A stretch of DNA of 64,000 bases from Wenjunlia tyrosinilytica. Lineage in GTDB: Bacteria > Actinomycetota > Actinomycetes > Streptomycetales > Streptomycetaceae. Shown here piece after piece: positions 1 to 64,000 of the stretch (within the stretch, counting starts at the first letter, position 1; each line of letters begins with the position of its first letter). The notes below the pieces were generated by a model, which saw nothing but the letters and a program-made list of their open reading frames with translations, was not told the DNA's origin and did no database searches. A program made the translations under genes and the position numbers. The stretch lies in NCBI RefSeq assembly GCF_014646055.1, contig NZ_BMMS01000015.1, forward strand, positions 1 to 64,000, given 5' to 3'.

Positions 1-85
1 CATTGGCGTGCGCGGCAAGCTCGGCGGGCGGCTCGAAACGCCGCTCCTCCTTCAACAGGTTGGCCAGGCTCTCGTTGCTCAACAT
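1..85 (-). CDS. acsA: Acetyl-CoA synthetase, N-terminal fragment (cut by window edge)
   Basis: Only the first 28 codons lie in the window. They read MLSNESLANLLKEERRF and then EPPAELAAHAN, which matches the N-terminus of actinobacterial AMP-forming acetyl-CoA synthetases. That enzyme activates acetate with ATP and CoA in the cytoplasm. The ATG is at 85. A strong AAGGAG lies only about 2 nt upstream of it, so the TTG at 82, giving MSNESLAN, may be the true start. It follows an acetate symporter gene and its DUF485 partner on the same strand, an arrangement comparable to the acs-yjcH-actP operon of enterobacteria. The rest of the gene lies left of position 1, so the assignment rests on a short stretch. 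Confidence 0.75.
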   Translation of the reverse strand, partial: MLSNESLANLLKEERRFEPPAELAAHAN

Positions 86-212
86 CGCTCCTTGTTCCTT
101 TGACCCGGGACGACGTCTCCGCAGGTCGGTGCAGTTTCATGGTCATGGGGTGCGCGGGCACGTGAACAGCCAAAGGTTCAGACCTTACGGTCCCGCCGCG
201 CAATCGTTTCGG

Positions 213-1844
213 TCAGTGCGCGCCGATCCCCGTCAGGGCGCGGACCTCCAGCTCGCCGTGCTTGTCCTCGGCGTCGTCCTCCGGACGGGACAGCAGGGTG
301 CCGAGCAGGCCCAGCAGGAAGCCGACCGGTATCGAGACCAGTCCGGGGTTCTCCAGCGGGAACCAGGCGAAGTCCGTGCCGGGCATCAGCGAGGTCGGCT
401 TGCCGGAGACGACGGGTGAGAAGACGACGAGGACGACGGAGGCCGCCAGCCCGCCGTAGATGCCGCAGACCGCTCCCGCGGTGGTGAAGCGCTTCCAGAA
501 CAGGCTGTACAGCAGCGTGGGCAGATTGGCCGAGGCGGCGATCGCGAAGGCCAGCGCCACCAGTGCCGCCGTGTTGAGCTTGTCGGCGAAGAGCGCCAGC
601 ACCACGGCGACCGCCCCGATGGCCACCGCCGACCAGCGGGCCACCGACACCTCCTGCTTCTCGCTCACCCTGCCCTTGCGGATGACATGCGCGTACAGGT
701 CGTGGGCGAACGAGGCGGAGGAGGCCAGGGTCAGTCCGGCCACGACGGCCAGGATGGTCGCGAAGGCGACGGAGGAGACCACGGCGAGCAGAAGGGCGCC
801 CCCGCCGGAGCCGGGGCCGCCGCCCAGCATCTCGGCGAGCATCGGCGCCGCCGTCGTTCCGGCCGGGTTGGAGGCCGTGATCGCCTTGGGGCCGACCAGC
901 GCCGCCGCGCCGAAGCCGAGGGCGATGGTCATCAGGTAGAAGACACCGATGATCACGATGGCCCAGTTCACCGACTTGCGTGCCACCTTGGCGGTGGGCA
1001 CGGTGTAGAAGCGCACCAGGATGTGCGGCAGACCAGCGGTGCCGAGCACCAGCGCGAGCCCCAGGCTGACGAAGTCCAGGCGAGTGAGCGAGGTGGCGCC
1101 GTACTTCAGCCCCGGCTCGAGGAATGCGTCGCCCTTGCCGCTCGCCTCGGCCGCGGCTGCGAGGAGCGAGGAGAGATTCCACCCGAACCTGTTCATCACC
1201 AGCACGGTCACCAGGGCCGCACCGCCCATGAGGAGCGCCGCCTTGACGATCTGCACCCAGGTGGTGCCCTTCATCCCGCCGATCGTGACATAGAGGATCA
1301 TCAGGGCGCCCACCGCCAGGATGATCCACTTCTTCGCCCCCTCGCCGGAGACCCCCAGCAGGAGCGCCACGAGCGAGCCCGCGCCGACCATCTGGGCGAG
1401 GAGGTAGACGATGGAGACCACGATCGTGGAGACACCCGCCGCCGTGCGCACCGGCCGCTGCCGCATCCGGAACGCCAGCACATCGGCCATGGTGAACCGT
1501 CCGGCGTTGCGCAGCGGTTCGGCGACCAGCAGGAGCGCCATCAGCCAGGCGACGAGGAAGCCGACGGAGTAGAGGAACCCGTCATAACCGAAGAGCGCGA
1601 TCGAGCCCGCGATCCCGAGGAAGGACGCCGCGGACATGTAGTCGCCGGAGATGGCCAGGCCGTTCTGGAAGCCGGTGAACGATCTGCCGCCCGCGTAGAA
1701 GTCGGTGGTGTTCTTGTTCCGTCGGCTCGTCCACAGGGTGATGCCCAGCGTGACCGCCACGAAGACGAGGAACAGCCCGACGGTCAGGGCCCTGTTGTCC
1801 GAGGCGCCGGACGCGGAGAGCGCTGCCGTAGGAAGGCCGCTCAT
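213..1844 (-). CDS. actP: Cation/acetate symporter (solute:sodium symporter family)
   Basis: The product is 543 aa, close to the usual ActP length of about 550. It has about 13 hydrophobic segments and the family signature near the N-terminus (TTDFYAGGRSFTGFQNGLAISGD is split here only in description: the key parts are FYAGG and NGLAISGDYMSAASFLG). It should import acetate or a similar short carboxylate with a cation. The ATG at 1844 is 5 nt after the stop of the DUF485 gene, indicating translational coupling. A longer in-frame extension upstream overlaps that gene and lacks membrane-protein character, so it was not used. Substrate specificity is inferred from the neighbouring acetyl-CoA synthetase start. 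Confidence 0.9.
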   Translation of the reverse strand: MSGLPTAALSASGASDNRALTVGLFLVFVAVTLGITLWTSRRNKNTTDFYAGGRSFTGFQNGLAISGDYMSAASFLGIAGSIALFGYDGFLYSVGFLVAWLMALLLVAEPLRNAGRFTMADVLAFRMRQRPVRTAAGVSTIVVSIVYLLAQMVGAGSLVALLLGVSGEGAKKWIILAVGALMILYVTIGGMKGTTWVQIVKAALLMGGAALVTVLVMNRFGWNLSSLLAAAAEASGKGDAFLEPGLKYGATSLTRLDFVSLGLALVLGTAGLPHILVRFYTVPTAKVARKSVNWAIVIIGVFYLMTIALGFGAAALVGPKAITASNPAGTTAAPMLAEMLGGGPGSGGGALLLAVVSSVAFATILAVVAGLTLASSASFAHDLYAHVIRKGRVSEKQEVSVARWSAVAIGAVAVVLALFADKLNTAALVALAFAIAASANLPTLLYSLFWKRFTTAGAVCGIYGGLAASVVLVVFSPVVSGKPTSLMPGTDFAWFPLENPGLVSIPVGFLLGLLGTLLSRPEDDAEDKHGELEVRALTGIGAH

Positions 1845-1849
1845 GCCGC

Positions 1850-2335
1850 TCACACCCCGTTCTTCGCGTCGGCGGGCCGGTTGTCGATGCGCTGGGTGAG
1901 CGCGGCCCGCCGTTCGGGCCCCGCCTCCTGGTCGACTCCCGCCTCCCCGTCGAGTCCCGCCTCCGACCTCAGCCAGTCGGCCACGGGATCGAGGCGCGCG
2001 TTGGCGAAGCGGGTGTACAGCCAGGCGATGGCGAAGGTGGAGGCGAACTGCGCCAGTCCGATGAGGAAGGCCGCATTGACGTTGCCGACGACCTTGGTGG
2101 CCACCAGGTGCGGTGCGTAGGTGCACAGCAGTACATAGAGGATGTAGAGGACCAGGAAGGCCGCGGTCATCGAGAAGGCGAACCGGCGGTAGGAGCGCCG
2201 CAGTTCGCCGAAGGCGCGGCTGTCGCGCACCGCCCCGAACACCGAGGACTCGGCGTCCTTCCCGGGCAGGGGCGGTGGGGCCGCGCCGGGTGCGCCACCA
2301 CTGGCGCGCTGGTGCGGCAAGGACGTGCTGTGCAT
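1850..2335 (-). CDS. DUF485 membrane protein (YjcH-like, ActP partner)
   Basis: This is a 161-aa protein with two membrane segments in the middle (around FSMTAAFLVLYILYVLLC and AAFLIGLAQFASTFAIAW) and the sequence LRRSYRRFAF ahead of the first, as in DUF485 proteins. The family is regularly encoded just before ActP-type symporters and is thought to assist them; its exact role is unknown. The start chosen is ATG 2335, giving MHSTSLPHQ; a further upstream in-frame ATG gives only arginine-rich low-complexity sequence. The C-terminal 40 residues are rich in Gly, Ala and Glu and look disordered. Confidence 0.85.
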   Translation of the reverse strand: MHSTSLPHQRASGGAPGAAPPPLPGKDAESSVFGAVRDSRAFGELRRSYRRFAFSMTAAFLVLYILYVLLCTYAPHLVATKVVGNVNAAFLIGLAQFASTFAIAWLYTRFANARLDPVADWLRSEAGLDGEAGVDQEAGPERRAALTQRIDNRPADAKNGV

Positions 2336-2789
2336 GGTTCTCCGTAGATCGCGTGGTGTTTCGTGCGGGCTGTGGCGGCTCGGCGCCCCCGAAGGAGGGG
2401 ACCGGCGCATCCGCCCCGGTCGAGCGCTCGAGACGCGGGGGCCGCGCCGCGGCGGCGCGGCGGGCGCCCGGTTCGCTGGGGCACCGAGCCGGGCTTCACC
2501 GCGGGTGGTGGCGGCGCACGGTCACTCACCCCATCAGTGATCAGGGCGGCGCGGCCACTGAAGGAGGACCGTAAGATCCGGATGTTTCGGTCCCGGCCCG
2601 AGTCCCTTCGGTTTCGCGACGGGGTCACCGGGGCCATGCTGTGACCACACCGGCCGGGTGCCGTGACCCGGCCGTGAAGGGCGGGCCGTTCGCGAGGCCG
2701 TTCGCCCCTGGCCGGGCAGCGAGGCGCGCGATGTCCCGGGCATGCGAAAATCACGCGGACGTGTCAGGCCCGGAGTCCGCGTGCCATGA
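2336..2789. other. Intergenic region between divergent genes
   Basis: This 450-bp GC-rich spacer separates the acetate operon (left) from the LAL regulator (right) and must carry both promoters. I see no convincing gene in it. An imperfect inverted repeat TCACT-N9-AGTGA lies at about 2522-2540 and could be an operator, but its small size makes chance plausible. Confidence 0.4.
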
Positions 2790-2807
2790 ATGGGGAGGTG
2801 GGGCGCG

Positions 2808-5552
2808 GTGGTTCCTGCGCTGATCGGACGTGGCCGGGAGTTCGGCGCCCTGCGCGAACTCCTCGCCGGCCATGCCTCCGGCACTGCCTTCGTCCTGGTG
2901 CAGGGTGACTTCGGCAGCGGCAAGAGCACCCTGCTCCGAGCCCTGGTCACCGAGGCCCGGCGCGACGGCCTCACGGTGCTCATGGCGTGGGCGGACGCAC
3001 TGGAGAGCGAGGTCCGGTTCGCCGTCGTCCGCCAGTTGTTCGAGGGATCGGGCGTCCGGACGAAGGCCGAGGACCCCGGGTCGCCCGGCGACGAGGCGGC
3101 CACGCTGAGCGAGCTGTACGGGCGGGTCGAGGACCTGGCCGCCCGGGGCCGTGTGGTCATCGCCGTGGACGACCTCCAGTGGGCGGACTCCTCGTCCCTG
3201 GAGTGGCTGCGCTACCTGATGCGCCGTGCCGACAGCCTGCCGCTCACCGTGATCGCCGCGCTCGGCCCCGGAGAGGCGGCGGAAGAGGACGCCCTCGGCG
3301 GTGCACTGGCCCTGCTGCGGGACCAGGTCCATCTGACCCCGCTGGACGAGGAGGCCGTCCACTCCTTGATGGGCGAGGCTCTGGGAGAGGTCCCGGACCG
3401 GTCGTTCTCCCGTGCCTGCCGCCTCATCACGGGAGGCAATCCTTACCTCCTCGAGGCGTTCCTGCGTGCCCTGCGGACCAAGGGGGCGACGGCCGACGAG
3501 AGCGAGGTGGCCGGGATCGTCCAGGACGTGCTGCCCGAGATCGGACCGGCCGTGCACGCGCTCGTGCGCACTCTGGGCGCCGACGCCGAGGCCACCGCCC
3601 AGGCGGTGGCGGTCCTCGGCGGCACCCAGCCCGTCGAGTTGATCGCGGGTGTCACCGCACTGCCGGAGCCCTCCGTCGAGGACGCCGTGCACGCGCTGGT
3701 GCGCGCCGGGCTCCTGACACGCTACGAGATCGGCGTGGCCTCCGCGTGCCCCCTCCTCGGCGCGGCCGTCGCCCACACCGTCCTGCCCAGCCGCCGCCAG
3801 GACTTCCACGCCCGCGCGGCCCATTTACTGCTCGGCCGGGCCGCCGCCCCCGAGGATGTCGCCGCCCACCTCGTACGAGGGCCGGTGGGCCATGACTGGG
3901 CGCCGGAAGCCCTGCGCAGGGCGGCCGTCGCCGCGGCCGACCGGGGTGCTCCCGACAGCGCGGTCGTCTATCTGCGCCGCGCTCTGAAGGAACCCGTGGA
4001 CGAGCGGGACCGGGCGAGCCTGCTGGCGCTGCTCGGCGAGGCGGAACTCGACTCCAGCGTTCCGACGGCGGTGCGGGAACTGCGGCGAGGACTCCATCTT
4101 TCCGAGACACCGCAGGAGCGCACCGCCGCCGCCCGCCGCCTCGCGGGCGCGCTGGCCGCCCTCGACCGCTTCCCCGACGCGCTCGAGGTGCTCGGACGCA
4201 CCAGCGAGGCCATCCGCCCCGTCGATCCCTTCTTCGCCCTGCGCCTGGAGATCGACTTCCTCTTCGCCAGCCTCTGCGAGGCCGCCTCGGCAGCGCGTGC
4301 CCACCCCCGCCTGATGGCGCTGGAGATGTCCGACGCCCAGGGGACCGCCGTCGAGCGCCCGCTCGCCGCCCTGCTCAGCCTGCGAGCGGCCATGGTGGGC
4401 GAATCGCCCGAAGAGGTCGTCGAACTGGCGCGCCTCGCCCTGAGCCGCGGGATGACCCCGGTGGACGACGAGTCGGTGGTCTACAACTGCGCGGTGCTGG
4501 GACTGGGTGCCGCGGGTCGGCCCGAACTGGCCCTGGGCTACGCGGATTCGGCCGTCGAGGAGGCCCGGGCCCGCGGCTCGGCCTTCCACTACGCCCACGC
4601 CATCAGCACCCGGGCGAACGCCAACTGCCGACTCGGCCGCCTCCAGGAGTGCCAGGCCGACGCGGAGGCCGCCCTGGAGGCGCTCCAGGAGATCGACGTC
4701 GAACTGCGCAACAGCCACAGCGTCTTCCCCGTCGCCACGCTCGCGGAATCCCTCATCAGGCAGGGCAAGACGGGCGACGCCGAGTCGCTGCTGGCACGCG
4801 GTGGACTCGGCGGAGTGCTCAACGCCCACTGGATCAACGACTACGTCCTGCTGGTCCGCGGCTGGCTGCGGATCGAGCAGGGGCGGCTCGAGGAGAGCCT
4901 CGCCGACTTCCTGCTGTGCGGGCTCAGGACGGCCACCCGCCATATGCCCAGCCCCGGGTTCTACCCCTGGAGGTCGGAGGCGGCGCTGGTGCACTCCATG
5001 CTGGGGCAGAGCGAGCAGGCCAGGGCGCTCGCCGAGGAGGAGTTGACGCTTGCCCGGCAGTGGGGCGTCCCCGAGATGATCGGAGTGGCCCTGCGGGCGC
5101 TGGGCGTGGTGACCGGCGGACACGAAGGGCTGCGCCTGCTCGGTGAGTCGGTGGAGGTCCTGGAGAAGACACCCGCGCGCTTCCGGTACACACAGGCCCT
5201 CGCCGACCTGGGCGCCCTGTCGATCGCCTGCGGAAAGCCGGCCGAAGGGCGCGGGCAGCTCCAGGAAGCGGTCAGCGCGGCCCACGCCTGCGGTGCGGGG
5301 GTGGTCGCCGAGCAGGCGCTCGGTGAACTGCGGGCCCTCGGTGACCGCCCCCGGACCCGGACCTTCCACGGAGTCGACGCGCTCACCCCTACGGAGCGCC
5401 GGGTCGCCGGGCTGGCCGCTGACGGCATGACCAACCGTGAGATCGCTCAGCACCTCTTCGTGGGTCTGAGGACCGTGGAGGTCCACCTCACCAACACCTA
5501 TGGGAAGTTGGGCATCGAGGGACGCCAGGGGCTGGCGCAGGCGCTCTGCTGA
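2808..5552 (+). CDS. LAL-type LuxR family ATP-binding transcriptional regulator
   Basis: A large ATPase regulator of about 914 aa. Near the N-terminus is GRGREFGALRELL followed by Walker A GDFGSGKST; Walker B is VVIAVDDLQWAD. A long helical TPR-like middle follows, then a C-terminal LuxR helix-turn-helix (LTPTERRVAGLAADG, NREIAQHLF, RTVEVHL). These regulators often activate secondary-metabolite clusters. GTG 2808 is preceded by GGAGG with 10-nt spacing; an in-frame ATG at 2790 is the alternative and adds six residues. An in-frame TTA codon at 3825 makes translation likely to depend on the bldA leucyl-tRNA. The target is unknown; the neighbouring FAD/TPR gene is the simplest candidate. Confidence 0.9.
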   Translation: MVPALIGRGREFGALRELLAGHASGTAFVLVQGDFGSGKSTLLRALVTEARRDGLTVLMAWADALESEVRFAVVRQLFEGSGVRTKAEDPGSPGDEAATLSELYGRVEDLAARGRVVIAVDDLQWADSSSLEWLRYLMRRADSLPLTVIAALGPGEAAEEDALGGALALLRDQVHLTPLDEEAVHSLMGEALGEVPDRSFSRACRLITGGNPYLLEAFLRALRTKGATADESEVAGIVQDVLPEIGPAVHALVRTLGADAEATAQAVAVLGGTQPVELIAGVTALPEPSVEDAVHALVRAGLLTRYEIGVASACPLLGAAVAHTVLPSRRQDFHARAAHLLLGRAAAPEDVAAHLVRGPVGHDWAPEALRRAAVAAADRGAPDSAVVYLRRALKEPVDERDRASLLALLGEAELDSSVPTAVRELRRGLHLSETPQERTAAARRLAGALAALDRFPDALEVLGRTSEAIRPVDPFFALRLEIDFLFASLCEAASAARAHPRLMALEMSDAQGTAVERPLAALLSLRAAMVGESPEEVVELARLALSRGMTPVDDESVVYNCAVLGLGAAGRPELALGYADSAVEEARARGSAFHYAHAISTRANANCRLGRLQECQADAEAALEALQEIDVELRNSHSVFPVATLAESLIRQGKTGDAESLLARGGLGGVLNAHWINDYVLLVRGWLRIEQGRLEESLADFLLCGLRTATRHMPSPGFYPWRSEAALVHSMLGQSEQARALAEEELTLARQWGVPEMIGVALRALGVVTGGHEGLRLLGESVEVLEKTPARFRYTQALADLGALSIACGKPAEGRGQLQEAVSAAHACGAGVVAEQALGELRALGDRPRTRTFHGVDALTPTERRVAGLAADGMTNREIAQHLFVGLRTVEVHLTNTYGKLGIEGRQGLAQALC
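3825..3827 (+). promoter_or_regulatory. TTA codon in the LAL regulator (bldA checkpoint)
   Basis: A TTA leucine codon is in frame with the LAL gene, in the context His-Leu-Leu-Leu. TTA is rare in Streptomyces and is read by the developmentally controlled bldA tRNA, so the regulator is probably made late in growth. The codon and frame are seen directly; the consequence is inferred from Streptomyces biology. Confidence 0.75.
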
Positions 5553-5580
5553 CTCGACTCATCGACTCATCGACTCATCG

Positions 5581-5609
5581 ACCGCCGACCGACGCCGCCG
5601 GTCGGCGGT
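5581..5609 (+). terminator. Hairpin terminator after the LAL gene
   Basis: A perfect 11-bp inverted repeat (ACCGCCGACCG / CGGTCGGCGGT) with a 7-nt loop starts about 28 nt after the LAL stop. It is preceded by short GACTCATC direct repeats at about 5551-5580. There is no long T-tract, which is common for Streptomyces terminators. Confidence 0.7.
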
Positions 5610-6124
5610 GGGCAAGTGAATTCAATGGGCTCATCGCACCGCCGTCGCCACGGAATGCCGGACCCTGATCCTCCGGCCCCCTGATCTTCGTGAGCGGATC
5701 GACGTGAGCGGATCGGCGGTGAACGCAGGGAATTCTTCCTCCGGGACGATGAATTCATCGGCCGACCCGGAAGATCAGAATATCGGAAGCGGCGCGGCGG
5801 ATTCCGCGAACCGCGGTACCCGGGCCGCATGAAGCCGGGCACCCGGGCGGGCCGCAACACCGGTCCGGCGGGCGTCCCCCGGCCGTGTCCTCCAGCACAG
5901 CAGCCCAGCCGTCCCCCGGGCAAGAGGGGGCGTCCACCTGTTGCCAATATTTCGGTACCCGCCGTGCGTCCTTTCGGTACCGAATACCAACGCGACACGC
6001 TTTCAAAGGAATTCGACAACGCGGATATCTCCTGCTTAGCATTCCCGGTATCCGGCTTCCGATGCAAAGGCCCGGTGAATTTCCTACCGTCCCCCGTACG
6101 AGCCGACACCGGCGAGGAGTTTCC
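5610..6124 (+). other. Long leader or promoter region of the FAD/TPR gene
   Basis: About 510 nt without a supported gene. The part from about 5940 to 6070 is less GC-rich than its surroundings and holds candidate promoter sequence for the downstream gene. The reading frame stays open upstream of the chosen start, but the extension (5885-6124) has no recognisable protein character, so it is treated as leader. Confidence 0.4.
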
Positions 6125-8845
6125 GTGGTGACCAAGGCAGAGCCCTTCTGTACCGTGGCCGTTGTCGGAGCGGGCGCGGCCGGCACGATGACCGCCACTC
6201 GCCTGCTGGACGAGGCCGTCGCCCGCCAGCAACCGCTCAGTGTTCTGCTCGTGGACCCGGCGCAGGCCGTCGGCCGCGGGAGCGCGTACTGCACCGTCGA
6301 CGAGCGGCACCTGCTCAACATCCCCGCCGGATGCATGAGCGCCGAGCCGGACGAGCCCGACGACTTCCTGCGGTGGCTGGAGGAACGCTCGACGGTGGAC
6401 GGGCAGCCCGTCCGCCCGGGCGTGTTCGCCCAGCGCCGCCAGTTCGGTGAGTACCTGGCCGAGCGACTGTGGGCCTGTGCGGAGCGCGCCCGCCGCGCCT
6501 CCACGGTCGCCCGCCTGATCCGCGTACGCGACCGTGTCGTGCACGCCGAGCCCGGTCCGCGGGGCGGTCTGACGCTGCGTCTGGACAGCGGTATGGCCCT
6601 CGAGGCGGACGCCGCGGTCCTCGCCCTCGGAAGCCACGCCCCCGGAACGGACTGGGCGCCGGTCGCGCTCAAGGAGTCACCGGCCTTCGTCGCCGACCCC
6701 TGGGCCCCCGGCGCCCTGGACCGAGTGCCCACCGACACCGCCGTCCTGCTCGTCGGCACCGGGCTGACCATGGTCGATGTGGCCCTGACGCTGGAGCGGC
6801 CCGGCAGGACCGTGCACGCGGTCTCCCGCCGCGGCCTGCTCCCCGCCGTCCACGCCGAGCGTCCGGTGACCGTCGCTGCGCCGTGCCTGGAGCCGTACAA
6901 GGAGCCCGGGGGGCCCGGCCCGGCCGGGAGCACCGGCCTGGACACCCTGCGCACCGCGGTCCTTCGGCATGTCGTGCGCACCGTGCGCGCCCGGGGCGAC
7001 TGGCGGCCCGCGCTGGACTCCCTGCGCCCGCTGACCGCCGCGCTGTGGCAGCGGCTGCCCGAAAGGGACCGGGCGAGGTTCCTGGAGTCCGACGCCCGGG
7101 TGTGGGAGGTGCACCGCCACCGGATGCCTGCCGCCACCGCCGAGCGGCTGGGCGCCGCGCGTGCCGGCGGGCGGGTCGAGGTCAGGGCCGGACAGGTCGC
7201 CGCCGCGGAGGAGTACGGACAGGCGCTGCGGGTGACCTTCGACGACGGCACCCGCCTGACCGTCGGCGCGGTGGTCAACTGCACCGGCCCGCAGTCGGAT
7301 GTACGCCGCGTCGGCGACCCTCTGCTGGACTCCTTGCGCGAAAGCGGCCTCGCCCGTGTCGGGCCCGCGGGGCTCGGGCTGGACACCGGGGCGGACGGGC
7401 GGGTCCTGAGCAGGGTCGCGCCACCGCTGTGGACGTTGGGCGCCCTGCGGCGGGGCAATCTGTGGGAGACCACGGCCGTTCCCGAGATACGTGCGCAGGC
7501 CGCCGAGGTCGCCGTCGCGGTCCTCGACGCCCTGGTCACCGCGAGCCCCGCCCGGCGCCCCAAGCCCACCGACCGGTACGGGCTGCGGCTGACCACCACC
7601 GCCGAGGCGGCCGCCGCCTACAACGTCGCACTGGAGAGGGTCCTGCGCGTCGGGGCTGGAGCGCAGGAGTGCTTCGCCGAGGCCGTCGCCGCGGACCCCG
7701 GTTTCGCCCTCGGCCATGCCGCCCTGGCCCTGCTCGGCCACGAATGGGGATCGGGCGTCGATGTGCCCCGGGCCCTGGCCGCCGCCGTGCGCACCGCCTA
7801 CCACGGCACGGACGCCCGTGAACGCAGCTTCGTGCACGCCGTGGCCCAGCGGGTGACCGGCACCGAGAGCGAGGGCGCGGCGGCCCTGCTGAACCACATC
7901 AAGGAGCATCCGCGCGACGCGCTGGCCGTCAGTGCGGCCGTGCCCACCATCTCCTTCGGCGGCGTCACCTGCGGCGAGCAGACCTGGGCCCTGGTGGAGG
8001 GCCTGGCCGGCGCCTACGGCGGCGACTGGTGGTACCGCAGCCAACTGGCCTTCGTACGGCAGGACCAGGGGCGGTGGTACCAGGCCGAGTCCCTGGCGGT
8101 CCTCGCGCTCGCCGAGGAGCCCGCGTCCGGCCACGCCGTGCACGCCCGCGCCCATGTCGACTACGAGACCGGCCACCACGCCGACGGGCTGGGCTTCTTG
8201 GACCTGTGGATCAAGGACTACGGCCCGGAGGCCGCCGACCGCGCCCACTTCAGCTGGCACGCCGCACTCCACGAACTCATGCTGTGCAGGCCCGACGCGG
8301 TCCGCACCCGCTACCTCTCCGAACTGGCCCCGCCCGCCGTCACCGGCGCCCGCGCCCTGGTGGACTCGGGCTCGCTGCTGTGGCGCTGCCGGACCACCGA
8401 CTCGTGGGACGGGCAACTGCCGGCCGCGCCGGTCATCGCCGCCGCCCCCGAGAGCTGGCTGCACGCCCCTCCCACCTCGTTCGCGGCACTGCACGCGGCC
8501 GTCGCCCTCGCGGCGGACGAGGATCTCGCGGGCCTTGCCAGGCTCCGCCGTTACGCCGAGCGCCACACCCTGGAGGTCTTCCGCGAGGTGGTGGTGCCCC
8601 TGTGCTCGGCGCTGGCCCTCGTGGTGGGCAGCGACTGGCGCCGCGCCGTTCCCACGCTGCGCTCACTGCTGCCCCGCCTGACCGCCCTGGGCGGCAGCGC
8701 GGCGCAGCGCGAGATCGTCGAGGAGACCCTCCTGTACGCGCTGACCCGCTCCGGCCGCTGCGCGGAGGCGGCGGCCCTGCTCGACCGGCGACTGGACCGC
8801 CGCCCGTCCCCGCTGGACCGCCAACGCCTCACCGCGCTGGCGTGA
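6125..8845 (+). CDS. FAD/NAD(P)-binding oxidoreductase fused to a TPR (TTC38-like) domain
   Basis: A 906-aa two-part protein. Residues about 1-465 form a flavoprotein module: VAVVGAGAAGTMTATRLL is the dinucleotide-binding motif, followed by GRGSAY and HLLNIPAGCMS as in FAD/NAD(P)-binding proteins of the Pfam 13454 type. Residues about 475-906 resemble tetratricopeptide-repeat protein 38 (YNVALERVL, GHAALALLGHEWG, HARAHVDYETG). The fusion is continuous with no frameshift. Two adjacent GTG codons (6125 and 6128) sit 5 and 8 nt after GAGGAG, so the start is 6125 or 6128. Substrate and pathway are unknown. The TPR part may be a scaffold or substrate-recognition region. The TTA-containing LAL regulator upstream suggests late, cluster-like expression. 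Confidence 0.8.
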   Translation: MVTKAEPFCTVAVVGAGAAGTMTATRLLDEAVARQQPLSVLLVDPAQAVGRGSAYCTVDERHLLNIPAGCMSAEPDEPDDFLRWLEERSTVDGQPVRPGVFAQRRQFGEYLAERLWACAERARRASTVARLIRVRDRVVHAEPGPRGGLTLRLDSGMALEADAAVLALGSHAPGTDWAPVALKESPAFVADPWAPGALDRVPTDTAVLLVGTGLTMVDVALTLERPGRTVHAVSRRGLLPAVHAERPVTVAAPCLEPYKEPGGPGPAGSTGLDTLRTAVLRHVVRTVRARGDWRPALDSLRPLTAALWQRLPERDRARFLESDARVWEVHRHRMPAATAERLGAARAGGRVEVRAGQVAAAEEYGQALRVTFDDGTRLTVGAVVNCTGPQSDVRRVGDPLLDSLRESGLARVGPAGLGLDTGADGRVLSRVAPPLWTLGALRRGNLWETTAVPEIRAQAAEVAVAVLDALVTASPARRPKPTDRYGLRLTTTAEAAAAYNVALERVLRVGAGAQECFAEAVAADPGFALGHAALALLGHEWGSGVDVPRALAAAVRTAYHGTDARERSFVHAVAQRVTGTESEGAAALLNHIKEHPRDALAVSAAVPTISFGGVTCGEQTWALVEGLAGAYGGDWWYRSQLAFVRQDQGRWYQAESLAVLALAEEPASGHAVHARAHVDYETGHHADGLGFLDLWIKDYGPEAADRAHFSWHAALHELMLCRPDAVRTRYLSELAPPAVTGARALVDSGSLLWRCRTTDSWDGQLPAAPVIAAAPESWLHAPPTSFAALHAAVALAADEDLAGLARLRRYAERHTLEVFREVVVPLCSALALVVGSDWRRAVPTLRSLLPRLTALGGSAAQREIVEETLLYALTRSGRCAEAAALLDRRLDRRPSPLDRQRLTALA

Positions 8846-9254
8846 CCAGCCCGTTCATCGGTGGAGTGACCGGCGGCCGGTGAGGGGCCGGACGCGCCTT
8901 ACGGCCGGGGGTCGGCGCTCGATCCGGTGACGGCGCCGCTGAGGGCTCGGACCTCGGCGCGGCTGGTGACGCGGCGGGTGAACTCCTCGGTGGGCGGTGA
9001 CGCCCCCGTCCTGGCGCTCGATCCATCCGTCGGGGGTGGGTGCTGCAGTGGCCGAGCCCGCTCCTGTCGAGCCGGCGTGCCGCCAGGTCCAGATGCCTGC
9101 TCCCGGCCTGGGCCTCGAAGAGCTCCACGCACTGGGCGCCGGTGAACGGGCTGCCCGGCGGGACCGGTTCCGCGGAGGGTCGCGCGCCCACGGGCGCCAA
9201 CTCCGCCACCGCCGACCGGAAACGCTCGCCGACGACCTGCCACGGCTCACTCAT
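8829..9254 (-). pseudogene. 5' remnant of an E1-type thiamine-diphosphate dehydrogenase alpha/fusion gene
   Basis: From ATG 9254, which has an RBS-like GGGAGA 4 nt upstream, the translation reads MSEPWQVVGERFRSAVAEL, then PVPPGSPFTGAQCVELFEAQ and SRHLDLAARRL. This is the usual opening of Streptomyces 2-oxoacid dehydrogenase E1-like enzymes. After about residue 55 the expected continuation (a YTIGS...GHEGN-like stretch) is lost and the frame degenerates into arginine/proline-rich sequence to the stop. The gene therefore looks like a start-proximal stub left by deletion. It could still be transcribed, but no enzyme can result. Confidence 0.6.
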
Positions 9255-9367
9255 CGCGTCTCCCGTCGTCCTCGGCTCGTCCCCGGGACCCGCTCTTTCC
9301 CTGTTCCTTGATCGTGCCCCACGGATTCCAGCCCCCGGACGTCCTCGGCTCCGGGGCGGCGCCGTCG

Positions 9368-9457
9368 CTCCCGCGCCCCGCTGGGCTCCCGCGCCCCGCT
9401 GGGCTCCCGCGCCTCGCTGGGCTCCCGCGCCTCGCTGGGCTCCGGTACCGCGCTGTG
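9368..9457. repeat. 18-bp tandem repeat array
   Basis: Four near-identical 18-bp units (CTCCCGCGCC[C/T]CGCTGGG) from 9368 to 9439 are followed by a diverged unit to 9457. The array lies just upstream of the E1 remnant and downstream of the YchJ-like gene. It looks like replication slippage in decaying sequence; no function is evident. Confidence 0.85.
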
Positions 9458-9475
9458 CTCCGGTGCCGCCCCTCG

Positions 9476-9898
9476 TCAGGGGCCGACGGTGCCGTCCACG
9501 TACACCCATGCGTCGTCGTGGCGCACGAAGCGGCTGTTCTCGTGCATCGAGCCCGCGCGGCCGCGCTCGCTGTAGTGGGCGCGGAACTCCACCGTGCCCT
9601 CGTCGCGGAACGGGCCGCCGTCGGTGCTGCCCAGGATCTCCAGGCGCAGCCAACGCAGCCCGGGGTCGAAGTCGATGCCGGGCGGGCGGGTGGAGGGGTG
9701 CCAGCTGCGGAGCAGGTAGGCCTCGTCGCGGACGGCGAAGGCGCTGAACCGCGAGCGCATCAACTGCTCGGGGGTCGCCGCCCGCTCCTGGCCGCGGTGC
9801 AGTCGGCCGCAGCAGTCGTCGTAGGACGAGGGCAGCCCGCAGGGGCAGGCCGCCGGGGTGGGGCGGGCCCGCTGCGGGCGTGGCGTGCGTCGGGACAT
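9476..9898 (-). CDS. YchJ-family (UPF0225) SEC-C motif protein
   Basis: The product is 140 aa. It opens with a basic stretch and a cysteine cluster, ACPCGLPSSYDDCCGRLH, the YchJ/SEC-C zinc-binding signature. QLMRSRFSAFAVRDEAYLLRSWHPSTRP follows in the order typical of the family, and the C-terminal half resembles the NTF2-like fold (FRAHYSERGRAGSMHENSRF). Length agrees with family members. The biochemical role is unknown; a zinc-dependent structural role is likely. It ends close to a repeat array and a decayed gene and shares no obvious pathway with its neighbours. Confidence 0.85.
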   Translation of the reverse strand: MSRRTPRPQRARPTPAACPCGLPSSYDDCCGRLHRGQERAATPEQLMRSRFSAFAVRDEAYLLRSWHPSTRPPGIDFDPGLRWLRLEILGSTDGGPFRDEGTVEFRAHYSERGRAGSMHENSRFVRHDDAWVYVDGTVGP

Positions 9899-9914
9899 GG
9901 CCCCATTGTCCTGG

Positions 9915-10844
9915 TCAGGTCTCGTCGAGGGCCAGCCAGGTGGCGACGGCCTCGGCGATGGGCTGGCCGGTCGCGAGCTGGATGAAGCCGAACTGGCCGC
10001 CCTGGTTGCACTCCAGGAACCACCAGGTGCCCTCGTTGTCCTCGGCGAAGTCGAAGGCGCCGTAGGCGAGCCGTGCGGCGCGCATGTAGGCCCGCACGGC
10101 CTGCGCTATGCGGGCGGGCATCTCGGCGGCTTCCCAGGTGTGGTCGTTCTCCGCGAAGCGACCGTCCACTTGGCCGGGGTCCGAGGCCTTGCGGGCGGCG
10201 AACATCTGCTCGCCGACACAGGTCAGGCGTATGTCGGCGAGCTTGGGGATGTGCTGCTGGAGCAGGGTGGGACCGGCCGCGACCTCGGTGAAGTCCACAT
10301 CCGGTGGGATGCGGGTGGTGGGAAGCGCCATCGGCGGGTCGGTCGGGTGTGTTCCGGAGATCGGCTTGACGATGAGGTCCTGGTGGTTCTCGGCGAACTG
10401 CCGCGCCACCTTGGGGAAGGTGGTGATCACCGTGGCGGGCACGGCGAAGCCCGACCGGTGGGCGGCCTGGAGCTGCCACGGCTTGTAGCGGGCCCGGGCG
10501 GCCGCGTCGGGGTGGTTCATCCACCGGGCATCGGTGCATCGCAGCACCCCGTACAGGGCCTGCTCGCACTCGGCGGTGACCCATGCGGTCTGCTCGGTGA
10601 CATCGGCTCCGGGCGTACCCGGCCTGCGCACCCATATCGAGCGCAGACCGCACATACTCACCAGACGTCCGGAAGTCGACAGATGTCCGTGGAAGTCGCC
10701 TCTGACGTACTCCGCCGACAGGGCTACCTCGCCGGGCAGATCGGCGGGGTCGAGGCGGACGAGCGGGACGCCCCGCTCATGCAGTTCGGTGACGACCATG
10801 TCCGCCGTCACGTCCTGCTTGCAGGTCAGGACCAGCACTGTCAT
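9915..10844 (-). CDS. tgmB: ATP-grasp ribosomal peptide maturase (TgmB-like)
   Basis: A 309-aa ATP-grasp ligase of the MvdC/MvdD/TgmB group, which forms ester or amide cross-links between acidic and hydroxyl or lysine side chains of a precursor peptide. Visible features are an N-terminal precursor-binding region (VLVLTCKQDVTADMVV, WVRRPG), the ATP-grasp core (PWQLQAAHRSGFAVPAT, LIVKPISG) and the C-terminal metal-binding segment WWFLECNQGGQFGFI, where E and N bind Mg-ATP. It starts 6 nt after the stop of the small precursor gene, so the two are coupled. A third gene often found in this system, a methyltransferase, is absent nearby. Confidence 0.9.
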   Translation of the reverse strand: MTVLVLTCKQDVTADMVVTELHERGVPLVRLDPADLPGEVALSAEYVRGDFHGHLSTSGRLVSMCGLRSIWVRRPGTPGADVTEQTAWVTAECEQALYGVLRCTDARWMNHPDAAARARYKPWQLQAAHRSGFAVPATVITTFPKVARQFAENHQDLIVKPISGTHPTDPPMALPTTRIPPDVDFTEVAAGPTLLQQHIPKLADIRLTCVGEQMFAARKASDPGQVDGRFAENDHTWEAAEMPARIAQAVRAYMRAARLAYGAFDFAEDNEGTWWFLECNQGGQFGFIQLATGQPIAEAVATWLALDET

Positions 10845-10850
10845 CGGCGG

Positions 10851-11042
10851 TCAGTCGTCGAAATGCGTCTTGGAACCGGCGGTCGAGACGGTGGCACCGC
10901 TCGCCAGCAGCACCTCCCGCTCGCAGGCGGCCGGGCGCCCGTCGGACAGTACGTTCAGCTGGCGTGTCGAGTCGTAGGCGTAGGGAGGGGCGGCCGGTGT
11001 GGGCGCTGCCGGTCGGGCGTAGTTCAAGGCGAATGGTCGCAT
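10851..11042 (-). CDS. tgmA: Putative ATP-grasp-modified RiPP precursor (TgmA-like)
   Basis: A 63-aa peptide starting at ATG 11042, with AGAAGGA 6 nt upstream. It shows the family pattern: an N-terminal MRPFALNYARP leader motif, a central YDSTRQLNVLSDGRPA, and a C-terminal TVSTAGSKTHFDD. The Thr/Ser and Lys/Asp residues of that tail are the expected sites of macro-cyclisation by the adjacent ATP-grasp enzyme. There is no protease or exporter beside it, so export or leader removal, if any, must use enzymes encoded elsewhere. The longer in-frame extension upstream is not conserved in character and was excluded. Confidence 0.9.
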   Translation of the reverse strand: MRPFALNYARPAAPTPAAPPYAYDSTRQLNVLSDGRPAACEREVLLASGATVSTAGSKTHFDD

Positions 11043-11695
11043 GGTCTTTCCTTCTCTTCGGGGGTGCTGCTGATGTGCTGGCGGCGCTTGGCCGCGCGGG
11101 CGGGCAGGGACATGCCGGTGGCGCACGACTGGAGGACGGAGTCCACCACCTTTCGTTCGCGTTCGCGGGTGTTGCAACCAGGGCCCTCGCCCTGTTGCCC
11201 GTTCTATGCCTTCTGCCGTCGATCTCACGCACGTAGCGATACGTATCCGCGGAGGAGTCTGCTCGCTACTGCGAGTAATCCCCCCCTGCTGTACGGAGTC
11301 GAACGTTCTGTATGACGCGCGGGAGCCGAGAAGGTTCCCTCGAACTCCCAGTCAATACTGGGTCGGTGGCGCTTTTCATGCGATATCCGGCTGATGGTCG
11401 CAGGTGTGCGGTCCGGTGTGCGACAGGGGCGGAGCCTACTATGGCGGTGTACTTCATTTGACTCTGTGTAGTTATCGGGGCGCCGCTGAGACACTGTTGC
11501 TCGCTCAGTCTCGGGGCAAACGGGGTCGTGATGGGGCTCGCATGGAAACGGGATTCCCGGATTCCGCTCCGCGTCGGCGGTCCGCGGGGCGGCGGACGAC
11601 GGACGTGAGCGTGCGCCGGCCCCGCCGGCCACTGGGGCGGCGGGACCGGCGCGACGGGAGTTCTCCGGGGCGGCCGGGCCGGGCTGGGCGAGCGC
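11043..11695. other. Regulatory region upstream of the RiPP locus
   Basis: About 650 nt without a supported gene, including the promoter of the tgmA-like gene and the downstream side of the geosmin synthase gene. It is less GC-rich between about 11230 and 11480, typical of a promoter. A perfect inverted repeat CCCAGT-CAAT-ACTGGG lies at 11347-11362 and is the best operator candidate. Open frames in the region are arginine-rich and look random. Confidence 0.45.
11347..11362. promoter_or_regulatory. Palindromic operator candidate upstream of tgmA
   Basis: CCCAGT and ACTGGG are exact inverted repeats separated by CAAT, about 305 nt before the tgmA start and inside a less GC-rich stretch. A protein-binding site is plausible; the distance from the gene means the link is inferred. 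Confidence 0.4.
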
Positions 11696-14340
<2,645 letters not shown>

Positions 14341-14889
14341 GTGACCAGCTATGAACGAGCCCGGGGCCGTCGGCACGGCCACGAGGTGGTCGAGGACCGC
14401 AACTGGGCGGCCGAGCGCCGCTGCGCGGTTCAGTGCGGCGCCGCGCTGACCGGCATGCTGGTGCTGCTGGACTGGGTGTCCGGCGGCCTCGACCCGGTGC
14501 GCTGCGTGTGCTGGACCGCCCTCGGGGTCGGCGTCGGAGCCGTCATGCTGCCCGACCGGATCAGCGCCGGCCGCCACTGGCTGTCCACCCGCAACGGGCT
14601 GGGCACCCACCGGGTGCGCATCGACGTCCTCACCTCGGTGCGTGCCTCGCCGGGCCGCACCGGCGCGGTGGTGCTCCATGACGTCTTCGGCGGCCGCGCG
14701 GTCGTCGACGTCGATGTGCTGGTCAACAACCCCCAGCTGTGGCACCGGCTCGACACCGGTATCCGGCACTCCGAGGAGGCCGGGACACTGCACCCGTGCC
14801 GCACCGACGCCACCTTGCTCCTCACCATCGCCGACAAGGTGGACTACGAGTTGGCGCGCCGCATTTTCGCCGCCTCGGACATTCGCTGA
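14341..14889 (+). CDS. Hypothetical protein with two hydrophobic segments
   Basis: A 182-aa protein starting at GTG 14341. I do not recognise the family. It has a polar N-terminus ([11 protein letters not shown]), two adjacent hydrophobic stretches at about residues 30-70 ([16 protein letters not shown] and [16 protein letters not shown]), and a soluble C-terminal part that resembles a small PH-like or bPH2 membrane-associated beta domain only loosely. No RBS is visible and a possible -10 lies 6 nt upstream, so the mRNA may be leaderless. Codon use is Streptomyces-like throughout, which supports a real gene. It does not appear to be in an operon with the permease downstream (260-nt gap). Confidence 0.65.
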
Positions 14890-15148
14890 CAATGCGCCGG
14901 TGACTTTGTGTCCGGTCATGGACGCACGGTCACCAGCGGACTTGACGACACGCGCTCTGGGGAATCTTGACGCGCCCTTAACGCCTTTCCCCCCTTCGGT
15001 GGCCGTTTCGGGCCTCGCGCCATGCCTAGGATCCTGGGACGAAGAGCGGCCCAGCGGTGCCGGGCATTCCCGGATGACCGCCTTTCGCGTGTGCGCGTGG
15101 CAGTCTCTTCGGCGGTTGTGTGATCGGCGGAACGACAAGGAGTGCAAG

Positions 15149-17110
15149 GTGGCATCCTCCACCGGGGCGGGTGCCTCGTCGGATGTGCGGCAGCGCCTTC
15201 GGGCGTGGTTGCTCGAGGGCCTGACCGACATGGCCAAGCAGCAACCGGGCCCGCACGCCGAACCCGCGGGCGAGCGCACGCACAGCTGGTGGAGGGTGAT
15301 GTGCCTCACCGGCCTGGACTACTTCTCGACCCTGGGCTACCAGCCGGGCATCGCCGCCCTGGCGGCCGGACTGCTCTCCCCGCTGGCCACGGTGGTCCTG
15401 GTGGCGGTCACCCTGGCGGGCGCGCTCCCCGTGTACCGCCGGGTGGCCGAGGAGAGCCCCCACGGCGAGGGCTCGATCGCCATGCTCGAGCGGCTGCTGA
15501 CCTTCTGGAAGGGCAAGTTGTTCGTGCTGGCGCTGCTGGGCTTCGCGGCGACGGACTTCCTCATCACCATCACGCTCTCCGCGGCCGACGCCACCGCCCA
15601 CCTGGTGGAGAACCCGCATCTGACCGGCACGCTGCACGGTCACCAGGTCGCCATCACGCTCGTACTCGTCGCCGCGCTGGGCGCGGTGTTCCTCAAGGGG
15701 TTCACCGAGGCCATCGGCATCTCGGTCGTCCTCGTCGGGACCTACCTCGCGCTCAACGTCGTGGTCGTGGCGGTCGGCCTGTGGCACGTGATCTCCTCGC
15801 CGCACCTGGTCGTCGACTGGAGCCATGCGCTGACCGCCGAACACGGCAGCCCGCTCGTCATGGTGGGCCTTGCCCTGCTGGTCTTCCCCAAGCTGGCCCT
15901 GGGCCTGTCGGGCTTCGAGACCGGCGTGGCCGTCATGCCGCACATCGAAGGCGGCCCCGAGGGCACCGAGGAGCGCCCGCTCCGCCGAATCCAGGGGGCC
16001 AAGAAACTGCTGACCACGGCCGCGGTCATCATGAGTGTCTTCCTGATCACCAGCAGCCTGATCACCACCCTGCTCATCCCCCAGAAGGAGTTCGACCCCG
16101 GTGGCGAGGCCAACGGCCGCGCCCTGGCCTACCTGGCCCACCAGTACCTGGGCTCCGCCTTCGGCAGCGTCTACGACGTCTCCACCATCGCCATCCTGTG
16201 GTTCGCCGGCGCCTCGGCCATGGCGGGCCTGCTCAATCTGATGCCCCGCTATCTGCCCCGCTACGGAATGGCGCCGCACTGGGCACGGGCCGTGCGGCCG
16301 ATGGTCCTGGTCTTCATCGCTGTGGCCTTCCTGGTGACCTGGATCTTCAAGGCGGATGTGGACGCGCAGGGAGGCGCGTACGCCACCGGTGTGCTCGTGC
16401 TCATCACCTCAGCGGCGATCGCGGTGACCATCGCGGCACGTCGCGCCGGGCAGCGCGGCTGGACGACCGGCTTCGGCGCCATCTCGTTGATCTTCCTCTA
16501 CACCACGGGGGCCAATGTGGTGGAGCGGCCGGACGGTGTGAAGATCGGTGCGTGCTTCATCGCGGGGATCGTCGCGGTCTCGCTGCTGTCCCGGCTCACC
16601 CGCGCCTTCGAACTGCGGGTGACCAGTGTGGTCCTGGACACCATGGCCTCGCGTTTCGTCCATGACATCGCCCACCGCAAGATCCGGTTCATCGCCAACA
16701 AGCCGGAGCGCCGCGACCTCGCCGAGTACCGCGACAAGCTCCAGCAGATCCGGACCGACAACGACATCCCGGCCGACGAGGACTTCGTCTTCGTGGAGGT
16801 CACCGTCCGCGACCCCTCGGACTTCGAGACCGAGCTCAATGTGCGCGGTGAGGTGCTGCACGGGCGCTACCGGGTGCTGACCCTGCAGAGCGCCACCATC
16901 CCCAACGCGCTCGCGGCACTTGTGCTGCATGTGCGGGACGAGACCGGGGGGCTGCCGCACATCTACTTCGAGTGGACCGAGGGCAATCCGCTGGCCCAGT
17001 TCCTGCGGTTCTTCCTCTTCGGTCAGGGCGAGGTGGCCCCGGTGACCCGGGAGGTGCTGCGCGAGGCCGAACCCGACCGCGGCCGCCGCCCCCGGGTCCA
17101 CGTCGGCTGA
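15149..17110 (+). CDS. APC superfamily amino-acid permease with C-terminal cytosolic domain
   Basis: A 653-aa transporter starting at GTG 15149, 6 nt after AAGGAG (15137-15142). About 12 membrane segments are visible, beginning with a conserved block ([28 protein letters not shown]) typical of APC-family transporters in actinobacteria. A soluble region of about 130 residues follows ([20 protein letters not shown] onwards). The substrate is unknown. The C-terminal domain may be regulatory, as in some KUP/APC proteins. The reading frame is open further upstream, but the RBS decides the start. It appears to be transcribed alone. Confidence 0.88.
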
Positions 17111-17440
17111 CGCGCGGGCGGGACCGGGCTTCCGGGCGGGCGCCGGGCCACGGCGGGCAGTTGCCGCTATCGGGGTCCGGCCAGGCCCGCCGCGCCTCGG
17201 CGCGGCGTTCGGGAACCCCGTTCCGCTGCGCGTCCGTCAACGACCTCGTGATCGCCGAGGACGAAAGGCGCATCTGCCTCTGAGCCGCCCTTCGCCGGGC
17301 CCCGGCCCTTTCTCGCCGGGCCTTTTCTCACCGGGCCGTCCCTGCCCGGGCCGCCGCGGCCGAAGCGGTCCGCCGGCCGGCCTTCCCGGTTCGGAAAGCC
17401 TTCGCAGGCACTGGCGTCTCATGCGTGTCTCACAGGTGTC
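17111..17440. other. Convergent intergenic region
   Basis: A 330-bp GC-rich spacer between the permease stop and the stop of the minus-strand ATPase gene. GCCGGGCC-type short repeats at about 17290-17350 could form weak hairpins that end both transcripts. I see no gene. Confidence 0.35.
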
Positions 17441-17878
17441 TCATACGTAGCGGTACGGCTGGACCGGCTCGGGCAGGACGAGGACGACGGGCGGCGGCAC
17501 GGACAGGACCGCCCAGCACCGCTTTCCCGACGCCGTGGACTCCTCGCCGCGCGACAGGCACAGGGCGTCGATGAGGGTCAGACCGCGCCCGCCCTCGTCG
17601 TCCGGGGTCGCCACGCGGGGCCGGGGCAGGACGTGGTTGCTGTCGAAGACCTCGACGATGAGCCGGTCGTGGTCCAGGTCGGCACCGGCCGTCAGCCATC
17701 CTCCCGCGTGGACGAGCCCGTTCGTCAACAGCTCCGAAGCCACCAGCTCGATCCGGTGGGAGAGGCTGTCGTCCAGCTCGACCCCCCAGGACCGCACCGC
17801 GGCGACGATCCGGCGCCGGGCCGTGCGCACTGCCGGCGGGGTAGCCGCGAAAGGGAACCTCAGGCTGGTCCGGGGCAT
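17441..17878 (-). CDS. HATPase_c_2 anti-sigma-factor-like ATP-binding protein
   Basis: A 145-aa serine-kinase-like ATPase of the RsbW/SpoIIAB type, very common in Streptomyces. The N-box region is RIELVASELLTNGLVHAG and the G-box is DDEGGRGLTLIDAL. Such proteins bind a sigma factor or phosphorylate an anti-anti-sigma (STAS) protein in the cytoplasm. The start is ATG 17878, with GAGGAG upstream; a longer frame exists but adds low-complexity sequence. No partner gene is adjacent. The STAS gene at 31958-32392 is the only STAS protein in this window, but nothing links the two. Confidence 0.85.
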   Translation of the reverse strand: MPRTSLRFPFAATPPAVRTARRRIVAAVRSWGVELDDSLSHRIELVASELLTNGLVHAGGWLTAGADLDHDRLIVEVFDSNHVLPRPRVATPDDEGGRGLTLIDALCLSRGEESTASGKRCWAVLSVPPPVVLVLPEPVQPYRYV

Positions 17879-18222
17879 GGCAGACCGCAACTCCTCGGAA
17901 GATCGGGGGCGGTCTCCACTACTACAGGGCGGTGGGCCGCCGTGGTGGCCACGTTGCGCTGATGGCGAAGGTTGGCCACTGCGCCATGGCGCCGTCCCGT
18001 GACGCAAGGACGCCACTGGCAACGCGGCGCCGCCGACCGCCCACCGGGCGGAGTAGACCGGTCAGGACGCCGCCGCAGCCGGCTCGTCCGGACCCGACCG
18101 GCGATCCGAGCACCGCCCGCGGCCGCCCAGGTCTGCCCATGCAGTCTGCCCATGGCCGGTGGCCGGAGCACACCTCACCGTGCTCCCGGCCGCCTCCGAG
18201 AAGGTGGGAGCCCGCCTTGTAC

Positions 18223-19491
18223 ATGTCCACGATCGGCCTCCAGCGCGGGGGCACGGCCGGAAAGGGCCGCCGCCGCGGGATCGCGGCGGTCGGCACGAAC
18301 GTCCTCGCGCTGGGCGCGGTCAGCCTGGTCACCGACATCTCCTCCGAGATGGTGACCGCCGTCCTCCCCCTGTACTTCGTGCTCACCCTGCAGATGAGCC
18401 CGGCCGTCTACGGGGTGGTGGACGGTCTGTACACCGGCGCCACCGCGCTCCTGCGCCTGGTCGGGGGCTATGTCGCCGACCGCGCCCGCAGGCGCAAGGC
18501 GGTCGCGGGCATCGGCTACGGCGTCTCGGCCGCCGCCAAGCTGGGACTGCTGGCGGCGGGCGGGTCGGTGCCCGCGATCGGCGCCGTCATCGTCGCCGAC
18601 CGCGCGGGCAAGGGCCTGCGCACCGCTCCTCGTGACGCGCTGATCACGCTGTCCGCCCCGGACGCGGGCCTGGGCCGGGCCTTCGGTCTGCACCGCGCGA
18701 TGGACAGCGTGGGCGCCTTCGCCGGACCGCTGGTCGCCCTCGGGGTGCTGGCGCTGGTGGGCGCGCAGTCCCCGGGCGCGTTCGACGCGGTCTTCGTGAC
18801 CAGCTTCTGCGTCGCCGCGGCGGCCGTCGTGATCCTCGTCCTGTTCGTCCGTGACCGCCGCGAGGCGCGACCACCGGCGCACTGCGTCTCACCGGCCGCG
18901 GCCTTCGCCCTCCTGCGCGACGCCCGGGTGCGCGCACTGCTCGCCGCCGCCTGCCTGCTGGGACTGGCCACCATCGGCGACGGCTTCGTCTACCTGCTGC
19001 TCATGCGGCGTGAGGAGTTCGGCACGGGCTGGTTCCCGCTGCTGGCGGTCGGCGCCAACCTCTCCTACCTCCTGCTCGCCGCCCCGTTCGGCACACTCGC
19101 CGACCGCTTCGGGCGGCTGCCGGTCGTGCTGGGCGGGTACGGCGGCCTGCTCGCCGTCTACCTGCTGCTGTTCTGCCCGCTCTCGGGTGCGGCGATCACC
19201 ATCCTCACGCTCGCCCTGTACGGAGGGTTCTACGCCGCGACCGACGGCGTGCTGATGGCGCTGGCCGCACCGGTGCTGCCCAAGGCGCTGCGTACGACCG
19301 GGATCGCCCTCATCCAGACCGGGCAGGCGCTGGCCTACTTCGCCTCGTCCGTCGGCTTCGGGCTCGCCTGGCACTCCTGGGGGCCGGCCGCCGCGACCAG
19401 GATGGCCGCGGGCGCGGTCCTGCTCGCAGTCGCCCTCACGGCGGTCCTGCTCGTGCGCCCCACGGCGTCCGGCGAGGGAGCGCGCGCATGA
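18223..19491 (+). CDS. Major facilitator superfamily transporter
   Basis: A 422-aa MFS protein with 12 predicted membrane helices. The conserved loop after helix 2 appears as GGYVADRARRRKAVAGIGYG, and after helix 8 as GTLADRFGRLPVVLGGYGG. DISSEM in the first helix region and the RTAPRDALI motif place it in a group of bacterial efflux-type transporters. The start is uncertain: ATG 18223 is 12 nt from GGTGGGAG, while TTG 18217 has 6-nt spacing and may be used. The stop overlaps the next start by 4 nt (ATGA), so the secreted beta-propeller protein is co-translated. The substrate is unknown. Confidence 0.87.
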   Translation: MSTIGLQRGGTAGKGRRRGIAAVGTNVLALGAVSLVTDISSEMVTAVLPLYFVLTLQMSPAVYGVVDGLYTGATALLRLVGGYVADRARRRKAVAGIGYGVSAAAKLGLLAAGGSVPAIGAVIVADRAGKGLRTAPRDALITLSAPDAGLGRAFGLHRAMDSVGAFAGPLVALGVLALVGAQSPGAFDAVFVTSFCVAAAAVVILVLFVRDRREARPPAHCVSPAAAFALLRDARVRALLAAACLLGLATIGDGFVYLLLMRREEFGTGWFPLLAVGANLSYLLLAAPFGTLADRFGRLPVVLGGYGGLLAVYLLLFCPLSGAAITILTLALYGGFYAATDGVLMALAAPVLPKALRTTGIALIQTGQALAYFASSVGFGLAWHSWGPAAATRMAAGAVLLAVALTAVLLVRPTASGEGARA

Positions 19492-20504
19492 CCCGGCCCA
19501 TGACCCCGCCCGCGACCCGGCGCAACCGCCTGGTCGCCGCCGCCCTGTGCTTCGCCGCGCTCGCCGCCGTGGCGGTCGTCTCCATCGCCACCGCCGCCGG
19601 GCAGGGCCGTGAGGCGTCCCGGGCGGGGGAGCGTGGCGCCGTCTCCCTCGCCCCCGGTCCCAGGATCGTCGCCCGCAGCACCGCGCGGGAGACCAAAAAC
19701 CATCTGATCGCGGTGTCGGCCGACGACCCCCGCGGGAGGAAGTCGATGGCGCCACTGACCTGCGCCCGCCTGTACGCCTCCGGCGGAACGGGGCTGTGCC
19801 TGCGTCTCGACGGCGACCTGACGACATATCAACTCGTCGTGCTCGGCGCCGATCTGAGGCCCAGGCGCGACATCCCCCTCGTCGGCGTGCCCAACCGCGC
19901 CAGGGTCTCACCCAGCGGGCGCATGGTGACGTGGACCGTGTTCGTCACCGGTGACTCCTACAACGGCGGGCGGTTCTCCACCCGTGTCGGCATGCTCGAC
20001 ACAGTGACCCAGCAACTCGTTCCGACTCTCGAGGACTGGTCGGTCACCGTGGGCGGCAAACCCTACAAGGCGGCCGACCTGAACTTCTGGGGGGTGACCT
20101 TCACCGCGGACGACCGGCGGTTCTACGCGACCATGTCCACCGCCGGGCACCGCTACCTGGTGGAGGGCGACATCGCATCCCGGAGCGTGCGCACCCTCAG
20201 GGAGAACGTCGAGTGCCCCTCGCTGTCCCCCGACGGCAGGCGGCTGGCGTTCAAATCCGCCGTGGACGGCGATCCCGGGCACGGCTGGCGGCTGTCCGTC
20301 CTCGATCTGGCCACCCTGCGCGAGACCGGACTGGCGGAGCACCGCAGTGTGGACGACCAGGCGGCGTGGATCGACTCGGGCACGGTGGCGTACGGGATCC
20401 GGCGCGGCCACGGCAACGCCGACGTGTGGCGGGTGCCCGCCGACGGCTCGGGGCACCCGAGGGTGCTCATCCCCGACGCGGAGTCGCCCGCGGCGCTGGG
20501 CTGA
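19488..20504 (+). CDS. Membrane-anchored TolB-like beta-propeller protein
   Basis: A 338-aa protein with an N-terminal signal or anchor (RRNRLVAAALCFAALAAVAVVSIATAA) and a repeated propeller pattern (RVSPSGRMVTW, FTADDRRFYATM, SLSPDGRRLAFKS, DQAAWIDSGTVAYG). These repeats are typical of TolB/WD40-like extracytoplasmic proteins. It overlaps the MFS transporter gene by 4 nt, so it probably works with it on the outer face of the membrane, perhaps as an accessory or sensor. It lacks catalytic motifs. The function is inferred only from fold and context. Confidence 0.8.
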   Translation: MTRPMTPPATRRNRLVAAALCFAALAAVAVVSIATAAGQGREASRAGERGAVSLAPGPRIVARSTARETKNHLIAVSADDPRGRKSMAPLTCARLYASGGTGLCLRLDGDLTTYQLVVLGADLRPRRDIPLVGVPNRARVSPSGRMVTWTVFVTGDSYNGGRFSTRVGMLDTVTQQLVPTLEDWSVTVGGKPYKAADLNFWGVTFTADDRRFYATMSTAGHRYLVEGDIASRSVRTLRENVECPSLSPDGRRLAFKSAVDGDPGHGWRLSVLDLATLRETGLAEHRSVDDQAAWIDSGTVAYGIRRGHGNADVWRVPADGSGHPRVLIPDAESPAALG

Positions 20505-20534
20505 TGCCGTTCATGTCCGGCGAGGGGGCCGCTG

Positions 20535-21527
20535 TCAGATCCAGCCCTTGCGGGCCGCGTACAGGGCGAGTTGGAAGCGGGTCGCGGCCCCCGCGCTGCT
20601 GTTGAGCTGCTCCAGATGGCGAGAGAGCGTGCGCCTGCTGATGCCGAGCAGTTCGGCGATCGTCTCGTCGGTGACCCCGCTGCCGAGCAGTTCCAGGATC
20701 CGCCGCTGGACCGGGCGCAGCGCGGAGGGCACCCTGTCCCCGAAGTGCAGGGGGAAGGCCGAGCGCCAGGAGGCCTCGAACAGCCCCGTGAGGGCGGACA
20801 GCAGGCTCGAGGGCCGCACGATGAGCATGGAGTCGTTGACCTCGGCCTCGACGAACGACATCGAGACGATGGCCACCCGCCGGTCGAAGATCGTGAGCTT
20901 CACGGGGACCGTGGGCAGTACCCGGGCCTGCTCACCCGCGGCGATGCACGGTTTGATGTTGCAGGCGTAGTAGTCGGCGTTCTGGACCGAGGACTTGGAG
21001 TAGACCACCCGGTACTCGACACCGCGCTCGAGGTTGCTCACCTCGGTCTCGTTCGGGGTCCCGTTCGTGTGGTACGGGGGAGAGTCGAAGCGCAGGACCT
21101 CCGCGTCCGCCGAGCCCTCGGCGTGGTGGATGCGCTCCACGATCTGCGGCCCGGTGACCACCTCCACCAGGTCCTCGGTCGCCTGCGGATGCACCGAACG
21201 GCGATACGTCTGGTAGGCGTTGGCCGCGGCGATCTGCGCCCGGTGGAGCTCGGCCGACCGGACATGGGCGAGGTGCTCCAGGGCGATGGTCGGCTCGGTC
21301 GGGGCGACGGCCTCGCGGTGGGGCCCCGAGCCGGTCCTCGCGGCCAGGCCCAGCTCGATCAGGTGGGCGACGGCCGTCGCCGCGTCGGCCTCCCCGTGGC
21401 CGGCCAGTGCCTCGGCCAGGTCGGCGACCGCGGTCGGGCCCATGTCGAGCAGTGCCACGTAGACGAGCGCCTCGGGGTCGGAGAGTCCGAGACGGCGCAG
21501 TGATCTCGGCAGGTCCTCGTCACTCAT
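20535..21527 (-). CDS. Helix-turn-helix transcriptional regulator (TrmB-like N-terminus, LuxR-like C-terminus)
   Basis: A 330-aa regulator of a type common in Streptomyces. The N-terminal 80 residues resemble a TrmB-type winged helix (LGLSDPEALVYVALLDMG). A middle sensor-like region follows, containing NADYYACNIKPCIAAGEQARVLPTVPVKLTIFDRR. The C-terminus is a LuxR-like HTH (LRPVQRRILELLGSG, DETIAELLG, RTLSRHLEQLN). ATG 21527 with GAGAGA upstream is the chosen start. The ligand is unknown. It sits alone between two unrelated genes. Confidence 0.85.
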   Translation of the reverse strand: MSDEDLPRSLRRLGLSDPEALVYVALLDMGPTAVADLAEALAGHGEADAATAVAHLIELGLAARTGSGPHREAVAPTEPTIALEHLAHVRSAELHRAQIAAANAYQTYRRSVHPQATEDLVEVVTGPQIVERIHHAEGSADAEVLRFDSPPYHTNGTPNETEVSNLERGVEYRVVYSKSSVQNADYYACNIKPCIAAGEQARVLPTVPVKLTIFDRRVAIVSMSFVEAEVNDSMLIVRPSSLLSALTGLFEASWRSAFPLHFGDRVPSALRPVQRRILELLGSGVTDETIAELLGISRRTLSRHLEQLNSSAGAATRFQLALYAARKGWI

Positions 21528-21627
21528 GCTGATCTCTCTCAGCCGTTGTCGCCGCTGTCCGGGAGGGACGGGTGAGACGGCAGACGCTACCACTCGACCT
21601 CACCCCCGAAGGGGCGCCGCCTTCTCA

Positions 21628-21639
21628 TAGAATCGCCGG
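21628..21639 (+). promoter_or_regulatory. Candidate promoter for a leaderless recQ transcript
   Basis: TAGAAT at 21628-21633 lies 6 nt before the recQ ATG (21640), the spacing expected if transcription starts at the A of ATG. No Shine-Dalgarno sequence precedes the ATG. The -35 region is weak. Leaderless mRNAs are common in actinobacteria. Confidence 0.55.
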
Positions 21640-23493
21640 ATGAATTCCTCCGGAGACGCCCCCGAGGCCGACGGCGCGCTGAGTGTGCTGCGGCGTGTGT
21701 TCGGCTACGACTCGTTCCGGGGAGGGCAGCAGGAGATCATCGAGCATGTGATCGCCGGTGGCGACGCCCTGGTGCTGATGCCGACCGGCGGCGGCAAGTC
21801 GCTGTGCTACCAGATCCCCGCGCTGGTGCGAAAGGGCGTCGGCGTCGTCGTCTCGCCGCTCATCGCGCTCATGCAGGACCAGGTCGACGCGCTCAGGGCG
21901 CTGGGTGTGCGGGCGGGATTCCTCAACTCCAGCCAGGACTTCGACGAACGCCGCCTGGTCGAGGCCGAGTTCCTCGCCGGTGAGCTGGACCTGCTCTACC
22001 TGGCGCCGGAGCGTCTCAGGGTCGACTCCACGCTGAGACTCCTCGAGCGCGGCACGATCTCGCTGTTCGCGATCGACGAGGCACACTGCGTCGCCCAGTG
22101 GGGGCACGACTTCCGGCCCGACTACCTCCAGCTGTCGTCACTGCACGAGCGCTGGCCGGACGTCCCCCGTATCGCGCTGACCGCGACCGCCACCGAGGCC
22201 ACCCACGCCGAGATCGCCTCCCGGCTGAATCTCGGGGACGCGCGGCACTTCGTGGCGAGCTTCGACCGCCCGAACATCCAGTACCGCATCGTGCCCAAGA
22301 GCGAGCCCAAGCGGCAGCTGCTGGAACTGCTGCGCACCGAGCACGACGGCGACGCGGGCGTCGTCTACTGCCTCTCGCGGGCCTCGGTGGAGAAGACCGC
22401 CCAGTTCCTGGTGGAGCAGGGCATCGACGCCGTGCCGTACCACGCGGGGCTGGACGCGCGCACCCGCGCCGGGCACCAGGCCCGCTTCCTGCGCGAGGAC
22501 GGTGTGATCGTCGTCGCCACCATCGCTTTCGGCATGGGCATCGACAAGCCCGACGTGCGCTTCGTCGCCCACCTCGACCTGCCCAAGTCCGTCGAGGGCT
22601 ACTACCAGGAGACGGGCCGCGCCGGACGGGACGGCCTGCCCTCGACCGCCTGGCTGGCCTACGGCCTCCAGGACGTGGTCCAGCAGCGCAAGCTGATCGA
22701 CACCTCCGAGGGCGACGACGCCCACCGCCGCAAGCTGGCCACCCACCTGGACGCCATGCTGGCGCTGTGCGAGGCGGCCGACTGCCGGCGGGTGCGACTG
22801 CTCGCCTACTTCGGCCAGGCGAGCCCGCCCTGCGGCAACTGCGACACCTGCCTCACCCCGCCGAAGTCGTGGGACGGCACGATCGCCGCCCAGAAGTTCC
22901 TGTCCACCGTGGTCCGGCTCAAGCGTGAGCGCGGGCAGAAGTTCGGGGCGGGGCAGATCATCGACATCCTGCTCGGCAAGAAGACGGCCAAGGTCATCCA
23001 GTTCGACCACGACGCCCTGAGTGTGTTCGGTATCGGTGCCGATCTGCGTGAGGGGCAGTGGCGGGGCGTCGCGCGGCAGTTGCTGGCGCAGGCACTGCTG
23101 GCCGTGGAGGGCGACTACGGCACGCTGGTGCTCACCGAGGCCAGTGCGCAGGTGCTGGGGGGACAGCGCAAGGTCACCCTGCGGGAGGAGCCCGAGCGTC
23201 CGGGACGGGCGGCGAAGGCGGCCAAGCCCGCGAAGGCGGGCAAGGGGCGCGCCGCCGTGGTCGTCGATCTGCCCGAGGAGGCGCTGGCCGTCTTCGAGCA
23301 GCTGCGTTCCTGGCGCGCGGCCACGGCCAAGGAGCAGGGAGTGCCCGCGTATGTGATCTTCCACGACGCGACGCTCCGCGAGATCGCGGCGGCCCCGCCG
23401 TCGAGTCTGACCGAACTCGCCGCGGTGAGCGGCGTGGGCGAGAGCAAGCTGGAGAAGTACGGGCAGCAGATCCTGGAGCTCCTCGCGCCCTGA
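21640..23493 (+). CDS. recQ: RecQ family ATP-dependent DNA helicase
   Basis: A 617-aa helicase that unwinds DNA 3' to 5' during recombination and repair. Visible motifs in order: Walker A TGGGKS (about residues 49-54), the DEAH box [19 protein letters not shown] (about 147), the C-terminal helicase motif ([13 protein letters not shown]), a zinc site with cysteines in CGNCDTC, and a C-terminal HRDC domain ([32 protein letters not shown]). Length and domain order agree with bacterial RecQ. A lysine/alanine-rich linker precedes the HRDC domain. It stands alone and is probably transcribed without a leader. Confidence 0.95.
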
Positions 23494-23635
23494 GACCGAA
23501 GGCCCGGGCCGCGGGCAGCCCTGCCCTCAGCCCGGAGCCGGTCGGCCATACGCCAACGGCCGTGCGTCAACGGCCGTGCGTCAGCGTCAGCATGCCAACG
23601 GCAGCACGCCAACGGCCGTGCGGTGCAAGGTGCCC

Positions 23636-23678
23636 GGCGCCGACGGGGAGGAGCCACCGGCAACTCCCCGTCGGCGCC
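23636..23678. terminator. Bidirectional hairpin between recQ and the FAD oxidoreductase
   Basis: A perfect 14-bp inverted repeat (GGCGCCGACGGGGA / TCCCCGTCGGCGCC) with a 15-nt loop lies between two convergent genes, ending 6 nt before the minus-strand stop. Upstream of it, short CAACGGCCGTGCG repeats occupy about 23550-23625. Confidence 0.85.
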
Positions 23679-23683
23679 GAGCG

Positions 23684-25192
23684 TCAGAACACGCCCTGGC
23701 CCGGGACCAGGACGCCCAGCGGGTCGTAGCGGTGCCGGGCCGCGGCGAACCGCGGCCAGACGGGGCCGTACTGCCTGCGCCAGTCGGCGTGGCGGAACGG
23801 GATCGAGCCCACCGGGTACTGGGTGCCCCCGGCGTCCCGCACGGTCTCGAACGCCCGGCGGTTGGCCCTCAGCAGCCGCGCCACCGCGTCTTCGTCGTCC
23901 GGTGGGCAGGTGCGCAGCACGGCCAGCAGGTACGGCACCGGATCGTCGGGCATGCGCAGCAGAGGGGTGTGCAGGCGTTCGCGGATCAGCGGGTAGAGCA
24001 GGACGACACCGGCCGGCCCCACGTCGTCCGGTGTGAGGGCGCTCAGGATGGGCCCGGCGACGGACTCGGCCTCGTCACCGGGCAGCAGCAGATTCAGCCA
24101 CGGGTGGGCATAGGCCCACAGGCCCGCCGCCTTCAGCGCCTCCACCGCGGGGGCGAGGCGGTTCAGGAAGTCGAAGTAGTCGAGTGTCTCCTTCTGCACC
24201 CCGGAGGGGTTGAAGCGCAGGCCCCGCAGCAGCTCGGTGTCGTCCGGCTCAGGTCCGGCGGGCGGGCCGTAGGCGACGGCTTCGAGCACATAGCCGTTGA
24301 AAGCGCCCTGCGCGTCGGGGGCGATCTGCCCCTCGACGTACGCGAAGCGGCGCTCCTCGACAAGGCGGCGCTGGTCCTCGAGGAAGGTCCGCAGGCTGTT
24401 GTAGGGGAGCAGGTAGTGCCGTACCGTCCTCGGCGCGGTGACCAGCCGGATCGTCGCCCCGACGACGATCGCGCACTGGCCGAGCCCGGCGAGCACGGCA
24501 TGGAACAGGTCGGGGTGACGGCTCGCCGAGCAGCGCACCAACTCCCCAGCACCGGTCACGACCTGAAGTGCCGTCACATTGTCGACCTGGGCGCCGTGCC
24601 GATGCGTCTGGCCGCCGAGGCCGCCGACCGACAGGGTTCCGCCGACGGACAGCTCGAGGTAGTCGGTGAAGACCGCGGGAGTGAGGCCGTGCTCCAGGGT
24701 CGCCCGCACGACGTCGCTCCACCTGGCGCCCGCGCCCACGGCCACCGAGTGCGGGCCCACGGCCACCGAGTGCGGGCCCACGGTCCCGATCCGATCGAGC
24801 GGCGTGGTCTCGATGACGAGCCCGCCCTCGACCTGCGCCTGGCCGAAGGTCGCGTGGCCCTGGCCGCGCGGGGCCGTCTTCAGTCCGTGCGTGTTGCAGA
24901 ACCTGACCATCGTGACGACGTCGGAGACCGACCCGGGCCGCAGGACGGCGGTGGGGCGCCGGTGGACGATGTGGCCGAAGTCGTCGGCGGCCTGACTCAG
25001 TGAGGCGTCGTCGGTGAGGAGGGTCCCGTCCAGCGGCGGGACGTCCACCAGGGAGTTGTGGTTGGCGGAACGATCCGCCTGCTTCTTCGGGGAGGCCGGA
25101 ACCCAGCTGCGTGCGAGCGGGTCGAAGCCGATCACCGCGACGCCTGCGGCCAAGCCGTGCAAAACGTTTCGTCTGGTCGGTTCCAGGGGCAT
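23684..25192 (-). CDS. Exported FAD-binding oxidoreductase (cytokinin-dehydrogenase-like / BBE type)
   Basis: A 502-aa flavoprotein. The N-terminus has a twin-arginine signal (TRRNVLHGLAAGVAVIGF), so it is probably exported folded with FAD. The FAD_binding_4 region includes RPTAVLRPGSVSDVVTMVRFCN and PRGQGHATFGQ. The histidine of the usual covalent-FAD motif GHS is kept as GHA, so covalent attachment is possible. The VGGTLSVGGLGG stretch and the long C-terminal substrate domain agree with cytokinin dehydrogenase-like enzymes. The start at 25192 follows GAGGAGG. A 7-residue block GPHSVAV is duplicated by a 21-bp tandem repeat. Substrate unknown. Confidence 0.87.
   Translation of the reverse strand: MPLEPTRRNVLHGLAAGVAVIGFDPLARSWVPASPKKQADRSANHNSLVDVPPLDGTLLTDDASLSQAADDFGHIVHRRPTAVLRPGSVSDVVTMVRFCNTHGLKTAPRGQGHATFGQAQVEGGLVIETTPLDRIGTVGPHSVAVGPHSVAVGAGARWSDVVRATLEHGLTPAVFTDYLELSVGGTLSVGGLGGQTHRHGAQVDNVTALQVVTGAGELVRCSASRHPDLFHAVLAGLGQCAIVVGATIRLVTAPRTVRHYLLPYNSLRTFLEDQRRLVEERRFAYVEGQIAPDAQGAFNGYVLEAVAYGPPAGPEPDDTELLRGLRFNPSGVQKETLDYFDFLNRLAPAVEALKAAGLWAYAHPWLNLLLPGDEAESVAGPILSALTPDDVGPAGVVLLYPLIRERLHTPLLRMPDDPVPYLLAVLRTCPPDDEDAVARLLRANRRAFETVRDAGGTQYPVGSIPFRHADWRRQYGPVWPRFAAARHRYDPLGVLVPGQGVF
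24735..24776. repeat. 21-bp tandem duplication inside the FAD oxidoreductase gene
   Basis: Two exact 21-bp copies lie end to end (24735-24755 and 24756-24776), with the first bases of a third copy following. The repeat keeps the frame and doubles a GPHSVAV block in the FAD domain. It is probably a recent slippage event and may vary between strains. Confidence 0.9.
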
Positions 25193-25381
25193 GCAAGCCC
25201 TCCTCGGGCTGATTTCGGCCGGGTGCGATTCCTCATCAGTGCCACCGCCTGGGCCGGAATCAAGCCCCAGGAGTGATCGAGATGCTACCGATGGAGACGA
25301 TCATCGGAAGGCATTCACGCGAATGAGTGAGCGCTGAACCTCTGGGAAAGTGACGGGCAGGACCGCCACCCGGGACCCGCG

Positions 25382-25801
25382 TCAGGCGGGTTCGTCGTGG
25401 GCCTCGACGATGCGGCTGAGCTGCCCGCGGGAGTTGATGCCCAACTTGCCGAAGATGTGGCGCAGATGCGTGCTGACGGTGTGCGGGGAGAGGAAGAGCC
25501 GCTCGGCCGCCTCACGGTTGGTGGAGCCGAGCGCGATCTCGCGGGCGATCCGGACCTCCTGACGGGTCAGCAGCTCCCAGCGATCCGGTTCGGGTTCGGG
25601 AGCCGTGGTGCCGACAGCGGTCGAACCGGCGTCCGGCCCGGCGGCCGACGGCTGCTGGGCCGCCACTCGTTCGCTCCCGTGTCCAAGTGGCCCACTCGTG
25701 TCCCGCAATCCGTGCCCCTGCCCCCGCCGTCCGCGTACCGCCGCCGGACGCCCGAGTGCCCGAAGCACGCGGTCCACCGGCTCGAGCACCTGTGTGCACA
25801 A
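25382..25801 (-). CDS. Small LuxR-type HTH protein, possibly a truncated regulator
   Basis: The last 65 residues form a clear LuxR helix-turn-helix (LLTRQEVRIAREIALGS, NREAAERLF, HTVSTHLRHIFGKLGI), like the C-terminus of LAL or response regulators. The first 70 residues are low-complexity, rich in Gly, Arg and Pro, and have no receiver or ATPase domain. Either it is a small stand-alone HTH protein or the 3' end of a larger regulator whose front was lost; the coding quality upstream of about 25600 is poor. The start shown, ATG 25801, is therefore doubtful. Confidence 0.6.
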   Translation of the reverse strand: MCTQVLEPVDRVLRALGRPAAVRGRRGQGHGLRDTSGPLGHGSERVAAQQPSAAGPDAGSTAVGTTAPEPEPDRWELLTRQEVRIAREIALGSTNREAAERLFLSPHTVSTHLRHIFGKLGINSRGQLSRIVEAHDEPA

Positions 25802-26020
25802 GGTACTTTGCCGCCGGGGCAGTCGAGGCGGCAGGGCGGCCGGGTCGGAGTGGGCCGGGTCGGGTCGGAGCGGGCCGGAGCGCGGAGCGGGGCGGAGCGC
25901 TCAAGGCAGTTGAGGCACCGGGCGGGGCGGGCGTGCGCACGGTGCGGAGGGTGGGGTCGGCACGGAGGCGGAGGGCGGTGGCCGGGACAGCGGAAGCCGC
26001 CCCGGCCGACCGCCACTCGG

Positions 26021-27397
26021 CTACAGGCTCTCGATGCGCTTGCGCACGACCTTCTCGATGGCCTCCTGCCCCTTCAGCGTCGGGTGGGCCCGCTGCTGCC
26101 CGCCGCTGAGGTTGATCGGGTAGATCCAGGAGTCGTCGGAGCAGAGCTCGTGCCCGTTCATCGTCTCCAGGACGGAGACGAACTCCACGCCCTCATGGGC
26201 CGCGGCCTTGGCCAGCACCGTGTCGAGCTTGCCCGCCAGGGAGTTGAGCCCCTCACGCTCGTTCGGGGACAGGAAGAAGCAGTGCTCGTCCTTGGCCGCC
26301 TTGGGGAACAGGCGCGGGTAGCCCACGATGACCACGTCGGCGTTCTTCCAGGTGTCCTTGATCGCGTGGTACGCCTTCTCCACCGTGGACTGCACATCCT
26401 TGACGTCCTTCTCGGCCTGCTTCAGCCGGCCGTCGTCGGCGCAGTTGCTGCGCGGGGTGAAGCAGTCCTCGAGGATGTCCGCGAACCCGACGTCGTTGCC
26501 GCCCATCGTCATGGTGACGTAGCCGGGCTCCTCTTTGAGGTCCTTGAGCTGTTTCAGCTGCTCCGTCTCGCCCTTGAACTTGTGGGTCAGCGCCCAGGTG
26601 GTCGCCCCCGAGCAGGCGATGTGCCGGGTCTCGCGGACCTTGGCGCTGTCCTGCGCCAGCAGCCTCGGCCATCCCTTGGAACTGCGGTGGCAGCCGTTGG
26701 CGGAATCGGTGCCCGGGTCGAAGGGCTTGTTGGCCTCGCCCGAGGAGTAGGAGTCGCCCAGGGCCGCGAGGTCACGGGCGAACGGGTAGGCGACATTGTC
26801 GATGGCGAATCCGGCGGACTCTCCGGCCTCCTCGTCGACCCTGAACGAGGCGATGCCCTTCGCCTCGACGGTGACCGGCACGATCCCCGTCTGGTCCACC
26901 ACGTGCTTGGCGACCTGCTTGCCGTCCGACCCGTAGGCGGTGACGGCGACCGAGCCCGGGTCGTCGATGTAGCCGACGTCCAGCGAGAAGCGGGAGACGG
27001 TCCGCTGCTTTCCGCTCGGCCTGACGAACCTTCCCTGGATACCGCCGTGGAAGAGCGGGCTTCCGGAGAGCACGGGGCTCGTCGGGTTGGCGCCGTCCGG
27101 GCTGATGAAGGGTGTGCCTCCGCCTCCCGAGCCCGCGAAGACGATGCCCCGGTCCTGGTACTGCTTGTCGATCGCGGTTCCCACGGGGAACTCGGAGAAG
27201 GTGAGGAGCTGGTCCGTCGCCTTGGCGGCGGGGTGCGCCACCGGCCGGGCGAGCGGCGCGCCCGCGTGTGCGGTGCTCGGCGCCGCCCGGTGCCCGTCCT
27301 GTCCGGAGCCCGCCGCGTGGGCTCCCGCCGCGGGCAGGCCCAGGGCCGCCGTCAGCAGGACCGCTCCAAGGCAGGCGGTACCTCGTTCTCTACGCAT
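26021..27397 (-). CDS. Secreted SGNH/GDSL hydrolase with N-terminal beta-sandwich domain
   Basis: A 458-aa exported esterase- or lipase-like enzyme. The signal peptide is ACLGAVLLTAALGLPAAGAHA. Residues about 65-210 form a beta-sandwich region (LLTFSEFPVGTAIDKQYQDRG, FAGSGGGG). The SGNH domain follows: block I is ALGDSYSSGE with the catalytic Ser, block III is MGGNDVGF, and the catalytic His lies in AHPTLKGQ near the C-terminus. Cysteines in the catalytic domain may form disulfides. ATG 27397 follows a run of G residues that can act as RBS. It is likely secreted via Sec. Substrate unknown; no operon partners. Confidence 0.88.
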   Translation of the reverse strand: MRRERGTACLGAVLLTAALGLPAAGAHAAGSGQDGHRAAPSTAHAGAPLARPVAHPAAKATDQLLTFSEFPVGTAIDKQYQDRGIVFAGSGGGGTPFISPDGANPTSPVLSGSPLFHGGIQGRFVRPSGKQRTVSRFSLDVGYIDDPGSVAVTAYGSDGKQVAKHVVDQTGIVPVTVEAKGIASFRVDEEAGESAGFAIDNVAYPFARDLAALGDSYSSGEANKPFDPGTDSANGCHRSSKGWPRLLAQDSAKVRETRHIACSGATTWALTHKFKGETEQLKQLKDLKEEPGYVTMTMGGNDVGFADILEDCFTPRSNCADDGRLKQAEKDVKDVQSTVEKAYHAIKDTWKNADVVIVGYPRLFPKAAKDEHCFFLSPNEREGLNSLAGKLDTVLAKAAAHEGVEFVSVLETMNGHELCSDDSWIYPINLSGGQQRAHPTLKGQEAIEKVVRKRIESL

Positions 27398-27885
27398 GTG
27401 AACCCCCCCGGCCGACGGATCACGCGTCGGCCCTGGCTTCCCCCACCCGCGAGGCGACCGGCTACCCAACGTCGCGCGGGACCCCCGCTGACCAGGGGCG
27501 TCACCAAATTCCCACACTCTGTTACCGGTGATCTCGCGATGTCTTCAACCAAGCAGTTTCGGCCGCTTCCGATCGCGGGATGATCGCAACTGACTCAACG
27601 GAACAGGCGCTCCCCATTCCCCATCGGCCTGCGGCTCTCCGCCCTTCGGCTCTCCGGACTGAGGCTCTCCGCGGCCCGCGGCACCCGGGGAGATCCCGGC
27701 TCCGGGGCCGGAAGCCGCGGGGGATCGGTGGCGGATCGGTGGGGGACCGGTGGGCGAATCGGGCAGGCGGGCGCCGGACCGACCGCCGGGTCGACCGTCG
27801 ACGCCGTCACGGACGAGGACGTGACCCCCTTCGAGGAGCAGTCGGGCCCTCGGCATCGGCGGGCCCGGCCCGGGGCGGGGCGCTC
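27398..27885. other. Intergenic region downstream of the CLC gene and upstream of the SGNH gene
   Basis: A 488-bp region. The part at about 27490-27600 is less GC-rich and probably holds the SGNH promoter on the minus strand. From about 27630 to 27680, CGGCTCTCCG-like short repeats occur. A 14-codon frame at 27539-27583 on the plus strand has no RBS and was not annotated. No other gene-like frame stands out. Confidence 0.4.
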
Positions 27886-29274
27886 TCAGGCCTTCGCTGC
27901 GGGCAGGGGCGGCCATTCCGGGACGGCCGGGCCCCGCGGAAGGAGCTCCGTCGTCACGAACGCCGCCACAGCGGCCAGCACGACGACGGGGATCGACTCC
28001 GAGTTCCCGAGCATCAGGACCACGAGCAGGACGCTGCTGACCGGCAGCCGCAGCGCGGTGGCGGTCGACGCCGCCATGCCCGCCGCCATCCCGGACACCA
28101 GACCGAGGCCGGGAAGGGGGGAGAGCACGACCCCGAAAGCGCCTCCCAGGAACAGGGAGGGGAAGACCGGACCACCGCGCAGGCTGCCCAGGCACAGGGC
28201 GTACGCCAGGGACTTGAGCACGAGCACGGCGATCAGCTCGCCGGTCGACCAGTCGTGGGGGTGGGCGGCCAACTGGGACAGGGTGGTCTGGCCGGAAAGG
28301 GCGACCTCGGCGGGCGACCGCCCGGTTGCCGCGGCGTACACCGCCGCGCAGCCCCCCGCCGCCACCGCGCACAGCACGGTGTGCCGCAGCGGGTGCGCCG
28401 CCACGAAGCGGGCCACCATTCGGCCGCCCACCAGCACCCAGTGCATGAAGGCGCCGATCAGGACCGCCATCAGCAGGCTCCAGCCGACATCTCCCACGTC
28501 CAGGCTGGGAGGCGACGGCAGACCGATGGCCAGGCTGCCCGTCCCGAGCCCGGTCCAGCGGCCGAAGCCGGTGAACACCAGGGCTCCCACTCCGCTGGCC
28601 AGCAGGGCGGGGAGCATGATCGTGAACAGCGTCGAGCCCCCCACCCCCGCGACCTCCATGAGAATCACCGCCCCCACCAGGGGGTTGCCGAAGATCGCCG
28701 AGAGCGCCGACGCGGCGCCCGCCGCGCCCAGGATTACGGAGCTCTCCTTGGTCGCCGGGGCCCGCACCATCACCGCGAAGAGCATGGCCAGGCCCCCGCC
28801 GAGCGCGATCAGCGGAGCCTCGGGGCCCAGGACGGCACCCAGCGGCAGGCTCGCCGCCGCGGCGATCACGACCCCGGGCACCGCCCGCGCCGTGGCCCCT
28901 CCCGAGTGCAGGCCCGACGCCGGAATGTGGCCGCCCCTGCCCGGCAGACGGGTGACGACGAGGCCCACGACCAGCCCGGAGACGACGGAGAGGGGCAGGG
29001 GCCACCACCACGGGGGCGCGGACCGGCCCAGTGCGTCCGGCAGGTCGTCCCACAGAGCCGTCTCCGCCTCGTGCAGCCCGGCGAGGAACCAGAACGCGGC
29101 CAGCGACACGGGGATGCCGATCAGCGCGCAGAACACCAGCGCCCGGCGGTAGGCGGAGTTGTGCAGCACCTCCCGGAGCCGGTCCGCCTCCTCCGGCTGC
29201 GTCGGTGCCGGACTCGCCGCCGTACCCGCTGCCGGACCCGAAGCACCGCCGGAGCGGGGACGTGGCTCGCTCAT
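27886..29274 (-). CDS. CLC-family chloride channel or transporter
   Basis: A 462-aa membrane protein of the CLC family. The key helix-start motif GPEAPL (residues 151-156) keeps the gating glutamate E152 that is typical of proton-coupled exchangers. GGPVFPSLFLGG corresponds to the second conserved anion-binding block. The first motif, normally GSGIP, reads GGHIP, an unusual change at the selectivity filter, so anion preference may differ. About ten or more hydrophobic helices are visible. The start is ATG 29274 (MSEPRPRSGG); a longer frame upstream is not supported. It appears monocistronic. Confidence 0.9.
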   Translation of the reverse strand: MSEPRPRSGGASGPAAGTAASPAPTQPEEADRLREVLHNSAYRRALVFCALIGIPVSLAAFWFLAGLHEAETALWDDLPDALGRSAPPWWWPLPLSVVSGLVVGLVVTRLPGRGGHIPASGLHSGGATARAVPGVVIAAAASLPLGAVLGPEAPLIALGGGLAMLFAVMVRAPATKESSVILGAAGAASALSAIFGNPLVGAVILMEVAGVGGSTLFTIMLPALLASGVGALVFTGFGRWTGLGTGSLAIGLPSPPSLDVGDVGWSLLMAVLIGAFMHWVLVGGRMVARFVAAHPLRHTVLCAVAAGGCAAVYAAATGRSPAEVALSGQTTLSQLAAHPHDWSTGELIAVLVLKSLAYALCLGSLRGGPVFPSLFLGGAFGVVLSPLPGLGLVSGMAAGMAASTATALRLPVSSVLLVVLMLGNSESIPVVVLAAVAAFVTTELLPRGPAVPEWPPLPAAKA

Positions 29275-29457
29275 GGATCCCCCTGTCAGGCGTGGCGCCA
29301 CCGGTCCCGATGATCCACGACACCCGGCCCCCGGCACCCGTACCGCTGCGCGCCGTGGCTGCGAGCCACCCGGTCGGACGAACGGGACCGCTTGGCGGCC
29401 GTTGTCGAATACATGTCCTGCGGTGGAATCCGGCGCATTTCCGTGGACGCGCACGGA

Positions 29458-29490
29458 CAAGGGCCCGTACCCGGAAGGTACGGACCCTTG
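29458..29490 (-). terminator. Rho-independent-type terminator of the cold-shock gene
   Basis: CAAGGGCCCGTACC and GGTACGGACCCTTG form a 14-bp stem with one mismatch around a CGGAA loop. It starts 19 nt after the cold-shock stop codon in the minus direction. Confidence 0.85.
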
Positions 29491-29509
29491 TTCGTGGCAA
29501 GTGCGGCAG

Positions 29510-29713
29510 TTACGCGGGAACGATGTTCTCCGCCTGCGGGCCCTTCGGGCCCTGGGTGACGTCGAACGAGACCTTCTGGCCCTCGTTGAGCTCACGGAAA
29601 CCCTGAGCGTTGATGTTCGAGTAGTGGGCGAAGACGTCGGGGCCGCCGCCGTCCTGCTCGATGAAGCCGAAGCCCTTTTCGCCGTTGAACCACTTCACGG
29701 TGCCAGTAGCCAT
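29510..29713 (-). CDS. cspA: Cold-shock protein (CspA family)
   Basis: A 67-aa single cold-shock domain. It starts [24 protein letters not shown] and contains both RNA-binding motifs, RNP1 (KGFGFIEQ) and RNP2 (VFAHYS). It binds single-stranded RNA and DNA and is expected to act as an RNA chaperone. The RBS GAAGGAG lies 6 nt before ATG 29713. The spacer to the divergent gene is about 280 nt and likely includes a long 5' leader of the kind used for cold control. The gene pairs divergently with an SCO5918-family gene, a recurrent arrangement in Streptomyces. Several paralogues are usual per genome. Confidence 0.97.
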
Positions 29714-29992
29714 GTCAATCTCCTTCGGGGCAGTGCCGGAACATCCACACCTTGCGGAGTTCCGAGTCGCCGCTGTGACCCCATCCGGAGAGACCGGAGA
29801 AACAAAAATGCGCCAACGGCCACATACCGTCAGGCGCACATAAGTTCATGGGTACCAAAACTGCAACTGAGATCAACGTAGCACAGTCGCCGAACTGACG
29901 GGGATTCCGTACACGCCCGCCTCCACTTCCGCGTCGGCTGGAACTGTGCGAGGCTGGTCTGACCGGTACCACCCCTGCTCTCCCCTTGAGGC

Positions 29993-30406
29993 ATGATGCG
30001 CGTCACTATCGCTGGCCATTCCTTCTACCTGGAGCCGAGCGAGGTGGAGCGCGCGATGAGCGGGATCAAACCCGAACCGATCTCGGGCGAGTCCGTCCGC
30101 ATCGGCCGCCGCTCGTTCCCGATCAAGCAGGTCGGAGCCGTGATCACCCGGCAGGACCGCAGGGACTTCAGCGCCGCCGAGGTCTCCCGCGCCCTGCGCA
30201 AGATGGGCTTCGCCTGCAAGCCCGCGCCCGCTCCGGAACCCCCGACGCTGTCCGAGCCCGCCCCGATGCCGACCACCCTCCTGGACGACGCCGGGATGGA
30301 CGCCCCGGAGCCCACCGACATGACGTCGCCCATGATCGCGCCCCCGGCCGCGCCGCAGCCCGCCATGGGCTTCCTCAGCTCCATGGACGGTTTTCCGCGC
30401 GTCTGA
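29993..30406 (+). CDS. SCO5918-family protein
   Basis: A 137-aa protein with the conserved N-terminal block MRVTIAGHSFYLEPSEVERAM, then IKPEPI, ESVRIGRRSFPIKQVGAVITRQDRRDFSAAEV and RALRKMGFAC. This block defines a small actinobacterial family found next to cold-shock genes. The C-terminal 60 residues are proline- and alanine-rich and look disordered. The function is unknown; a nucleic-acid-related role is only suggested by the repeated neighbourhood with CspA. Two ATGs are available (29993 and 29996). TTGAGG upstream is a weak RBS. It diverges from cspA and may share control with it. Confidence 0.8.
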   Translation: MMRVTIAGHSFYLEPSEVERAMSGIKPEPISGESVRIGRRSFPIKQVGAVITRQDRRDFSAAEVSRALRKMGFACKPAPAPEPPTLSEPAPMPTTLLDDAGMDAPEPTDMTSPMIAPPAAPQPAMGFLSSMDGFPRV

Positions 30407-30425
30407 CGTCGTCCCAACACAAAGA

Positions 30426-30450
30426 ACCCGGGTGTGTCGCTTCCCCGGGT
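30426..30450. terminator. Short bidirectional hairpin
   Basis: ACCCGGG and CCCGGGT form a 7-bp perfect stem with an 11-nt loop between two convergent small genes. On the minus strand it is followed by a T-rich run. It overlaps the last base of the minus-strand stop codon. Confidence 0.6.
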
Positions 30451-30656
30451 CAGTGCGCGTTTCCCGGTGACACCACCCACGCGAATGCCTCGGCCAATTC
30501 CTTGAGGGCAACGGCCGTGGAAGTCTGTCCCTGGTTCCTGTTCAGGGCCTGGGCATTCTCCGCGATGGCTCTCAATAGTGCCGTCCTCGCCGCCTCCCGT
30601 TCCTCGGTGGAGTCGCCCATGCTCTGTGTGCCGACCGAGGCTGAGGGGGAACTCAT
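30450..30656 (-). CDS. Small hypothetical protein (68 aa)
   Basis: The product begins MSSPSASVGTQSMGDSTEE and continues with an amphipathic helical stretch (ARTALLRAIAENAQALN, ALKELAEAFAWVV). The RBS AGGAGAAG is 3-8 nt before ATG 30656 and is among the best in the window. Codon use is Streptomyces-like. I do not recognise a named domain; it resembles small helical proteins that Streptomyces carry in many copies. It is convergent with the SCO5918-family gene and divergent from the sigma-factor gene. Confidence 0.7.
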   Translation of the reverse strand: MSSPSASVGTQSMGDSTEEREAARTALLRAIAENAQALNRNQGQTSTAVALKELAEAFAWVVSPGNAH

Positions 30657-31027
30657 GACTTCTCCTATGGTGATATCGGCGCGGCGGTGGATGTTCCGCC
30701 AAGTCGGCGATGCGGGCGTTCGGCCCATTGCCCCGGCTTCTCGAAGGCGGCCGACGGCCGACGCGGCAGGGACATTTCCCGAGGTGGACACGCCCGGGTT
30801 CATCGCTCGCCGAGAACGATGTCGGCGCGGTTGCCGGCACCGGAATACGCTCGGTGATTTCACCCTACTCCTCGGCGTGGCCCGCGGCTCGGAGAAGGAC
30901 GGCTGCCCTCCGGTGTGGATTCCCGAAGATCGGCTGGATAGGCTGCGAGCGGAGCCGGTTGAAGACCGCGGTGGCGCCGTTGCCCGCGGGTACGGCCCAC
31001 CGTCGGAAGTCGAATCAGGGACCTTCC
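30657..31027. other. Divergent promoter region
   Basis: A 370-bp spacer between the small helical protein (left, minus) and the ECF sigma gene (right, plus). The reading frame upstream of the sigma start remains open but has no protein character. No gene or clear operator is seen. Confidence 0.35.
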
Positions 31028-32047
31028 ATGAGTGATCTCGCAGCGGCGAAGGGCGCGAGCCCCACCGAGGCCGGCGGCGCCCCCGCACAGGCAGTGGAGC
31101 TCCGGCTGGAGCAGTACCGGTCGGAGCTCACCGGCTACTGCTACCGGATGCTGGGATCGGCGTTCGAGGCCGAGGACGCCGTACAGGACACCATGGTGCG
31201 GGCGTGGCGGGCCTTCGACCGCTTCGAGGGCCGGGCGGCGCTGCGCTCGTGGCTGTACCGCATCGCGACGAATGTGTGCCTGGACATGCTGGGCGGCCGT
31301 GAGCGCCGTGCCCGCCCGATCGACCTGTCACCCGCGTCCACGGCGGCCACCCCTGTCGGGGCGCCGCTGCCGGAGGCCACCTGGATCGGGCCGATCCCGG
31401 ACGGACGTGTCCTGCCCGAGGGCGGGGACCCGGCCGAGCTGGCCGCGATGAGGGAGACCGTGCGCCTGGCGTTCATCGCCGCGTTGCAGCATCTCGCGCC
31501 CCGGCAGCGGGCGGTGCTGATCCTGCGGGAGGTCCTGGCCTGGAGGGCGAGCGAGGTCGCCGAGCTGCTCGAGACCTCCGTCGCGTCGGTCAACAGCGCC
31601 CTTCAGCGGGCAAGGGCGACACTCGCCTCGAACGACGTGGCCGCCACCGATGCGCGCCGCCCGATGGACGACACACAGCGTGCCCTCCTGGCCCGCTACG
31701 TCGACGCCTTCGAGCGCTACGACCTCGACTCGCTCACCGCCTTGCTGCACGAGGACGCGACGCTGTCGATGCCGCCCCTCGAGCTGTGGCTGCGCGGCCA
31801 CGAGGACATCCGCGGATGGTTGCTCGGGACGGGCTGCGGCTGCCGCGGCTCACGTCTGGTGCCGGTCGCTGCGAACGGCTGCTGGGCGTTCGGGCAGTAC
31901 CGTCCCAGCGGTCCGGACGGAGCCTTCGAGCCATGGGCGCTCCAGGTCGTCGAGGTGTCAGGAGACCGCGTCGCCGGGCTCACCTCGTTCCTCGACACCG
32001 AGCGCCTCTTCCCGCTGTTCGGCCTGCCCCCGGTGCTCGACTCCTGA
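31028..32047 (+). CDS. ECF-type sigma factor with SnoaL-like C-terminal domain (SigG-like)
   Basis: A 339-aa sigma-70 family protein. Region 2 spans about residues 30-100 (GYCYRMLGSAFEAEDAVQDTMVRAWRAF and SWLYRIATNVCLDML) and region 4 about 145-205 (LAPRQRAVLILREVLAWRASEVAELLETSVASVNSALQRARATL). A C-terminal NTF2/SnoaL-like domain follows (RYVDAFERYDLDSLTALLHEDATLSMPP). This layout is that of SigG-like factors, where the extra domain affects activity in place of a separate anti-sigma protein. The start is ATG 31028 after AGGGA. Its 3' end overlaps the antisense STAS gene by 90 nt. Confidence 0.92.
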   Translation: MSDLAAAKGASPTEAGGAPAQAVELRLEQYRSELTGYCYRMLGSAFEAEDAVQDTMVRAWRAFDRFEGRAALRSWLYRIATNVCLDMLGGRERRARPIDLSPASTAATPVGAPLPEATWIGPIPDGRVLPEGGDPAELAAMRETVRLAFIAALQHLAPRQRAVLILREVLAWRASEVAELLETSVASVNSALQRARATLASNDVAATDARRPMDDTQRALLARYVDAFERYDLDSLTALLHEDATLSMPPLELWLRGHEDIRGWLLGTGCGCRGSRLVPVAANGCWAFGQYRPSGPDGAFEPWALQVVEVSGDRVAGLTSFLDTERLFPLFGLPPVLDS

Positions 32048-32392
32048 CCCGGCCAGGGGCAGGACCGCGTCGAGCCCGGTGAGGGCGAGCAGTGCCCTCA
32101 ACTCGGCGCGGGCGTGGCGCAGTCGGAGCGTGCATCCCAGGCGCCCGGCGGTCAGCTGCATCCGCGCCAGGGCATTGAGCGTGGAGACGTCGGGGGCGGT
32201 GAGCACTCCGACGTCCAGGGCCACGGCATGGCCGCCGCCGTCCCGCAGAAGGGTGCTCAGCCGCTCGCACAGCACCGGGACGTCGTCGGGTGTGATCGCG
32301 GGCCCCAGTGTCAGGACCAGTGTCCCGGTCACGGAAGAGGGCCCTGGCGGGCCCGGGGACGGCGGTGCGGGCAACTCGTCGGAACCGGCCAC
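31958..32392 (-). CDS. STAS-domain anti-anti-sigma-like protein
   Basis: A 144-aa protein with a STAS fold pattern: LVLTLGPAITPDDVPVL, then VALDVGVLTAPDVSTLNALARMQLTAGRLGC and a C-terminal LRALLALTGLDAVLPL. The expected phospho-acceptor position lies in TAPDVSTLNAL. Such proteins bind RsbW-like ATPases or act as sensors. GTG 32392 is chosen because AGGAGG precedes it by 6 nt. The last 30 codons overlap, in antisense, the end of the sigma-factor gene. This links the two transcripts physically; whether they interact functionally is unknown. Confidence 0.75.
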   Translation of the reverse strand: MAGSDELPAPPSPGPPGPSSVTGTLVLTLGPAITPDDVPVLCERLSTLLRDGGGHAVALDVGVLTAPDVSTLNALARMQLTAGRLGCTLRLRHARAELRALLALTGLDAVLPLAGSGVEHRGQAEQREEALGVEERGEPGDAVS

Positions 32393-32529
32393 GGTCGACC
32401 TCCTGTCGCGGTGTCCACCTCCAGCAGACCGGTCGGCCGGGCAGAACTCATCGCTATCCGCGCCCGACCGAGGAGTTCGGCGCATGGCGACGCGGCGGGC
32501 CCGTGGTGGGCGTCAAGGGCGGTGAAGAG

Positions 32530-34551
32530 CTACGCGTTGAGGTCGCGTTGCAGTCGGACGGCGGCGGCCACGCCCGCCGTGGCGAGACCGTCGAGGATCG
32601 CCCGGATGCGGGCACGGTGCTCACCGGCCGCCTCGGGGTGCTCCTCGAGGACGAAGCGCAGCCAGGCCACCACCTTGCCGGGGGCCCGGACCATGCTCGT
32701 GGTCTCGGTGCCGAGCACGTCCAGGACGGCCCGGGTGGCCTCGGTGGACGGGAGCCAGCCGATGGCGTCGAGCGTGTCGATCAGCTGCGGCGCCAGAAGG
32801 GGCTGGTTGGCGTAGGCGCGGGCCCAGCGGCGCACGGACTCGGCGGTGGGCGGCGGCTCCCACATCCGTGGGGCGGCGGCCGGCGGGAAGATGGCCTCCT
32901 GCGGCCCGGTCCTCCCGGAGCTCGGCGCGGCCCGGTCGTCGACGGCCTCCAGGCGGCGGGGCGAGGGCGCGGGTGACGGTGCGGGCGAGGCCGAGCCCGA
33001 GGGGCGCCCCGGCACCGGTGGGGACGACGGCGAGGGCCGGGCGGGGTCCGTGCGCGGGGTTCTTCCGCGGCCGCCCCCTCCCGGCTGGTCTCCTCCCGGC
33101 TGGGTCACCGGCTCGTCCGCGCCCGGCTCGTCCTCACCCGGTACGGCCGCCAGGGGGAACCCTGAAGGGCCGGGCGGACGGGCGCCGTCGCGGTGGCCCA
33201 TCAGCCGCAGCAGGGGAGCGGTCATCACCGTTGTGACCAGGGCCATGATCACGAGCATGGTGAACAGCGGGGGTGAGAGCAGACCTGTCGTCAGTCCGAC
33301 GTCCAGCACGATCAGCTCCGTCATTCCCCGGCAGTTCATCATCGCGCCCAACTGCCCGGCCTTGCGCCACGGCAGACGCATCAGACGCCCGGCGGCCGCG
33401 CTCCCCAGGACCTTGCTTCCCACCGCCACCAGCAGGATCAGCCCGCAGATGAGCCATCCCCGGCCCCCCTGGACCGAGCCCAGCCGCACACTCAGTCCCA
33501 CCGTCACGAAGAACGGGGGCAGCAGGAGCCACTTGGTCAGGCCCTCGACCCGCCAGGTGATCTGCCGTACGCCCGCCGTGCGAGGCATGACCAGCCCCGC
33601 GGCCAGCGCCCCGAACAGCGCGTGCACACCCATGCACTGAGTGGCCAGCGCGCACACCAGGACGGTCAGGAGCACCACGGTGGCGGCGGGGGCGGACGCG
33701 GCGTGGGAGGTCGCCAGCAGCCGTGACAGCAGCGGGCGCACGCACAGCCACACGGCGAGCGCGAACGCCGCCGTGCCCGCCACGGTCACCGCGCCGCCCA
33801 GCCAGGAGCCGTCGGCCACGGCGAGCACCAGGGCCAGCAGGCACCACGCCGTGACGTCGGCCAGCCCCGCCGCCGCCATCGCCAGGGTCCCCAGCCGCGA
33901 GCGCAGCAGCCCCTTCTCCGACAGCAGACGGGCGAGGACGGGCACGGCGGTGATACTGAGGCTGAGCCCGAAGAACAGGACGAAGGGCAGGGTGTCCACA
34001 TCGGTCGGCCGGTAGCCGTGCGGCAGCCGCAGCGCCAGCACCACGCCGCCCAGGAACGGCAGGGCGACCCCCGCGTGCCCCAGCAGGGCCGAGCCGGCCA
34101 GTCCATTGCGGCGCAGCGCGGGCAGGGACAGGTCGAGGCCGACCGTGAACATGAAGAGCACCGCGCCCAGTTGGCCCAGCGCCCCGAGGAACGGCAGCAC
34201 CGACGGGGGCAGGAGCGAGTGCTGGACTCCGGGGGCGAGCGCGCCGAGCACGGAGGGTCCGAGGAGCACTCCGGCGACGATCTCGCCGACGACCGGGGAC
34301 TGATCCAGCCTGCGGGCCGCCAGACCCGCGGCCGAGGCGCAGGCGACGACCACGGCCAGGGCCACGAGGAAGTGGAGGGTGGTGTCGGCTCCCGAGGCCG
34401 CCCGAGGGGTTTTGGCCGCTCCCGGACCATGGACCGATAACGCGATCCCCACAACGGCGCCCAGAGGAAGGACGACCAGCGCCGCGTATCCGAACAGGGC
34501 CCTTCGGGCAGGCAGCGCCGGGCGTATGTCCTGGGTTGCGGGCTCGGACAA
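32530..34551 (-). CDS. Cation:proton antiporter (CPA2 type) with long C-terminal extension
   Basis: A 673-aa protein. Residues about 15-450 hold 12-13 membrane helices with the CPA2 signature (QSPVVGEIVAGVLLGPSVLG, LGAVLFMFTVGLDL, NCRGMTELIVLDVGL). A Pro/Gly/Ser-rich linker of about 90 residues follows, and then a helical domain of about 110 residues (VRRWARAYANQPLLAPQLIDTLDAIGWLPS) that I do not recognise. The start codon is TTG at 34551 with GGGAGGG upstream. The membrane part probably exchanges a monovalent cation for protons. The terminal domain is not part of usual antiporters and may be regulatory or link it to natural-product self-resistance. Confidence 0.88.
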   Translation of the reverse strand: MSEPATQDIRPALPARRALFGYAALVVLPLGAVVGIALSVHGPGAAKTPRAASGADTTLHFLVALAVVVACASAAGLAARRLDQSPVVGEIVAGVLLGPSVLGALAPGVQHSLLPPSVLPFLGALGQLGAVLFMFTVGLDLSLPALRRNGLAGSALLGHAGVALPFLGGVVLALRLPHGYRPTDVDTLPFVLFFGLSLSITAVPVLARLLSEKGLLRSRLGTLAMAAAGLADVTAWCLLALVLAVADGSWLGGAVTVAGTAAFALAVWLCVRPLLSRLLATSHAASAPAATVVLLTVLVCALATQCMGVHALFGALAAGLVMPRTAGVRQITWRVEGLTKWLLLPPFFVTVGLSVRLGSVQGGRGWLICGLILLVAVGSKVLGSAAAGRLMRLPWRKAGQLGAMMNCRGMTELIVLDVGLTTGLLSPPLFTMLVIMALVTTVMTAPLLRLMGHRDGARPPGPSGFPLAAVPGEDEPGADEPVTQPGGDQPGGGGRGRTPRTDPARPSPSSPPVPGRPSGSASPAPSPAPSPRRLEAVDDRAAPSSGRTGPQEAIFPPAAAPRMWEPPPTAESVRRWARAYANQPLLAPQLIDTLDAIGWLPSTEATRAVLDVLGTETTSMVRAPGKVVAWLRFVLEEHPEAAGEHRARIRAILDGLATAGVAAAVRLQRDLNA

Positions 34552-34784
34552 CAGGCCCTCCCGTCCCTGCGCCCGCGACGCCGCGGGGTTCGCCCGACGC
34601 GGCGCTCCCCACCGTCTCGTGGGCCGCCGTGAGGTTCTTCCAGTGGAATTCGTCTGGATGATAGGCGCCCTCGAGCGGCGCCGTACACGTTTTCGGGCAC
34701 ATCCACCGGACGCGTCCAGGGACCGCCAGGGCCGAGCCCGTCAAGCCCTCGGTGGCGAAGCCGCGCCGACTCGGGAAGACGCGT

Positions 34785-34864
34785 GTCAGGAAGCCGCGGG
34801 GTAAGGGGAGGCGGCGTCGGGAAGCCGCGGGGTAAGGGGAGGCCGTGCGTCAGGAAGCCGTGAC
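34785..34864. repeat. 31-33-bp tandem duplication of the DUF5999 gene 3' end
   Basis: Two near-identical units (GTC[A/G]GGAAGCCGCGGGGTAA...GGAGGC) start at 34785 and 34816, and a partial third (34849 onwards) is the 3' end of the DUF5999 gene itself. They look like slippage copies of the gene end plus flank. Confidence 0.75.
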
Positions 34865-35038
34865 GGCCCGGTGCGGGGCTATGCAGTGCCCGTCGGGCAG
34901 GAGCTCACCGGTGTCCTCGAAGACGAGCACCCCGTTGCAGAGCAGCCCCCATCCCTGTTCCGGATGAAAGGCGATCAGACGGGCGGCCTCGCGGGCGGGG
35001 CCTTCGGGGGTGGGACAGGGTGGCTGGTGGGAGCACAT
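34850..35038 (-). CDS. DUF5999 family protein
   Basis: A 62-aa protein, MCSHQPPCPTPEGPAREAARLI followed by HPEQGWGLLCNGVLVFEDTGELLPDG. This is the conserved small DUF5999 family widespread in Streptomyces. An N-terminal CSHQPPCP motif could bind a metal. The function is unknown. ATG 35038 is the usual start for the family; a longer frame is not supported. A perfect 17-bp palindrome 40 nt upstream is a likely operator. The gene stands alone, and its 3' end has been copied into a tandem repeat. Confidence 0.9.
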   Translation of the reverse strand: MCSHQPPCPTPEGPAREAARLIAFHPEQGWGLLCNGVLVFEDTGELLPDGHCIAPHRAVTAS

Positions 35039-35077
35039 GACACATCTCGGTTCAGCTGGTGGTGCCCGATGGGAATG

Positions 35078-35094
35078 ATAGGAAGGTTTCCTAT
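35078..35094. promoter_or_regulatory. 17-bp palindromic operator in the DUF5999 promoter
   Basis: ATAGGAA-GGT-TTCCTAT is a perfect inverted repeat with 7-bp arms, in an AT-rich island about 40 nt before the DUF5999 ATG. Such a sequence is unlikely by chance in this GC-rich DNA. The regulator is unknown. Confidence 0.7.
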
Positions 35095-35494
35095 TATTCA
35101 GAAAGCTAGGCCTGCGACGAGCGGGTGTCAACGGATACTCCGGAAGGGAGTCACCCGGTGCCGCAGCGTTACCGCCACGGCCTCGATGCCGTCTGTCATC
35201 CGCCGTCTCCGCGTCAGCGTTCGCATCGATGTACGGGTTTCGCATCCGCGTTCGCAGAAGCCTACCTCGTGCGCACCGCCTTCAGGTGCGATCGACAACC
35301 GCCGCGCGCCGTGATGTCGGTGGCATGCGCAAGATCCTCATCGTGACGGCGCAGGCGGACGCGGCATTCCGGCGGGAGGCCGGTGTCACGGATGGTGTCC
35401 GGATTTCGACCGTGGTCGGACGCGAAGGGGTTCCGGTGTCGAGGCCGCGCTCGAAGACGGCCCGGGCGACCGTGCGAGCACTGTCCTTGAGGCG
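35095..35494. other. Intergenic region
   Basis: About 400 bp between the DUF5999 promoter and the 3' end of the FAD monooxygenase of cassette A. A short plus-strand frame starting MRKILIVTAQAD at 35323 runs antisense into the monooxygenase gene and loses protein character quickly. I see no supported gene. Confidence 0.4.
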
Positions 35495-36919
35495 CTATTC
35501 CTCCCAGTCGCCCGTCCCCCCGGCCGGGGGGACGCCCGAGGTGGCGCGGGAGCGTTCGTCCGCGGTCAGCGGGGGTTCCTTCAGCGGGGGGAGGTGGGGG
35601 CCGCGGAGGGTGGCCAGGGCCACCTTCGGGGCCAGCAGGCCGGTCATCGGGCCCGAGAGAGTAAACGATTCAAGCAGGGCTTCTGCGACCGAGGGGCGGC
35701 TCGCGGCGGTCCGCATCAGGCGTTCGACATAGCGCTGGCCCAGCGCGGCGACGGCGTTCGGTCGGGGACCCACCGCGTCCGGGTAGAGGATGTCCTGACC
35801 CGTCGCCACCATCCACGCGGGCTCCACCGCGCGGGCGACGGCGCGCTGGATGTGCCGGGCCGCGCCCGGGCCCGTTCCAAGCTTGGCCAGCCCCTGCCGC
35901 AGGGCCTGCGCGCTGTGCGCGACGACGGACATACCGTGCCCGTACACCGGGTTGTAGGTGGCGACCGCGTCGCCGAGGACCACCAGTCCCCTGGGCCAGT
36001 TGGGCAGCTTTTCGAAGAACAGGCGGCGATTCACGGTGCTGCGGGAGGCGTACACCGGGCTCAGCGGCTCCGCCTCGGCGATGAGCTCGCCGACCACCGG
36101 GTGCCGCACACCGCGGGCGAACGCCACGAAGTGCTCCTCGTCGGTCGGCGGAGGCCCACCCCGGGTGCCGGACAGTGTGACCAGCCACCGGCCGTCCTCG
36201 ATGGGGAGGAGGGTCGCCGTCTGCCCCGGGCGCGGCTCCCGGGGGTCGGCCTGCACATTGACGACGGGAAAACTTTGCGCGGCACCGGCCGGAGCACGGA
36301 AGACACGGGTGGCGTAGGCCAGGCCGGAGTCGACCACCTCCTCCCGTGCCTGCGGCAGCCCGAGCGCCTCCAGCCACTGCCGGGCCCGCGAGCCACGCCC
36401 GGAGGCGTCGACGACGAGATCCGCCTCGAGCTCCTCCGTCCCACCGCTGTCCCGGTCCCTGATCCGAACCCCCGTCACCGTCGTCGCCGAGCCGAGGAGT
36501 TCCTGTGCCTCGGTGTACTCGCGCAGGGTGGTCCGCGCGTCGGCGAGCGCCTGTTCGCGGACCACGCTGTCGAGCAGGTCCCGGCTGCACGTGATGAGGA
36601 ACTGGGTCCCGGGCCACCGCCGCAGCCACCCCTGGGCGGACATCGAGACAATGCCGTCGGGCAGTCCGATGCGGTGCGCGCCGGCCTTGATCCAGCGCTC
36701 GGTGGTGCCGGGCAGGAGCGATTCGATGACCCGCGCGCCGCCGGACCACAGCAGATGGGCGTGGCGGGCCTGTGGTACTCCCGACCGGGGTGCCGCGTCG
36801 GCCGAGAACCGGTCCCGCTCGATCACCGTGACGGTGTCCACATAGCTGGCGGCCACCGACGCGGCGAGTGTCCCGGCCAATCCCCCGCCGAGCACCACGG
36901 CATGGGTGGGTTTTCGCAT
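35495..36919 (-). CDS. FAD-dependent monooxygenase, cassette A
   Basis: A 474-aa flavoprotein. The N-terminal AVVLGGGLAGTLAASVAASYVDTVTVIERDR is the GxGxxG FAD-binding fold ending in an acidic residue. ARHAHLLWSGG is the family-typical segment following it. A second FAD motif, RGLVVLGDAVATYNPVYGHGMSVVAHSA, carries the GD signature of the PHBH class. Product and substrate are unknown. It is last of four co-directional genes (XRE, ImmA-like protease, membrane protein, this gene) and has a CAAC-GTTG inverted repeat in its own upstream spacer. The paralogue at 44384-45736 belongs to the second cassette. Confidence 0.9.
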   Translation of the reverse strand: MRKPTHAVVLGGGLAGTLAASVAASYVDTVTVIERDRFSADAAPRSGVPQARHAHLLWSGGARVIESLLPGTTERWIKAGAHRIGLPDGIVSMSAQGWLRRWPGTQFLITCSRDLLDSVVREQALADARTTLREYTEAQELLGSATTVTGVRIRDRDSGGTEELEADLVVDASGRGSRARQWLEALGLPQAREEVVDSGLAYATRVFRAPAGAAQSFPVVNVQADPREPRPGQTATLLPIEDGRWLVTLSGTRGGPPPTDEEHFVAFARGVRHPVVGELIAEAEPLSPVYASRSTVNRRLFFEKLPNWPRGLVVLGDAVATYNPVYGHGMSVVAHSAQALRQGLAKLGTGPGAARHIQRAVARAVEPAWMVATGQDILYPDAVGPRPNAVAALGQRYVERLMRTAASRPSVAEALLESFTLSGPMTGLLAPKVALATLRGPHLPPLKEPPLTADERSRATSGVPPAGGTGDWEE

Positions 36920-36945
36920 GTGTGCCTCCGCCTGCGATCACTTAA

Positions 36946-36958
36946 ACAACTTGTTGAA
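36946..36958. promoter_or_regulatory. CAAC-GTTG inverted repeat upstream of cassette A monooxygenase
   Basis: ACAACTTGTTGAA lies in the 50-bp gap between the membrane-protein and monooxygenase genes. It carries the same CAAC/GTTG half-sites that are repeated upstream of the cassette A XRE gene. It is a plausible binding site for that regulator and could give the monooxygenase its own promoter control. Confidence 0.5.
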
Positions 36959-36969
36959 GACCAGGATCG

Positions 36970-38346
36970 TCATCTCTTTCCGGCCTGGTCAATAGCGCCC
37001 TGTACGCTGTCCGCCGGGACATCGCCCGGTCCGGAGCCGCCAACGTCCTCGTCGCCGTCGAGCCCGTGGTCCGCCGTGAGCCCGTGGTCCGCCATGAGTC
37101 GGTCGTCCGCTGTGAGTCGGTCGTCCGCTGTGAGCGCGTCGTCTGCGACGAGTCCGCCGTCGGCCGGCGCCGCGCCGACGACACGCGAGCCCGTGAAGGC
37201 CCGCGAGACCGCGACCAGCCAGGCGAGTTCACTGGCTCCGTCCGCCCCGCCGTGCGGGGGCTCCTGCCCCTCGGCGGCCTCCGGCGGAAACTTCAGGTTC
37301 TGCTTCTTGGCGGCGATCGCGGCCTTGAACCTGGCGGCGTCGACGGCCGCGTGCAGATCCACGTCCGTCAGCCCGGCCCGCCGGCCGAGGCGCAGCGCGG
37401 CCGAGGCCACCCGGGGGTCGAAGTACGCACGCAGCGACAGGAGCCCGTCGCGGATCTCGGTCAGCCGCCGGGTCAGCCGCAACTCCAGGTCCCACCAGGG
37501 GATCGGGACCGAGGCGGCGATCGCCGGAGTAGCCAGCCGCAATTCGTCCCACAGCGGGAACAGCGCCCGGTAGGCCCGGTAACGGCCCACCCGGGCCCGA
37601 AGGCTGGTCAGCCGGTGCCCCGAGACGGGAAGGACGAATCCGACGGCGACCAGCACCGTCGCCAGGCCGGCGAAGCCCGGTGCCACCTTGGAGCTGAGGA
37701 CGTCGAGGTCCGTGCCGAACCAGCGCGCGAAGACGGCGACGAGCTTGGAGACGTCGAAGCCGAGTCCGCACACGGTGCCCATGGCGATGCAGCGCAGTCC
37801 CCGCCTCAGCCACGGCAGGCCCACCACCTTCGCCCACGGCCAGCACAGGGCGATCAGGCCGACGCACGAGGCCCCGTAGGCGAGCAGGTAGAGCACGACG
37901 AACGCGGCGATGTACGGGGTGTTGGCGTAGTACGTGTCGAAGTCGACCCGCCGTTCGACCGGGGCCTCTCCCACCGTGAACAGCGCGATCATCGCGGCCA
38001 TGATCACCGCGTATCCGGCCAGCCAGCGGCGCGCCACGACCTGCGCCCGCTCCTCGGGGCCCTGCCAGTAGGCCACCAGCACCTGGAGTGAGGCGCTCAG
38101 GCCCACCAGGAGGCAGTAGACGAGCGGGGCGGAGAGGTTGGGCACCCCCGAAAGGCGGTTGACCATCCCGATCGCCGCGGGTGCGGCGAAGAACAGGGTG
38201 GCGGAGGCGAAGAACAGGGTGACGGTGACCACCCACCACATGGGGTGGTGGGGCGAGCGTCTCAGGTCCCGGCACTTGTAGCTGAAAGCCGTCCACGCGA
38301 CGGCCGAGCAGATCCAGTAGGTGACGCTCCTGCTATCCACGGTCAC
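36970..38346 (-). CDS. MAB_1171c-type polytopic membrane protein, cassette A
   Basis: A 458-aa protein starting at GTG 38346. It has about seven to eight hydrophobic segments in the first 260 residues (for example WWVVTVTLFFASATLFFAAP, AGYAVIMAAMIALFTVG, AFVVLYLLAYGASCVGLIAL) and a soluble C-terminal half containing YRALFPLWDELRLATP and RRLTEIRDGLLSLR. This resembles proteins annotated as MAB_1171c family putative transporters. The gene overlaps the upstream protease gene by 14 nt. The last 60 residues contain five copies of a six-residue LTADDR-like unit from an 18-bp tandem repeat. Whether it transports or senses is unknown. Confidence 0.85.
   Translation of the reverse strand: MTVDSRSVTYWICSAVAWTAFSYKCRDLRRSPHHPMWWVVTVTLFFASATLFFAAPAAIGMVNRLSGVPNLSAPLVYCLLVGLSASLQVLVAYWQGPEERAQVVARRWLAGYAVIMAAMIALFTVGEAPVERRVDFDTYYANTPYIAAFVVLYLLAYGASCVGLIALCWPWAKVVGLPWLRRGLRCIAMGTVCGLGFDVSKLVAVFARWFGTDLDVLSSKVAPGFAGLATVLVAVGFVLPVSGHRLTSLRARVGRYRAYRALFPLWDELRLATPAIAASVPIPWWDLELRLTRRLTEIRDGLLSLRAYFDPRVASAALRLGRRAGLTDVDLHAAVDAARFKAAIAAKKQNLKFPPEAAEGQEPPHGGADGASELAWLVAVSRAFTGSRVVGAAPADGGLVADDALTADDRLTADDRLMADHGLTADHGLDGDEDVGGSGPGDVPADSVQGAIDQAGKR
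37066..37155. repeat. Five 18-bp tandem repeats in the membrane-protein gene
   Basis: Five in-frame 18-bp units (for example GTCGTCCGCTGTGAGTCG) occupy 37066-37155 and encode LTADDR-like hexapeptides in the acidic C-terminal tail. The copies differ by a few bases. The count is likely to vary among strains. Confidence 0.9.
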
Positions 38347-38884
38347 CCCGCTGGGGCCGGGTGCCGAGCGAGGTCTCCATCCGGTCCACCACGGCCGCCG
38401 CCGAGTCCGGCACCGTCCAGGTCCGCTGGGGGAGCCAGCGGCTCACCTTCGCCAGCAGGAGGGAGGCGAAGAACTCGGCCTCCTGCTCGGCCTCGTCGGA
38501 GCAGTGCGTGCGGGCGGCCACGATGCGGGCCACGGTCTGCGGGTCCAGCGAGGGGAGCACCAGGCGGCCGGCGTCGGCGCCCTGGACGGCCATGGCCTCG
38601 TGGTCCGCCTCCATGTGCCAGAACTCGTGTCCGGTGATGGCCAGTTGGTGCCAGGGGCTGGTGTCCTGCTCGCACAGCACATAGTGCTCGGTGTCCGTCG
38701 CCAGCCATAACCCGCTGACGGTGTCGGGTGGGAAGCGCACGAGGCGGTGGTTCACGGGTCGGCCGAGCCGTTGGCTCATCCGTTCGCAGAGGCTGGTTAT
38801 CAGATGCCCCGGCTCCGCCGGGGCGGGCAGGTCGAGATCCTGGACCAGTGCCGCGCACGTGCGCCGCATCTTCTTGAGCTCCAT
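38333..38884 (-). CDS. ImmA/IrrE-like metallopeptidase-type regulator component, cassette A
   Basis: A 183-aa protein with the zinc-protease motif HEFWH (residues 86-90), preceded by a strand-rich domain and followed by a helix with glutamates (EAEQEAEFFASLLL) that could supply the third metal ligand. ImmA/IrrE proteins cleave XRE-type repressors or bind small ligands. Here it lies directly after the XRE gene and overlaps the membrane-protein gene by 14 nt. ATG 38884 (MELKKMRRT) is preferred over the upstream ATG at 38935. Proteolysis of the neighbouring XRE protein is an inference from the ImmA/ImmR precedent. Confidence 0.85.
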   Translation of the reverse strand: MELKKMRRTCAALVQDLDLPAPAEPGHLITSLCERMSQRLGRPVNHRLVRFPPDTVSGLWLATDTEHYVLCEQDTSPWHQLAITGHEFWHMEADHEAMAVQGADAGRLVLPSLDPQTVARIVAARTHCSDEAEQEAEFFASLLLAKVSRWLPQRTWTVPDSAAAVVDRMETSLGTRPQRGDRG

Positions 38885-38967
38885 CAGGTCACCGCCCTGT
38901 CGCTCGTTCGCCGTCCGACAGACCATGACGAGCATCCGCTGTGCCCACCCCCGGTGTACTCATGGAC

Positions 38968-39384
38968 TCAAGACTGCCCTGCGGGGGGCATCGGCTGCCC
39001 GTCATTCTCCAGGACATGTTCGACGATCTTCGTCACGGCTGCCAGCCCTTCCGGGGAAAGCTCCAGGGCGCGCAGGGCCAGTTGCCTGACGCCGAGGTTG
39101 CCCGCCACCTTGGCAAGGGCGATTTCCGCGTCCGTCTGCGCCGCCGTCACATCGTCCAGGAAATACGACGCGGGTACGCCGAAGAAACGGGCCAGCGCCG
39201 TCAGCAGTTCGGTGGAAGGGTTTTTCTTGACCCCCGTGCGCAGCGCGGACAAGTAGGCACCGCTCACCCGGATGTCCGGGCCGGCCGCTTTGACGGCCGT
39301 CGCGACGTCGTCATTGGTGTACCTGCGCCCGCGTGGCCCGTGCGGACGTACGTCGTCGAAGAGCCGGTCGAGCTTGGCGGCCAT
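38968..39384 (-). CDS. XRE-family helix-turn-helix regulator, cassette A
   Basis: A 138-aa DNA-binding protein. The HTH region runs about residues 3-70 (KLDRLFDDVRPHGPRGRRYTNDDVATAVK, VSGAYLSALRTGVKKNPSTELLTALARFFGVPASYFLD). A C-terminal helical region follows (LGVRQLALRALELSPEGLAAV). This is the Streptomyces XRE type usually paired with an ImmA-like protease. ATG 39384 has GAGGA upstream; a TTG at 39579 would add a low-complexity repeat-coded N-terminus and is less likely. The intergenic region upstream carries at least six GTTGA half-sites, probably its own operators. Confidence 0.9.
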   Translation of the reverse strand: MAAKLDRLFDDVRPHGPRGRRYTNDDVATAVKAAGPDIRVSGAYLSALRTGVKKNPSTELLTALARFFGVPASYFLDDVTAAQTDAEIALAKVAGNLGVRQLALRALELSPEGLAAVTKIVEHVLENDGQPMPPAGQS

Positions 39385-39427
39385 TGTCGGCTGTTCCTCG
39401 CCGGGGCGGCCGCAACCCGGCCGGTCG

Positions 39428-39517
39428 CCGCTGTTCCCGTTTCCGCTGTTCCCGTTTCCGCTGTGCCGATCTCCGCTGTTCCCGTTGTCGCTGTTCCCGT
39501 CGTTGCTGTGCCCATCC
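39428..39517. repeat. 15-bp tandem repeats upstream of XRE A
   Basis: Six 15-bp units related to CCGCTGTTCCCGTTT lie between the XRE A start and its operator region. If translated from an upstream TTG they would encode an Asn/Gly/Ser-rich tail; more likely they are in the 5' untranslated leader. Confidence 0.8.
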
Positions 39518-39574
39518 TCATTGGGCCGATCCTCGGCCTTGGCCACCACCGCCACCACCTCCACCGAGTAGGGA

Positions 39575-39712
39575 CTCAACCTTCAGTAGCGCGTGAACTG
39601 GGCGTGGTCAACTACGAGTTGACAGGCTCAGTGGGCGCCACCCTAGACTCGCATATCGCGGAAATTCCACTGACAGTTGAACAGCATGGTGGAACATTCA
39701 ACCTAAAGTTGA
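39575..39712. promoter_or_regulatory. Cluster of GTTGA-type operators, cassette A
   Basis: Within about 140 bp there are at least six GTTGA/TCAAC half-sites. They include a perfect palindrome GTCAACT-ACG-AGTTGAC at 39607-39623 and TCAAC-N5-GTTGA at 39698-39712, plus single sites near 39576 and 39676. The region separates XRE A (minus) from a plus-strand gene at 39792 and is unusually AT-rich. XRE A is the likely ligand, with cooperative multi-site binding. Confidence 0.75.
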
Positions 39713-39791
39713 TCGCTATGGCGCGGGATTCCTATGTTCTCGTCTCCCCCTGACCCGAGAACGCGGCCCCGGCGCCTGCGAGAGGGGATCG

Positions 39792-40550
39792 ATGGCTACC
39801 GCCCCAGACAACGGCCGCAGGTGGCCGAAGCGCATCGCCCGATCGGCCCGGCCGCCCCACGAGGCCGCCGTGGCGACCACCGTCCCGGCGGGCCGAGGAC
39901 GGGACGTGCCCGACCCGGACGGGGCCGACCTGCAAGGGATCGAACGCCGTATGTACTTCCTGACCCCCTCGCCGACCGCCGGGCACGGACAGATGAAGTC
40001 GCCGGGCCCGCGCCTCGCGGCGCTTCCCGGCTCCCGCCCCGAACGTCTCTCTGACCCGCGCGTCCTGCGTGAAGCCCTCGAGGCCACCGCCGGCGCCATC
40101 GTCAACGGCGCCGAATGGCTGGCCTCCTGCGCGTCCGTGCCGGCCGACGTCTTCGCGGCGTGGAACGGCGGACGGCTCGCCCATGTCCCCGCGGGCGTGA
40201 ACTGGCAGATCGTGCGCGCCATCAAGCCGCTGGGCCTCGACGCGGTCGTTCGCATGTGCGCTTCCAAGCACCACTTGGGACCGGTGCTGCTCACCATGCG
40301 CGACGGAGTCGTGGAATTCCTCGTCGCGCCCGGCACCGTCGACGGCTGGGACCTGCCCGGCACCACGGTCGACAGCCTTTCCCGGACGCTGTACTGCCCG
40401 CACCCGCACGTCGTGCCGCTGCGGGCGGTCGAGGGCCGCACCTGGCTGGTCCCCCCGGACGGAACGGGCGGGCTGACCGACGGCGACCTGCTCTACGAGG
40501 CGCTGGCCGCCGCCCGGGCCGCCGCGGCGGTCGTGGGAGCGACCTGGTAG
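39792..40550 (+). CDS. Hypothetical protein divergent from cassette A
   Basis: A 252-aa protein of unknown family. The first 75 residues are basic and Pro/Arg-rich. The rest (residues about 85-252) looks like a folded domain with strongly conserved-looking stretches (LGPVLLTMRDGVVEFLVAPGTVDGWDLPGTTVDSLSRTLYCPHPH and DLLYEALAAARAAAAVV). Its N-terminal half has no signal peptide. It is read divergently from XRE A, and the shared region holds several operator-like repeats, so it is likely controlled by XRE A. ATG 39792 is the first start of the frame; no clear RBS is seen. Confidence 0.7.
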   Translation: MATAPDNGRRWPKRIARSARPPHEAAVATTVPAGRGRDVPDPDGADLQGIERRMYFLTPSPTAGHGQMKSPGPRLAALPGSRPERLSDPRVLREALEATAGAIVNGAEWLASCASVPADVFAAWNGGRLAHVPAGVNWQIVRAIKPLGLDAVVRMCASKHHLGPVLLTMRDGVVEFLVAPGTVDGWDLPGTTVDSLSRTLYCPHPHVVPLRAVEGRTWLVPPDGTGGLTDGDLLYEALAAARAAAAVVGATW

Positions 40551-40578
40551 CGAAGTGGGTGGTGCAGACCTCTTGCCA

Positions 40579-40594
40579 CTTGGTCTAGGCCAAT
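40579..40594 (+). promoter_or_regulatory. DasR-responsive element (dre) upstream of the LPMO
   Basis: CTTGGTCTAGGCCAAT closely matches the dre consensus (a palindrome around TGGTCTAGACCA) bound by the GlcNAc-responsive repressor DasR. It lies 150 nt upstream of the LPMO ATG. This predicts induction by N-acetylglucosamine or chitin degradation. The match is seen directly; the regulator is inferred from Streptomyces knowledge. Confidence 0.8.
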
Positions 40595-40743
40595 CCTAAC
40601 CTGATGGGCAGGTCGGCCCCTCCGGGCTGCCCGGACACCGCCGTTGCCGGGCCAACCCCACAAGGCCCGGGCGGAACAAGGCGGTTGACGAGGACGCATG
40701 CCTTTCCTCACCCATGCCCCCAGCATGAGAAGGAGCCCCCCAC

Positions 40744-41706
40744 ATGCCCGCACGCCGCACGGTGGCCGCGGCCACCGCCACCACCGCCGCGTCACTGCTG
40801 TTGGTCTCGCTCGTCCCCACGCAGGCGAGCGCGCACGGCTCGATGCAGAACCCGGTCAGCCGGGTCTCGGCCTGTTACGCCGAGGGACCGGAGACACCCA
40901 AGTCCCAGGTGTGCAAGGACCTGATCGCGATGAGCGGCACCCAGCCGCTGTACGACTGGAACGAGGTGAACATCGCCAACGCCAACGGCCAGAGCCGCCA
41001 GTTGATCCCTGACGGCAAGCTGTGCTCCGCCAACCGCGACAAGTACAAGGCCCTGGACATGGCGCGCACCGACTGGCCGGCGACGAATGTCTCCGCCGGA
41101 TCGTTCAACTTCAGGTTCCGTGTGACCGCGCCCCACTCCGGCACCATGGAGCTGTACATCACCAAGGCCGGATACAACCCCACCCAGCCGCTGAAGTGGT
41201 CGGATCTGCAGACCACCCCCGTCGCCTCCACCGCCACCGGCAGAACCTCCTCAGGAGGGTTCTACAACTTCACCGGTACCCTGCCGAGCAGGACCGGACG
41301 GCATCTGCTCTACATGGTCTGGCAGCGCAACGACAGCCCCGAGGCCTTCTACAGCTGCTCCGACATCGTCTTCGGCCAGGGTGTCGCCGGCGCCCGGTCC
41401 GCGTCCGCGCCCACCGACCAGCAGATAGCCGCCGGGGCGAGCCGGTCCACGGTCGGCCACCACGGCCACGGCGGCGATGTGCCCGGCGCGAACACCGCGG
41501 TCAACCGCGGTGCGGCCAAGGGCACTTCGGTGGTCCGGGCGAGCGCCCCGCTGACGACGTCCGGTTCCGCCCGAATGGCCGCCGACGAGGCGCGGAACCC
41601 GGCCGACGGCGGGACCGGTGTCCTGTCCGTCACCCTCATGGGCGCGACGGTGCTCGCCGCCGGGTCCGCCGCCTACGCCTTCACCCGGCGGCGCACCCGG
41701 TCCTGA
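40744..41706 (+). CDS. Secreted AA10 lytic polysaccharide monooxygenase with C-terminal membrane anchor
   Basis: A 320-aa copper enzyme. The signal peptide ends VPTQASA, leaving His31 as residue 1 of the mature protein (HGSM), the first ligand of the copper histidine brace; His131 in VTAPHSG supplies the second. Cysteines pair in the chitin-binding-type fold, and AFYSCSDIVFGQG closes the domain. A low-complexity Gly/His/Ala linker and a terminal hydrophobic helix with an RRRTRS tail anchor it to the membrane. The layout resembles the Streptomyces morphogenesis-related LPMO LpmP. The RBS is GAAGGAG. A DasR site lies upstream, so chitin or GlcNAc control is likely. Confidence 0.93.
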   Translation: MPARRTVAAATATTAASLLLVSLVPTQASAHGSMQNPVSRVSACYAEGPETPKSQVCKDLIAMSGTQPLYDWNEVNIANANGQSRQLIPDGKLCSANRDKYKALDMARTDWPATNVSAGSFNFRFRVTAPHSGTMELYITKAGYNPTQPLKWSDLQTTPVASTATGRTSSGGFYNFTGTLPSRTGRHLLYMVWQRNDSPEAFYSCSDIVFGQGVAGARSASAPTDQQIAAGASRSTVGHHGHGGDVPGANTAVNRGAAKGTSVVRASAPLTTSGSARMAADEARNPADGGTGVLSVTLMGATVLAAGSAAYAFTRRRTRS

Positions 41707-41798
41707 GGTCCGGGCAGCACGGGGGGTTGGGGGGACCGGTGCCGCCGCATCCGCGGCGGCACCGGCCCGGCCCGGCACCCTTCACCCGCGGGCACCGT

Positions 41799-42989
41799 TC
41801 ACCCGCCGCAGGCCGCCCGGTTGTGCCGGGCGACCGCGTGAAAGGACAGCTTCGGCTCCCAGCGGTAGGGCGACGCCGGGTCCGTGAGGTCCTTCCTGAT
41901 CACCTTGACCAGCCCGTACGACGCCATGTCCAGGTCGTACTCGGGCACGGGGGAGTGCGGAGAGTCGACCGCGATGAACTCGTACGGAGAGGCCGACAGG
42001 AAGCCCTCCGACTCGAAGACGTCGAGCATGAACGCGATGTGGTCCGCCTGCTCCCTCTCGCTGCGCACCAGCTTGCCCTTGATCTCCGGTACCGGCTTGT
42101 CCCAGTCGACGACGTCCCAGCCGTCCCCGCCCCGCTTGGCGGCGCCTCGGTAGGTGCAGCAGCCGAACTCCAGGATCATGATCGGCTTGTTCCAGCGGCG
42201 GTAGGGGCGCAGCTCCTCGGTGTGCTCGGCGGGATCGCGGTGGTAGGAGTAGTAGTCGAGCCCCACGATGTCGAACCGGCTCCAGTCGACCTCCTCGAAG
42301 CCCGCCGCTGAACCGTAGGTGACCCGGCCGTGGAAGTGCCGCCGGGCGACGGCCGCGGCCCGGCCGAGGAACGCGTCGAGTCGGCGCAGGATCTCCTCGA
42401 AGTCGTACACCTCCTCGGTGAGGTACCTGATCCTCTCCATGAAGGTGTCGCCCGGGACTATGCCGGGGGTGAACAGGATGTGCTCGCAGCCGACGACCAG
42501 GACCACCTCCGGATCGTGGGCCCGGCGCAGCTTCTCCGCCTCCCGGGCGGTACGGGCGAGATGGGACAGGATCCGCTCCTGCGGGTGGTCGAACAGGCGC
42601 GGCTGGATCGATACCGCCAGACCCCGCTTCAGAGCGGCGGCGGAGGTCTCGACCAGCCGCTCGACCACGGTGCCGAAGACATTGACGTAGTTGCAGTGCA
42701 ACCGCCGGTCGATGGCGTCCATGTCGGTGGTCAGCGCCTGTGTGGACCACAGCGGGCGGGTCAGCTCCGGTGGGAAGTAGGACGTACCGGTGTCATAGGC
42801 GACACCCCGGTAGGTCAGCCCCCGCCCGGAGTCCGAGTGCTCGCGGGCCGTGGCGGCGCCAGCGGCCGGGGCACCTGCCAGTGCTCCGGTCGAGGCCAGC
42901 AGCCCCAGTGCCGCCGCCCGCTTCAGAAACGCCGCCCTGTCGATGCCCGCCGTGTGCCCCGTGGCGGCGCGCCCCCGTGCCTCGTTCAT
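41799..42989 (-). CDS. Secreted TIM-barrel-like hydrolase (often labelled abortive-infection protein)
   Basis: A 396-aa protein with a Tat- or Sec-type signal (RAAFLKRAAALGLLASTGALAGAPAAGAA). The mature part has a glycosidase-like pattern: TYRGVAYDTGTSYFPPE, YVNVFGTVVERLVETSAAALKRGLAVSIQPRLF, DIVGLDYYSYHRD and KPIMILEFGCCTYRG, where the E in ILEFG may be a catalytic acid. Homologues are often named abortive infection protein in databases, a label I consider unreliable. The substrate is unknown. It is convergent with the LPMO gene; the secreted nature and location suggest polysaccharide work, but no signature proves it. Confidence 0.7.
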   Translation of the reverse strand: MNEARGRAATGHTAGIDRAAFLKRAAALGLLASTGALAGAPAAGAATAREHSDSGRGLTYRGVAYDTGTSYFPPELTRPLWSTQALTTDMDAIDRRLHCNYVNVFGTVVERLVETSAAALKRGLAVSIQPRLFDHPQERILSHLARTAREAEKLRRAHDPEVVLVVGCEHILFTPGIVPGDTFMERIRYLTEEVYDFEEILRRLDAFLGRAAAVARRHFHGRVTYGSAAGFEEVDWSRFDIVGLDYYSYHRDPAEHTEELRPYRRWNKPIMILEFGCCTYRGAAKRGGDGWDVVDWDKPVPEIKGKLVRSEREQADHIAFMLDVFESEGFLSASPYEFIAVDSPHSPVPEYDLDMASYGLVKVIRKDLTDPASPYRWEPKLSFHAVARHNRAACGG

Positions 42990-43322
42990 CGTCTCTCCTG
43001 ACCTGTCCGCTCCCCGTCCGGCATCCGTGCCGGCGGTGGTTCGGGATCAGGCTGGCCGCCGGGGCACCGACCGCCCATCGGGCAAAGGTCCACCCGCGTC
43101 CGACCAAAGTCGCGCCTTCGCGGGCCGGGGCGATCCAGGAGTTGGCGGCGCCGCGCCGATGTGCTCTGCGCACCTGTCCGAGAGGAGTTGTCCGGGAACC
43201 CTCGCGCAATGCGCCCGCGGGTACTACCCTCTGGTAACACCGGCCTCGGCAGTGCTCCCCCGTCACTGACGCGGCCGGTTTTTCGTGGGCTGCAGCGGGC
43301 GGTGGCCGGCCTCTGCCGTGCG
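42990..43322. other. Spacer upstream of the secreted hydrolase
   Basis: A 330-bp region holding the promoter of the minus-strand hydrolase and the 3' flank of the squalene-synthase-like gene. It is of average GC content and holds no supported gene or clear hairpin. Confidence 0.35.
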
Positions 43323-44246
43323 TCAGCGAAGGCGGCGGGCGCGCAGGTACTCGCGGGCCAGCACCCTCAGGGCGGAGGGTGCGGAGGGGCTCGCCGAGGC
43401 GCGCAGCAGCCCCGCTCCCTCGGCCCTCGCCGCGGCGAGGGTGAGGTCGTCCAGGCGGATGAGCGCCCGGACCAGCGGCCGCCCGGCCGGGGGTGTGCGG
43501 TCCACCAGGCCGCGGCTGACGTCCAGCGTCCGCCGGGCCTTGTCCAGCGCTTCCCGAATGAGCGCCCGCGTCCCGTCGGTGTCCTTCGCGCTCTCCAGGT
43601 CGGCGCGGGTGACACCGTGGTGGGCCAGCGCCTCCTCGGGCAGCGTCAGCCGGCCGTCGCGGAGGTCCTCGGCGAGGTCGTTGACGAAGTCCAGGCGCTG
43701 GCTGGCGTCGATGTACGTCCGGCAGGCCTCGCGGTAGCCCTCGGAGCCGCCCGGACCGTCGCCGTCCCGCGGGGCGAGCAGGCCGGCGACCAGCATGAAC
43801 GCGGGCAGGGAGTACGCGTCGACGTAGGCCTGGTAGTCCGCCTCGGTCGCGAACCCGGTGAAGTCCAGATCCGCCGCGGCGGTTGTGAGGTAGTCCTCGA
43901 CATGGCCGCGAAGGCGGGGGTGGGCGGTCATGGTGTGCAGCAGCGCGCGGATGACCGGCTCGTCGCTGCCGCCGGTGTCCAGCCCCTCGCGCACCTGCTT
44001 CTCCCATGCCGCGTAGGCGGCCGTGCGCTCGTCGAGAGGACCCTCGTCGAGGACGTTGTCGCTCCGGTGCATGAACGCGGTCGCGGCGATCACATGGGGA
44101 ACCAGCGGCCGGGGCAGGAGCAGCCGGGCCGCGACGTAGGCGCTCCGCTTGAATCCGGCGACCAGCACACGCTGCTCGGTGTAGTCGTCGCGCAGTGCGG
44201 GATCGGTGATCCCGGCGGCGTCCAGCGCCCGGCTCCAGGTGCTCAT
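43323..44246 (-). CDS. Squalene/phytoene synthase family protein
   Basis: A 307-aa all-helical prenyl-transferase-like protein. The first acidic motif is FMHRSDNVLDEGPLD, and the second is LDFVNDLAEDLRDGRLTLP, in the positions of the DxxxD Mg-diphosphate-binding motifs. The family joins two prenyl diphosphates head to head, giving squalene or phytoene. Here neither HpnC/HpnD nor carotenoid genes are neighbours, so the reaction is uncertain and it may act on another substrate. ATG 44246 begins MSTWSRALDAAG. It lies between the two XRE/ImmA cassettes and is divergent from the cassette B monooxygenase. Confidence 0.85.
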   Translation of the reverse strand: MSTWSRALDAAGITDPALRDDYTEQRVLVAGFKRSAYVAARLLLPRPLVPHVIAATAFMHRSDNVLDEGPLDERTAAYAAWEKQVREGLDTGGSDEPVIRALLHTMTAHPRLRGHVEDYLTTAAADLDFTGFATEADYQAYVDAYSLPAFMLVAGLLAPRDGDGPGGSEGYREACRTYIDASQRLDFVNDLAEDLRDGRLTLPEEALAHHGVTRADLESAKDTDGTRALIREALDKARRTLDVSRGLVDRTPPAGRPLVRALIRLDDLTLAAARAEGAGLLRASASPSAPSALRVLAREYLRARRLR

Positions 44247-44383
44247 CGAGGATTCTCCCTGCTCGTGACGGCCGCTCCCGAGCCTACCCAGACCGGTCGG
44301 CTCCGGGCCGACGGGGCGCCCGGGGGCTGACGCCTCGTAGGGTGCTGCCGTAGGACAGCCGCTGAGGCGGGCTCGATTCGGGG

Positions 44384-45736
44384 GTGGATGTGCGCACAGC
44401 CGTCGTACTGGGGGGAAGCGTCGCCGGGCTCATGGCGGCCCGCGTGCTCAGCGATCACGCCGAGAGCGTGGTCGTCGTCGAGGCCGACGACCTCGAAGCG
44501 GGAGGCGCACGGCCCGGAGCGCCGCAGAGCGTGCAGCTGCACGCCCTGCTGGACATGGGCCGCACGCAGATCGAGCGTTGGTTCCCCGGACTGACCGCCG
44601 AGCTGGTGGCCGGCGGCGCGGTCGCCAGCGACGGCGTCAGGATGCGCCAGTACGTCGACGGCGCACTCAAGGTCGTCGTTCCCGGCCATGAGCTGATCGG
44701 TGCGACCCGCCCGTTCCTGGAGGCCCGTATCCGGCGCCGGGTGCTCGCCCTGCGCAATGTCCGCCTCGTGCGCGGGCGCGCGGAGGGTCTGAGGTTCACC
44801 GGACGGCGTGTCAGCGGGGTGCGCTACCTCCCCGTCGGTGACGGCGCCGATTGGGACGGCGGCTCCGGCCGGGAGTGCCTGACGGCCGACTTCGTCGTGG
44901 ACGCCACGGGGCGCTCGAGCCGCCTCGGCGCCTGGCTGGACAAGGCGGGCTGGCAACCGCCGCCGCTGGAGCGCATGCACATCGACCTGGGCTACGCCAC
45001 GGCGCTGTTCCGGCGGGGTGAGGAACTGCCGGATGTGTCGGTGGCGCATTCCGTGGAGAGCCCGCCGGCGCCCGGACAGCCCCAACTGGACGCCGGGGCC
45101 ATGGCGGAGGTCGAGGGCGGCCGGTGGATGGCGGTCCTGGTCGCCTACGCCGACCGGCGGCCCACCAAGGACCCCGAGGAGTTCGTCGCCCGGTGTGCCC
45201 GGGTGCGGGCAGCGGCGCTGCGGGAGATGGTCACCCGGTGCGAGATGCTCGGGGACGTCGCCGTCCACCGGGTGCCCGACAGCCGTCGGCGGCACTTCTG
45301 GGATCTGCGCCGCTTCCCGGCCGGCCTGGCGGCGGCGGGGGACGCCGTGGCCTCGTTCAACCCGGTCTACGGCCAGGGCATGGCATCGGCGTCACTGCAC
45401 GCGTCCTGCCTGTCGGCCTTCCTGCGCTCGGGGGCACCGCTGGACGAGCCCGCCTGGGGGTACTTCAAACGGCTGCGGGTCGTGGTGGACGCGGCCTGGC
45501 AGCTCTCCACGCTCAGCGACCTCGCCCAGCCGCATGTGTCCGGCCCCTACCCTCCCGGCTACCGCGTGGCCTCCTGGTACGGCAGCCGCCTGCTCGCCGC
45601 GTCGATCACGGACACCGAACTCAACCGGCGCTTCCTCGATGTGATCAATATGCGGGAGCATCCTCGCCTGTTCACCCGGCCGGGCACGGTCTGGCGGGTC
45701 GCGGCCAGGACCCTCACGTCGCGGGCGCGGTGGTGA
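44384..45736 (+). CDS. FAD-dependent monooxygenase, cassette B
   Basis: A 450-aa flavoprotein paralogous to 35495-36919. The N-terminal TAVVLGGSVAGLMAARVLSDHAESVVVVEAD is the FAD-binding fold and AGLAAAGDAVASFNPVYGQGMASASLHAS is the second FAD motif with GD. GTG 44384 is the start; the upstream GGGG can act as RBS. Unlike cassette A it is encoded on the plus strand, with its 3' end overlapping the membrane-protein gene by 23 nt in antisense orientation. It resembles the monooxygenases found next to XRE/ImmA pairs elsewhere in Streptomyces; the substrate is unknown. Confidence 0.9.
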   Translation: MDVRTAVVLGGSVAGLMAARVLSDHAESVVVVEADDLEAGGARPGAPQSVQLHALLDMGRTQIERWFPGLTAELVAGGAVASDGVRMRQYVDGALKVVVPGHELIGATRPFLEARIRRRVLALRNVRLVRGRAEGLRFTGRRVSGVRYLPVGDGADWDGGSGRECLTADFVVDATGRSSRLGAWLDKAGWQPPPLERMHIDLGYATALFRRGEELPDVSVAHSVESPPAPGQPQLDAGAMAEVEGGRWMAVLVAYADRRPTKDPEEFVARCARVRAAALREMVTRCEMLGDVAVHRVPDSRRRHFWDLRRFPAGLAAAGDAVASFNPVYGQGMASASLHASCLSAFLRSGAPLDEPAWGYFKRLRVVVDAAWQLSTLSDLAQPHVSGPYPPGYRVASWYGSRLLAASITDTELNRRFLDVINMREHPRLFTRPGTVWRVAARTLTSRARW

Positions 45737-46922
45737 GACGGCGCTCGACCGCCGCGAGCACCAAGGGGTGGTCCAGGCACCGGGCCACCCTGACGAGGTG
45801 GGCGCGCTCCCGCTCGGGACCGACGTCCTCGGGGCGGGAGACGGGCTCGTAGGACGGCGGCTCGCCGCGCTTCCTGCGGTCCACGGCGTCGAGGAGCATC
45901 GCCGCGGACGCGAGAGCGCGGACCTGCTCGGCCTTCAACCGCTCCCGGGCACCGGCCTCCTCGACCGCCTCGGCCAGCCGCGGGTCCATCCACGGCGACA
46001 GCGAGCGCTCCGCGTCGCAGATGTCCGCCAGCCGTCTGACGAGAAGCCATGCCCCGGCGCTGAGCAGGGACCACCGCTCGACCATGCGGCTGGGCGGCGC
46101 CAACGCGACACTGCGGCCCGAGCCGTCGACGGCGGTCTCCCACAGCCCGCGCAGGCGGCGGTAGTCGCGGCGGTCCCGCCACCACACCTGGACGACGGGA
46201 CCGGAGAAGCCCCAGTTGAGGATGAACGCCCCGATGGTGCCCGACAGCGCTCCGAGGTCGGACAGCTTGTCCCACTCGTGGTGTCCGGCCGCCGCGGCGG
46301 CCAGCGAGGGCCCCGCGAAGACGACATAGCCGAAGATGAACAGCGACGCGGTGCTGATGTGCCGCAGCCCCTTGCGCAGCCGCTCGTTCTGCGTGCGGGC
46401 GCCCTGACGGCACTCCCATGCCGCCGACAGCATCGAGTACGACAGCCCCGCCATGAAGACCGCCAGGAAGACGACCACTTCGGGGTCGCCCGCCTGGGAG
46501 ACATTGAACGTCAGGGGGTGCTCGGGACCGGTGACGCCCGCGTGGAGGAACGTGGCCGCCATCGCCGCCAGGATCGCCGCGTACACGGCCACATGACCGA
46601 TGATGCGCCCTCGGGGCGCTGGTATCTGCTTGACCTCGGCGGCCCAGATGATCGCCAGCATATGGGCGTGGGCACCGAACAGGACGATGAACGAGTAGAC
46701 CACCAGCGACGCCAGGCCCGTACGGCCGGAGAGCTCACCGATCGCGCGGTAGACCAGCGGCGACGCGGTCAGGAACGCCAGCAGCCCGGCGATGTGGCAC
46801 GAGATCATCATCACCAGCGACTCGGTGAAACCGCGCCGCAGGGCGGAGACCTTGATCGACGCGCTGGACGCGCCGATGAGGACGACGATGAGGTACGTGA
46901 TGTTGGCCGCGCCCTCAGACAC
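45714..46922 (-). CDS. MAB_1171c-type polytopic membrane protein, cassette B
   Basis: A 402-aa protein starting at GTG 46922, with GGAGG 4 nt upstream, overlapping the protease stop by 8 nt. About seven to eight hydrophobic segments fill the first 260 residues (for example ITYLIVVLIGASSASIKVSALR, ASLVVYSFIVLFGAHAHMLAIIW, FLAVFMAGLSYSMLSAAWEC), and the soluble C-terminal part includes LRGLWETAVDGSG and VEEAGARERLKAEQVRALASAA. It is the counterpart of 36970-38346 but lacks the hexapeptide repeat tail. Role unknown: membrane sensor or transporter working with the protease and XRE pair. Confidence 0.85.
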   Translation of the reverse strand: MSEGAANITYLIVVLIGASSASIKVSALRRGFTESLVMMISCHIAGLLAFLTASPLVYRAIGELSGRTGLASLVVYSFIVLFGAHAHMLAIIWAAEVKQIPAPRGRIIGHVAVYAAILAAMAATFLHAGVTGPEHPLTFNVSQAGDPEVVVFLAVFMAGLSYSMLSAAWECRQGARTQNERLRKGLRHISTASLFIFGYVVFAGPSLAAAAAGHHEWDKLSDLGALSGTIGAFILNWGFSGPVVQVWWRDRRDYRRLRGLWETAVDGSGRSVALAPPSRMVERWSLLSAGAWLLVRRLADICDAERSLSPWMDPRLAEAVEEAGARERLKAEQVRALASAAMLLDAVDRRKRGEPPSYEPVSRPEDVGPERERAHLVRVARCLDHPLVLAAVERRLTTAPAT

Positions 46923-47439
46923 CGGGCCTCCGGTTCTCCAGAGCCGATGTGTAGGCACCCGTCGCCGCTTCGCCGGGGGTGAGGTCGAGCATCTGCATCA
47001 GCTCCGTGCCTCCGATCTCCGCGAGGTGCTCCACCGGGTCGGCTGCCTCCTCGCCGTCGAGGCAGCGGCCGAGCAGGACGAGCTCCACCATGTCCTGCCC
47101 GATCCCGGGCATGAGCGCACGGGCGGTCTCCTCGTCGATGGGGCTGTCCTCGGCCGGAGCGTCGTCGTGCAGGAGGTGGAACAGCTCGTGGCAGGTGATG
47201 ACGATCTGCAGGAACTTGGGCGCGGTGGCGTCCACGACGATCACATCGCGGTCCGGCTGCACCGCGCAGAATCCGGTGACCCTGGGAGCGAGCTTGCGGT
47301 GGACGACCTCGATGGGCTTGCCGCCGCGCGATGCCGCGACCGCGTCGATGAGGTCCTCGAGCGCGAGGGGACCCTGGGGGAGTGACAGCCTGTCGCGAAT
47401 GAATTTGCGGGCACGGCGACGGTCGCTGCTGATGCCCAT
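46915..47439 (-). CDS. ImmA/IrrE-like metallopeptidase-type regulator component, cassette B
   Basis: A 174-aa protein with HELFH at residues 84-88 within VITCHELFHLLHDD, the zinc-binding helix of ImmA/IrrE proteins. The N-terminal region (MGISSDRRRARKFIRDRL) is basic. It is followed, with an 8-nt overlap, by the membrane-protein gene and preceded by the XRE gene 222 nt upstream. The arrangement is the same as in cassette A. It probably inactivates the adjacent XRE regulator in response to a signal; that activity is inferred, not shown. Confidence 0.87.
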   Translation of the reverse strand: MGISSDRRRARKFIRDRLSLPQGPLALEDLIDAVAASRGGKPIEVVHRKLAPRVTGFCAVQPDRDVIVVDATAPKFLQIVITCHELFHLLHDDAPAEDSPIDEETARALMPGIGQDMVELVLLGRCLDGEEAADPVEHLAEIGGTELMQMLDLTPGEAATGAYTSALENRRPGV

Positions 47440-47661
47440 TGGTCCCCTCCCCTTTCAGCGCGCGTCGACAGTAGTGGCGGCGACTGAGATCCTCCAACCG
47501 AGATCGTAGTCGGGCCGACGGACATTCCGCGGCCCCGCCTCCCGCGGCCCCGCCTCCCGTGAGCCCACCGGCCGTGAGCCCGGCCCTCCTCGCCGTTCCA
47601 CGCCCTCCGGGCGCCGAGCGGCGAGGATCCCCCGCTGCCCGGGGGGCGGTTGCCGGGCCCG

Positions 47662-48672
47662 CTACCTTGGCCAGCGCTTGTTGAGGACGCGGCCGACCAC
47701 CCGCTGGACGCGTTCGTCCCGAAGGGCGATCAGCGTTCGCAGGGAGTCCTCGATCTCCCGCACGGCCGGTGAATCGTCGTCCGCGGTCAGATACACCTCG
47801 GCGACCCGGAAGTGCTGGGCCACGAGCTTGATCGGGCCGTGCACGAAGTACGAGACCGAGACACCGAAGAAGGCGGCGAGTTCGGAGGCGACGGGCAGAC
47901 CCGGCTCGTTCACCCCGGCGCGGAGATTGCCCATGTACTGGCCCGACTTGCCCACGGCCGCGCCGACCTCGCGGTTGGAGTACGGCTTGCCGGTGGCGGG
48001 TGAGGTGCGCAGGCACAACTGGTCCAAACGCGCCGCGAAGGCTCCCCCTTCGAGCTCCAAAGGCGCGCCCGCGCACAGGCGCCGGACGTCCTCGACGGGG
48101 ACACCGCAGGCCTCGGCGACCTCCAGATGCGTCCAGGGCCCCCGCCCCGCCGGGTAGATGTCCGCGAACAGCAGCCGCAGGCGGCGGGCCATGCGCTGCC
48201 ACGCGCGCACGTCCGGCGCGTCGTCGTCCTCGGTCAGAAAGGCGGGCCGGACACGGAAGTGCTGCGCCAGGGGCCCGATCGGGCCGCCGAGCAGGTAGGC
48301 GGCCGAGACCCCGAAGAACCGGGCGAGTTCGGGGACGACGGACTCCTCGGGCTCACCCGCGCCCGAGCGCAGGCCGCCGATGTACGGGGCCGACCTGCCG
48401 ACGGCGGCGCCGGCTTCGCGGTTGGAGTACGGCTTGCCGGTGGCGGGTGAGGTGCGCAGGAACAGCCGGTCGAGCCGGGTGGCGAATCCGTCGCCGTCGA
48501 GCGGGAGGCCGACGGACAGCCGCTCGATCTCCTCCACGGGCACGCCGCAGGCCTCGGCCGCCTCCTGGTGTGTCCACGGGCCGCGGCCATGGGGATGGAT
48601 GTCCGTGAACAGCGTCCGCAGGCGCCGGGCGACGCGCTGAGCACGCTCCTCGGCGCTGCTGCCAATGCTCAT
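47662..48672 (-). CDS. XRE-family regulator with tandem duplicated HTH module, cassette B
   Basis: A 336-aa protein built from two homologous halves of about 145 residues. Each has a helix-turn-helix-like region (RRLRTLFTDIHPHGRGPWTHQEAAEACGVPVEEIERL and RRLRLLFADIYPAGRGPWTHLEVAEACGVPVEDVRRL), then SPATGKPYSNREAGAAVG / SPATGKPYSNREVGAAVG and a second helical part ending in AQHFRVRPAFL / AQHFRVAEVYL. A C-terminal helix follows. The ATG is at 48672. The single-copy XRE of cassette A lacks this duplication. The double module could bind two operator half-sites as one chain. Confidence 0.88.
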   Translation of the reverse strand: MSIGSSAEERAQRVARRLRTLFTDIHPHGRGPWTHQEAAEACGVPVEEIERLSVGLPLDGDGFATRLDRLFLRTSPATGKPYSNREAGAAVGRSAPYIGGLRSGAGEPEESVVPELARFFGVSAAYLLGGPIGPLAQHFRVRPAFLTEDDDAPDVRAWQRMARRLRLLFADIYPAGRGPWTHLEVAEACGVPVEDVRRLCAGAPLELEGGAFAARLDQLCLRTSPATGKPYSNREVGAAVGKSGQYMGNLRAGVNEPGLPVASELAAFFGVSVSYFVHGPIKLVAQHFRVAEVYLTADDDSPAVREIEDSLRTLIALRDERVQRVVGRVLNKRWPR

Positions 48673-48926
48673 TCGACGGTCGCTCTCTTCCGGAGTGCAG
48701 TGCCTGGCATCCGTACCCCTGTGATCTTGCGTCCAACTGTGGCAGCGGCAATCGAGTGCCCGCAAGAGCGGGATGGGGAAGCCGTTCTTCCCGCGGGGAG
48801 ATACCGGAGACCAGAGTTGTCGGGACGGTGAAAGTATACTTGACAAGCCCTCCCCGAGTGTCAGAGGATCAGGTAACGAAGGCGGTTGCCGGGTGCACAC
48901 CGGGGGGCCGCCGAGTCAACGGGGGT

Positions 48927-48972
48927 AGTCGCAGCTCAGGGCGTGATGGTTGTCACGCCTTGAACTGCGACT
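48927..48972. repeat. Large imperfect inverted repeat
   Basis: Arms of 20 bp at 48927-48946 and 48953-48972 (AGTCGCAG...GGCGTGA and TCACGCC...CTGCGACT) pair with two imperfections around a 6-nt loop TGGTTG. No transcribed gene immediately precedes it on either strand. It may be a terminator remnant, a recombination scar or part of a small mobile repeat. Confidence 0.6.
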
Positions 48973-49008
48973 CAGACTCGTTTCCGCCCCCATGATCCCC
49001 TGGCGCCC

Positions 49009-49133
49009 GATCCCTTCGGCGCCCGATCCCTTCGGCGCCCGATCCCTTCGGCGCCCGATCCCTTCGGCGCCCGATCCCTTCGGCGCCCGATCCTCCCGAT
49101 CCTCCCGATCCTCCCGATCCCCCTGATCCCCCT
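49009..49133. repeat. GATC-rich tandem repeat array (16-bp and 9-bp units)
   Basis: Five copies of GATCCCTTCGGCGCCC (49009-49088) are followed by three GATCCTCCC and two GATCCCCCT units. The array lies next to an alcohol-dehydrogenase remnant and is likely slippage-generated. All units keep a GATC tetramer. Confidence 0.85.
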
Positions 49134-49154
49134 GATGCCGCAAGGCTGCCGGCG

Positions 49155-49352
49155 CTGCGGGGCAGCGCCGCGCCGCGCACGGCGGCCGCCCATGACTACG
49201 GGCCCATGATGCGGATGGTCGCGAGCGGCGCCGTCCGGCCGGATCCGCTGATCACCGAGACCATCGGTCTCGACGAGGTACCGGCCGCCCTGGTCGCCAT
49301 GGGGACGGAGGCCGGCTGCGGGGTCACCGTGATCGAACCGCACCGCTCCTAG
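49155..49352 (+). pseudogene. C-terminal remnant of a zinc-type alcohol dehydrogenase/quinone reductase
   Basis: The plus-strand frame ending at TAG 49350 reads HDYGPMMRMVASGAVRPDPL, then ITETIGLDEVPAALVAMGTEAGCGVTVIEP, typical of the last helix and strand of MDR-family dehydrogenases. No upstream catalytic domain is present; the repeat array takes its place. It is a 3' remnant without its own start. Confidence 0.65.
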
Positions 49353-49395
49353 GGCCTGCCTGGCGGCTCCGTGGCCGCCGCTGTACGGTCGGACC

Positions 49396-49572
49396 ATGGC
49401 CACCAGGCAGGAGACCCTTCCTTGGTCACGCATCGCGGGCGCCTGCCCGAAGTGCGGGCACCGGGTCCGGGAGGTCGTCGTCGGCCGCCGGAAGGTGCTG
49501 GGCGCGTTCGTCCCCGAGTGGGCGCCGGGCCCCTGCCGGAATCCGCGGTGCCCGAGGAGCAGGCAGCGGTAG
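49396..49572 (+). CDS. Small zinc-ribbon protein
   Basis: A 58-aa protein with two CxxC-like pairs, ACPKCGH near residue 18 and PCRNPRCPR near the C-terminus, suited to a zinc ribbon. The rest is basic (RVREVVVGRRKVLG), consistent with nucleic-acid binding. ATG 49396 has no strong RBS. The gene is only 44 nt after the dehydrogenase remnant. I do not recognise a named family; the four paired cysteines are the main support. Confidence 0.5.
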   Translation: MATRQETLPWSRIAGACPKCGHRVREVVVGRRKVLGAFVPEWAPGPCRNPRCPRSRQR

Positions 49573-49628
49573 ACGGCGGAGGGGATCACCGTCGCTCGTA
49601 TGCCGTGGGTTCTCGGCGGGCCCGCCGG

Positions 49629-50435
49629 TCAGGCGCGGCAGAGGATTTCGCCGTGCAGGACGGTGAACCAGCCGTCTTCCGACGCGCCCCACGCCCGCCA
49701 GCCGTCGGCGATCTCCAGCAGGGTCTCCTTCGAGGCGTGGCCGCCCTCCACGGCGTGGCGGGCGAACTCCGACGTCGTCAGGCGTTCCGCCCACAGGCCG
49801 CTCCACCAGGCGCGGTCCTCGGGGGTGGCGAAGCACCAGACGGAGGCGCTGGGGGTGATGTCGGTGAAGCCCGCCGCGCGGGCCCAGGACAGCAGTCGGC
49901 GGCCGGCGTCGGGCTCGCCGCCGTTGGCGCGGGCCACACGGTCGTAGAGGTCCGGCCAGGGCGCGAGCGCGGGGACCCGCGGGTACCAGGTCATGGCCCG
50001 GTAGTCCGAGTCGCGGACCGCGACCACTCCGCCCGGCCGGCACACCCGGCGCATCTCGCGCAGCGCCTTCACCGGGTCGGTGACGTGCTGGAGCACCTGG
50101 TGTGCGTGCACGACGTCGAACGTGCCGTCGGCGAAGTCCAGTTCATGGACGTCCACCTCGGCGAAGTCCACATTCCCCAGCCCGCGTTCGGCCACTGTCC
50201 GCCGGGCGTGCTCCAGGACCTCGGGGGACGCGTCCGCCGCCGTCACACGGCCGGGGGCCACCCGCTCCGCCAGATCGGCCGTGATCGTCCCCGGGCCGCA
50301 GCCGACGTCGAGCAGTGCGGCTCCGGCGGTCAGACGCGGGAGCAGATGGGCGGCGGAGTTCTCCGCGGTCCGCCAGGTGTGCGAGCGCAGCACACTGGCG
50401 TGGAAACCATGGGTGTAGACGGCGTCTTCGGGCAT
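49629..50435 (-). CDS. Class I SAM-dependent methyltransferase (UbiE-like)
   Basis: A 268-aa methyltransferase. Motif I is LLDVGCGPGTITADLAERV, motif II is GRVTAADASPEVLEHARRT and the post-motif region is FDVVHAHQVLQHVTDPVKALREMRRVCRPGGVV, as in UbiE/Menaquinone-type enzymes. The start at ATG 50435 gives MPEDAVYTHGFHASVLRSHTWRTAENSA. The substrate is unknown; the C-terminal half (WCFATPEDRAWWSGLWAERL) matches a broad Streptomyces family. It is transcribed alone from an AT-rich promoter region to its right. A role in the cluster beginning at 52.4 kb is possible but not indicated. Confidence 0.9.
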   Translation of the reverse strand: MPEDAVYTHGFHASVLRSHTWRTAENSAAHLLPRLTAGAALLDVGCGPGTITADLAERVAPGRVTAADASPEVLEHARRTVAERGLGNVDFAEVDVHELDFADGTFDVVHAHQVLQHVTDPVKALREMRRVCRPGGVVAVRDSDYRAMTWYPRVPALAPWPDLYDRVARANGGEPDAGRRLLSWARAAGFTDITPSASVWCFATPEDRAWWSGLWAERLTTSEFARHAVEGGHASKETLLEIADGWRAWGASEDGWFTVLHGEILCRA

Positions 50436-50886
50436 GGGCGGGCCCTTCTCTGCGGGCGGTCTCGGCAGTCGCCAGCCTAAGCTCTGGTCCCATATTTCGA
50501 GAATGGCATTTTACTATGTGGGATGCCCCGGAGGTGCCCGCCCCGCCCCGCGCCCCCACCCCGCCCCCCGACCGCCGTTCCACACCATCCGCAGCCCCCG
50601 GATCACCTCCCGCAGCACTCCCGCGTCCGGTGGATCCGCCTCCGAGAGCGCCGAGGAGGGGAATGGGTCGGCCCTCGCACGTCACCGCCCCGCGTCCCCC
50701 ATGGCCGGAAAGACCGCGGTGGCCTGCGGCGTCGGCGCGCGTGAGCGTCACACGGCGCGGTGGCGCCCGCAGGCCGGATTTCATTGATGTGGTCACGCCA
50801 TTGAGAAGGATCCGCTTCCCCGACGTACTCCAGGCCACGCGGATCGAACCCGACCGCGGTCCAGGAACGACGACAGGAGACGCCGA
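50436..50886. other. Divergent promoter region
   Basis: A 450-bp spacer between the methyltransferase (left) and the secreted-protein gene (right). A markedly AT-rich island at about 50490-50522 (including ATGGCATTTTACTATG) is the best promoter candidate. Downstream of it the sequence is C-rich, and open frames there are Pro/Arg-rich and look random. Confidence 0.45.
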
Positions 50887-51555
50887 GTGACGCGAAAGAG
50901 AACGGTCAGCGGGAAGCAGAAGATCATCATGCTTGTCGGCGCCGCCGCCATGGTCGGAGGTGTCGCCATCGCGACCACGGGTACCAGCCAGGCGTCCGTG
51001 ACCTGCGACGGCCTGGCCGCAGCCCTCAACAACAACCAGCGCTTCATCTCCGACCAGCGGGCGAACCCGGACGCCAACTCGGCTGCGCGCATCGCCAACC
51101 GTGAAGCGGTCATCCGTCAGATCCAGGTCCAGCAGAAGGAGTCAGGCTGCGCCGGCGGCGCCGACGCCGGTGGTCAGCCCGCTCCACCCGCGTCCGCCGA
51201 CCCGGCGCCGCCCCCCGCCTCGTCCGCGCCCCCCGGCACCGGCGACAGCGGCGACGACGGCGGCAGCAACGGCCAGGGCGGCGTGAACGACGGCCAGGGC
51301 AAGGTCGGCGAGGTCGTCTGCGCCGGCTCGACCGTGACCCTCTCGGGCGAGGGCGGGGCACCCGCCGCCTCCAGCAACCAGTTCCCGGTCGGCACCAAGC
51401 TCAAGGTGACCAACCTGGACAACAACAAGTCGACCACCGTCTCCGTCACTTCGGCCTCCGGCAGCTGCGCGCTGCTGAACAACGCGGCCTTCGAGCAGGT
51501 GCGCGAGCCCGGCAAGTTCCTCATCCGCAAGGCACGGATCGAGCGCGTCGGCTAG
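50887..51555 (+). CDS. Secreted protein with Pro/Gly-rich linker
   Basis: A 222-aa exported protein. The N-terminus has a signal peptide (RKRTVSGKQKIIMLVGAAAMVGGVAIATTGTSQA) and is followed by a helical region with cysteines (VTCDGLAAALNNNQRFISDQ, QKESGC). A Pro/Ala/Gly linker spans about residues 95-145. The C-terminal domain is beta-rich with two cysteines (VCAGSTVTLSG and SGSCALLNNAAFEQV) and recalls small double-psi barrel domains. No catalytic residue is identified. The start is GTG 50887. Role unknown; cell-surface or spore-associated function is possible. The next gene encodes a sigma factor. Confidence 0.8.
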   Translation: MTRKRTVSGKQKIIMLVGAAAMVGGVAIATTGTSQASVTCDGLAAALNNNQRFISDQRANPDANSAARIANREAVIRQIQVQQKESGCAGGADAGGQPAPPASADPAPPPASSAPPGTGDSGDDGGSNGQGGVNDGQGKVGEVVCAGSTVTLSGEGGAPAASSNQFPVGTKLKVTNLDNNKSTTVSVTSASGSCALLNNAAFEQVREPGKFLIRKARIERVG

Positions 51556-51722
51556 ACACCGGCCGGGCAACCCCGCCGCGACCCGCTCCCGGTCGGCACC
51601 GGGCAGCGGGTCGCGGCGTGTCCGCACGGTGCCTCGAGTCCCGGTCCAGTCGGCGGCGGCAGGCCGCTTCCACGATGTGTGGCGCCAAGTCCCCATCGGT
51701 GGTCCGACTGAGCGGAGGTCCC

Positions 51723-52289
51723 GTGCCCAGCAACGACACAGCGTCAACCCTGGCCGAACCGGGGAGCGGAGGCCGCCCGAGCGGCCACCCCGGCGCGTCC
51801 GTCGCCGCGGCGCGCTGGGAGCTGCTGCTCTCCCACCGCGAACGGCTGCACCGGCTCGCCGGCTCACGCCTTCTGTGCCGTCAGGACGTCGAGGACTGCG
51901 TCCAGGAGGCGCTGCTGAGGGCCGCGACGTTCAGCGGCCTCGACGAGAGCCGGGTCGGCCCCTTCCTCACCTCCGTCACCCTCCGGCTGTGCACGGACTT
52001 CTACCGCCGGGGCGAGCAGCACCGCAGGCTCCTGCTGCGGATCCACCTGAGCGAGACGGCCGCGGGTCCCGAGGAGACGGTCTGCGCGGCCTCCGAGGGA
52101 GCATGGGTGCTCGAGCAGGTGGGGAGGCTGGACGGCAGGGAGCGCCAGGTGATCCTCGCCCGGGTCAACGGTGTCAGCACCCGTGAGGCCGCCCGCAGCC
52201 TCGGCATATCGACCAAGGCCGCGGAGGGCGCGTTCACCCGGGCCAGGGCCAGGCTGCGCCGCTGGTACGGCGACAGCCTGGCGAGCTGA
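51723..52289 (+). CDS. ECF-type sigma factor
   Basis: A 188-aa protein. Region 2 covers WELLLSHRERLHRLAGSRLLCRQDVEDCVQEALLRAATF and region 4 covers LDGRERQVILARVNGVSTREAARSLGISTKAAEGAFTRARARLRRW. The N-terminal tail is low-complexity. GTG 51723 with GGAGG 4 nt upstream is preferred over the ATG further upstream. No anti-sigma gene is adjacent. The secreted-protein gene 170 nt upstream on the same strand could be its target or partner; this is an inference from position. Confidence 0.85.
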   Translation: MPSNDTASTLAEPGSGGRPSGHPGASVAAARWELLLSHRERLHRLAGSRLLCRQDVEDCVQEALLRAATFSGLDESRVGPFLTSVTLRLCTDFYRRGEQHRRLLLRIHLSETAAGPEETVCAASEGAWVLEQVGRLDGRERQVILARVNGVSTREAARSLGISTKAAEGAFTRARARLRRWYGDSLAS

Positions 52290-52320
52290 CGCGGCCCCGG
52301 CCACGACACGGGCCCTGGCC

Positions 52321-52377
52321 ACCTCAACGGGCTCCGCCCACCTCAACGGGCCCCGCCCACCTCAACGGGCTCCGCCC
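52321..52377. repeat. Three 19-bp tandem repeats
   Basis: Three units ACCTCAACGGG[C/T]... of 19 bp lie between the sigma-factor stop and the MmgE/PrpD stop. They form a GC-rich array in a convergent spacer with no other feature. Confidence 0.85.
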
Positions 52378-52390
52378 ACGCCACCGCGTC

Positions 52391-53872
52391 TCAGCCCAGC
52401 GCCGCCCGCAGCAGGCGGGTGACGTCGTCGGGGGTGGCCCGCTCGAGGTCGTCGACGGCGTCGGCCACCTCCGCCGAGCCGCCCGTGCCGAGGAACTTCT
52501 CCCGCACCAGCTCACCGATGGGCGGGCCGCCGACCGAGCCGATCGCGCCCACGGGCACACTCAGCTCGCGGGTCACGGTGCGGCCGTCGGCCAGACGAAG
52601 CCTCACCCGTGCCCCGGTGACCTTGCGGGCCGAGGTGAAGTCCTTGCTCGGCGGATCGGGGTCGCCCACCAGGTCGACCAGCCACTGGCCGTCGTCCTTC
52701 CACTGCGACCCGAAGTCCCGCAGCCAGCCGGTCCCGCGCGGCCCGGCCTGGCGCAGGGCCTCGCCGAACGGGACCTCGCAGCGGAAGACGTCCCGCGTCA
52801 TCTCCTCGTCGAGGTTGACCCGCAACTTGTCCGCCAGCGCCCAGCGGTCGGCGTCGGCCAGGCCCTCGGGGGAGAAGTCGTCGTTGGTCAGACGGCCGTA
52901 CAGCAGGGAGGTGGCCAGGGTGTAGCCGAGCGAGAACACCAGGGCGCTCACGGGGGAGTCCGGCCCCCGCAGGTACATCCCCGCCCGCCGGTTGACCAGC
53001 GCCGTGTAGAGCGAGGTGTCGACGGTCAGCTCCTCCACGTCCTCGGGGCGGATCGGCCCGAGCTCGCGGTGCAGCCGCAGGGCGATGTCGATGGCGGAGT
53101 CCATGCCCGGCCCACCGGGGTGGACCTTGAACGACATCGTGTGCGTGTGCCAGCGCTCGCCGAGCCCGGCCACCACCGCCTCGGGCAGCGGTGTGGTGGA
53201 GAAGCGGGAGAAGAACCCCTCCTGGTGCTCCAGGATGTCGCGGCTGCCGTACATCCCCGCCTCCGCCGCGTCGCACGCGTCAAGGCCCACCCGCACGGGT
53301 GTCGAGGCGCTGAACACCTTGGCGTCGCCGCCGAGGAAGCCGACAGGCACGGTGCGCGGCGGCAGGCCGAAGCCGAGGCCGAGGGCGTCGACCCACCGCT
53401 CGGCCGGAACGTCCTCGCCGCGCAGCCGCCCGGCTATCGCCCCCGTCACATGGGTGAAGGTGGCGCTCTGCCCCCGGAACGGACCGAGGGTCGTGGCCGC
53501 GGTGATGCGCGCCGCGCACTCGTTGGCCACCACGACCGAGGTCAGCAGTCCGATGCCGTCGAGCCGCTGGGTGCGCGCGTAGGCCATGGGGACGGTCACC
53601 GTGGAGTTCGACAGATGCCCCGCGAACGCGGTGTCGTCGAAGTGCAGCCACGAGCCCAGACCCGCGAGGACGAACGCGGCCTGCCGCGGGTCGTCCTGGA
53701 GCGGCGCCCCGAAGCCCTTGACGAGCTTCCTGCCCAGCGGATGGGCGGCCCCGGCCCGCAGAGCGGCGAGGTGCGAAAGGATCTGGTTCCTGGCGATCTC
53801 CATGACATCACTGGGGATGTCGCTCGCGGTCGTGTCTCTCGCCCATGCCGCCAGTTCCTCGGTGAGCGTCAT
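52391..53872 (-). CDS. MmgE/PrpD family protein, paralogue 1 (VlmK-like candidate)
   Basis: A 493-aa enzyme of the MmgE/PrpD superfamily, which includes 2-methylcitrate dehydratase and VlmK, the enzyme that finishes valanimycin synthesis by removing phosphate from phospho-valanimycin hydrate. Conserved stretches include FDDTAFAGHLSNSTVTVPMAYA, VANECAARITAATTLGPFRGQSATFTH and MSFKVHPGGPGMDSAIDIALRLHRELG. The start MTLTEELAAWARD at 53872 lies 200 nt from the divergent methyltransferase gene. Paralogue 2 (57574-59097) shares the same blocks. The methylcitrate role is unlikely because no other methylcitrate-cycle gene is nearby. Confidence 0.85.
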   Translation of the reverse strand: MTLTEELAAWARDTTASDIPSDVMEIARNQILSHLAALRAGAAHPLGRKLVKGFGAPLQDDPRQAAFVLAGLGSWLHFDDTAFAGHLSNSTVTVPMAYARTQRLDGIGLLTSVVVANECAARITAATTLGPFRGQSATFTHVTGAIAGRLRGEDVPAERWVDALGLGFGLPPRTVPVGFLGGDAKVFSASTPVRVGLDACDAAEAGMYGSRDILEHQEGFFSRFSTTPLPEAVVAGLGERWHTHTMSFKVHPGGPGMDSAIDIALRLHRELGPIRPEDVEELTVDTSLYTALVNRRAGMYLRGPDSPVSALVFSLGYTLATSLLYGRLTNDDFSPEGLADADRWALADKLRVNLDEEMTRDVFRCEVPFGEALRQAGPRGTGWLRDFGSQWKDDGQWLVDLVGDPDPPSKDFTSARKVTGARVRLRLADGRTVTRELSVPVGAIGSVGGPPIGELVREKFLGTGGSAEVADAVDDLERATPDDVTRLLRAALG

Positions 53873-54076
53873 CGAGCCTCCTCCGGACGGGACGCCTGGC
53901 CGTGGCGCTCGCCGCGGCCTCCGAATCGGTTACGGCCGAGAGCGCCGCGACCCTCGCAGGATCTTCGGGAAAATCCGGGCGCACCGAAGCTGAGGGTTGC
54001 CGGGTCCGCGCCCGTAGTTAAGTCGACCGCCGTCTTCGGCGGCCGCAGGCCCCGGGCCACTACCGAAGGGAACGCT

Positions 54077-54967
54077 GTGTCGACACCGTTTCAGTCCACC
54101 CGGATGCACGAGGGACTCGCCAGTGATACGGCCCATCTGACCGCACGGGCCCGGGCGGCGGACGCCGTCGTCGAACCCGGGCGCCGTCTCCTCGACGACC
54201 GGTTCGCCCATCTGTTCGTCACCGATCCGCCGCCGCCCGCGACCGCCGAAGAGGCGATGACCCGGCTGAGGGCGCTGGACGGGGCGCACGGAGGCTTCCT
54301 GGCCGAGATCCTGCTGCGCCAGCGGTACTTCGAGGATGTGCTGCACCGCGCGGTCGCCGACGGCGTGCGTCAGGTGGTGCTCCTCGGCGCCGGATACGAC
54401 AGCACCGCCCTGCGCAACCCGGACCTCGACGGTGTGCGGTTCTTCGAGGTGGACCACCCCTCCACCCAGAAGGCCAAGGTCGAACTGCTCGGCCGCGCGG
54501 GCGCCGAGACGCCGTCGGTGACCTATGTGCCCGTCGACTTCGAGGCGGGCAGCTCCCTCAACGACGAGCTGGCGGCCGCCGGTTACGACGCTTCGCAGCG
54601 CAGCGTCGTCGGCTGGCTCGGGGTCTCGTTCTTCCTTCGCGCCGAGTCGTTCCAGCGCACCCTCGAGGACCTGGCCGGCGGCTCCGCGCCGGGCAGCCTG
54701 CTCGTCTTCGACTACATGGACGAGGCGGTGGTTGACGGCACCACCCCGTACGAGGGGGCGCTGGAGATGGCCCGCAAGGTGGGCGCCCAGGGTGAGCCCT
54801 ACATCAACGGCCTCACGCCGCAGACCGCCTCCGAGGCGGCGGAGCGGGCCGGCTACCGGACCGTCGACCGGGCCAGGGTCACCGACCTGGTGCGGCGCTA
54901 CGGCGGCGACGACCCGTACTGCAGCGACGACGACTTCATGGGCCTGATCACGGCCGAGCGCCTCTGA
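54077..54967 (+). CDS. SAM-dependent methyltransferase, LCM-like (TIGR00027 type)
   Basis: A 296-aa methyltransferase. It has DTAHLTARARAADA, a leucine carboxyl-methyltransferase-like core with VRQVVLLGAGYDSTALRNP, FFEVDHPSTQKAKVELL and YVPVDF, and a C-terminal YCSDDDFMGLI. GTG 54077 with GAAGGG 6 nt upstream is the start. This family O-methylates carboxylates or other oxygen groups on small molecules. It sits between the two MmgE/PrpD genes of a proposed azoxy cluster, and some azoxy metabolites such as elaiomycin carry an O-methyl group, which fits but does not prove its role. A strong terminator follows. Confidence 0.87.
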   Translation: MSTPFQSTRMHEGLASDTAHLTARARAADAVVEPGRRLLDDRFAHLFVTDPPPPATAEEAMTRLRALDGAHGGFLAEILLRQRYFEDVLHRAVADGVRQVVLLGAGYDSTALRNPDLDGVRFFEVDHPSTQKAKVELLGRAGAETPSVTYVPVDFEAGSSLNDELAAAGYDASQRSVVGWLGVSFFLRAESFQRTLEDLAGGSAPGSLLVFDYMDEAVVDGTTPYEGALEMARKVGAQGEPYINGLTPQTASEAAERAGYRTVDRARVTDLVRRYGGDDPYCSDDDFMGLITAERL

Positions 54968-55004
54968 GCACCACGGACAACGCCGCTGAGCACCGCGAAG
55001 GACC

Positions 55005-55039
55005 GAGGAGCCCGTCCCCCGCAAGGGGGCGGGCTCCTC
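55005..55039 (+). terminator. Strong hairpin terminator after the LCM methyltransferase
   Basis: GAGGAGCCCG...CCCC and GGGG...CGGGCTCCTC form a stem of about 14-15 bp with one G-T pair around a short loop containing GCAA, 38 nt after the stop codon. It insulates the methyltransferase gene from the tRNA-like genes downstream. Confidence 0.85.
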
Positions 55040-55197
55040 GCCGTTGTCCACCAGGGCGCCCTTCGCGGAAGCGCCGCTGAAGCGGTGATCTCAGAGTGGT
55101 TTCAGGCCGCTCTGCCACAGTGGGACACGCAAGCCCGAGACGGGACTGGGGCACAGCCGAGAACCCCACGCCACCAGCCCCGGAACGGACTTCGCAA

Positions 55198-55287
55198 GGA
55201 GAGATTCCCGTAGCGGCCCAACGGGGACCGGGAGCAATCCCGGTCCAGGTCTTACGGCCTTCGCAGGTTCGAATCCTGCTCTCTCCG
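55198..55287 (+). tRNA. tRNA-Ser-like RNA without anticodon, copy 1
   Basis: A 90-nt sequence that folds as a class II tRNA. Acceptor GGAGAGA pairs with TCTCTCC, with discriminator G. U8 is present. A 4-bp D stem (CCCG/CGGG) carries a loop with GG. A 5-bp variable arm has a 4-nt loop, and a 5-bp T stem carries TTCGAAT. The place of the anticodon arm is taken by a perfect 8-bp stem, GACCGGGA/TCCCGGTC, closed by a GCAA tetraloop, so no anticodon exists. The long variable arm and discriminator G are the identity features used by seryl-tRNA synthetase, which does not read the anticodon. No CCA is encoded. A dedicated seryl carrier for the adjacent pathway is inferred. Confidence 0.75.
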
Positions 55288-55291
55288 CTGA

Positions 55292-55381
55292 GGAGAGGTT
55301 CCCGTAGCGGCCCAACGGGGACCGGGAGCAATCCCGGTCTGGGTCTTTTGGCCCTCGTAGGTTCGAATCCTGCTCTCTCCG
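55292..55381 (+). tRNA. tRNA-Ser-like RNA without anticodon, copy 2
   Basis: A second 90-nt copy begins 4 nt after copy 1 and matches it at 83 of 90 positions. The seven differences preserve the fold. Position 7 changes A-T to G-T in the acceptor stem. Positions 50/63 change A-T to G-C in the variable arm, a compensatory pair. Position 67 changes C-G to T-G in the T stem. The rest (49, 57, 58) lie in a linker or loop. The 8-bp GCAA-capped hairpin in place of the anticodon arm is identical. The kinase gene starts 80 nt downstream on the same strand, suggesting co-transcription with the pathway genes. Confidence 0.75.
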
Positions 55382-55461
55382 CAACCAGTCGACCCGCGGC
55401 CCCGGCCGCGGGTCGACCCGCACCAGGAGTCGGTCCCCCACAAAAGGCAGGGAGAACCACG

Positions 55462-56409
55462 ATGCCCGAAGGCCACTGGGCCGGTGCCGGACTGCTCATC
55501 GCCAACCCCCTGGCCGGGGCGCGGAGCGCGGAACTCATCGACGCGGTGGCGCACCACTGCGGCAGCCGGGTCACCGATCTCACGGTGGTGCGCACCGAAT
55601 ACCGGGGGCACGCCGAGGAGCTCGCCGCGAAGGCCTTCGTCGAGGGCACGGACGTGGTGATCGCCATGGGCGGCGACGGCACGACCCGCGAGGTCGCGGG
55701 CGGTCTCGCCCGCGCCGCGCTCGACCGGCCCGGCAGCCCCCGCCCGGCACTGGTCAACATCCCCGCCGGAACCGGAAACTCCTTCTACCGCGAGGTCTGG
55801 TCGGACCGGCCGTGGCAGGAGGCCCTGGACACGGCGCTGTCCGGCGACCGGCCCCACATCCGGCACGTCGACATGGCCTACATCCACGAGACCGACGCCT
55901 ACGCCCTGCTCGGCGCCGCGTCGGGGCTCGTCGCGGACGCTCTCGTGGTGGCCGCGGGCCTGAGCGAGGTACAGGGCCGCGACCGCTACCAGCAGGCGGT
56001 CGCCCAGGTCCTGGCGGACTTCACGCCCTACCCGGGCAGGATCAGCGTCGACGGCAAGGTGGTGCACGACGGCCCCGTGGTCCTGGCCAACGTCGGGGGC
56101 GGCCGCTACCGCGCCGGCCGCTTCAAGGTCCTGCCGCACTCCGTCCTCGACGACGGCCTGCTGGACATCTGCGTCATCACCGGCGGTATCGACCCGCGTG
56201 AACTGCCCGGACTGACCCGGGACGGACAGCACGTCGGCCGGCCCGAGGTCGTCTACGAGCGCGGCAGCCGGTTCGTCTTCGAGCGCACCGACGGCAACCC
56301 TTTGACCTTCGAGTACGACGGCGAGGCGCAGACCGAGCCCCGGCAGCGCTACACCGTCGCCGCAACCCCTGGCATCCTCCCCGTTCTCGCTCCGCCGGAA
56401 AGGACGTGA
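55462..56409 (+). CDS. Diacylglycerol-kinase-like small-molecule kinase (VlmJ-like)
   Basis: A 315-aa protein with the DAGK catalytic fold: GLLIANPLAGARS at the start, GGDGT at residues 70-74 and PAGTGNSFYREV (101-112), the ATP-binding motifs. The C-terminal beta domain ends in FEYDGEAQTEP. In the valanimycin pathway the homologous kinase VlmJ phosphorylates valanimycin hydrate before elimination by the MmgE/PrpD-type enzyme VlmK; a VlmK-like gene lies two genes downstream. ATG 55462 follows GGGAGA. The frame is open upstream across the tRNA-like pair, but that part is not a protein. Confidence 0.88.
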   Translation: MPEGHWAGAGLLIANPLAGARSAELIDAVAHHCGSRVTDLTVVRTEYRGHAEELAAKAFVEGTDVVIAMGGDGTTREVAGGLARAALDRPGSPRPALVNIPAGTGNSFYREVWSDRPWQEALDTALSGDRPHIRHVDMAYIHETDAYALLGAASGLVADALVVAAGLSEVQGRDRYQQAVAQVLADFTPYPGRISVDGKVVHDGPVVLANVGGGRYRAGRFKVLPHSVLDDGLLDICVITGGIDPRELPGLTRDGQHVGRPEVVYERGSRFVFERTDGNPLTFEYDGEAQTEPRQRYTVAATPGILPVLAPPERT

Positions 56410-56452
56410 CGCCCGGGAGGGTGACCGGATCACCTGACAAGGAGGGCATGCC

Positions 56453-57577
56453 ATGGAGCGCGTGGACAACAGCGCCGCCGCCGGCACAGGCACCAACTGG
56501 ACCTTTCCCAGCGCCGGAGACAACTACTTCACCTGGGAGTACGGCAACGGCCGGGACCGTCTGCTGAGCCTGTACCAGAAGGGCAAGGACAAGCAGTGGG
56601 ACAGCACCACCCGTATCGACTGGGACATCGAGGTCGACCCCTTCGACGCGCTGGGCACCCCTGAGAACACCCTCGCCCTGTACGGCTCCAACCAGTACAA
56701 CAAGCTCAACCAGCGTGAACGCCAGGAGATGCGCCGGCACATGGCCTCCTGGGAGTTCAGCCAGTTCCTGCACGGCGAGCAGGGGGCGATGATCACCTCC
56801 GCGCGGATCGTGCAGTCCGTGCCCGACCTGGACTCCAAGTTCTACGCGGCCACCCAGGTCATGGACGAGGCACGGCACGCCGAGATCTTCTCCCGTTTCC
56901 TGGACGAGAAGATCGGGATGCAGTACCGGATCAACCCCAACCTCCAGGCGCTGCTCGGCGACGCGCTGAACGACTCGCGCTGGGACATGCCGTACCTGGG
57001 CATGCAGGTGCTCATCGAGGGCCTGGCGCTGGCGGCGTTCGGCATCCTGCGGGACAAGACCGACAAGCCGCTGCCCAAGCAGATCCTGGCGTACGTGATG
57101 CAGGACGAGGCCCGGCACGTGGCCTTCGGACGGCTCGCGCTGCGCGACTACTACGCCCAGCTGACCTCCAAGGAGATCGCCGAGCGCGAGGAGTTCGTCG
57201 TCGAGGGCTGCTACCTCATGCGCGACCGCTTCCGCATGCAGGAGGTGTGGGAGAACCTCGGCTACGACATGGACGAGTGCATGGAGTACATGAACAAGGG
57301 ACCGCGCATGCGGGCCTTCCGCTCCCTGCTGTTCACCCGAATCGTGCCCTGCGTCAAGGACATCGGCCTGTGGGGCCCGGCCGTGAAGAAGGCCTACGCC
57401 GACATGGGTGTGCTCGACATGGCCAACAGCGACCTGGTCAAGCTCATGGCCTCCGACGAGGCACAGGCCGAACTGCTGGACAGGGAGCGGGAAGCGGAGC
57501 GGCTTCGCGAGCAGCAGGAGCTCGCCGACCGGGTGGCGGAGGTCGACGACGCGATAGCAGCCGGCGCCGCGGAGTGA
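56453..57577 (+). CDS. Ferritin-like diiron protein (possible azoxy/N-oxygenation step)
   Basis: A 374-aa helical protein with a complete diiron set: E109 in FLHGEQGAM, E139 and H142 in MDEARHAEIF, E189 in VLIEGLALAAFG, and E219 and H222 in QDEARHVAFGRLAL. Its C-terminal 60 residues form a charged helix (ELLDREREAERLREQQELAD). Diiron proteins of this kind oxygenate amines, hydroxylamines or hydrazines, and the valanimycin pathway uses one (VlmB) in azoxy formation. It starts at ATG 56453 after AAGGAGG and overlaps the next start by 4 nt, so it is co-translated with the MmgE/PrpD gene. Confidence 0.85.
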   Translation: MERVDNSAAAGTGTNWTFPSAGDNYFTWEYGNGRDRLLSLYQKGKDKQWDSTTRIDWDIEVDPFDALGTPENTLALYGSNQYNKLNQRERQEMRRHMASWEFSQFLHGEQGAMITSARIVQSVPDLDSKFYAATQVMDEARHAEIFSRFLDEKIGMQYRINPNLQALLGDALNDSRWDMPYLGMQVLIEGLALAAFGILRDKTDKPLPKQILAYVMQDEARHVAFGRLALRDYYAQLTSKEIAEREEFVVEGCYLMRDRFRMQEVWENLGYDMDECMEYMNKGPRMRAFRSLLFTRIVPCVKDIGLWGPAVKKAYADMGVLDMANSDLVKLMASDEAQAELLDREREAERLREQQELADRVAEVDDAIAAGAAE

Positions 57578-59097
57578 GTGCCATCCGGCCCGCCGCTCCG
57601 GAGGCGGAGGGGGACGGCGGTCGGCCGTCCCCGCCGCTCGCCCGCACCCTCGCGGACTGGACCGCGGGGCTGCGCCACGAGGACATCCCCGGCAGGGTGC
57701 TCGAGGTCGCCACCAGTCAGGTCGTCTCGCACATCGCCACCATCAGGGCGTCGGCCGGCCATCCGATGGGCCGCAAGCTCATCTCCGCGTTCGGGCCGCT
57801 CTCCGCGGGCGACCCGCACCGTGGCGCCTACCTGCTGGCCGCCCTGTCCTCGTGCCTGTACTACGAGGACACCCTGTACGCCGGGCATGTCTCGCACGCA
57901 GCCGTAGGGGTGCCGCTGGCCCACCAGGAGGCACAGCGGCTGGACGGGCGCCGGATGCTGACCGCGGTCACGGCGGCCAACGAGTGCGCCTCGCGTGTCA
58001 CGGCGGCGGCCACCCTCGGTCCGTTCCGGGGCCAGTGGGCCGGCCACACCCACATCGTGGCCTCGGCCGCCGCCCGGCTGCACGGAGCGGGAGCCGACGC
58101 GGGGACCCTGCTCAACGCGTGGGGCGTGGCGCTCGCCGCGCCCCCGCGCTCCCTTCGCCCCGCGGCCCTCGGCAGCAATGCCAAGGTGCTCTCCGCGGCC
58201 GGACCTGTCCGCACGGCGCTGGACGCCTGCGACGCAGCCCTGGCCGGGATCACCGGGCGGGACGACCTGCTCGAGCACCCCGACGGGCTGCTGGCCGGCT
58301 TCGCCGGGGCGCCGATACCCGAGGCGGTGGTCGCCGCTCTGGGGCGGCGATGGCACACCGAGACCATCTCGTTCAAGGTGCTGCCGGTGGGAGTCCATCT
58401 GGACGCGCCGGTGGAGTGCGCGGCCGAACTGCACCGCAGGCTGCGCCCGTCGGGGCCGCAGGACATCGCCTCGGTCGACGTCCATGCCCCGCAGACCACG
58501 ATGGTGATGAGCCGTCACGCCGAGCGCTATCTCGAGGCCGGGGACTCCGCGCTTCCGGCGCTGAACATGAGCGCCGGGTACAACGTGGCCACCGCCCTGC
58601 TCACCGGCGGCCTCACCGTGGCCGACCTCGCCCCGCCGTTTGTCCACGACCCCCGCCGCTGGGAGCTGGCCTACCGGGTCGAACTCCACTACGACGAGGA
58701 GCTCAGCCGGGAGGTCATGAAGGCCACCGCCCCGGTGGGCGAGGCACTGCGGCAGGCGGGCAAGCGGGCGCTGGACTGGGTGACCGAGCTTCCGGGTGTG
58801 CCGATGGAGGAGCTGATCGCCGAACTCGGCCCGCCCAGTGAGACCTTCGAGCACGCCACGAAGAAGCTGGGCTGCCGGGTCGTGGTCAGGATGCGGGACG
58901 GCCGCGAGGAGTCCTGCGAACTGGACGCCGGAACGGGGGCGGTGGGATCGCCGTCCTGGAGCGCGCACGCCGAGCTGGCGCGCCACAAGCTCATCGGCAC
59001 GGGCGTCGACGAGGAGACCGCGAGGATCCTCGGGCGCCTGGGAGAGCTGTCCGCCGACGAGTTGACGGATGTGCTGCGGGGCGTACTGAGCCTGTAG
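57574..59097 (+). CDS. MmgE/PrpD family protein, paralogue 2 (VlmK-like candidate)
   Basis: A 507-aa MmgE/PrpD protein; GTG 57574 overlaps the stop of the diiron gene by 4 nt. It shares with paralogue 1 the blocks YYEDTLYAGHVSHAAVGVPLAHQ, ANECASRVTAAATLGPFRGQWAGHTH, NAKVLSAAGPVRTALDACDAALAG and ISFKVLPVGVHLDAPVECAAELHRRL. Lying two genes after the VlmJ-like kinase, it is the best candidate for the enzyme that eliminates phosphate from a phosphorylated seryl-derived intermediate to form an alkene. The paralogue at 52391 may have a second elimination role. Confidence 0.87.
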   Translation: MSAIRPAAPEAEGDGGRPSPPLARTLADWTAGLRHEDIPGRVLEVATSQVVSHIATIRASAGHPMGRKLISAFGPLSAGDPHRGAYLLAALSSCLYYEDTLYAGHVSHAAVGVPLAHQEAQRLDGRRMLTAVTAANECASRVTAAATLGPFRGQWAGHTHIVASAAARLHGAGADAGTLLNAWGVALAAPPRSLRPAALGSNAKVLSAAGPVRTALDACDAALAGITGRDDLLEHPDGLLAGFAGAPIPEAVVAALGRRWHTETISFKVLPVGVHLDAPVECAAELHRRLRPSGPQDIASVDVHAPQTTMVMSRHAERYLEAGDSALPALNMSAGYNVATALLTGGLTVADLAPPFVHDPRRWELAYRVELHYDEELSREVMKATAPVGEALRQAGKRALDWVTELPGVPMEELIAELGPPSETFEHATKKLGCRVVVRMRDGREESCELDAGTGAVGSPSWSAHAELARHKLIGTGVDEETARILGRLGELSADELTDVLRGVLSL

Positions 59098-59144
59098 ACG
59101 GCGCTCCGGTGAGCGGCAGCGGGAGGTAGTGCGGTGGACGGCGA

Positions 59145-59187
59145 CACGGCTGGTGCCCCCGTCGGGAAGACGGGGGCACCAGCCGTG
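59145..59187. terminator. Perfect 19-bp bidirectional terminator hairpin
   Basis: CACGGCTGGTGCCCCCGTC pairs perfectly with GACGGGGGCACCAGCCGTG around a GGGAA loop. It lies between the plus-strand MmgE/PrpD gene and the convergent SRPBCC gene and should end both transcripts. Confidence 0.92.
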
Positions 59188-59201
59188 CGCGTGTGTACCG
59201 C

Positions 59202-59678
59202 TCAGGCCTCCAGGGCCCGCTTCAGCCGCTCGAGGGTGGTCCGCATCCCGGCCCGGTTGACCCGGTGCCGGTCGGCCGGGCGGGTACCGGTGAAGGCCCG
59301 TCCGAGCAGTTCGGTCAGGCCCGACAGCCGCCCGGTGCGCAGGTCCTGCCAGTACTCGGTGACGCGGGTGCCCCCCGCCTCGGGTTCGAACCGGTAGCCC
59401 CACAGCGCCACCGGGAGGCCGAACGTGGTGACCCGGAACGCGAACCCGCGCCCCGGATCGGCCTGCTGGACACGGCACTCGGTGACCCACACCCAGGGCC
59501 CCTTGCGGTTCAGGCCCAGGAAGCGGGTGCCGCAGCGGACCGGCGGCCGAGGCACCCACACGGCCCTGCACTCCGGGCTCCATCTGCCCATCCGCTCGAC
59601 GTCGGCGACGGCCCGGTAGACCCGCTCGGCCGAAGCCCCGACGACGATCGACTCCTCCGCCGTCCACTCGCGTTCCAC
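59202..59678 (-). CDS. SRPBCC-fold (polyketide cyclase/START-like) protein
   Basis: A 158-aa protein: MEREWTAEESIVVGASAERVYRAVADVERMGRWSPECRAVW, then FLGLNRKGPWVWVTECRVQQADPG and GGTRVTEYWQDLRTGR. This is the SRPBCC helix-grip fold that binds hydrophobic ligands. Such proteins are cyclases, dehydratases or lipid binders in biosynthetic clusters. It is the last gene of the minus-strand set after KAS II, 120 nt away. The spacer contains GTTCGTCCC repeats at about 59710-59760. A ligand-binding or chain-handling role for the fatty-acyl-derived part is plausible. Confidence 0.82.
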   Translation of the reverse strand: MEREWTAEESIVVGASAERVYRAVADVERMGRWSPECRAVWVPRPPVRCGTRFLGLNRKGPWVWVTECRVQQADPGRGFAFRVTTFGLPVALWGYRFEPEAGGTRVTEYWQDLRTGRLSGLTELLGRAFTGTRPADRHRVNRAGMRTTLERLKRALEA

Positions 59679-59798
59679 GTCCGCGCGCCTCCCCTCGTAC
59701 GGTCCCGGCCGTTCGTCCCCAGCCGTTCGTCCCCGGCCGCCCGTCCCGGCTGTTCGTCCCCGGGCCGCCGCACCGGCAGGCTGTCGCCGGGCTGTCGT

Positions 59799-61037
59799 TC
59801 AGGCCCGGGTGAGCACCAGCACGGCGTTCTGCCCACCGAAGCCGAACGAGTTGCTCACCGCGACCTCGACCGGGGTCTCCCGGCCCGCCTTGGCCACCAC
59901 GTCCAGCTCCACCTCCGGGTCCTGGCTCTCCAGGTTCGCCGTCGGGGGGATGAACGCGTGCTCGACGGTGAGCGCCGTGACCACCGCCTCGATGGCCCCG
60001 GCCGCGCCGAGCGCGTGGCCCACCACGCCCTTGACGGACGTTACCGCGGGGCGATCCCCGAGCACCCGGCGGATCATCCGGGCCTCCGAGGCGTCGTTCA
60101 ACGGCGTCGATGTGCCGTGCGCGTTGACATGGTCCACCGCGTCCGGGGCGAGGCCGGCGTCACGCAGAGCCGACCGCACGGCCAACTCCGCTCCCCTGCC
60201 GTCCGGTTCGGGAGCCGTGGCGTGGTGCGCGTCGGCCGAAGCGCCGTAGCCGCTGACCAGGGCGCGCACATGAGCGCCGCGGGCCCTGGCGTGCTCGACC
60301 CGTTCCAGGACGAGGACGGCGGCCCCCTCGCCCGGAACGAAGCCGTCGCGGTCCACATCGAACGGCCGCGAGGCCGCCGCCGGGTCGTCACGCCGCTGCG
60401 ACAGCGCTCCCATCTGGCTGAACCCGGAGACGATCGACGGCACCAGGCACGCCTCGGTCCCCCCGGTGATCACCACGTCGCACAGCCCGCTGCGCAGCAG
60501 CTCACGGGCCATACCCACCGCGGTGGTCCCCGAGGCGCAGGCCGTCGCCGTGACGAAGTTCGGGCCCTGGGCACCGCACTCCATCGCGACATAGCCGGCC
60601 GACATGTTCACCGACAGCATCGGGATCAGCAGGGCCGAGACACGCTGCGGTCCCTCGTCCCGCAGCGTGTTGTGCTGTTTCTCCCAGGTCGCCGCGCCGC
60701 CGATGCCGTTGCCGAGCACGACCCCGATCCGGGCGCCGTCCCAGGTGGACGGGTCGAGGCCCGAGTCGGCCAGCGCCTCCGCGGCCGCGGCGACGGCGAA
60801 CTGGCTGCTGCGGTCGAGCCGCCAGGCCTTCTTGCGCCCGACGGCCTTCGCCGCGTCGAAGTCGGCGACCATGCACCCGAAGTCGGCCGGGGTGCCTTGA
60901 AGGGCGGGCACCCCGGTCGCCGCCGTGCCCGCCCCGGCCCTGACGCGCTCCCAGGCGGTCGGCACCCCGATCCCGGCCGAGGTGACCAGTCCGACCCCGG
61001 TGACCGCGGCGTGGAACGGGCTGTGGTCGCGGTCCAT
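59799..61037 (-). CDS. Beta-ketoacyl-ACP synthase II (FabF-like), cluster-associated
   Basis: A 412-aa condensing enzyme with the full catalytic triad: Cys167 in TACASGTTA, His307 in NAHGTSTPLND and His341 in VVGHALGAAG. It extends an acyl chain on ACP using malonyl-ACP. ATG 61037 overlaps the ACP stop by 1 nt, so the two are coupled. It is distinct from primary fatty-acid genes because fabD is absent and the neighbours are a desaturase and diiron proteins. Together with the ACP and KAS III it forms a discrete chain-building set. Confidence 0.93.
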   Translation of the reverse strand: MDRDHSPFHAAVTGVGLVTSAGIGVPTAWERVRAGAGTAATGVPALQGTPADFGCMVADFDAAKAVGRKKAWRLDRSSQFAVAAAAEALADSGLDPSTWDGARIGVVLGNGIGGAATWEKQHNTLRDEGPQRVSALLIPMLSVNMSAGYVAMECGAQGPNFVTATACASGTTAVGMARELLRSGLCDVVITGGTEACLVPSIVSGFSQMGALSQRRDDPAAASRPFDVDRDGFVPGEGAAVLVLERVEHARARGAHVRALVSGYGASADAHHATAPEPDGRGAELAVRSALRDAGLAPDAVDHVNAHGTSTPLNDASEARMIRRVLGDRPAVTSVKGVVGHALGAAGAIEAVVTALTVEHAFIPPTANLESQDPEVELDVVAKAGRETPVEVAVSNSFGFGGQNAVLVLTRA

Positions 61038-61291
61038 CAGGCGTTCACGCCCTTCACCTCGGCGAGCTTGCCCTCGATCAGCTTGGCGGCCCGCTCCACC
61101 GTGTCGTCCGGGCTGAGGTCCTCGTCCCCGATCGCGACCCCGAGGTCGGCGGAGGCGGCCATGGCCAGCTCCACCAGGGCGAGCGAGTCGAGTTCGAGCT
61201 CGTTGAAGGTGTCGTCCGGCTTGATCTCGTCGGCCTCGAAGCCGAACTCCGCCGTCATCAGCTGCACCAGGTGGTTGTAGACGTCGCTCAT
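61037..61291 (-). CDS. Acyl carrier protein
   Basis: An 84-aa ACP. The phosphopantetheine site is Ser36 in LELDSLALVEL, and the acidic helix II/III pattern (GVAIGDEDLSPDDTVERAAKLI) is typical of type II carrier proteins. It carries the growing acyl chain between the KAS proteins and probably presents it to the desaturase. ATG 61291 starts MSDVYNHLVQLM; the in-frame extension upstream is not ACP-like. It overlaps the KAS II start by 1 nt and lies 80 nt after KAS III. Confidence 0.94.
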   Translation of the reverse strand: MSDVYNHLVQLMTAEFGFEADEIKPDDTFNELELDSLALVELAMAASADLGVAIGDEDLSPDDTVERAAKLIEGKLAEVKGVNA

Positions 61292-61371
61292 CACGGGCTC
61301 CTCGTTGTGAATCGTGTGGGTTGTGCGGTCGTGGCTTCGGCTCTCGCTGTTCGACTCTCGGGGCTTCGGGA

Positions 61372-62406
61372 TCACACCGGTACGACGGCGGGCCAGCGCA
61401 TGGTGCACGAGCCCCAGGCAAGCCCCCCGCCGAACGCGGTCATCACGATCCGGTCGCCCGGCCGCAGCGACCCGTCCGCCGAGGCGTCGGCCAGGGCCAG
61501 GGGGATGGACGCCGCCGCGGTGTTGCCCACCCGGTCGAGGTTGACCGCGCACCGGTCCCGGGGCACGCCCAGGCGGTCCGCGACGGCGTGCATGATGCGC
61601 AGGTTCGCCTGGTGCGCCACCAGCAGGTCCGGTCCGGCGTCCGCCCAGCCCGAGCGCTCCAGCACCGATTCGGCGGAGGCGACCATGTGCTCCACCGCGT
61701 TGCGGAAGACCGCCTTGCCGTACATCCGGAAGTAGCGGTCGGCCCCGTCCGCCCCGCCGTCGCCGGCCGCGACACCGCCCTCTGCGCCGCGCCGCGGATC
61801 GCGCGACCCGCCCGACGGGATCATGATCAGGTCGCTGCCCGTGCCGTCGCTGCCCAGGTCGAACGGGCCCAGGGCGCCGTCCTCCCCGGCCTCACCCGCT
61901 CGCAGCACCACGGCCCCCGCGCCGTCCCCGAAGATCGCCCTGGTGGAGCGGTCGCCGGGGTCGATGATGGTCGAGAAGGTGTCGGCGCCCACGACGAGCA
62001 CCCGGTCCGCCGTGCTGGTCGCGATCAGCCCCGCCGCCGTGGCCAGCGCGTACACGAAGCCCGTGCAGACGGCGACCACGTCGAAGGCCGAGATCGTGCC
62101 CAGTCCCAGCCGGGAGGCGACCAGCGGAGCCGTCGCGGGGCACAACCGGTCCGGAGTGGTGGTGGCCAGGACCAGGGCGTCCACCGACTCGACGCCGGCC
62201 GACTTCAGTGCCCGGCCACCCGCCTCGACGGCCAGGTCCGAGGTCGCCATCGAGGCGTCGGCGATGTGCCGCTGCCCGATCCCCGTCCGGCTGCGGATCC
62301 ACTCGTCGGTGGTGTCCAGGGTCCTGGACAGGTCCTCGTTGGTCTCCACCCGCGGCGGCAGCCACGTGCCGAGCCCGGACACCACCGCCGCGCGCCCGGT
62401 GGTCAT
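61372..62406 (-). CDS. Beta-ketoacyl-ACP synthase III (FabH-like), cluster-associated
   Basis: A 344-aa FabH-type enzyme that starts chains from an acyl-CoA. The catalytic residues are Cys114 in VVAVCTGFVYAL, His265 in VAHQANLR and Asn295 in RVGNTAAAS. The insertion GSDGTGSDLIMIPSGGSRDPRRGAEGG near the active site is as in FabH. Its ATG at 62406 overlaps the desaturase stop by 4 nt (ATGA), indicating one operon from the ferritin-like gene to KAS II. The choice of starter unit cannot be told from sequence. Confidence 0.93.
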   Translation of the reverse strand: MTTGRAAVVSGLGTWLPPRVETNEDLSRTLDTTDEWIRSRTGIGQRHIADASMATSDLAVEAGGRALKSAGVESVDALVLATTTPDRLCPATAPLVASRLGLGTISAFDVVAVCTGFVYALATAAGLIATSTADRVLVVGADTFSTIIDPGDRSTRAIFGDGAGAVVLRAGEAGEDGALGPFDLGSDGTGSDLIMIPSGGSRDPRRGAEGGVAAGDGGADGADRYFRMYGKAVFRNAVEHMVASAESVLERSGWADAGPDLLVAHQANLRIMHAVADRLGVPRDRCAVNLDRVGNTAAASIPLALADASADGSLRPGDRIVMTAFGGGLAWGSCTMRWPAVVPV

Positions 62407-63485
62407 CGTGTCGCCCCGGTGGGGGCCGCCTCGAGCCGGCGGACCTCTTCGCTGACCTCGCCGAGGTATCCGGAGACCTCGCGGTACGAACCGAGCACCG
62501 TGGTCTCGTGGTACGGCAGCCCCTTGCGCAGGCAGTAGTCCTTCACCAGCGGCTGCGCCCGGCGCAGATTGCCGCGCGGCATGGTCGGGAAGAGATGGTG
62601 CTCGATCTGGTAGTTGAGCCCGCCGTAGAAGAACTGGGTGACGGGGTTCGGACGCAGGTTGCGCGAGGTGACGACCTGCCGGGTGAGCCAGTCCCACTCC
62701 TCGCCGTCGCCGTCGCGAACGGGCAGCCCCTTGTGGTTCGGGGCGAAGAGCATGCCCATGTACAGGCCGAACAGGGCCTGGTGGATCACGATGAACACGA
62801 CCGCCTTGAGCGGGGACAGGACATGGAACACGCCCCAGAGGTACGCGGCCAGGTGCAGGGTGAGCGCGGTCAGCTCCATCTTCTTGTAGCGCTTGAGGGC
62901 GCCCCTGCGGGCGGCGATGTAGCCCGACAGGTGCAGCCGAAGGCCCTCCATCAGCACCGTGACGTAGAACATCCACGACTGGTGCCGCACGATGAACCGG
63001 GCCACCGCGCCCTGGCGGCGCTCGCTGTGACCGGGGTCGAAGATGACCTGGCGGCGCAGGATGTCGGGGTCCTTGGACAGGTGGTTGGGGAAGTTGTGGT
63101 GCGCGGTGTGGTGGCCCACCCACCAGCCGAAGCTCACCCCGGACAGCAGATTGCCGTGCACATAGCCGACGATCTCGTTGCCGAGCCTTCGGCCGGTGAT
63201 CTGCCGGTGGCCGGCGTCATGGCCGATCAGGTCGGTCTGTGTGCTGGCGAAGGCGATGGCGACCGCGAGAGCCGCCTGCCACCAGGAGTCGCCCAGGAGG
63301 GCGAAGGCGGTCCAGCACACGGCGAGCAGCATCGCGTTCTGGACGATCTTGTAGGTGAAGTAGCCGGGGCGTGAGTCCATCAGCCCGGCTGCCTTGACCA
63401 GGCGGGACACCTCGTCGAAGCTCCCGCTGTGGGCGAGCGCCGACGCCGAGGTGTCCACCCCGTCCGCGTGGCCGAGTTCGGTCAT
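62403..63485 (-). CDS. Membrane fatty-acid desaturase (diiron, three histidine boxes)
   Basis: A 360-aa membrane desaturase with HDAGH (residues 89-93), HHTAHH (125-130) and QIEHHLFP (293-300), the three histidine boxes that bind the diiron centre. Four to six hydrophobic helices surround them. It introduces a double bond into an acyl chain, here probably ACP-bound or free. It overlaps both neighbours by 4 nt. In an azoxy context it could give the enyl chain found, for example, in elaiomycin-type compounds; that is an inference. Confidence 0.93.
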   Translation of the reverse strand: MTELGHADGVDTSASALAHSGSFDEVSRLVKAAGLMDSRPGYFTYKIVQNAMLLAVCWTAFALLGDSWWQAALAVAIAFASTQTDLIGHDAGHRQITGRRLGNEIVGYVHGNLLSGVSFGWWVGHHTAHHNFPNHLSKDPDILRRQVIFDPGHSERRQGAVARFIVRHQSWMFYVTVLMEGLRLHLSGYIAARRGALKRYKKMELTALTLHLAAYLWGVFHVLSPLKAVVFIVIHQALFGLYMGMLFAPNHKGLPVRDGDGEEWDWLTRQVVTSRNLRPNPVTQFFYGGLNYQIEHHLFPTMPRGNLRRAQPLVKDYCLRKGLPYHETTVLGSYREVSGYLGEVSEEVRRLEAAPTGATR

Positions 63486-64000
63486 ATCGCTTCCTCCAGC
63501 CCCATGTAGGCCAGCCGCTGGCGCTGCATCCGGTCGGCCCACTCGTGCGCGGTGGCCACCCGCTCGTCGACGGTGGTGTCCACCAGCCGGCGGCCGGGCC
63601 AGATCTCGTAGTCGCCCGCGATGTCCGCGTGCTCCTCCAGCCCCTGCTGGAACAGCCCCTCGCGGCGCAGCATCATGTCGGTCGCGGGCAGCTCGCCCCA
63701 CATCTGCTGACCGTCCTTGATCAGCTTCAGGATGCGGTCCTTCTCCTCCGGGTGCTTCAGCAGGTACTCACGGGCGATGGAGCTGCCGACCGTCAGATGC
63801 CGGATCTCGTCGATCGCCGCGCCCCGTTCGATCTCCGAGGCCGCCGGGTCGAAGACCCGCCACTTGCGCTCGCTCAGCTCGGCGGCGGGCGCCAGCACCC
63901 CCTCGACGAGGATGGTCAGCACGACCACGCCGCCGATGAAGTCGCTCTCGTCGCGCAGCACCCTCAGGCCCAGGTTCTCCAGCGGCACCAGCACCCGGTC
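63482..64000 (-). CDS. Ferritin-like diiron protein, C-terminal part (cut by window end)
   Basis: The last 172 codons of a protein whose start lies beyond position 64000. Visible metal-type residues are E in TILVEGVLAP and the ExxH motif in IDEIRHLTVG, followed by a helical stretch (EKDRILKLIKDGQQMWGELPATD) and a C-terminal YEIWPGRRLVD. The pattern resembles VlmB-like or other helical diiron oxygenases. Its stop overlaps the desaturase start by 4 nt, so it is first or near first in the operon visible here. The N-terminal diiron half is not seen, so the iron site is incomplete in this window. Confidence 0.75.
   Translation of the reverse strand, partial: DRVLVPLENLGLRVLRDESDFIGGVVVLTILVEGVLAPAAELSERKWRVFDPAASEIERGAAIDEIRHLTVGSSIAREYLLKHPEEKDRILKLIKDGQQMWGELPATDMMLRREGLFQQGLEEHADIAGDYEIWPGRRLVDTTVDERVATAHEWADRMQRQRLAYMGLEEAI

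Follow-up and report, generated by a model that had tools for sequence, protein, structure and literature searches.

Tandem tRNA-Ser-like RNA genes without an anticodon arm in an azoxy-type gene cluster of Wenjunlia tyrosinilytica, proposed as non-decoding seryl donors

Two tandem tRNA-Ser-like genes in which a capped hairpin takes the place of the anticodon arm were identified in the window, the 64,000-nucleotide stretch of Wenjunlia tyrosinilytica contig NZ_BMMS01000015.1 analysed in this study. Their sequence, relatives and genomic company suggest, with a probability of roughly three in four, that they encode dedicated non-decoding seryl donor RNAs for azoxy natural-product synthesis. An earlier annotation made from the letters alone (the sequence-only reading) had proposed such dedicated seryl carriers, a proposal that gains support from a VlmA homologue on the contig, the co-occurrence of RNA and VlmA genes across genomes, the VlmA clade to which RNA-bearing loci belong and, at some loci, a nearby seryl-tRNA synthetase (SerRS) gene.

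Each copy measures 90 nt including G73, and both lie on the forward strand, at 55198 to 55287 and 55292 to 55381 (G73 at 55287 and 55381, respectively), separated by a 4-nt spacer. Sequence, ARAGORN and folding confirmed the earlier description of two class II tRNA-Ser-like copies with a GCAA hairpin instead of an anticodon arm, and both are matched by the RNA model R1 (90.6 and 87.8 bits, with both copies sitting in the model's seed). The predicted folds comprise a 7-bp acceptor stem, a 4-5-bp D stem, an 8-9-bp GCAA-capped hairpin, a 5-bp variable arm and a 5-bp T arm, the replacement hairpin being placed on the forward strand as an 8-bp stem with a GCAA loop at 55226 to 55245 in copy 1 and 55320 to 55339 in copy 2. 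Fold z-scores were -5.0 (copy 1) and -3.6 (copy 2), with none of 200 shuffles as good for either copy. The canonical tRNA-Ser traits present are the 7-bp acceptor, D, long variable and T arms and G73; the canonical anticodon arm (5-bp stem, 7-nt loop, U33 and Ser anticodon) is absent by folding and by ARAGORN, which made two 'tRNA-???' calls and gave 'gcaa' as the loop. A single C of the CCA end is encoded after G73. Direct comparison of the copies gave the seven differing positions described in the sequence-only reading: wobble changes at position 7 (A-U to G-U) and position 67 (C-G to U-G), a compensatory A-U to G-C change at positions 50 and 63, and changes outside stems at 49 (linker) and at 57 and 58 (variable loop). 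Just 3' of copy 2, a perfect 13-bp inverted repeat (55388 to 55417, forward strand; -29.5 kcal/mol, no T run) is a possible terminator, and a second strong hairpin lies at 55008-55036. A DNA search of the genome found no further copies beyond the pair; the ordinary tRNA-Ser genes are those with anticodons GCT, TGA, CGA and GGA. Two weak Rfam tRNA matches without an ARAGORN call also occur in this genome, at L020 (C15:187669-187738) and L021 (C12:5569-5633).

The azoxy-type context proposed earlier was borne out, with VlmJ- and VlmK-like genes in the window and a VlmA homologue downstream. The start codon of the VlmJ-like kinase (55462 to 56409; DAGK_cat and YegS_C) lies 80 nt downstream of copy 2, the distance first reported, and is followed on the same forward strand by an AurF-like protein (PF11583; 56453 to 57577) and a VlmK-like MmgE/PrpD protein (57577 to 59097), the VlmJ and VlmK names being taken from family and pathway context. 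VlmJ kinases and VlmK dehydratases are assigned to PF19279 and PF03972 in the available text of PMC9379638, and both families are present in the window cluster. The remaining genes, named from family matches, are a second MmgE/PrpD protein (52391 to 53872, reverse strand) and an LCM-family methyltransferase (PF04072, the family of Ady1; 54053 to 54967, forward strand) upstream of the pair and, all on the reverse strand, an SRPBCC (polyketide cyclase-like) protein (59202 to 59678), a beta-ketoacyl synthase (59799 to 61040), an acyl carrier protein (61037 to 61300), a KAS III (61372 to 62439) and a fatty-acid desaturase (62403 to 63500). Part of a VlmB-like frame lies at the window's edge (63482 to 64000, reverse strand, running past the window); it is without a Pfam match, has a weak NCBIfam match to R2-like oxidases and takes its name from a match (49% over 340 aa) to the gene annotated 'VlmB-like protein' in NZ_CP108789. 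Past the window, the contig carries aminotransferase, acyl-CoA-dehydrogenase-fold, aldehyde dehydrogenase, VlmA-like and SARP genes; the acyl-CoA dehydrogenase-fold gene (L009:6806-7939) is a candidate VlmH-type flavin-dependent N-hydroxylase, so named from context. The VlmA homologue (contig 69924-70955, L009:9925-10956; PF09924, LPG_synthase_C, E 1e-66) lies 14.5 kb downstream of the RNA pair and 5.9 kb past the window. The earlier proposal had been staked on VlmA- or VlmL-like genes near the cluster; VlmA was found on the contig, and a VlmL-type dedicated SerRS was not found in the genome, which has a single SerRS match (one Seryl_tRNA_N match). Elsewhere in the window, a secreted protein at 40744-41706 carries HGSMQNPVSR directly after its signal, and we take it to resemble an AA10 lytic polysaccharide monooxygenase.

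The pair belongs to a larger RNA family, whose members are marked by an R1 score above 70 bits, a non-anticodon hairpin, a SARP-type repeat and VlmA in the genome, all found for the window copies. A DNA search of 199 relatives gave matches in 18 genomes, some confined to the T arm, while a pattern scan in which each GTDB species was represented by one genome found at least 120 stretches with a family RNA; the 80 that were listed hold 98 copies, all from Streptomycetaceae (Streptomyces, Kitasatospora, Streptacidiphilus and Embleya). Under constrained folding, none of 115 distinct members (116 aligned rows less L129:4693-4882, which has a large insert) folds with a 7-nt loop containing U33. Hairpin loops are most often of 4 nt (63 members), followed by 5 nt (25), 3 nt (19), 8 nt (4), 6 nt (3) and 7 nt (1), and loop sequence is not conserved, the commonest caps being GCAA (15) and UUCG (10). 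The GCAA cap singled out in the sequence-only reading thus holds for the window pair but for only 15 of the 115 members, among many other caps; judged from the predicted folds, the common trait is the lack of an ordinary anticodon arm. By letter, in the canonical register (+/-1), one member (L232) has letters that would allow a 5-bp stem closing a 7-nt loop with U33, and its predicted fold is a 9-bp hairpin; all four ordinary tRNA-Ser genes of the window genome fit this register.

The RNA fold, for which selection was suggested earlier from the two copies, is supported beyond chance across the family. In an alignment of 116 distinct rows that contains the window copies, two-sided changes occur at 13 of 27 pairs and 95.6% of cells are paired; the acceptor, D and T arms hardly vary (99.6-100% of cells paired), and in the replacement hairpin six of seven modelled pairs change on both sides, with 83.8% of cells paired. 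The whole structure was better than all 500 shuffles on every measure and than all slid versions. This alignment was fitted to the model; an unfitted 19-row alignment has two-sided changes in five of seven hairpin pairs. ARAGORN calls on full-length relatives are inconsistent ('???', Ala, Gly, Arg, Leu or uncalled), as are those on 14 plasmid relatives (Ala, Ser with ACU among the members, Arg, Cys, Gln, Gly, Met, '???' or uncalled), and ordinary-length anticodons are read in many members. In a plasmid gene table that leaves out RNA genes, eight of these 14 records skip a locus-tag number at the RNA position, so NCBI annotation may already carry single copies as tRNA genes. Hairpin-armed copies may be among the 100 tRNA genes reported, together with a valanimycin-like cluster, for Kitasatospora griseola in the available text of PMC4384148. 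Copy number is high in some genomes: G101, G269, G279, G285, G301, G313 and G379 have 10-11 R1 matches each, many of them dispersed (up to 11 candidates were scored per genome). In G101, nine of ten copies lie within ~250 kb of the chromosome ends, on the minus strand at the left and the plus strand at the right, and four tandem copies with a triple TCAG repeat, VlmA and a SerRS gene nearby are found at G343:C1:2802910-2803396 (L237).

A scan of upstream repeats found a common element before these genes. The direct repeat TCAG-N7-TCAG (11-bp period), at 55091 to 55105 on the forward strand in the window and the predicted activator site of the pair, occurs in the 160 nt preceding 77 of 82 copies at the listed loci (the window's among them; 17 of the 98 copies were left out as tandem followers or for having less than 100 nt upstream), compared to 1.5% of 5000 random stretches from the same loci. 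It precedes 50 of 54 first copies at loci without azoxy neighbours. On the window contig it occurs once in ~100 kb, counting both strands, and was not found before other genes of the cluster. No sigma-70 promoter was detected at 54900-55500 or in any of the 82 upstream stretches. Direct repeats spaced by 11 or 22 bp are the binding sites of SARP activators (PMC10936776; PMC8780764), and in the valanimycin cluster sites of three heptamers for the SARP VlmI precede vlmJ and vlmA-vlmH (PMC10972967). Given the common TCAG repeat, the SARP repeat spacing and the VlmI sites, the dispersed copies seem to belong to a single regulon, whose repeats a SARP would bind.

Distribution ties the RNA to VlmA. 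In a census of 394 family genomes (RNA at R1 E<=1e-13, VlmA at E<=1e-70), the RNA was found in 41, VlmA in 63 and both in 40; VlmA was thus present in 40 of 41 RNA-positive compared to 23 of 353 RNA-negative genomes (Fisher p 3e-37, with phylogeny ignored), and eight genus groups are represented among the 41. The one RNA-positive genome not counted for VlmA (G073) carries that gene with an interrupted frame. R1 E-values, which are rough, separate these 41 genomes from a mass at ~1e-7 to 1e-8, with three between and a total of 267 genomes at <=1e-6; because filters were strict and no more than 11 candidates per genome were scored, a recorded absence is less certain than a presence. Weaker matches occur in three VlmA-negative genomes (G010, 1.4e-9; G040, 3.1e-10; G119, 2.5e-10), of which those of G040 and G119 seem degraded. 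Among 72,556 plasmid records, 14 contain the RNA (all at 77-89 bits with R1), 13 contain VlmA and 11 contain both. A VlmA homologue at 48% lies on NC_010625 of Paraburkholderia (879179-880150), a replicon not among the 14 plasmid records with RNA. Of 32 chosen pattern loci, 29 had no azoxy gene in the stretch; the 32 loci come from 29 genomes, all of which encode a VlmA homologue. Most listed copies do not lie beside VlmA; azoxy genes occur within the stretch (up to 8 kb) at only 27 of 80 listed loci, and no recurrent neighbour of dispersed copies was found among these loci, so a role of the RNA wider than the azoxy pathway is possible. Since 23 of the 63 VlmA genomes are without the RNA, it is not required for VlmA chemistry in general.

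Co-occurrence alone does not discriminate between a serine donor and a regulator, and the four alternatives to the donor reading rank in the order regulator, other load, remnant and translational role. A regulatory RNA would mimic a tRNA and control the pathway without donating serine, either by signalling the state of serine or SerRS or by titrating SerRS or VlmA. The tie to the pathway and the SARP-type repeat would suit such a role, and the pseudo-tRNA tRNA-Other of Bacillus cereus acts outside translation (PMC3399842, available text). However, near-invariant acceptor, D and T arms with G73 are what a substrate of aminoacylation would have, the tandem arrays and the many dispersed copies suggest bulk supply rather than sensing, and SerRS genes stand beside some RNA loci, which together make a regulator unlikely.

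The VlmA loci themselves fall into two groups. R1 gave a family-level match at all 16 fetched loci labelled as RNA-bearing and at none of 24 others, so the hairpin RNA that the sequence-only reading had suggested seeking at other azoxy-type loci occurs at one group of VlmA loci and not at the other 24. In a VlmA tree of 47 rows, which covers part of the 40 genomes and leaves out L066 (interrupted VlmA), RNA-bearing loci form one clade of 23 with support 99/97, and the 24 RNA-negative rows lie outside. Within one genome (G059), one VlmA locus has the RNA 200 nt away and the other, outside the clade, has none in 20 kb. A SerRS gene lies within the stretch at seven of 23 RNA-bearing VlmA loci and VlmJ at nine, compared to none of the 24 others for either gene. 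Counting in L238 (R1 85.5 bits), which was left out of both sets, gives 7/24 and 9/24; the window's own VlmJ lies outside L009 and so is not among the nine, and the seven do not include a distinct SerRS paralogue that lies 7 kb from the RNA of G001 (L053). Each locus was covered by a stretch of at most 20 kb, which was shorter for three RNA-negative (L205, L212 and L221) and three RNA-positive loci (L059, L235 and L241). Across whole genomes, at least two SerRS matches were found in 24 of 41 RNA-positive versus 56 of 353 RNA-negative genomes, and given the latter fraction SerRS number per genome is a loose sign. The five near-full-length cluster SerRS have a catalytic domain scoring 112-127 bits (host enzyme 122) and an N-terminal tRNA-binding domain scoring 28-36 bits (host 84), L231 having been scanned as an N-end-cut piece and L241 lying outside the scan. 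Identity to the host enzyme is 41-42% in the core and 27-33% in the N-domain, compared to 78-88% and 50-76% among the cluster enzymes themselves (near-copy L235 apart). Such a diverged N-domain would be consistent with adaptation to an altered RNA.

The same divergence from the host enzyme could instead point to a pathway carrier with another amino acid or enzyme, for example a serine analogue loaded by the diverged cluster SerRS, or a second acylation, and VlmJ is missing at some RNA-bearing loci. This reading is improbable, however, as the window genome has one SerRS, so that serine is expected there, and the match with the VlmA clade is tight. It is very improbable that the genes are remnants or by-products, such as tRNA-derived mobile pieces, integration sites or pseudogenes. 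Transfer RNA genes are known integration sites, and the copies are numerous and dispersed in some genomes, but the covariation in 116 rows, the promoter repeat before 77 of 82 copies and VlmA in 40 of 41 genomes all speak against decay. Moreover, the 350-nt flanks of ten copies from two genomes show similarity mostly in 36-116 nt on the upstream side; downstream, one match of 348 nt links the two genomes. Least credible is a translational oddity, a quadruplet-decoding or suppressor tRNA. In its favour, ARAGORN assigns four-base anticodons to the window pair and some relatives, and ordinary ones to others. But the amino acids it assigns disagree between relatives, the loop is not conserved in size or sequence, and the canonical register with U33 is available to 1 of 115 members, itself a 9-bp hairpin; the window genome has four tRNA-Ser isoacceptors already. 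Quadruplet decoding was rejected because the hairpin loops differ in size and sequence.

Returning to the donor reading, an independent case outside the family bears on its generality. Genome G518, from another actinobacterial family, has a tRNA-Ser-like gene at L252:2075-2162 with a different acceptor (GGUAGCG), an 8-bp GUGA-capped hairpin and a D arm that folds only weakly in the prediction; its contig also matches the ALDH, VlmH-like, aminotransferase, VlmO (a working label), VlmA and VlmJ queries. Because its R1 score is only 52 bits, near ordinary tRNAs, the simplest reading of this one genome is a second, independent origin. VlmA was present in three of 276 genomes drawn from the class outside the family; R1 found the G518 gene in one of them and genes called tRNA-Tyr by ARAGORN in the other two. 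There was no other VlmA genome among five from the order of G518, and a phylum draw of 296 genomes gave no further VlmA genome outside the family.

The fold, family, covariation, co-occurrence, clade match, promoter repeat and VlmA-, VlmJ- and VlmK-type homologues were all read from sequence, and from here we infer a route in six steps. A SARP activator would turn on the pair from the direct repeat at 55091, and processing and CCA addition would yield an RNA of ~93 nt ending in G73-CCA. A SerRS, the housekeeping enzyme here and perhaps the cluster enzyme in some relatives, would then charge it with serine, recognising the long variable arm and G73 with no need of an anticodon. Without an anticodon the RNA would not decode, and its serine would be kept for the pathway, where the VlmA homologue would move it onto an alkyl-hydroxylamine; after azoxy formation, VlmJ/VlmK-type enzymes would phosphorylate and dehydrate the seryl part. 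The RNA could be chargeable and yet unable to decode because serine identity lies mainly in the variable arm and G73, not in the anticodon (PMC9976931, available text). The same source names the anticodon-stem pair G30-C40 as a weaker SerRS element; the window copies have G-C there, as do only 27 of 112 ungapped family rows (column pair 34-157). VlmA is described as moving serine from Ser-tRNA to an alkyl-hydroxylamine in the available text of PMC12945691.

Several known systems invite comparison. The valanimycin pathway (VlmL SerRS, VlmA transferase, VlmJ/VlmK) resembles the present one in its VlmA-, VlmJ- and VlmK-type homologues, SARP regulation with heptamer repeats and seryl-tRNA donor; unlike the window genome it has a second SerRS (VlmL), and no dedicated RNA is mentioned in the accessible parts of the sources (PMC12945691, PMC10972967, PMC4052509). 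Azodyrecin (ady) clusters share a VlmA homologue (Ady7), VlmH, VlmO/VlmB and a PF04072 methyltransferase, and their authors proposed alanyl-tRNA from the cell pool (PMC9379638, available text). Many of the RNA-negative VlmA loci look azodyrecin-like, with a methyltransferase match in 13 of 24, and the RNA, SerRS and VlmJ are absent from all 24. The tRNA-Other of B. cereus is likewise a tRNA-like RNA outside translation but keeps a Trp anticodon and is poorly charged in vitro (PMC3399842). Staphylococcal non-proteinogenic tRNA-Gly isoacceptors are likewise tRNA copies reserved for non-ribosomal use, but escape translation via weak EF-Tu binding, with changes at 18-19 (as covered in PMC4052509). 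At that place the family RNAs keep the D-loop GG, and their anticodon arm is gone. As far as is known, both the staphylococcal and the Bacillus precedents keep an anticodon. Transfer RNA-Sec shares a serylatable class II body, but the family RNAs have 7+5 acceptor/T stems and no UCA anticodon; tRNA-Sec was rejected on score (Rfam RF01852, 32.3 and 31.0 bits against a gathering score of 47) and shape. Like the family RNAs, tmRNA has no anticodon arm, and tmRNA is charged all the same; ARAGORN called no tmRNA at the window pair. Literature searches of open-licence PMC papers, as far as their text was available, found no earlier report of such RNAs.

On balance, these observations probably amount to a ribosome-free second seryl-tRNA system in streptomycetes, in which SARP-controlled anticodon-less tRNAs, some with their own SerRS, would form an orthogonal set of RNA, synthetase and transferase for feeding serine into azoxy antibiotics, with copies multiplied to raise supply and with at least two origins. 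In 2014 a review described as unknown the means by which the valanimycin pathway draws Ser-tRNA away from translation (PMC4052509, available text), and a tRNA unable to decode, if true, would be a direct answer to how seryl-tRNA is withheld and would open that question to in vitro work. It would also provide a natural RNA and synthetase set outside the code, mark serine-type azoxy clusters and offer a start for orthogonal charging.
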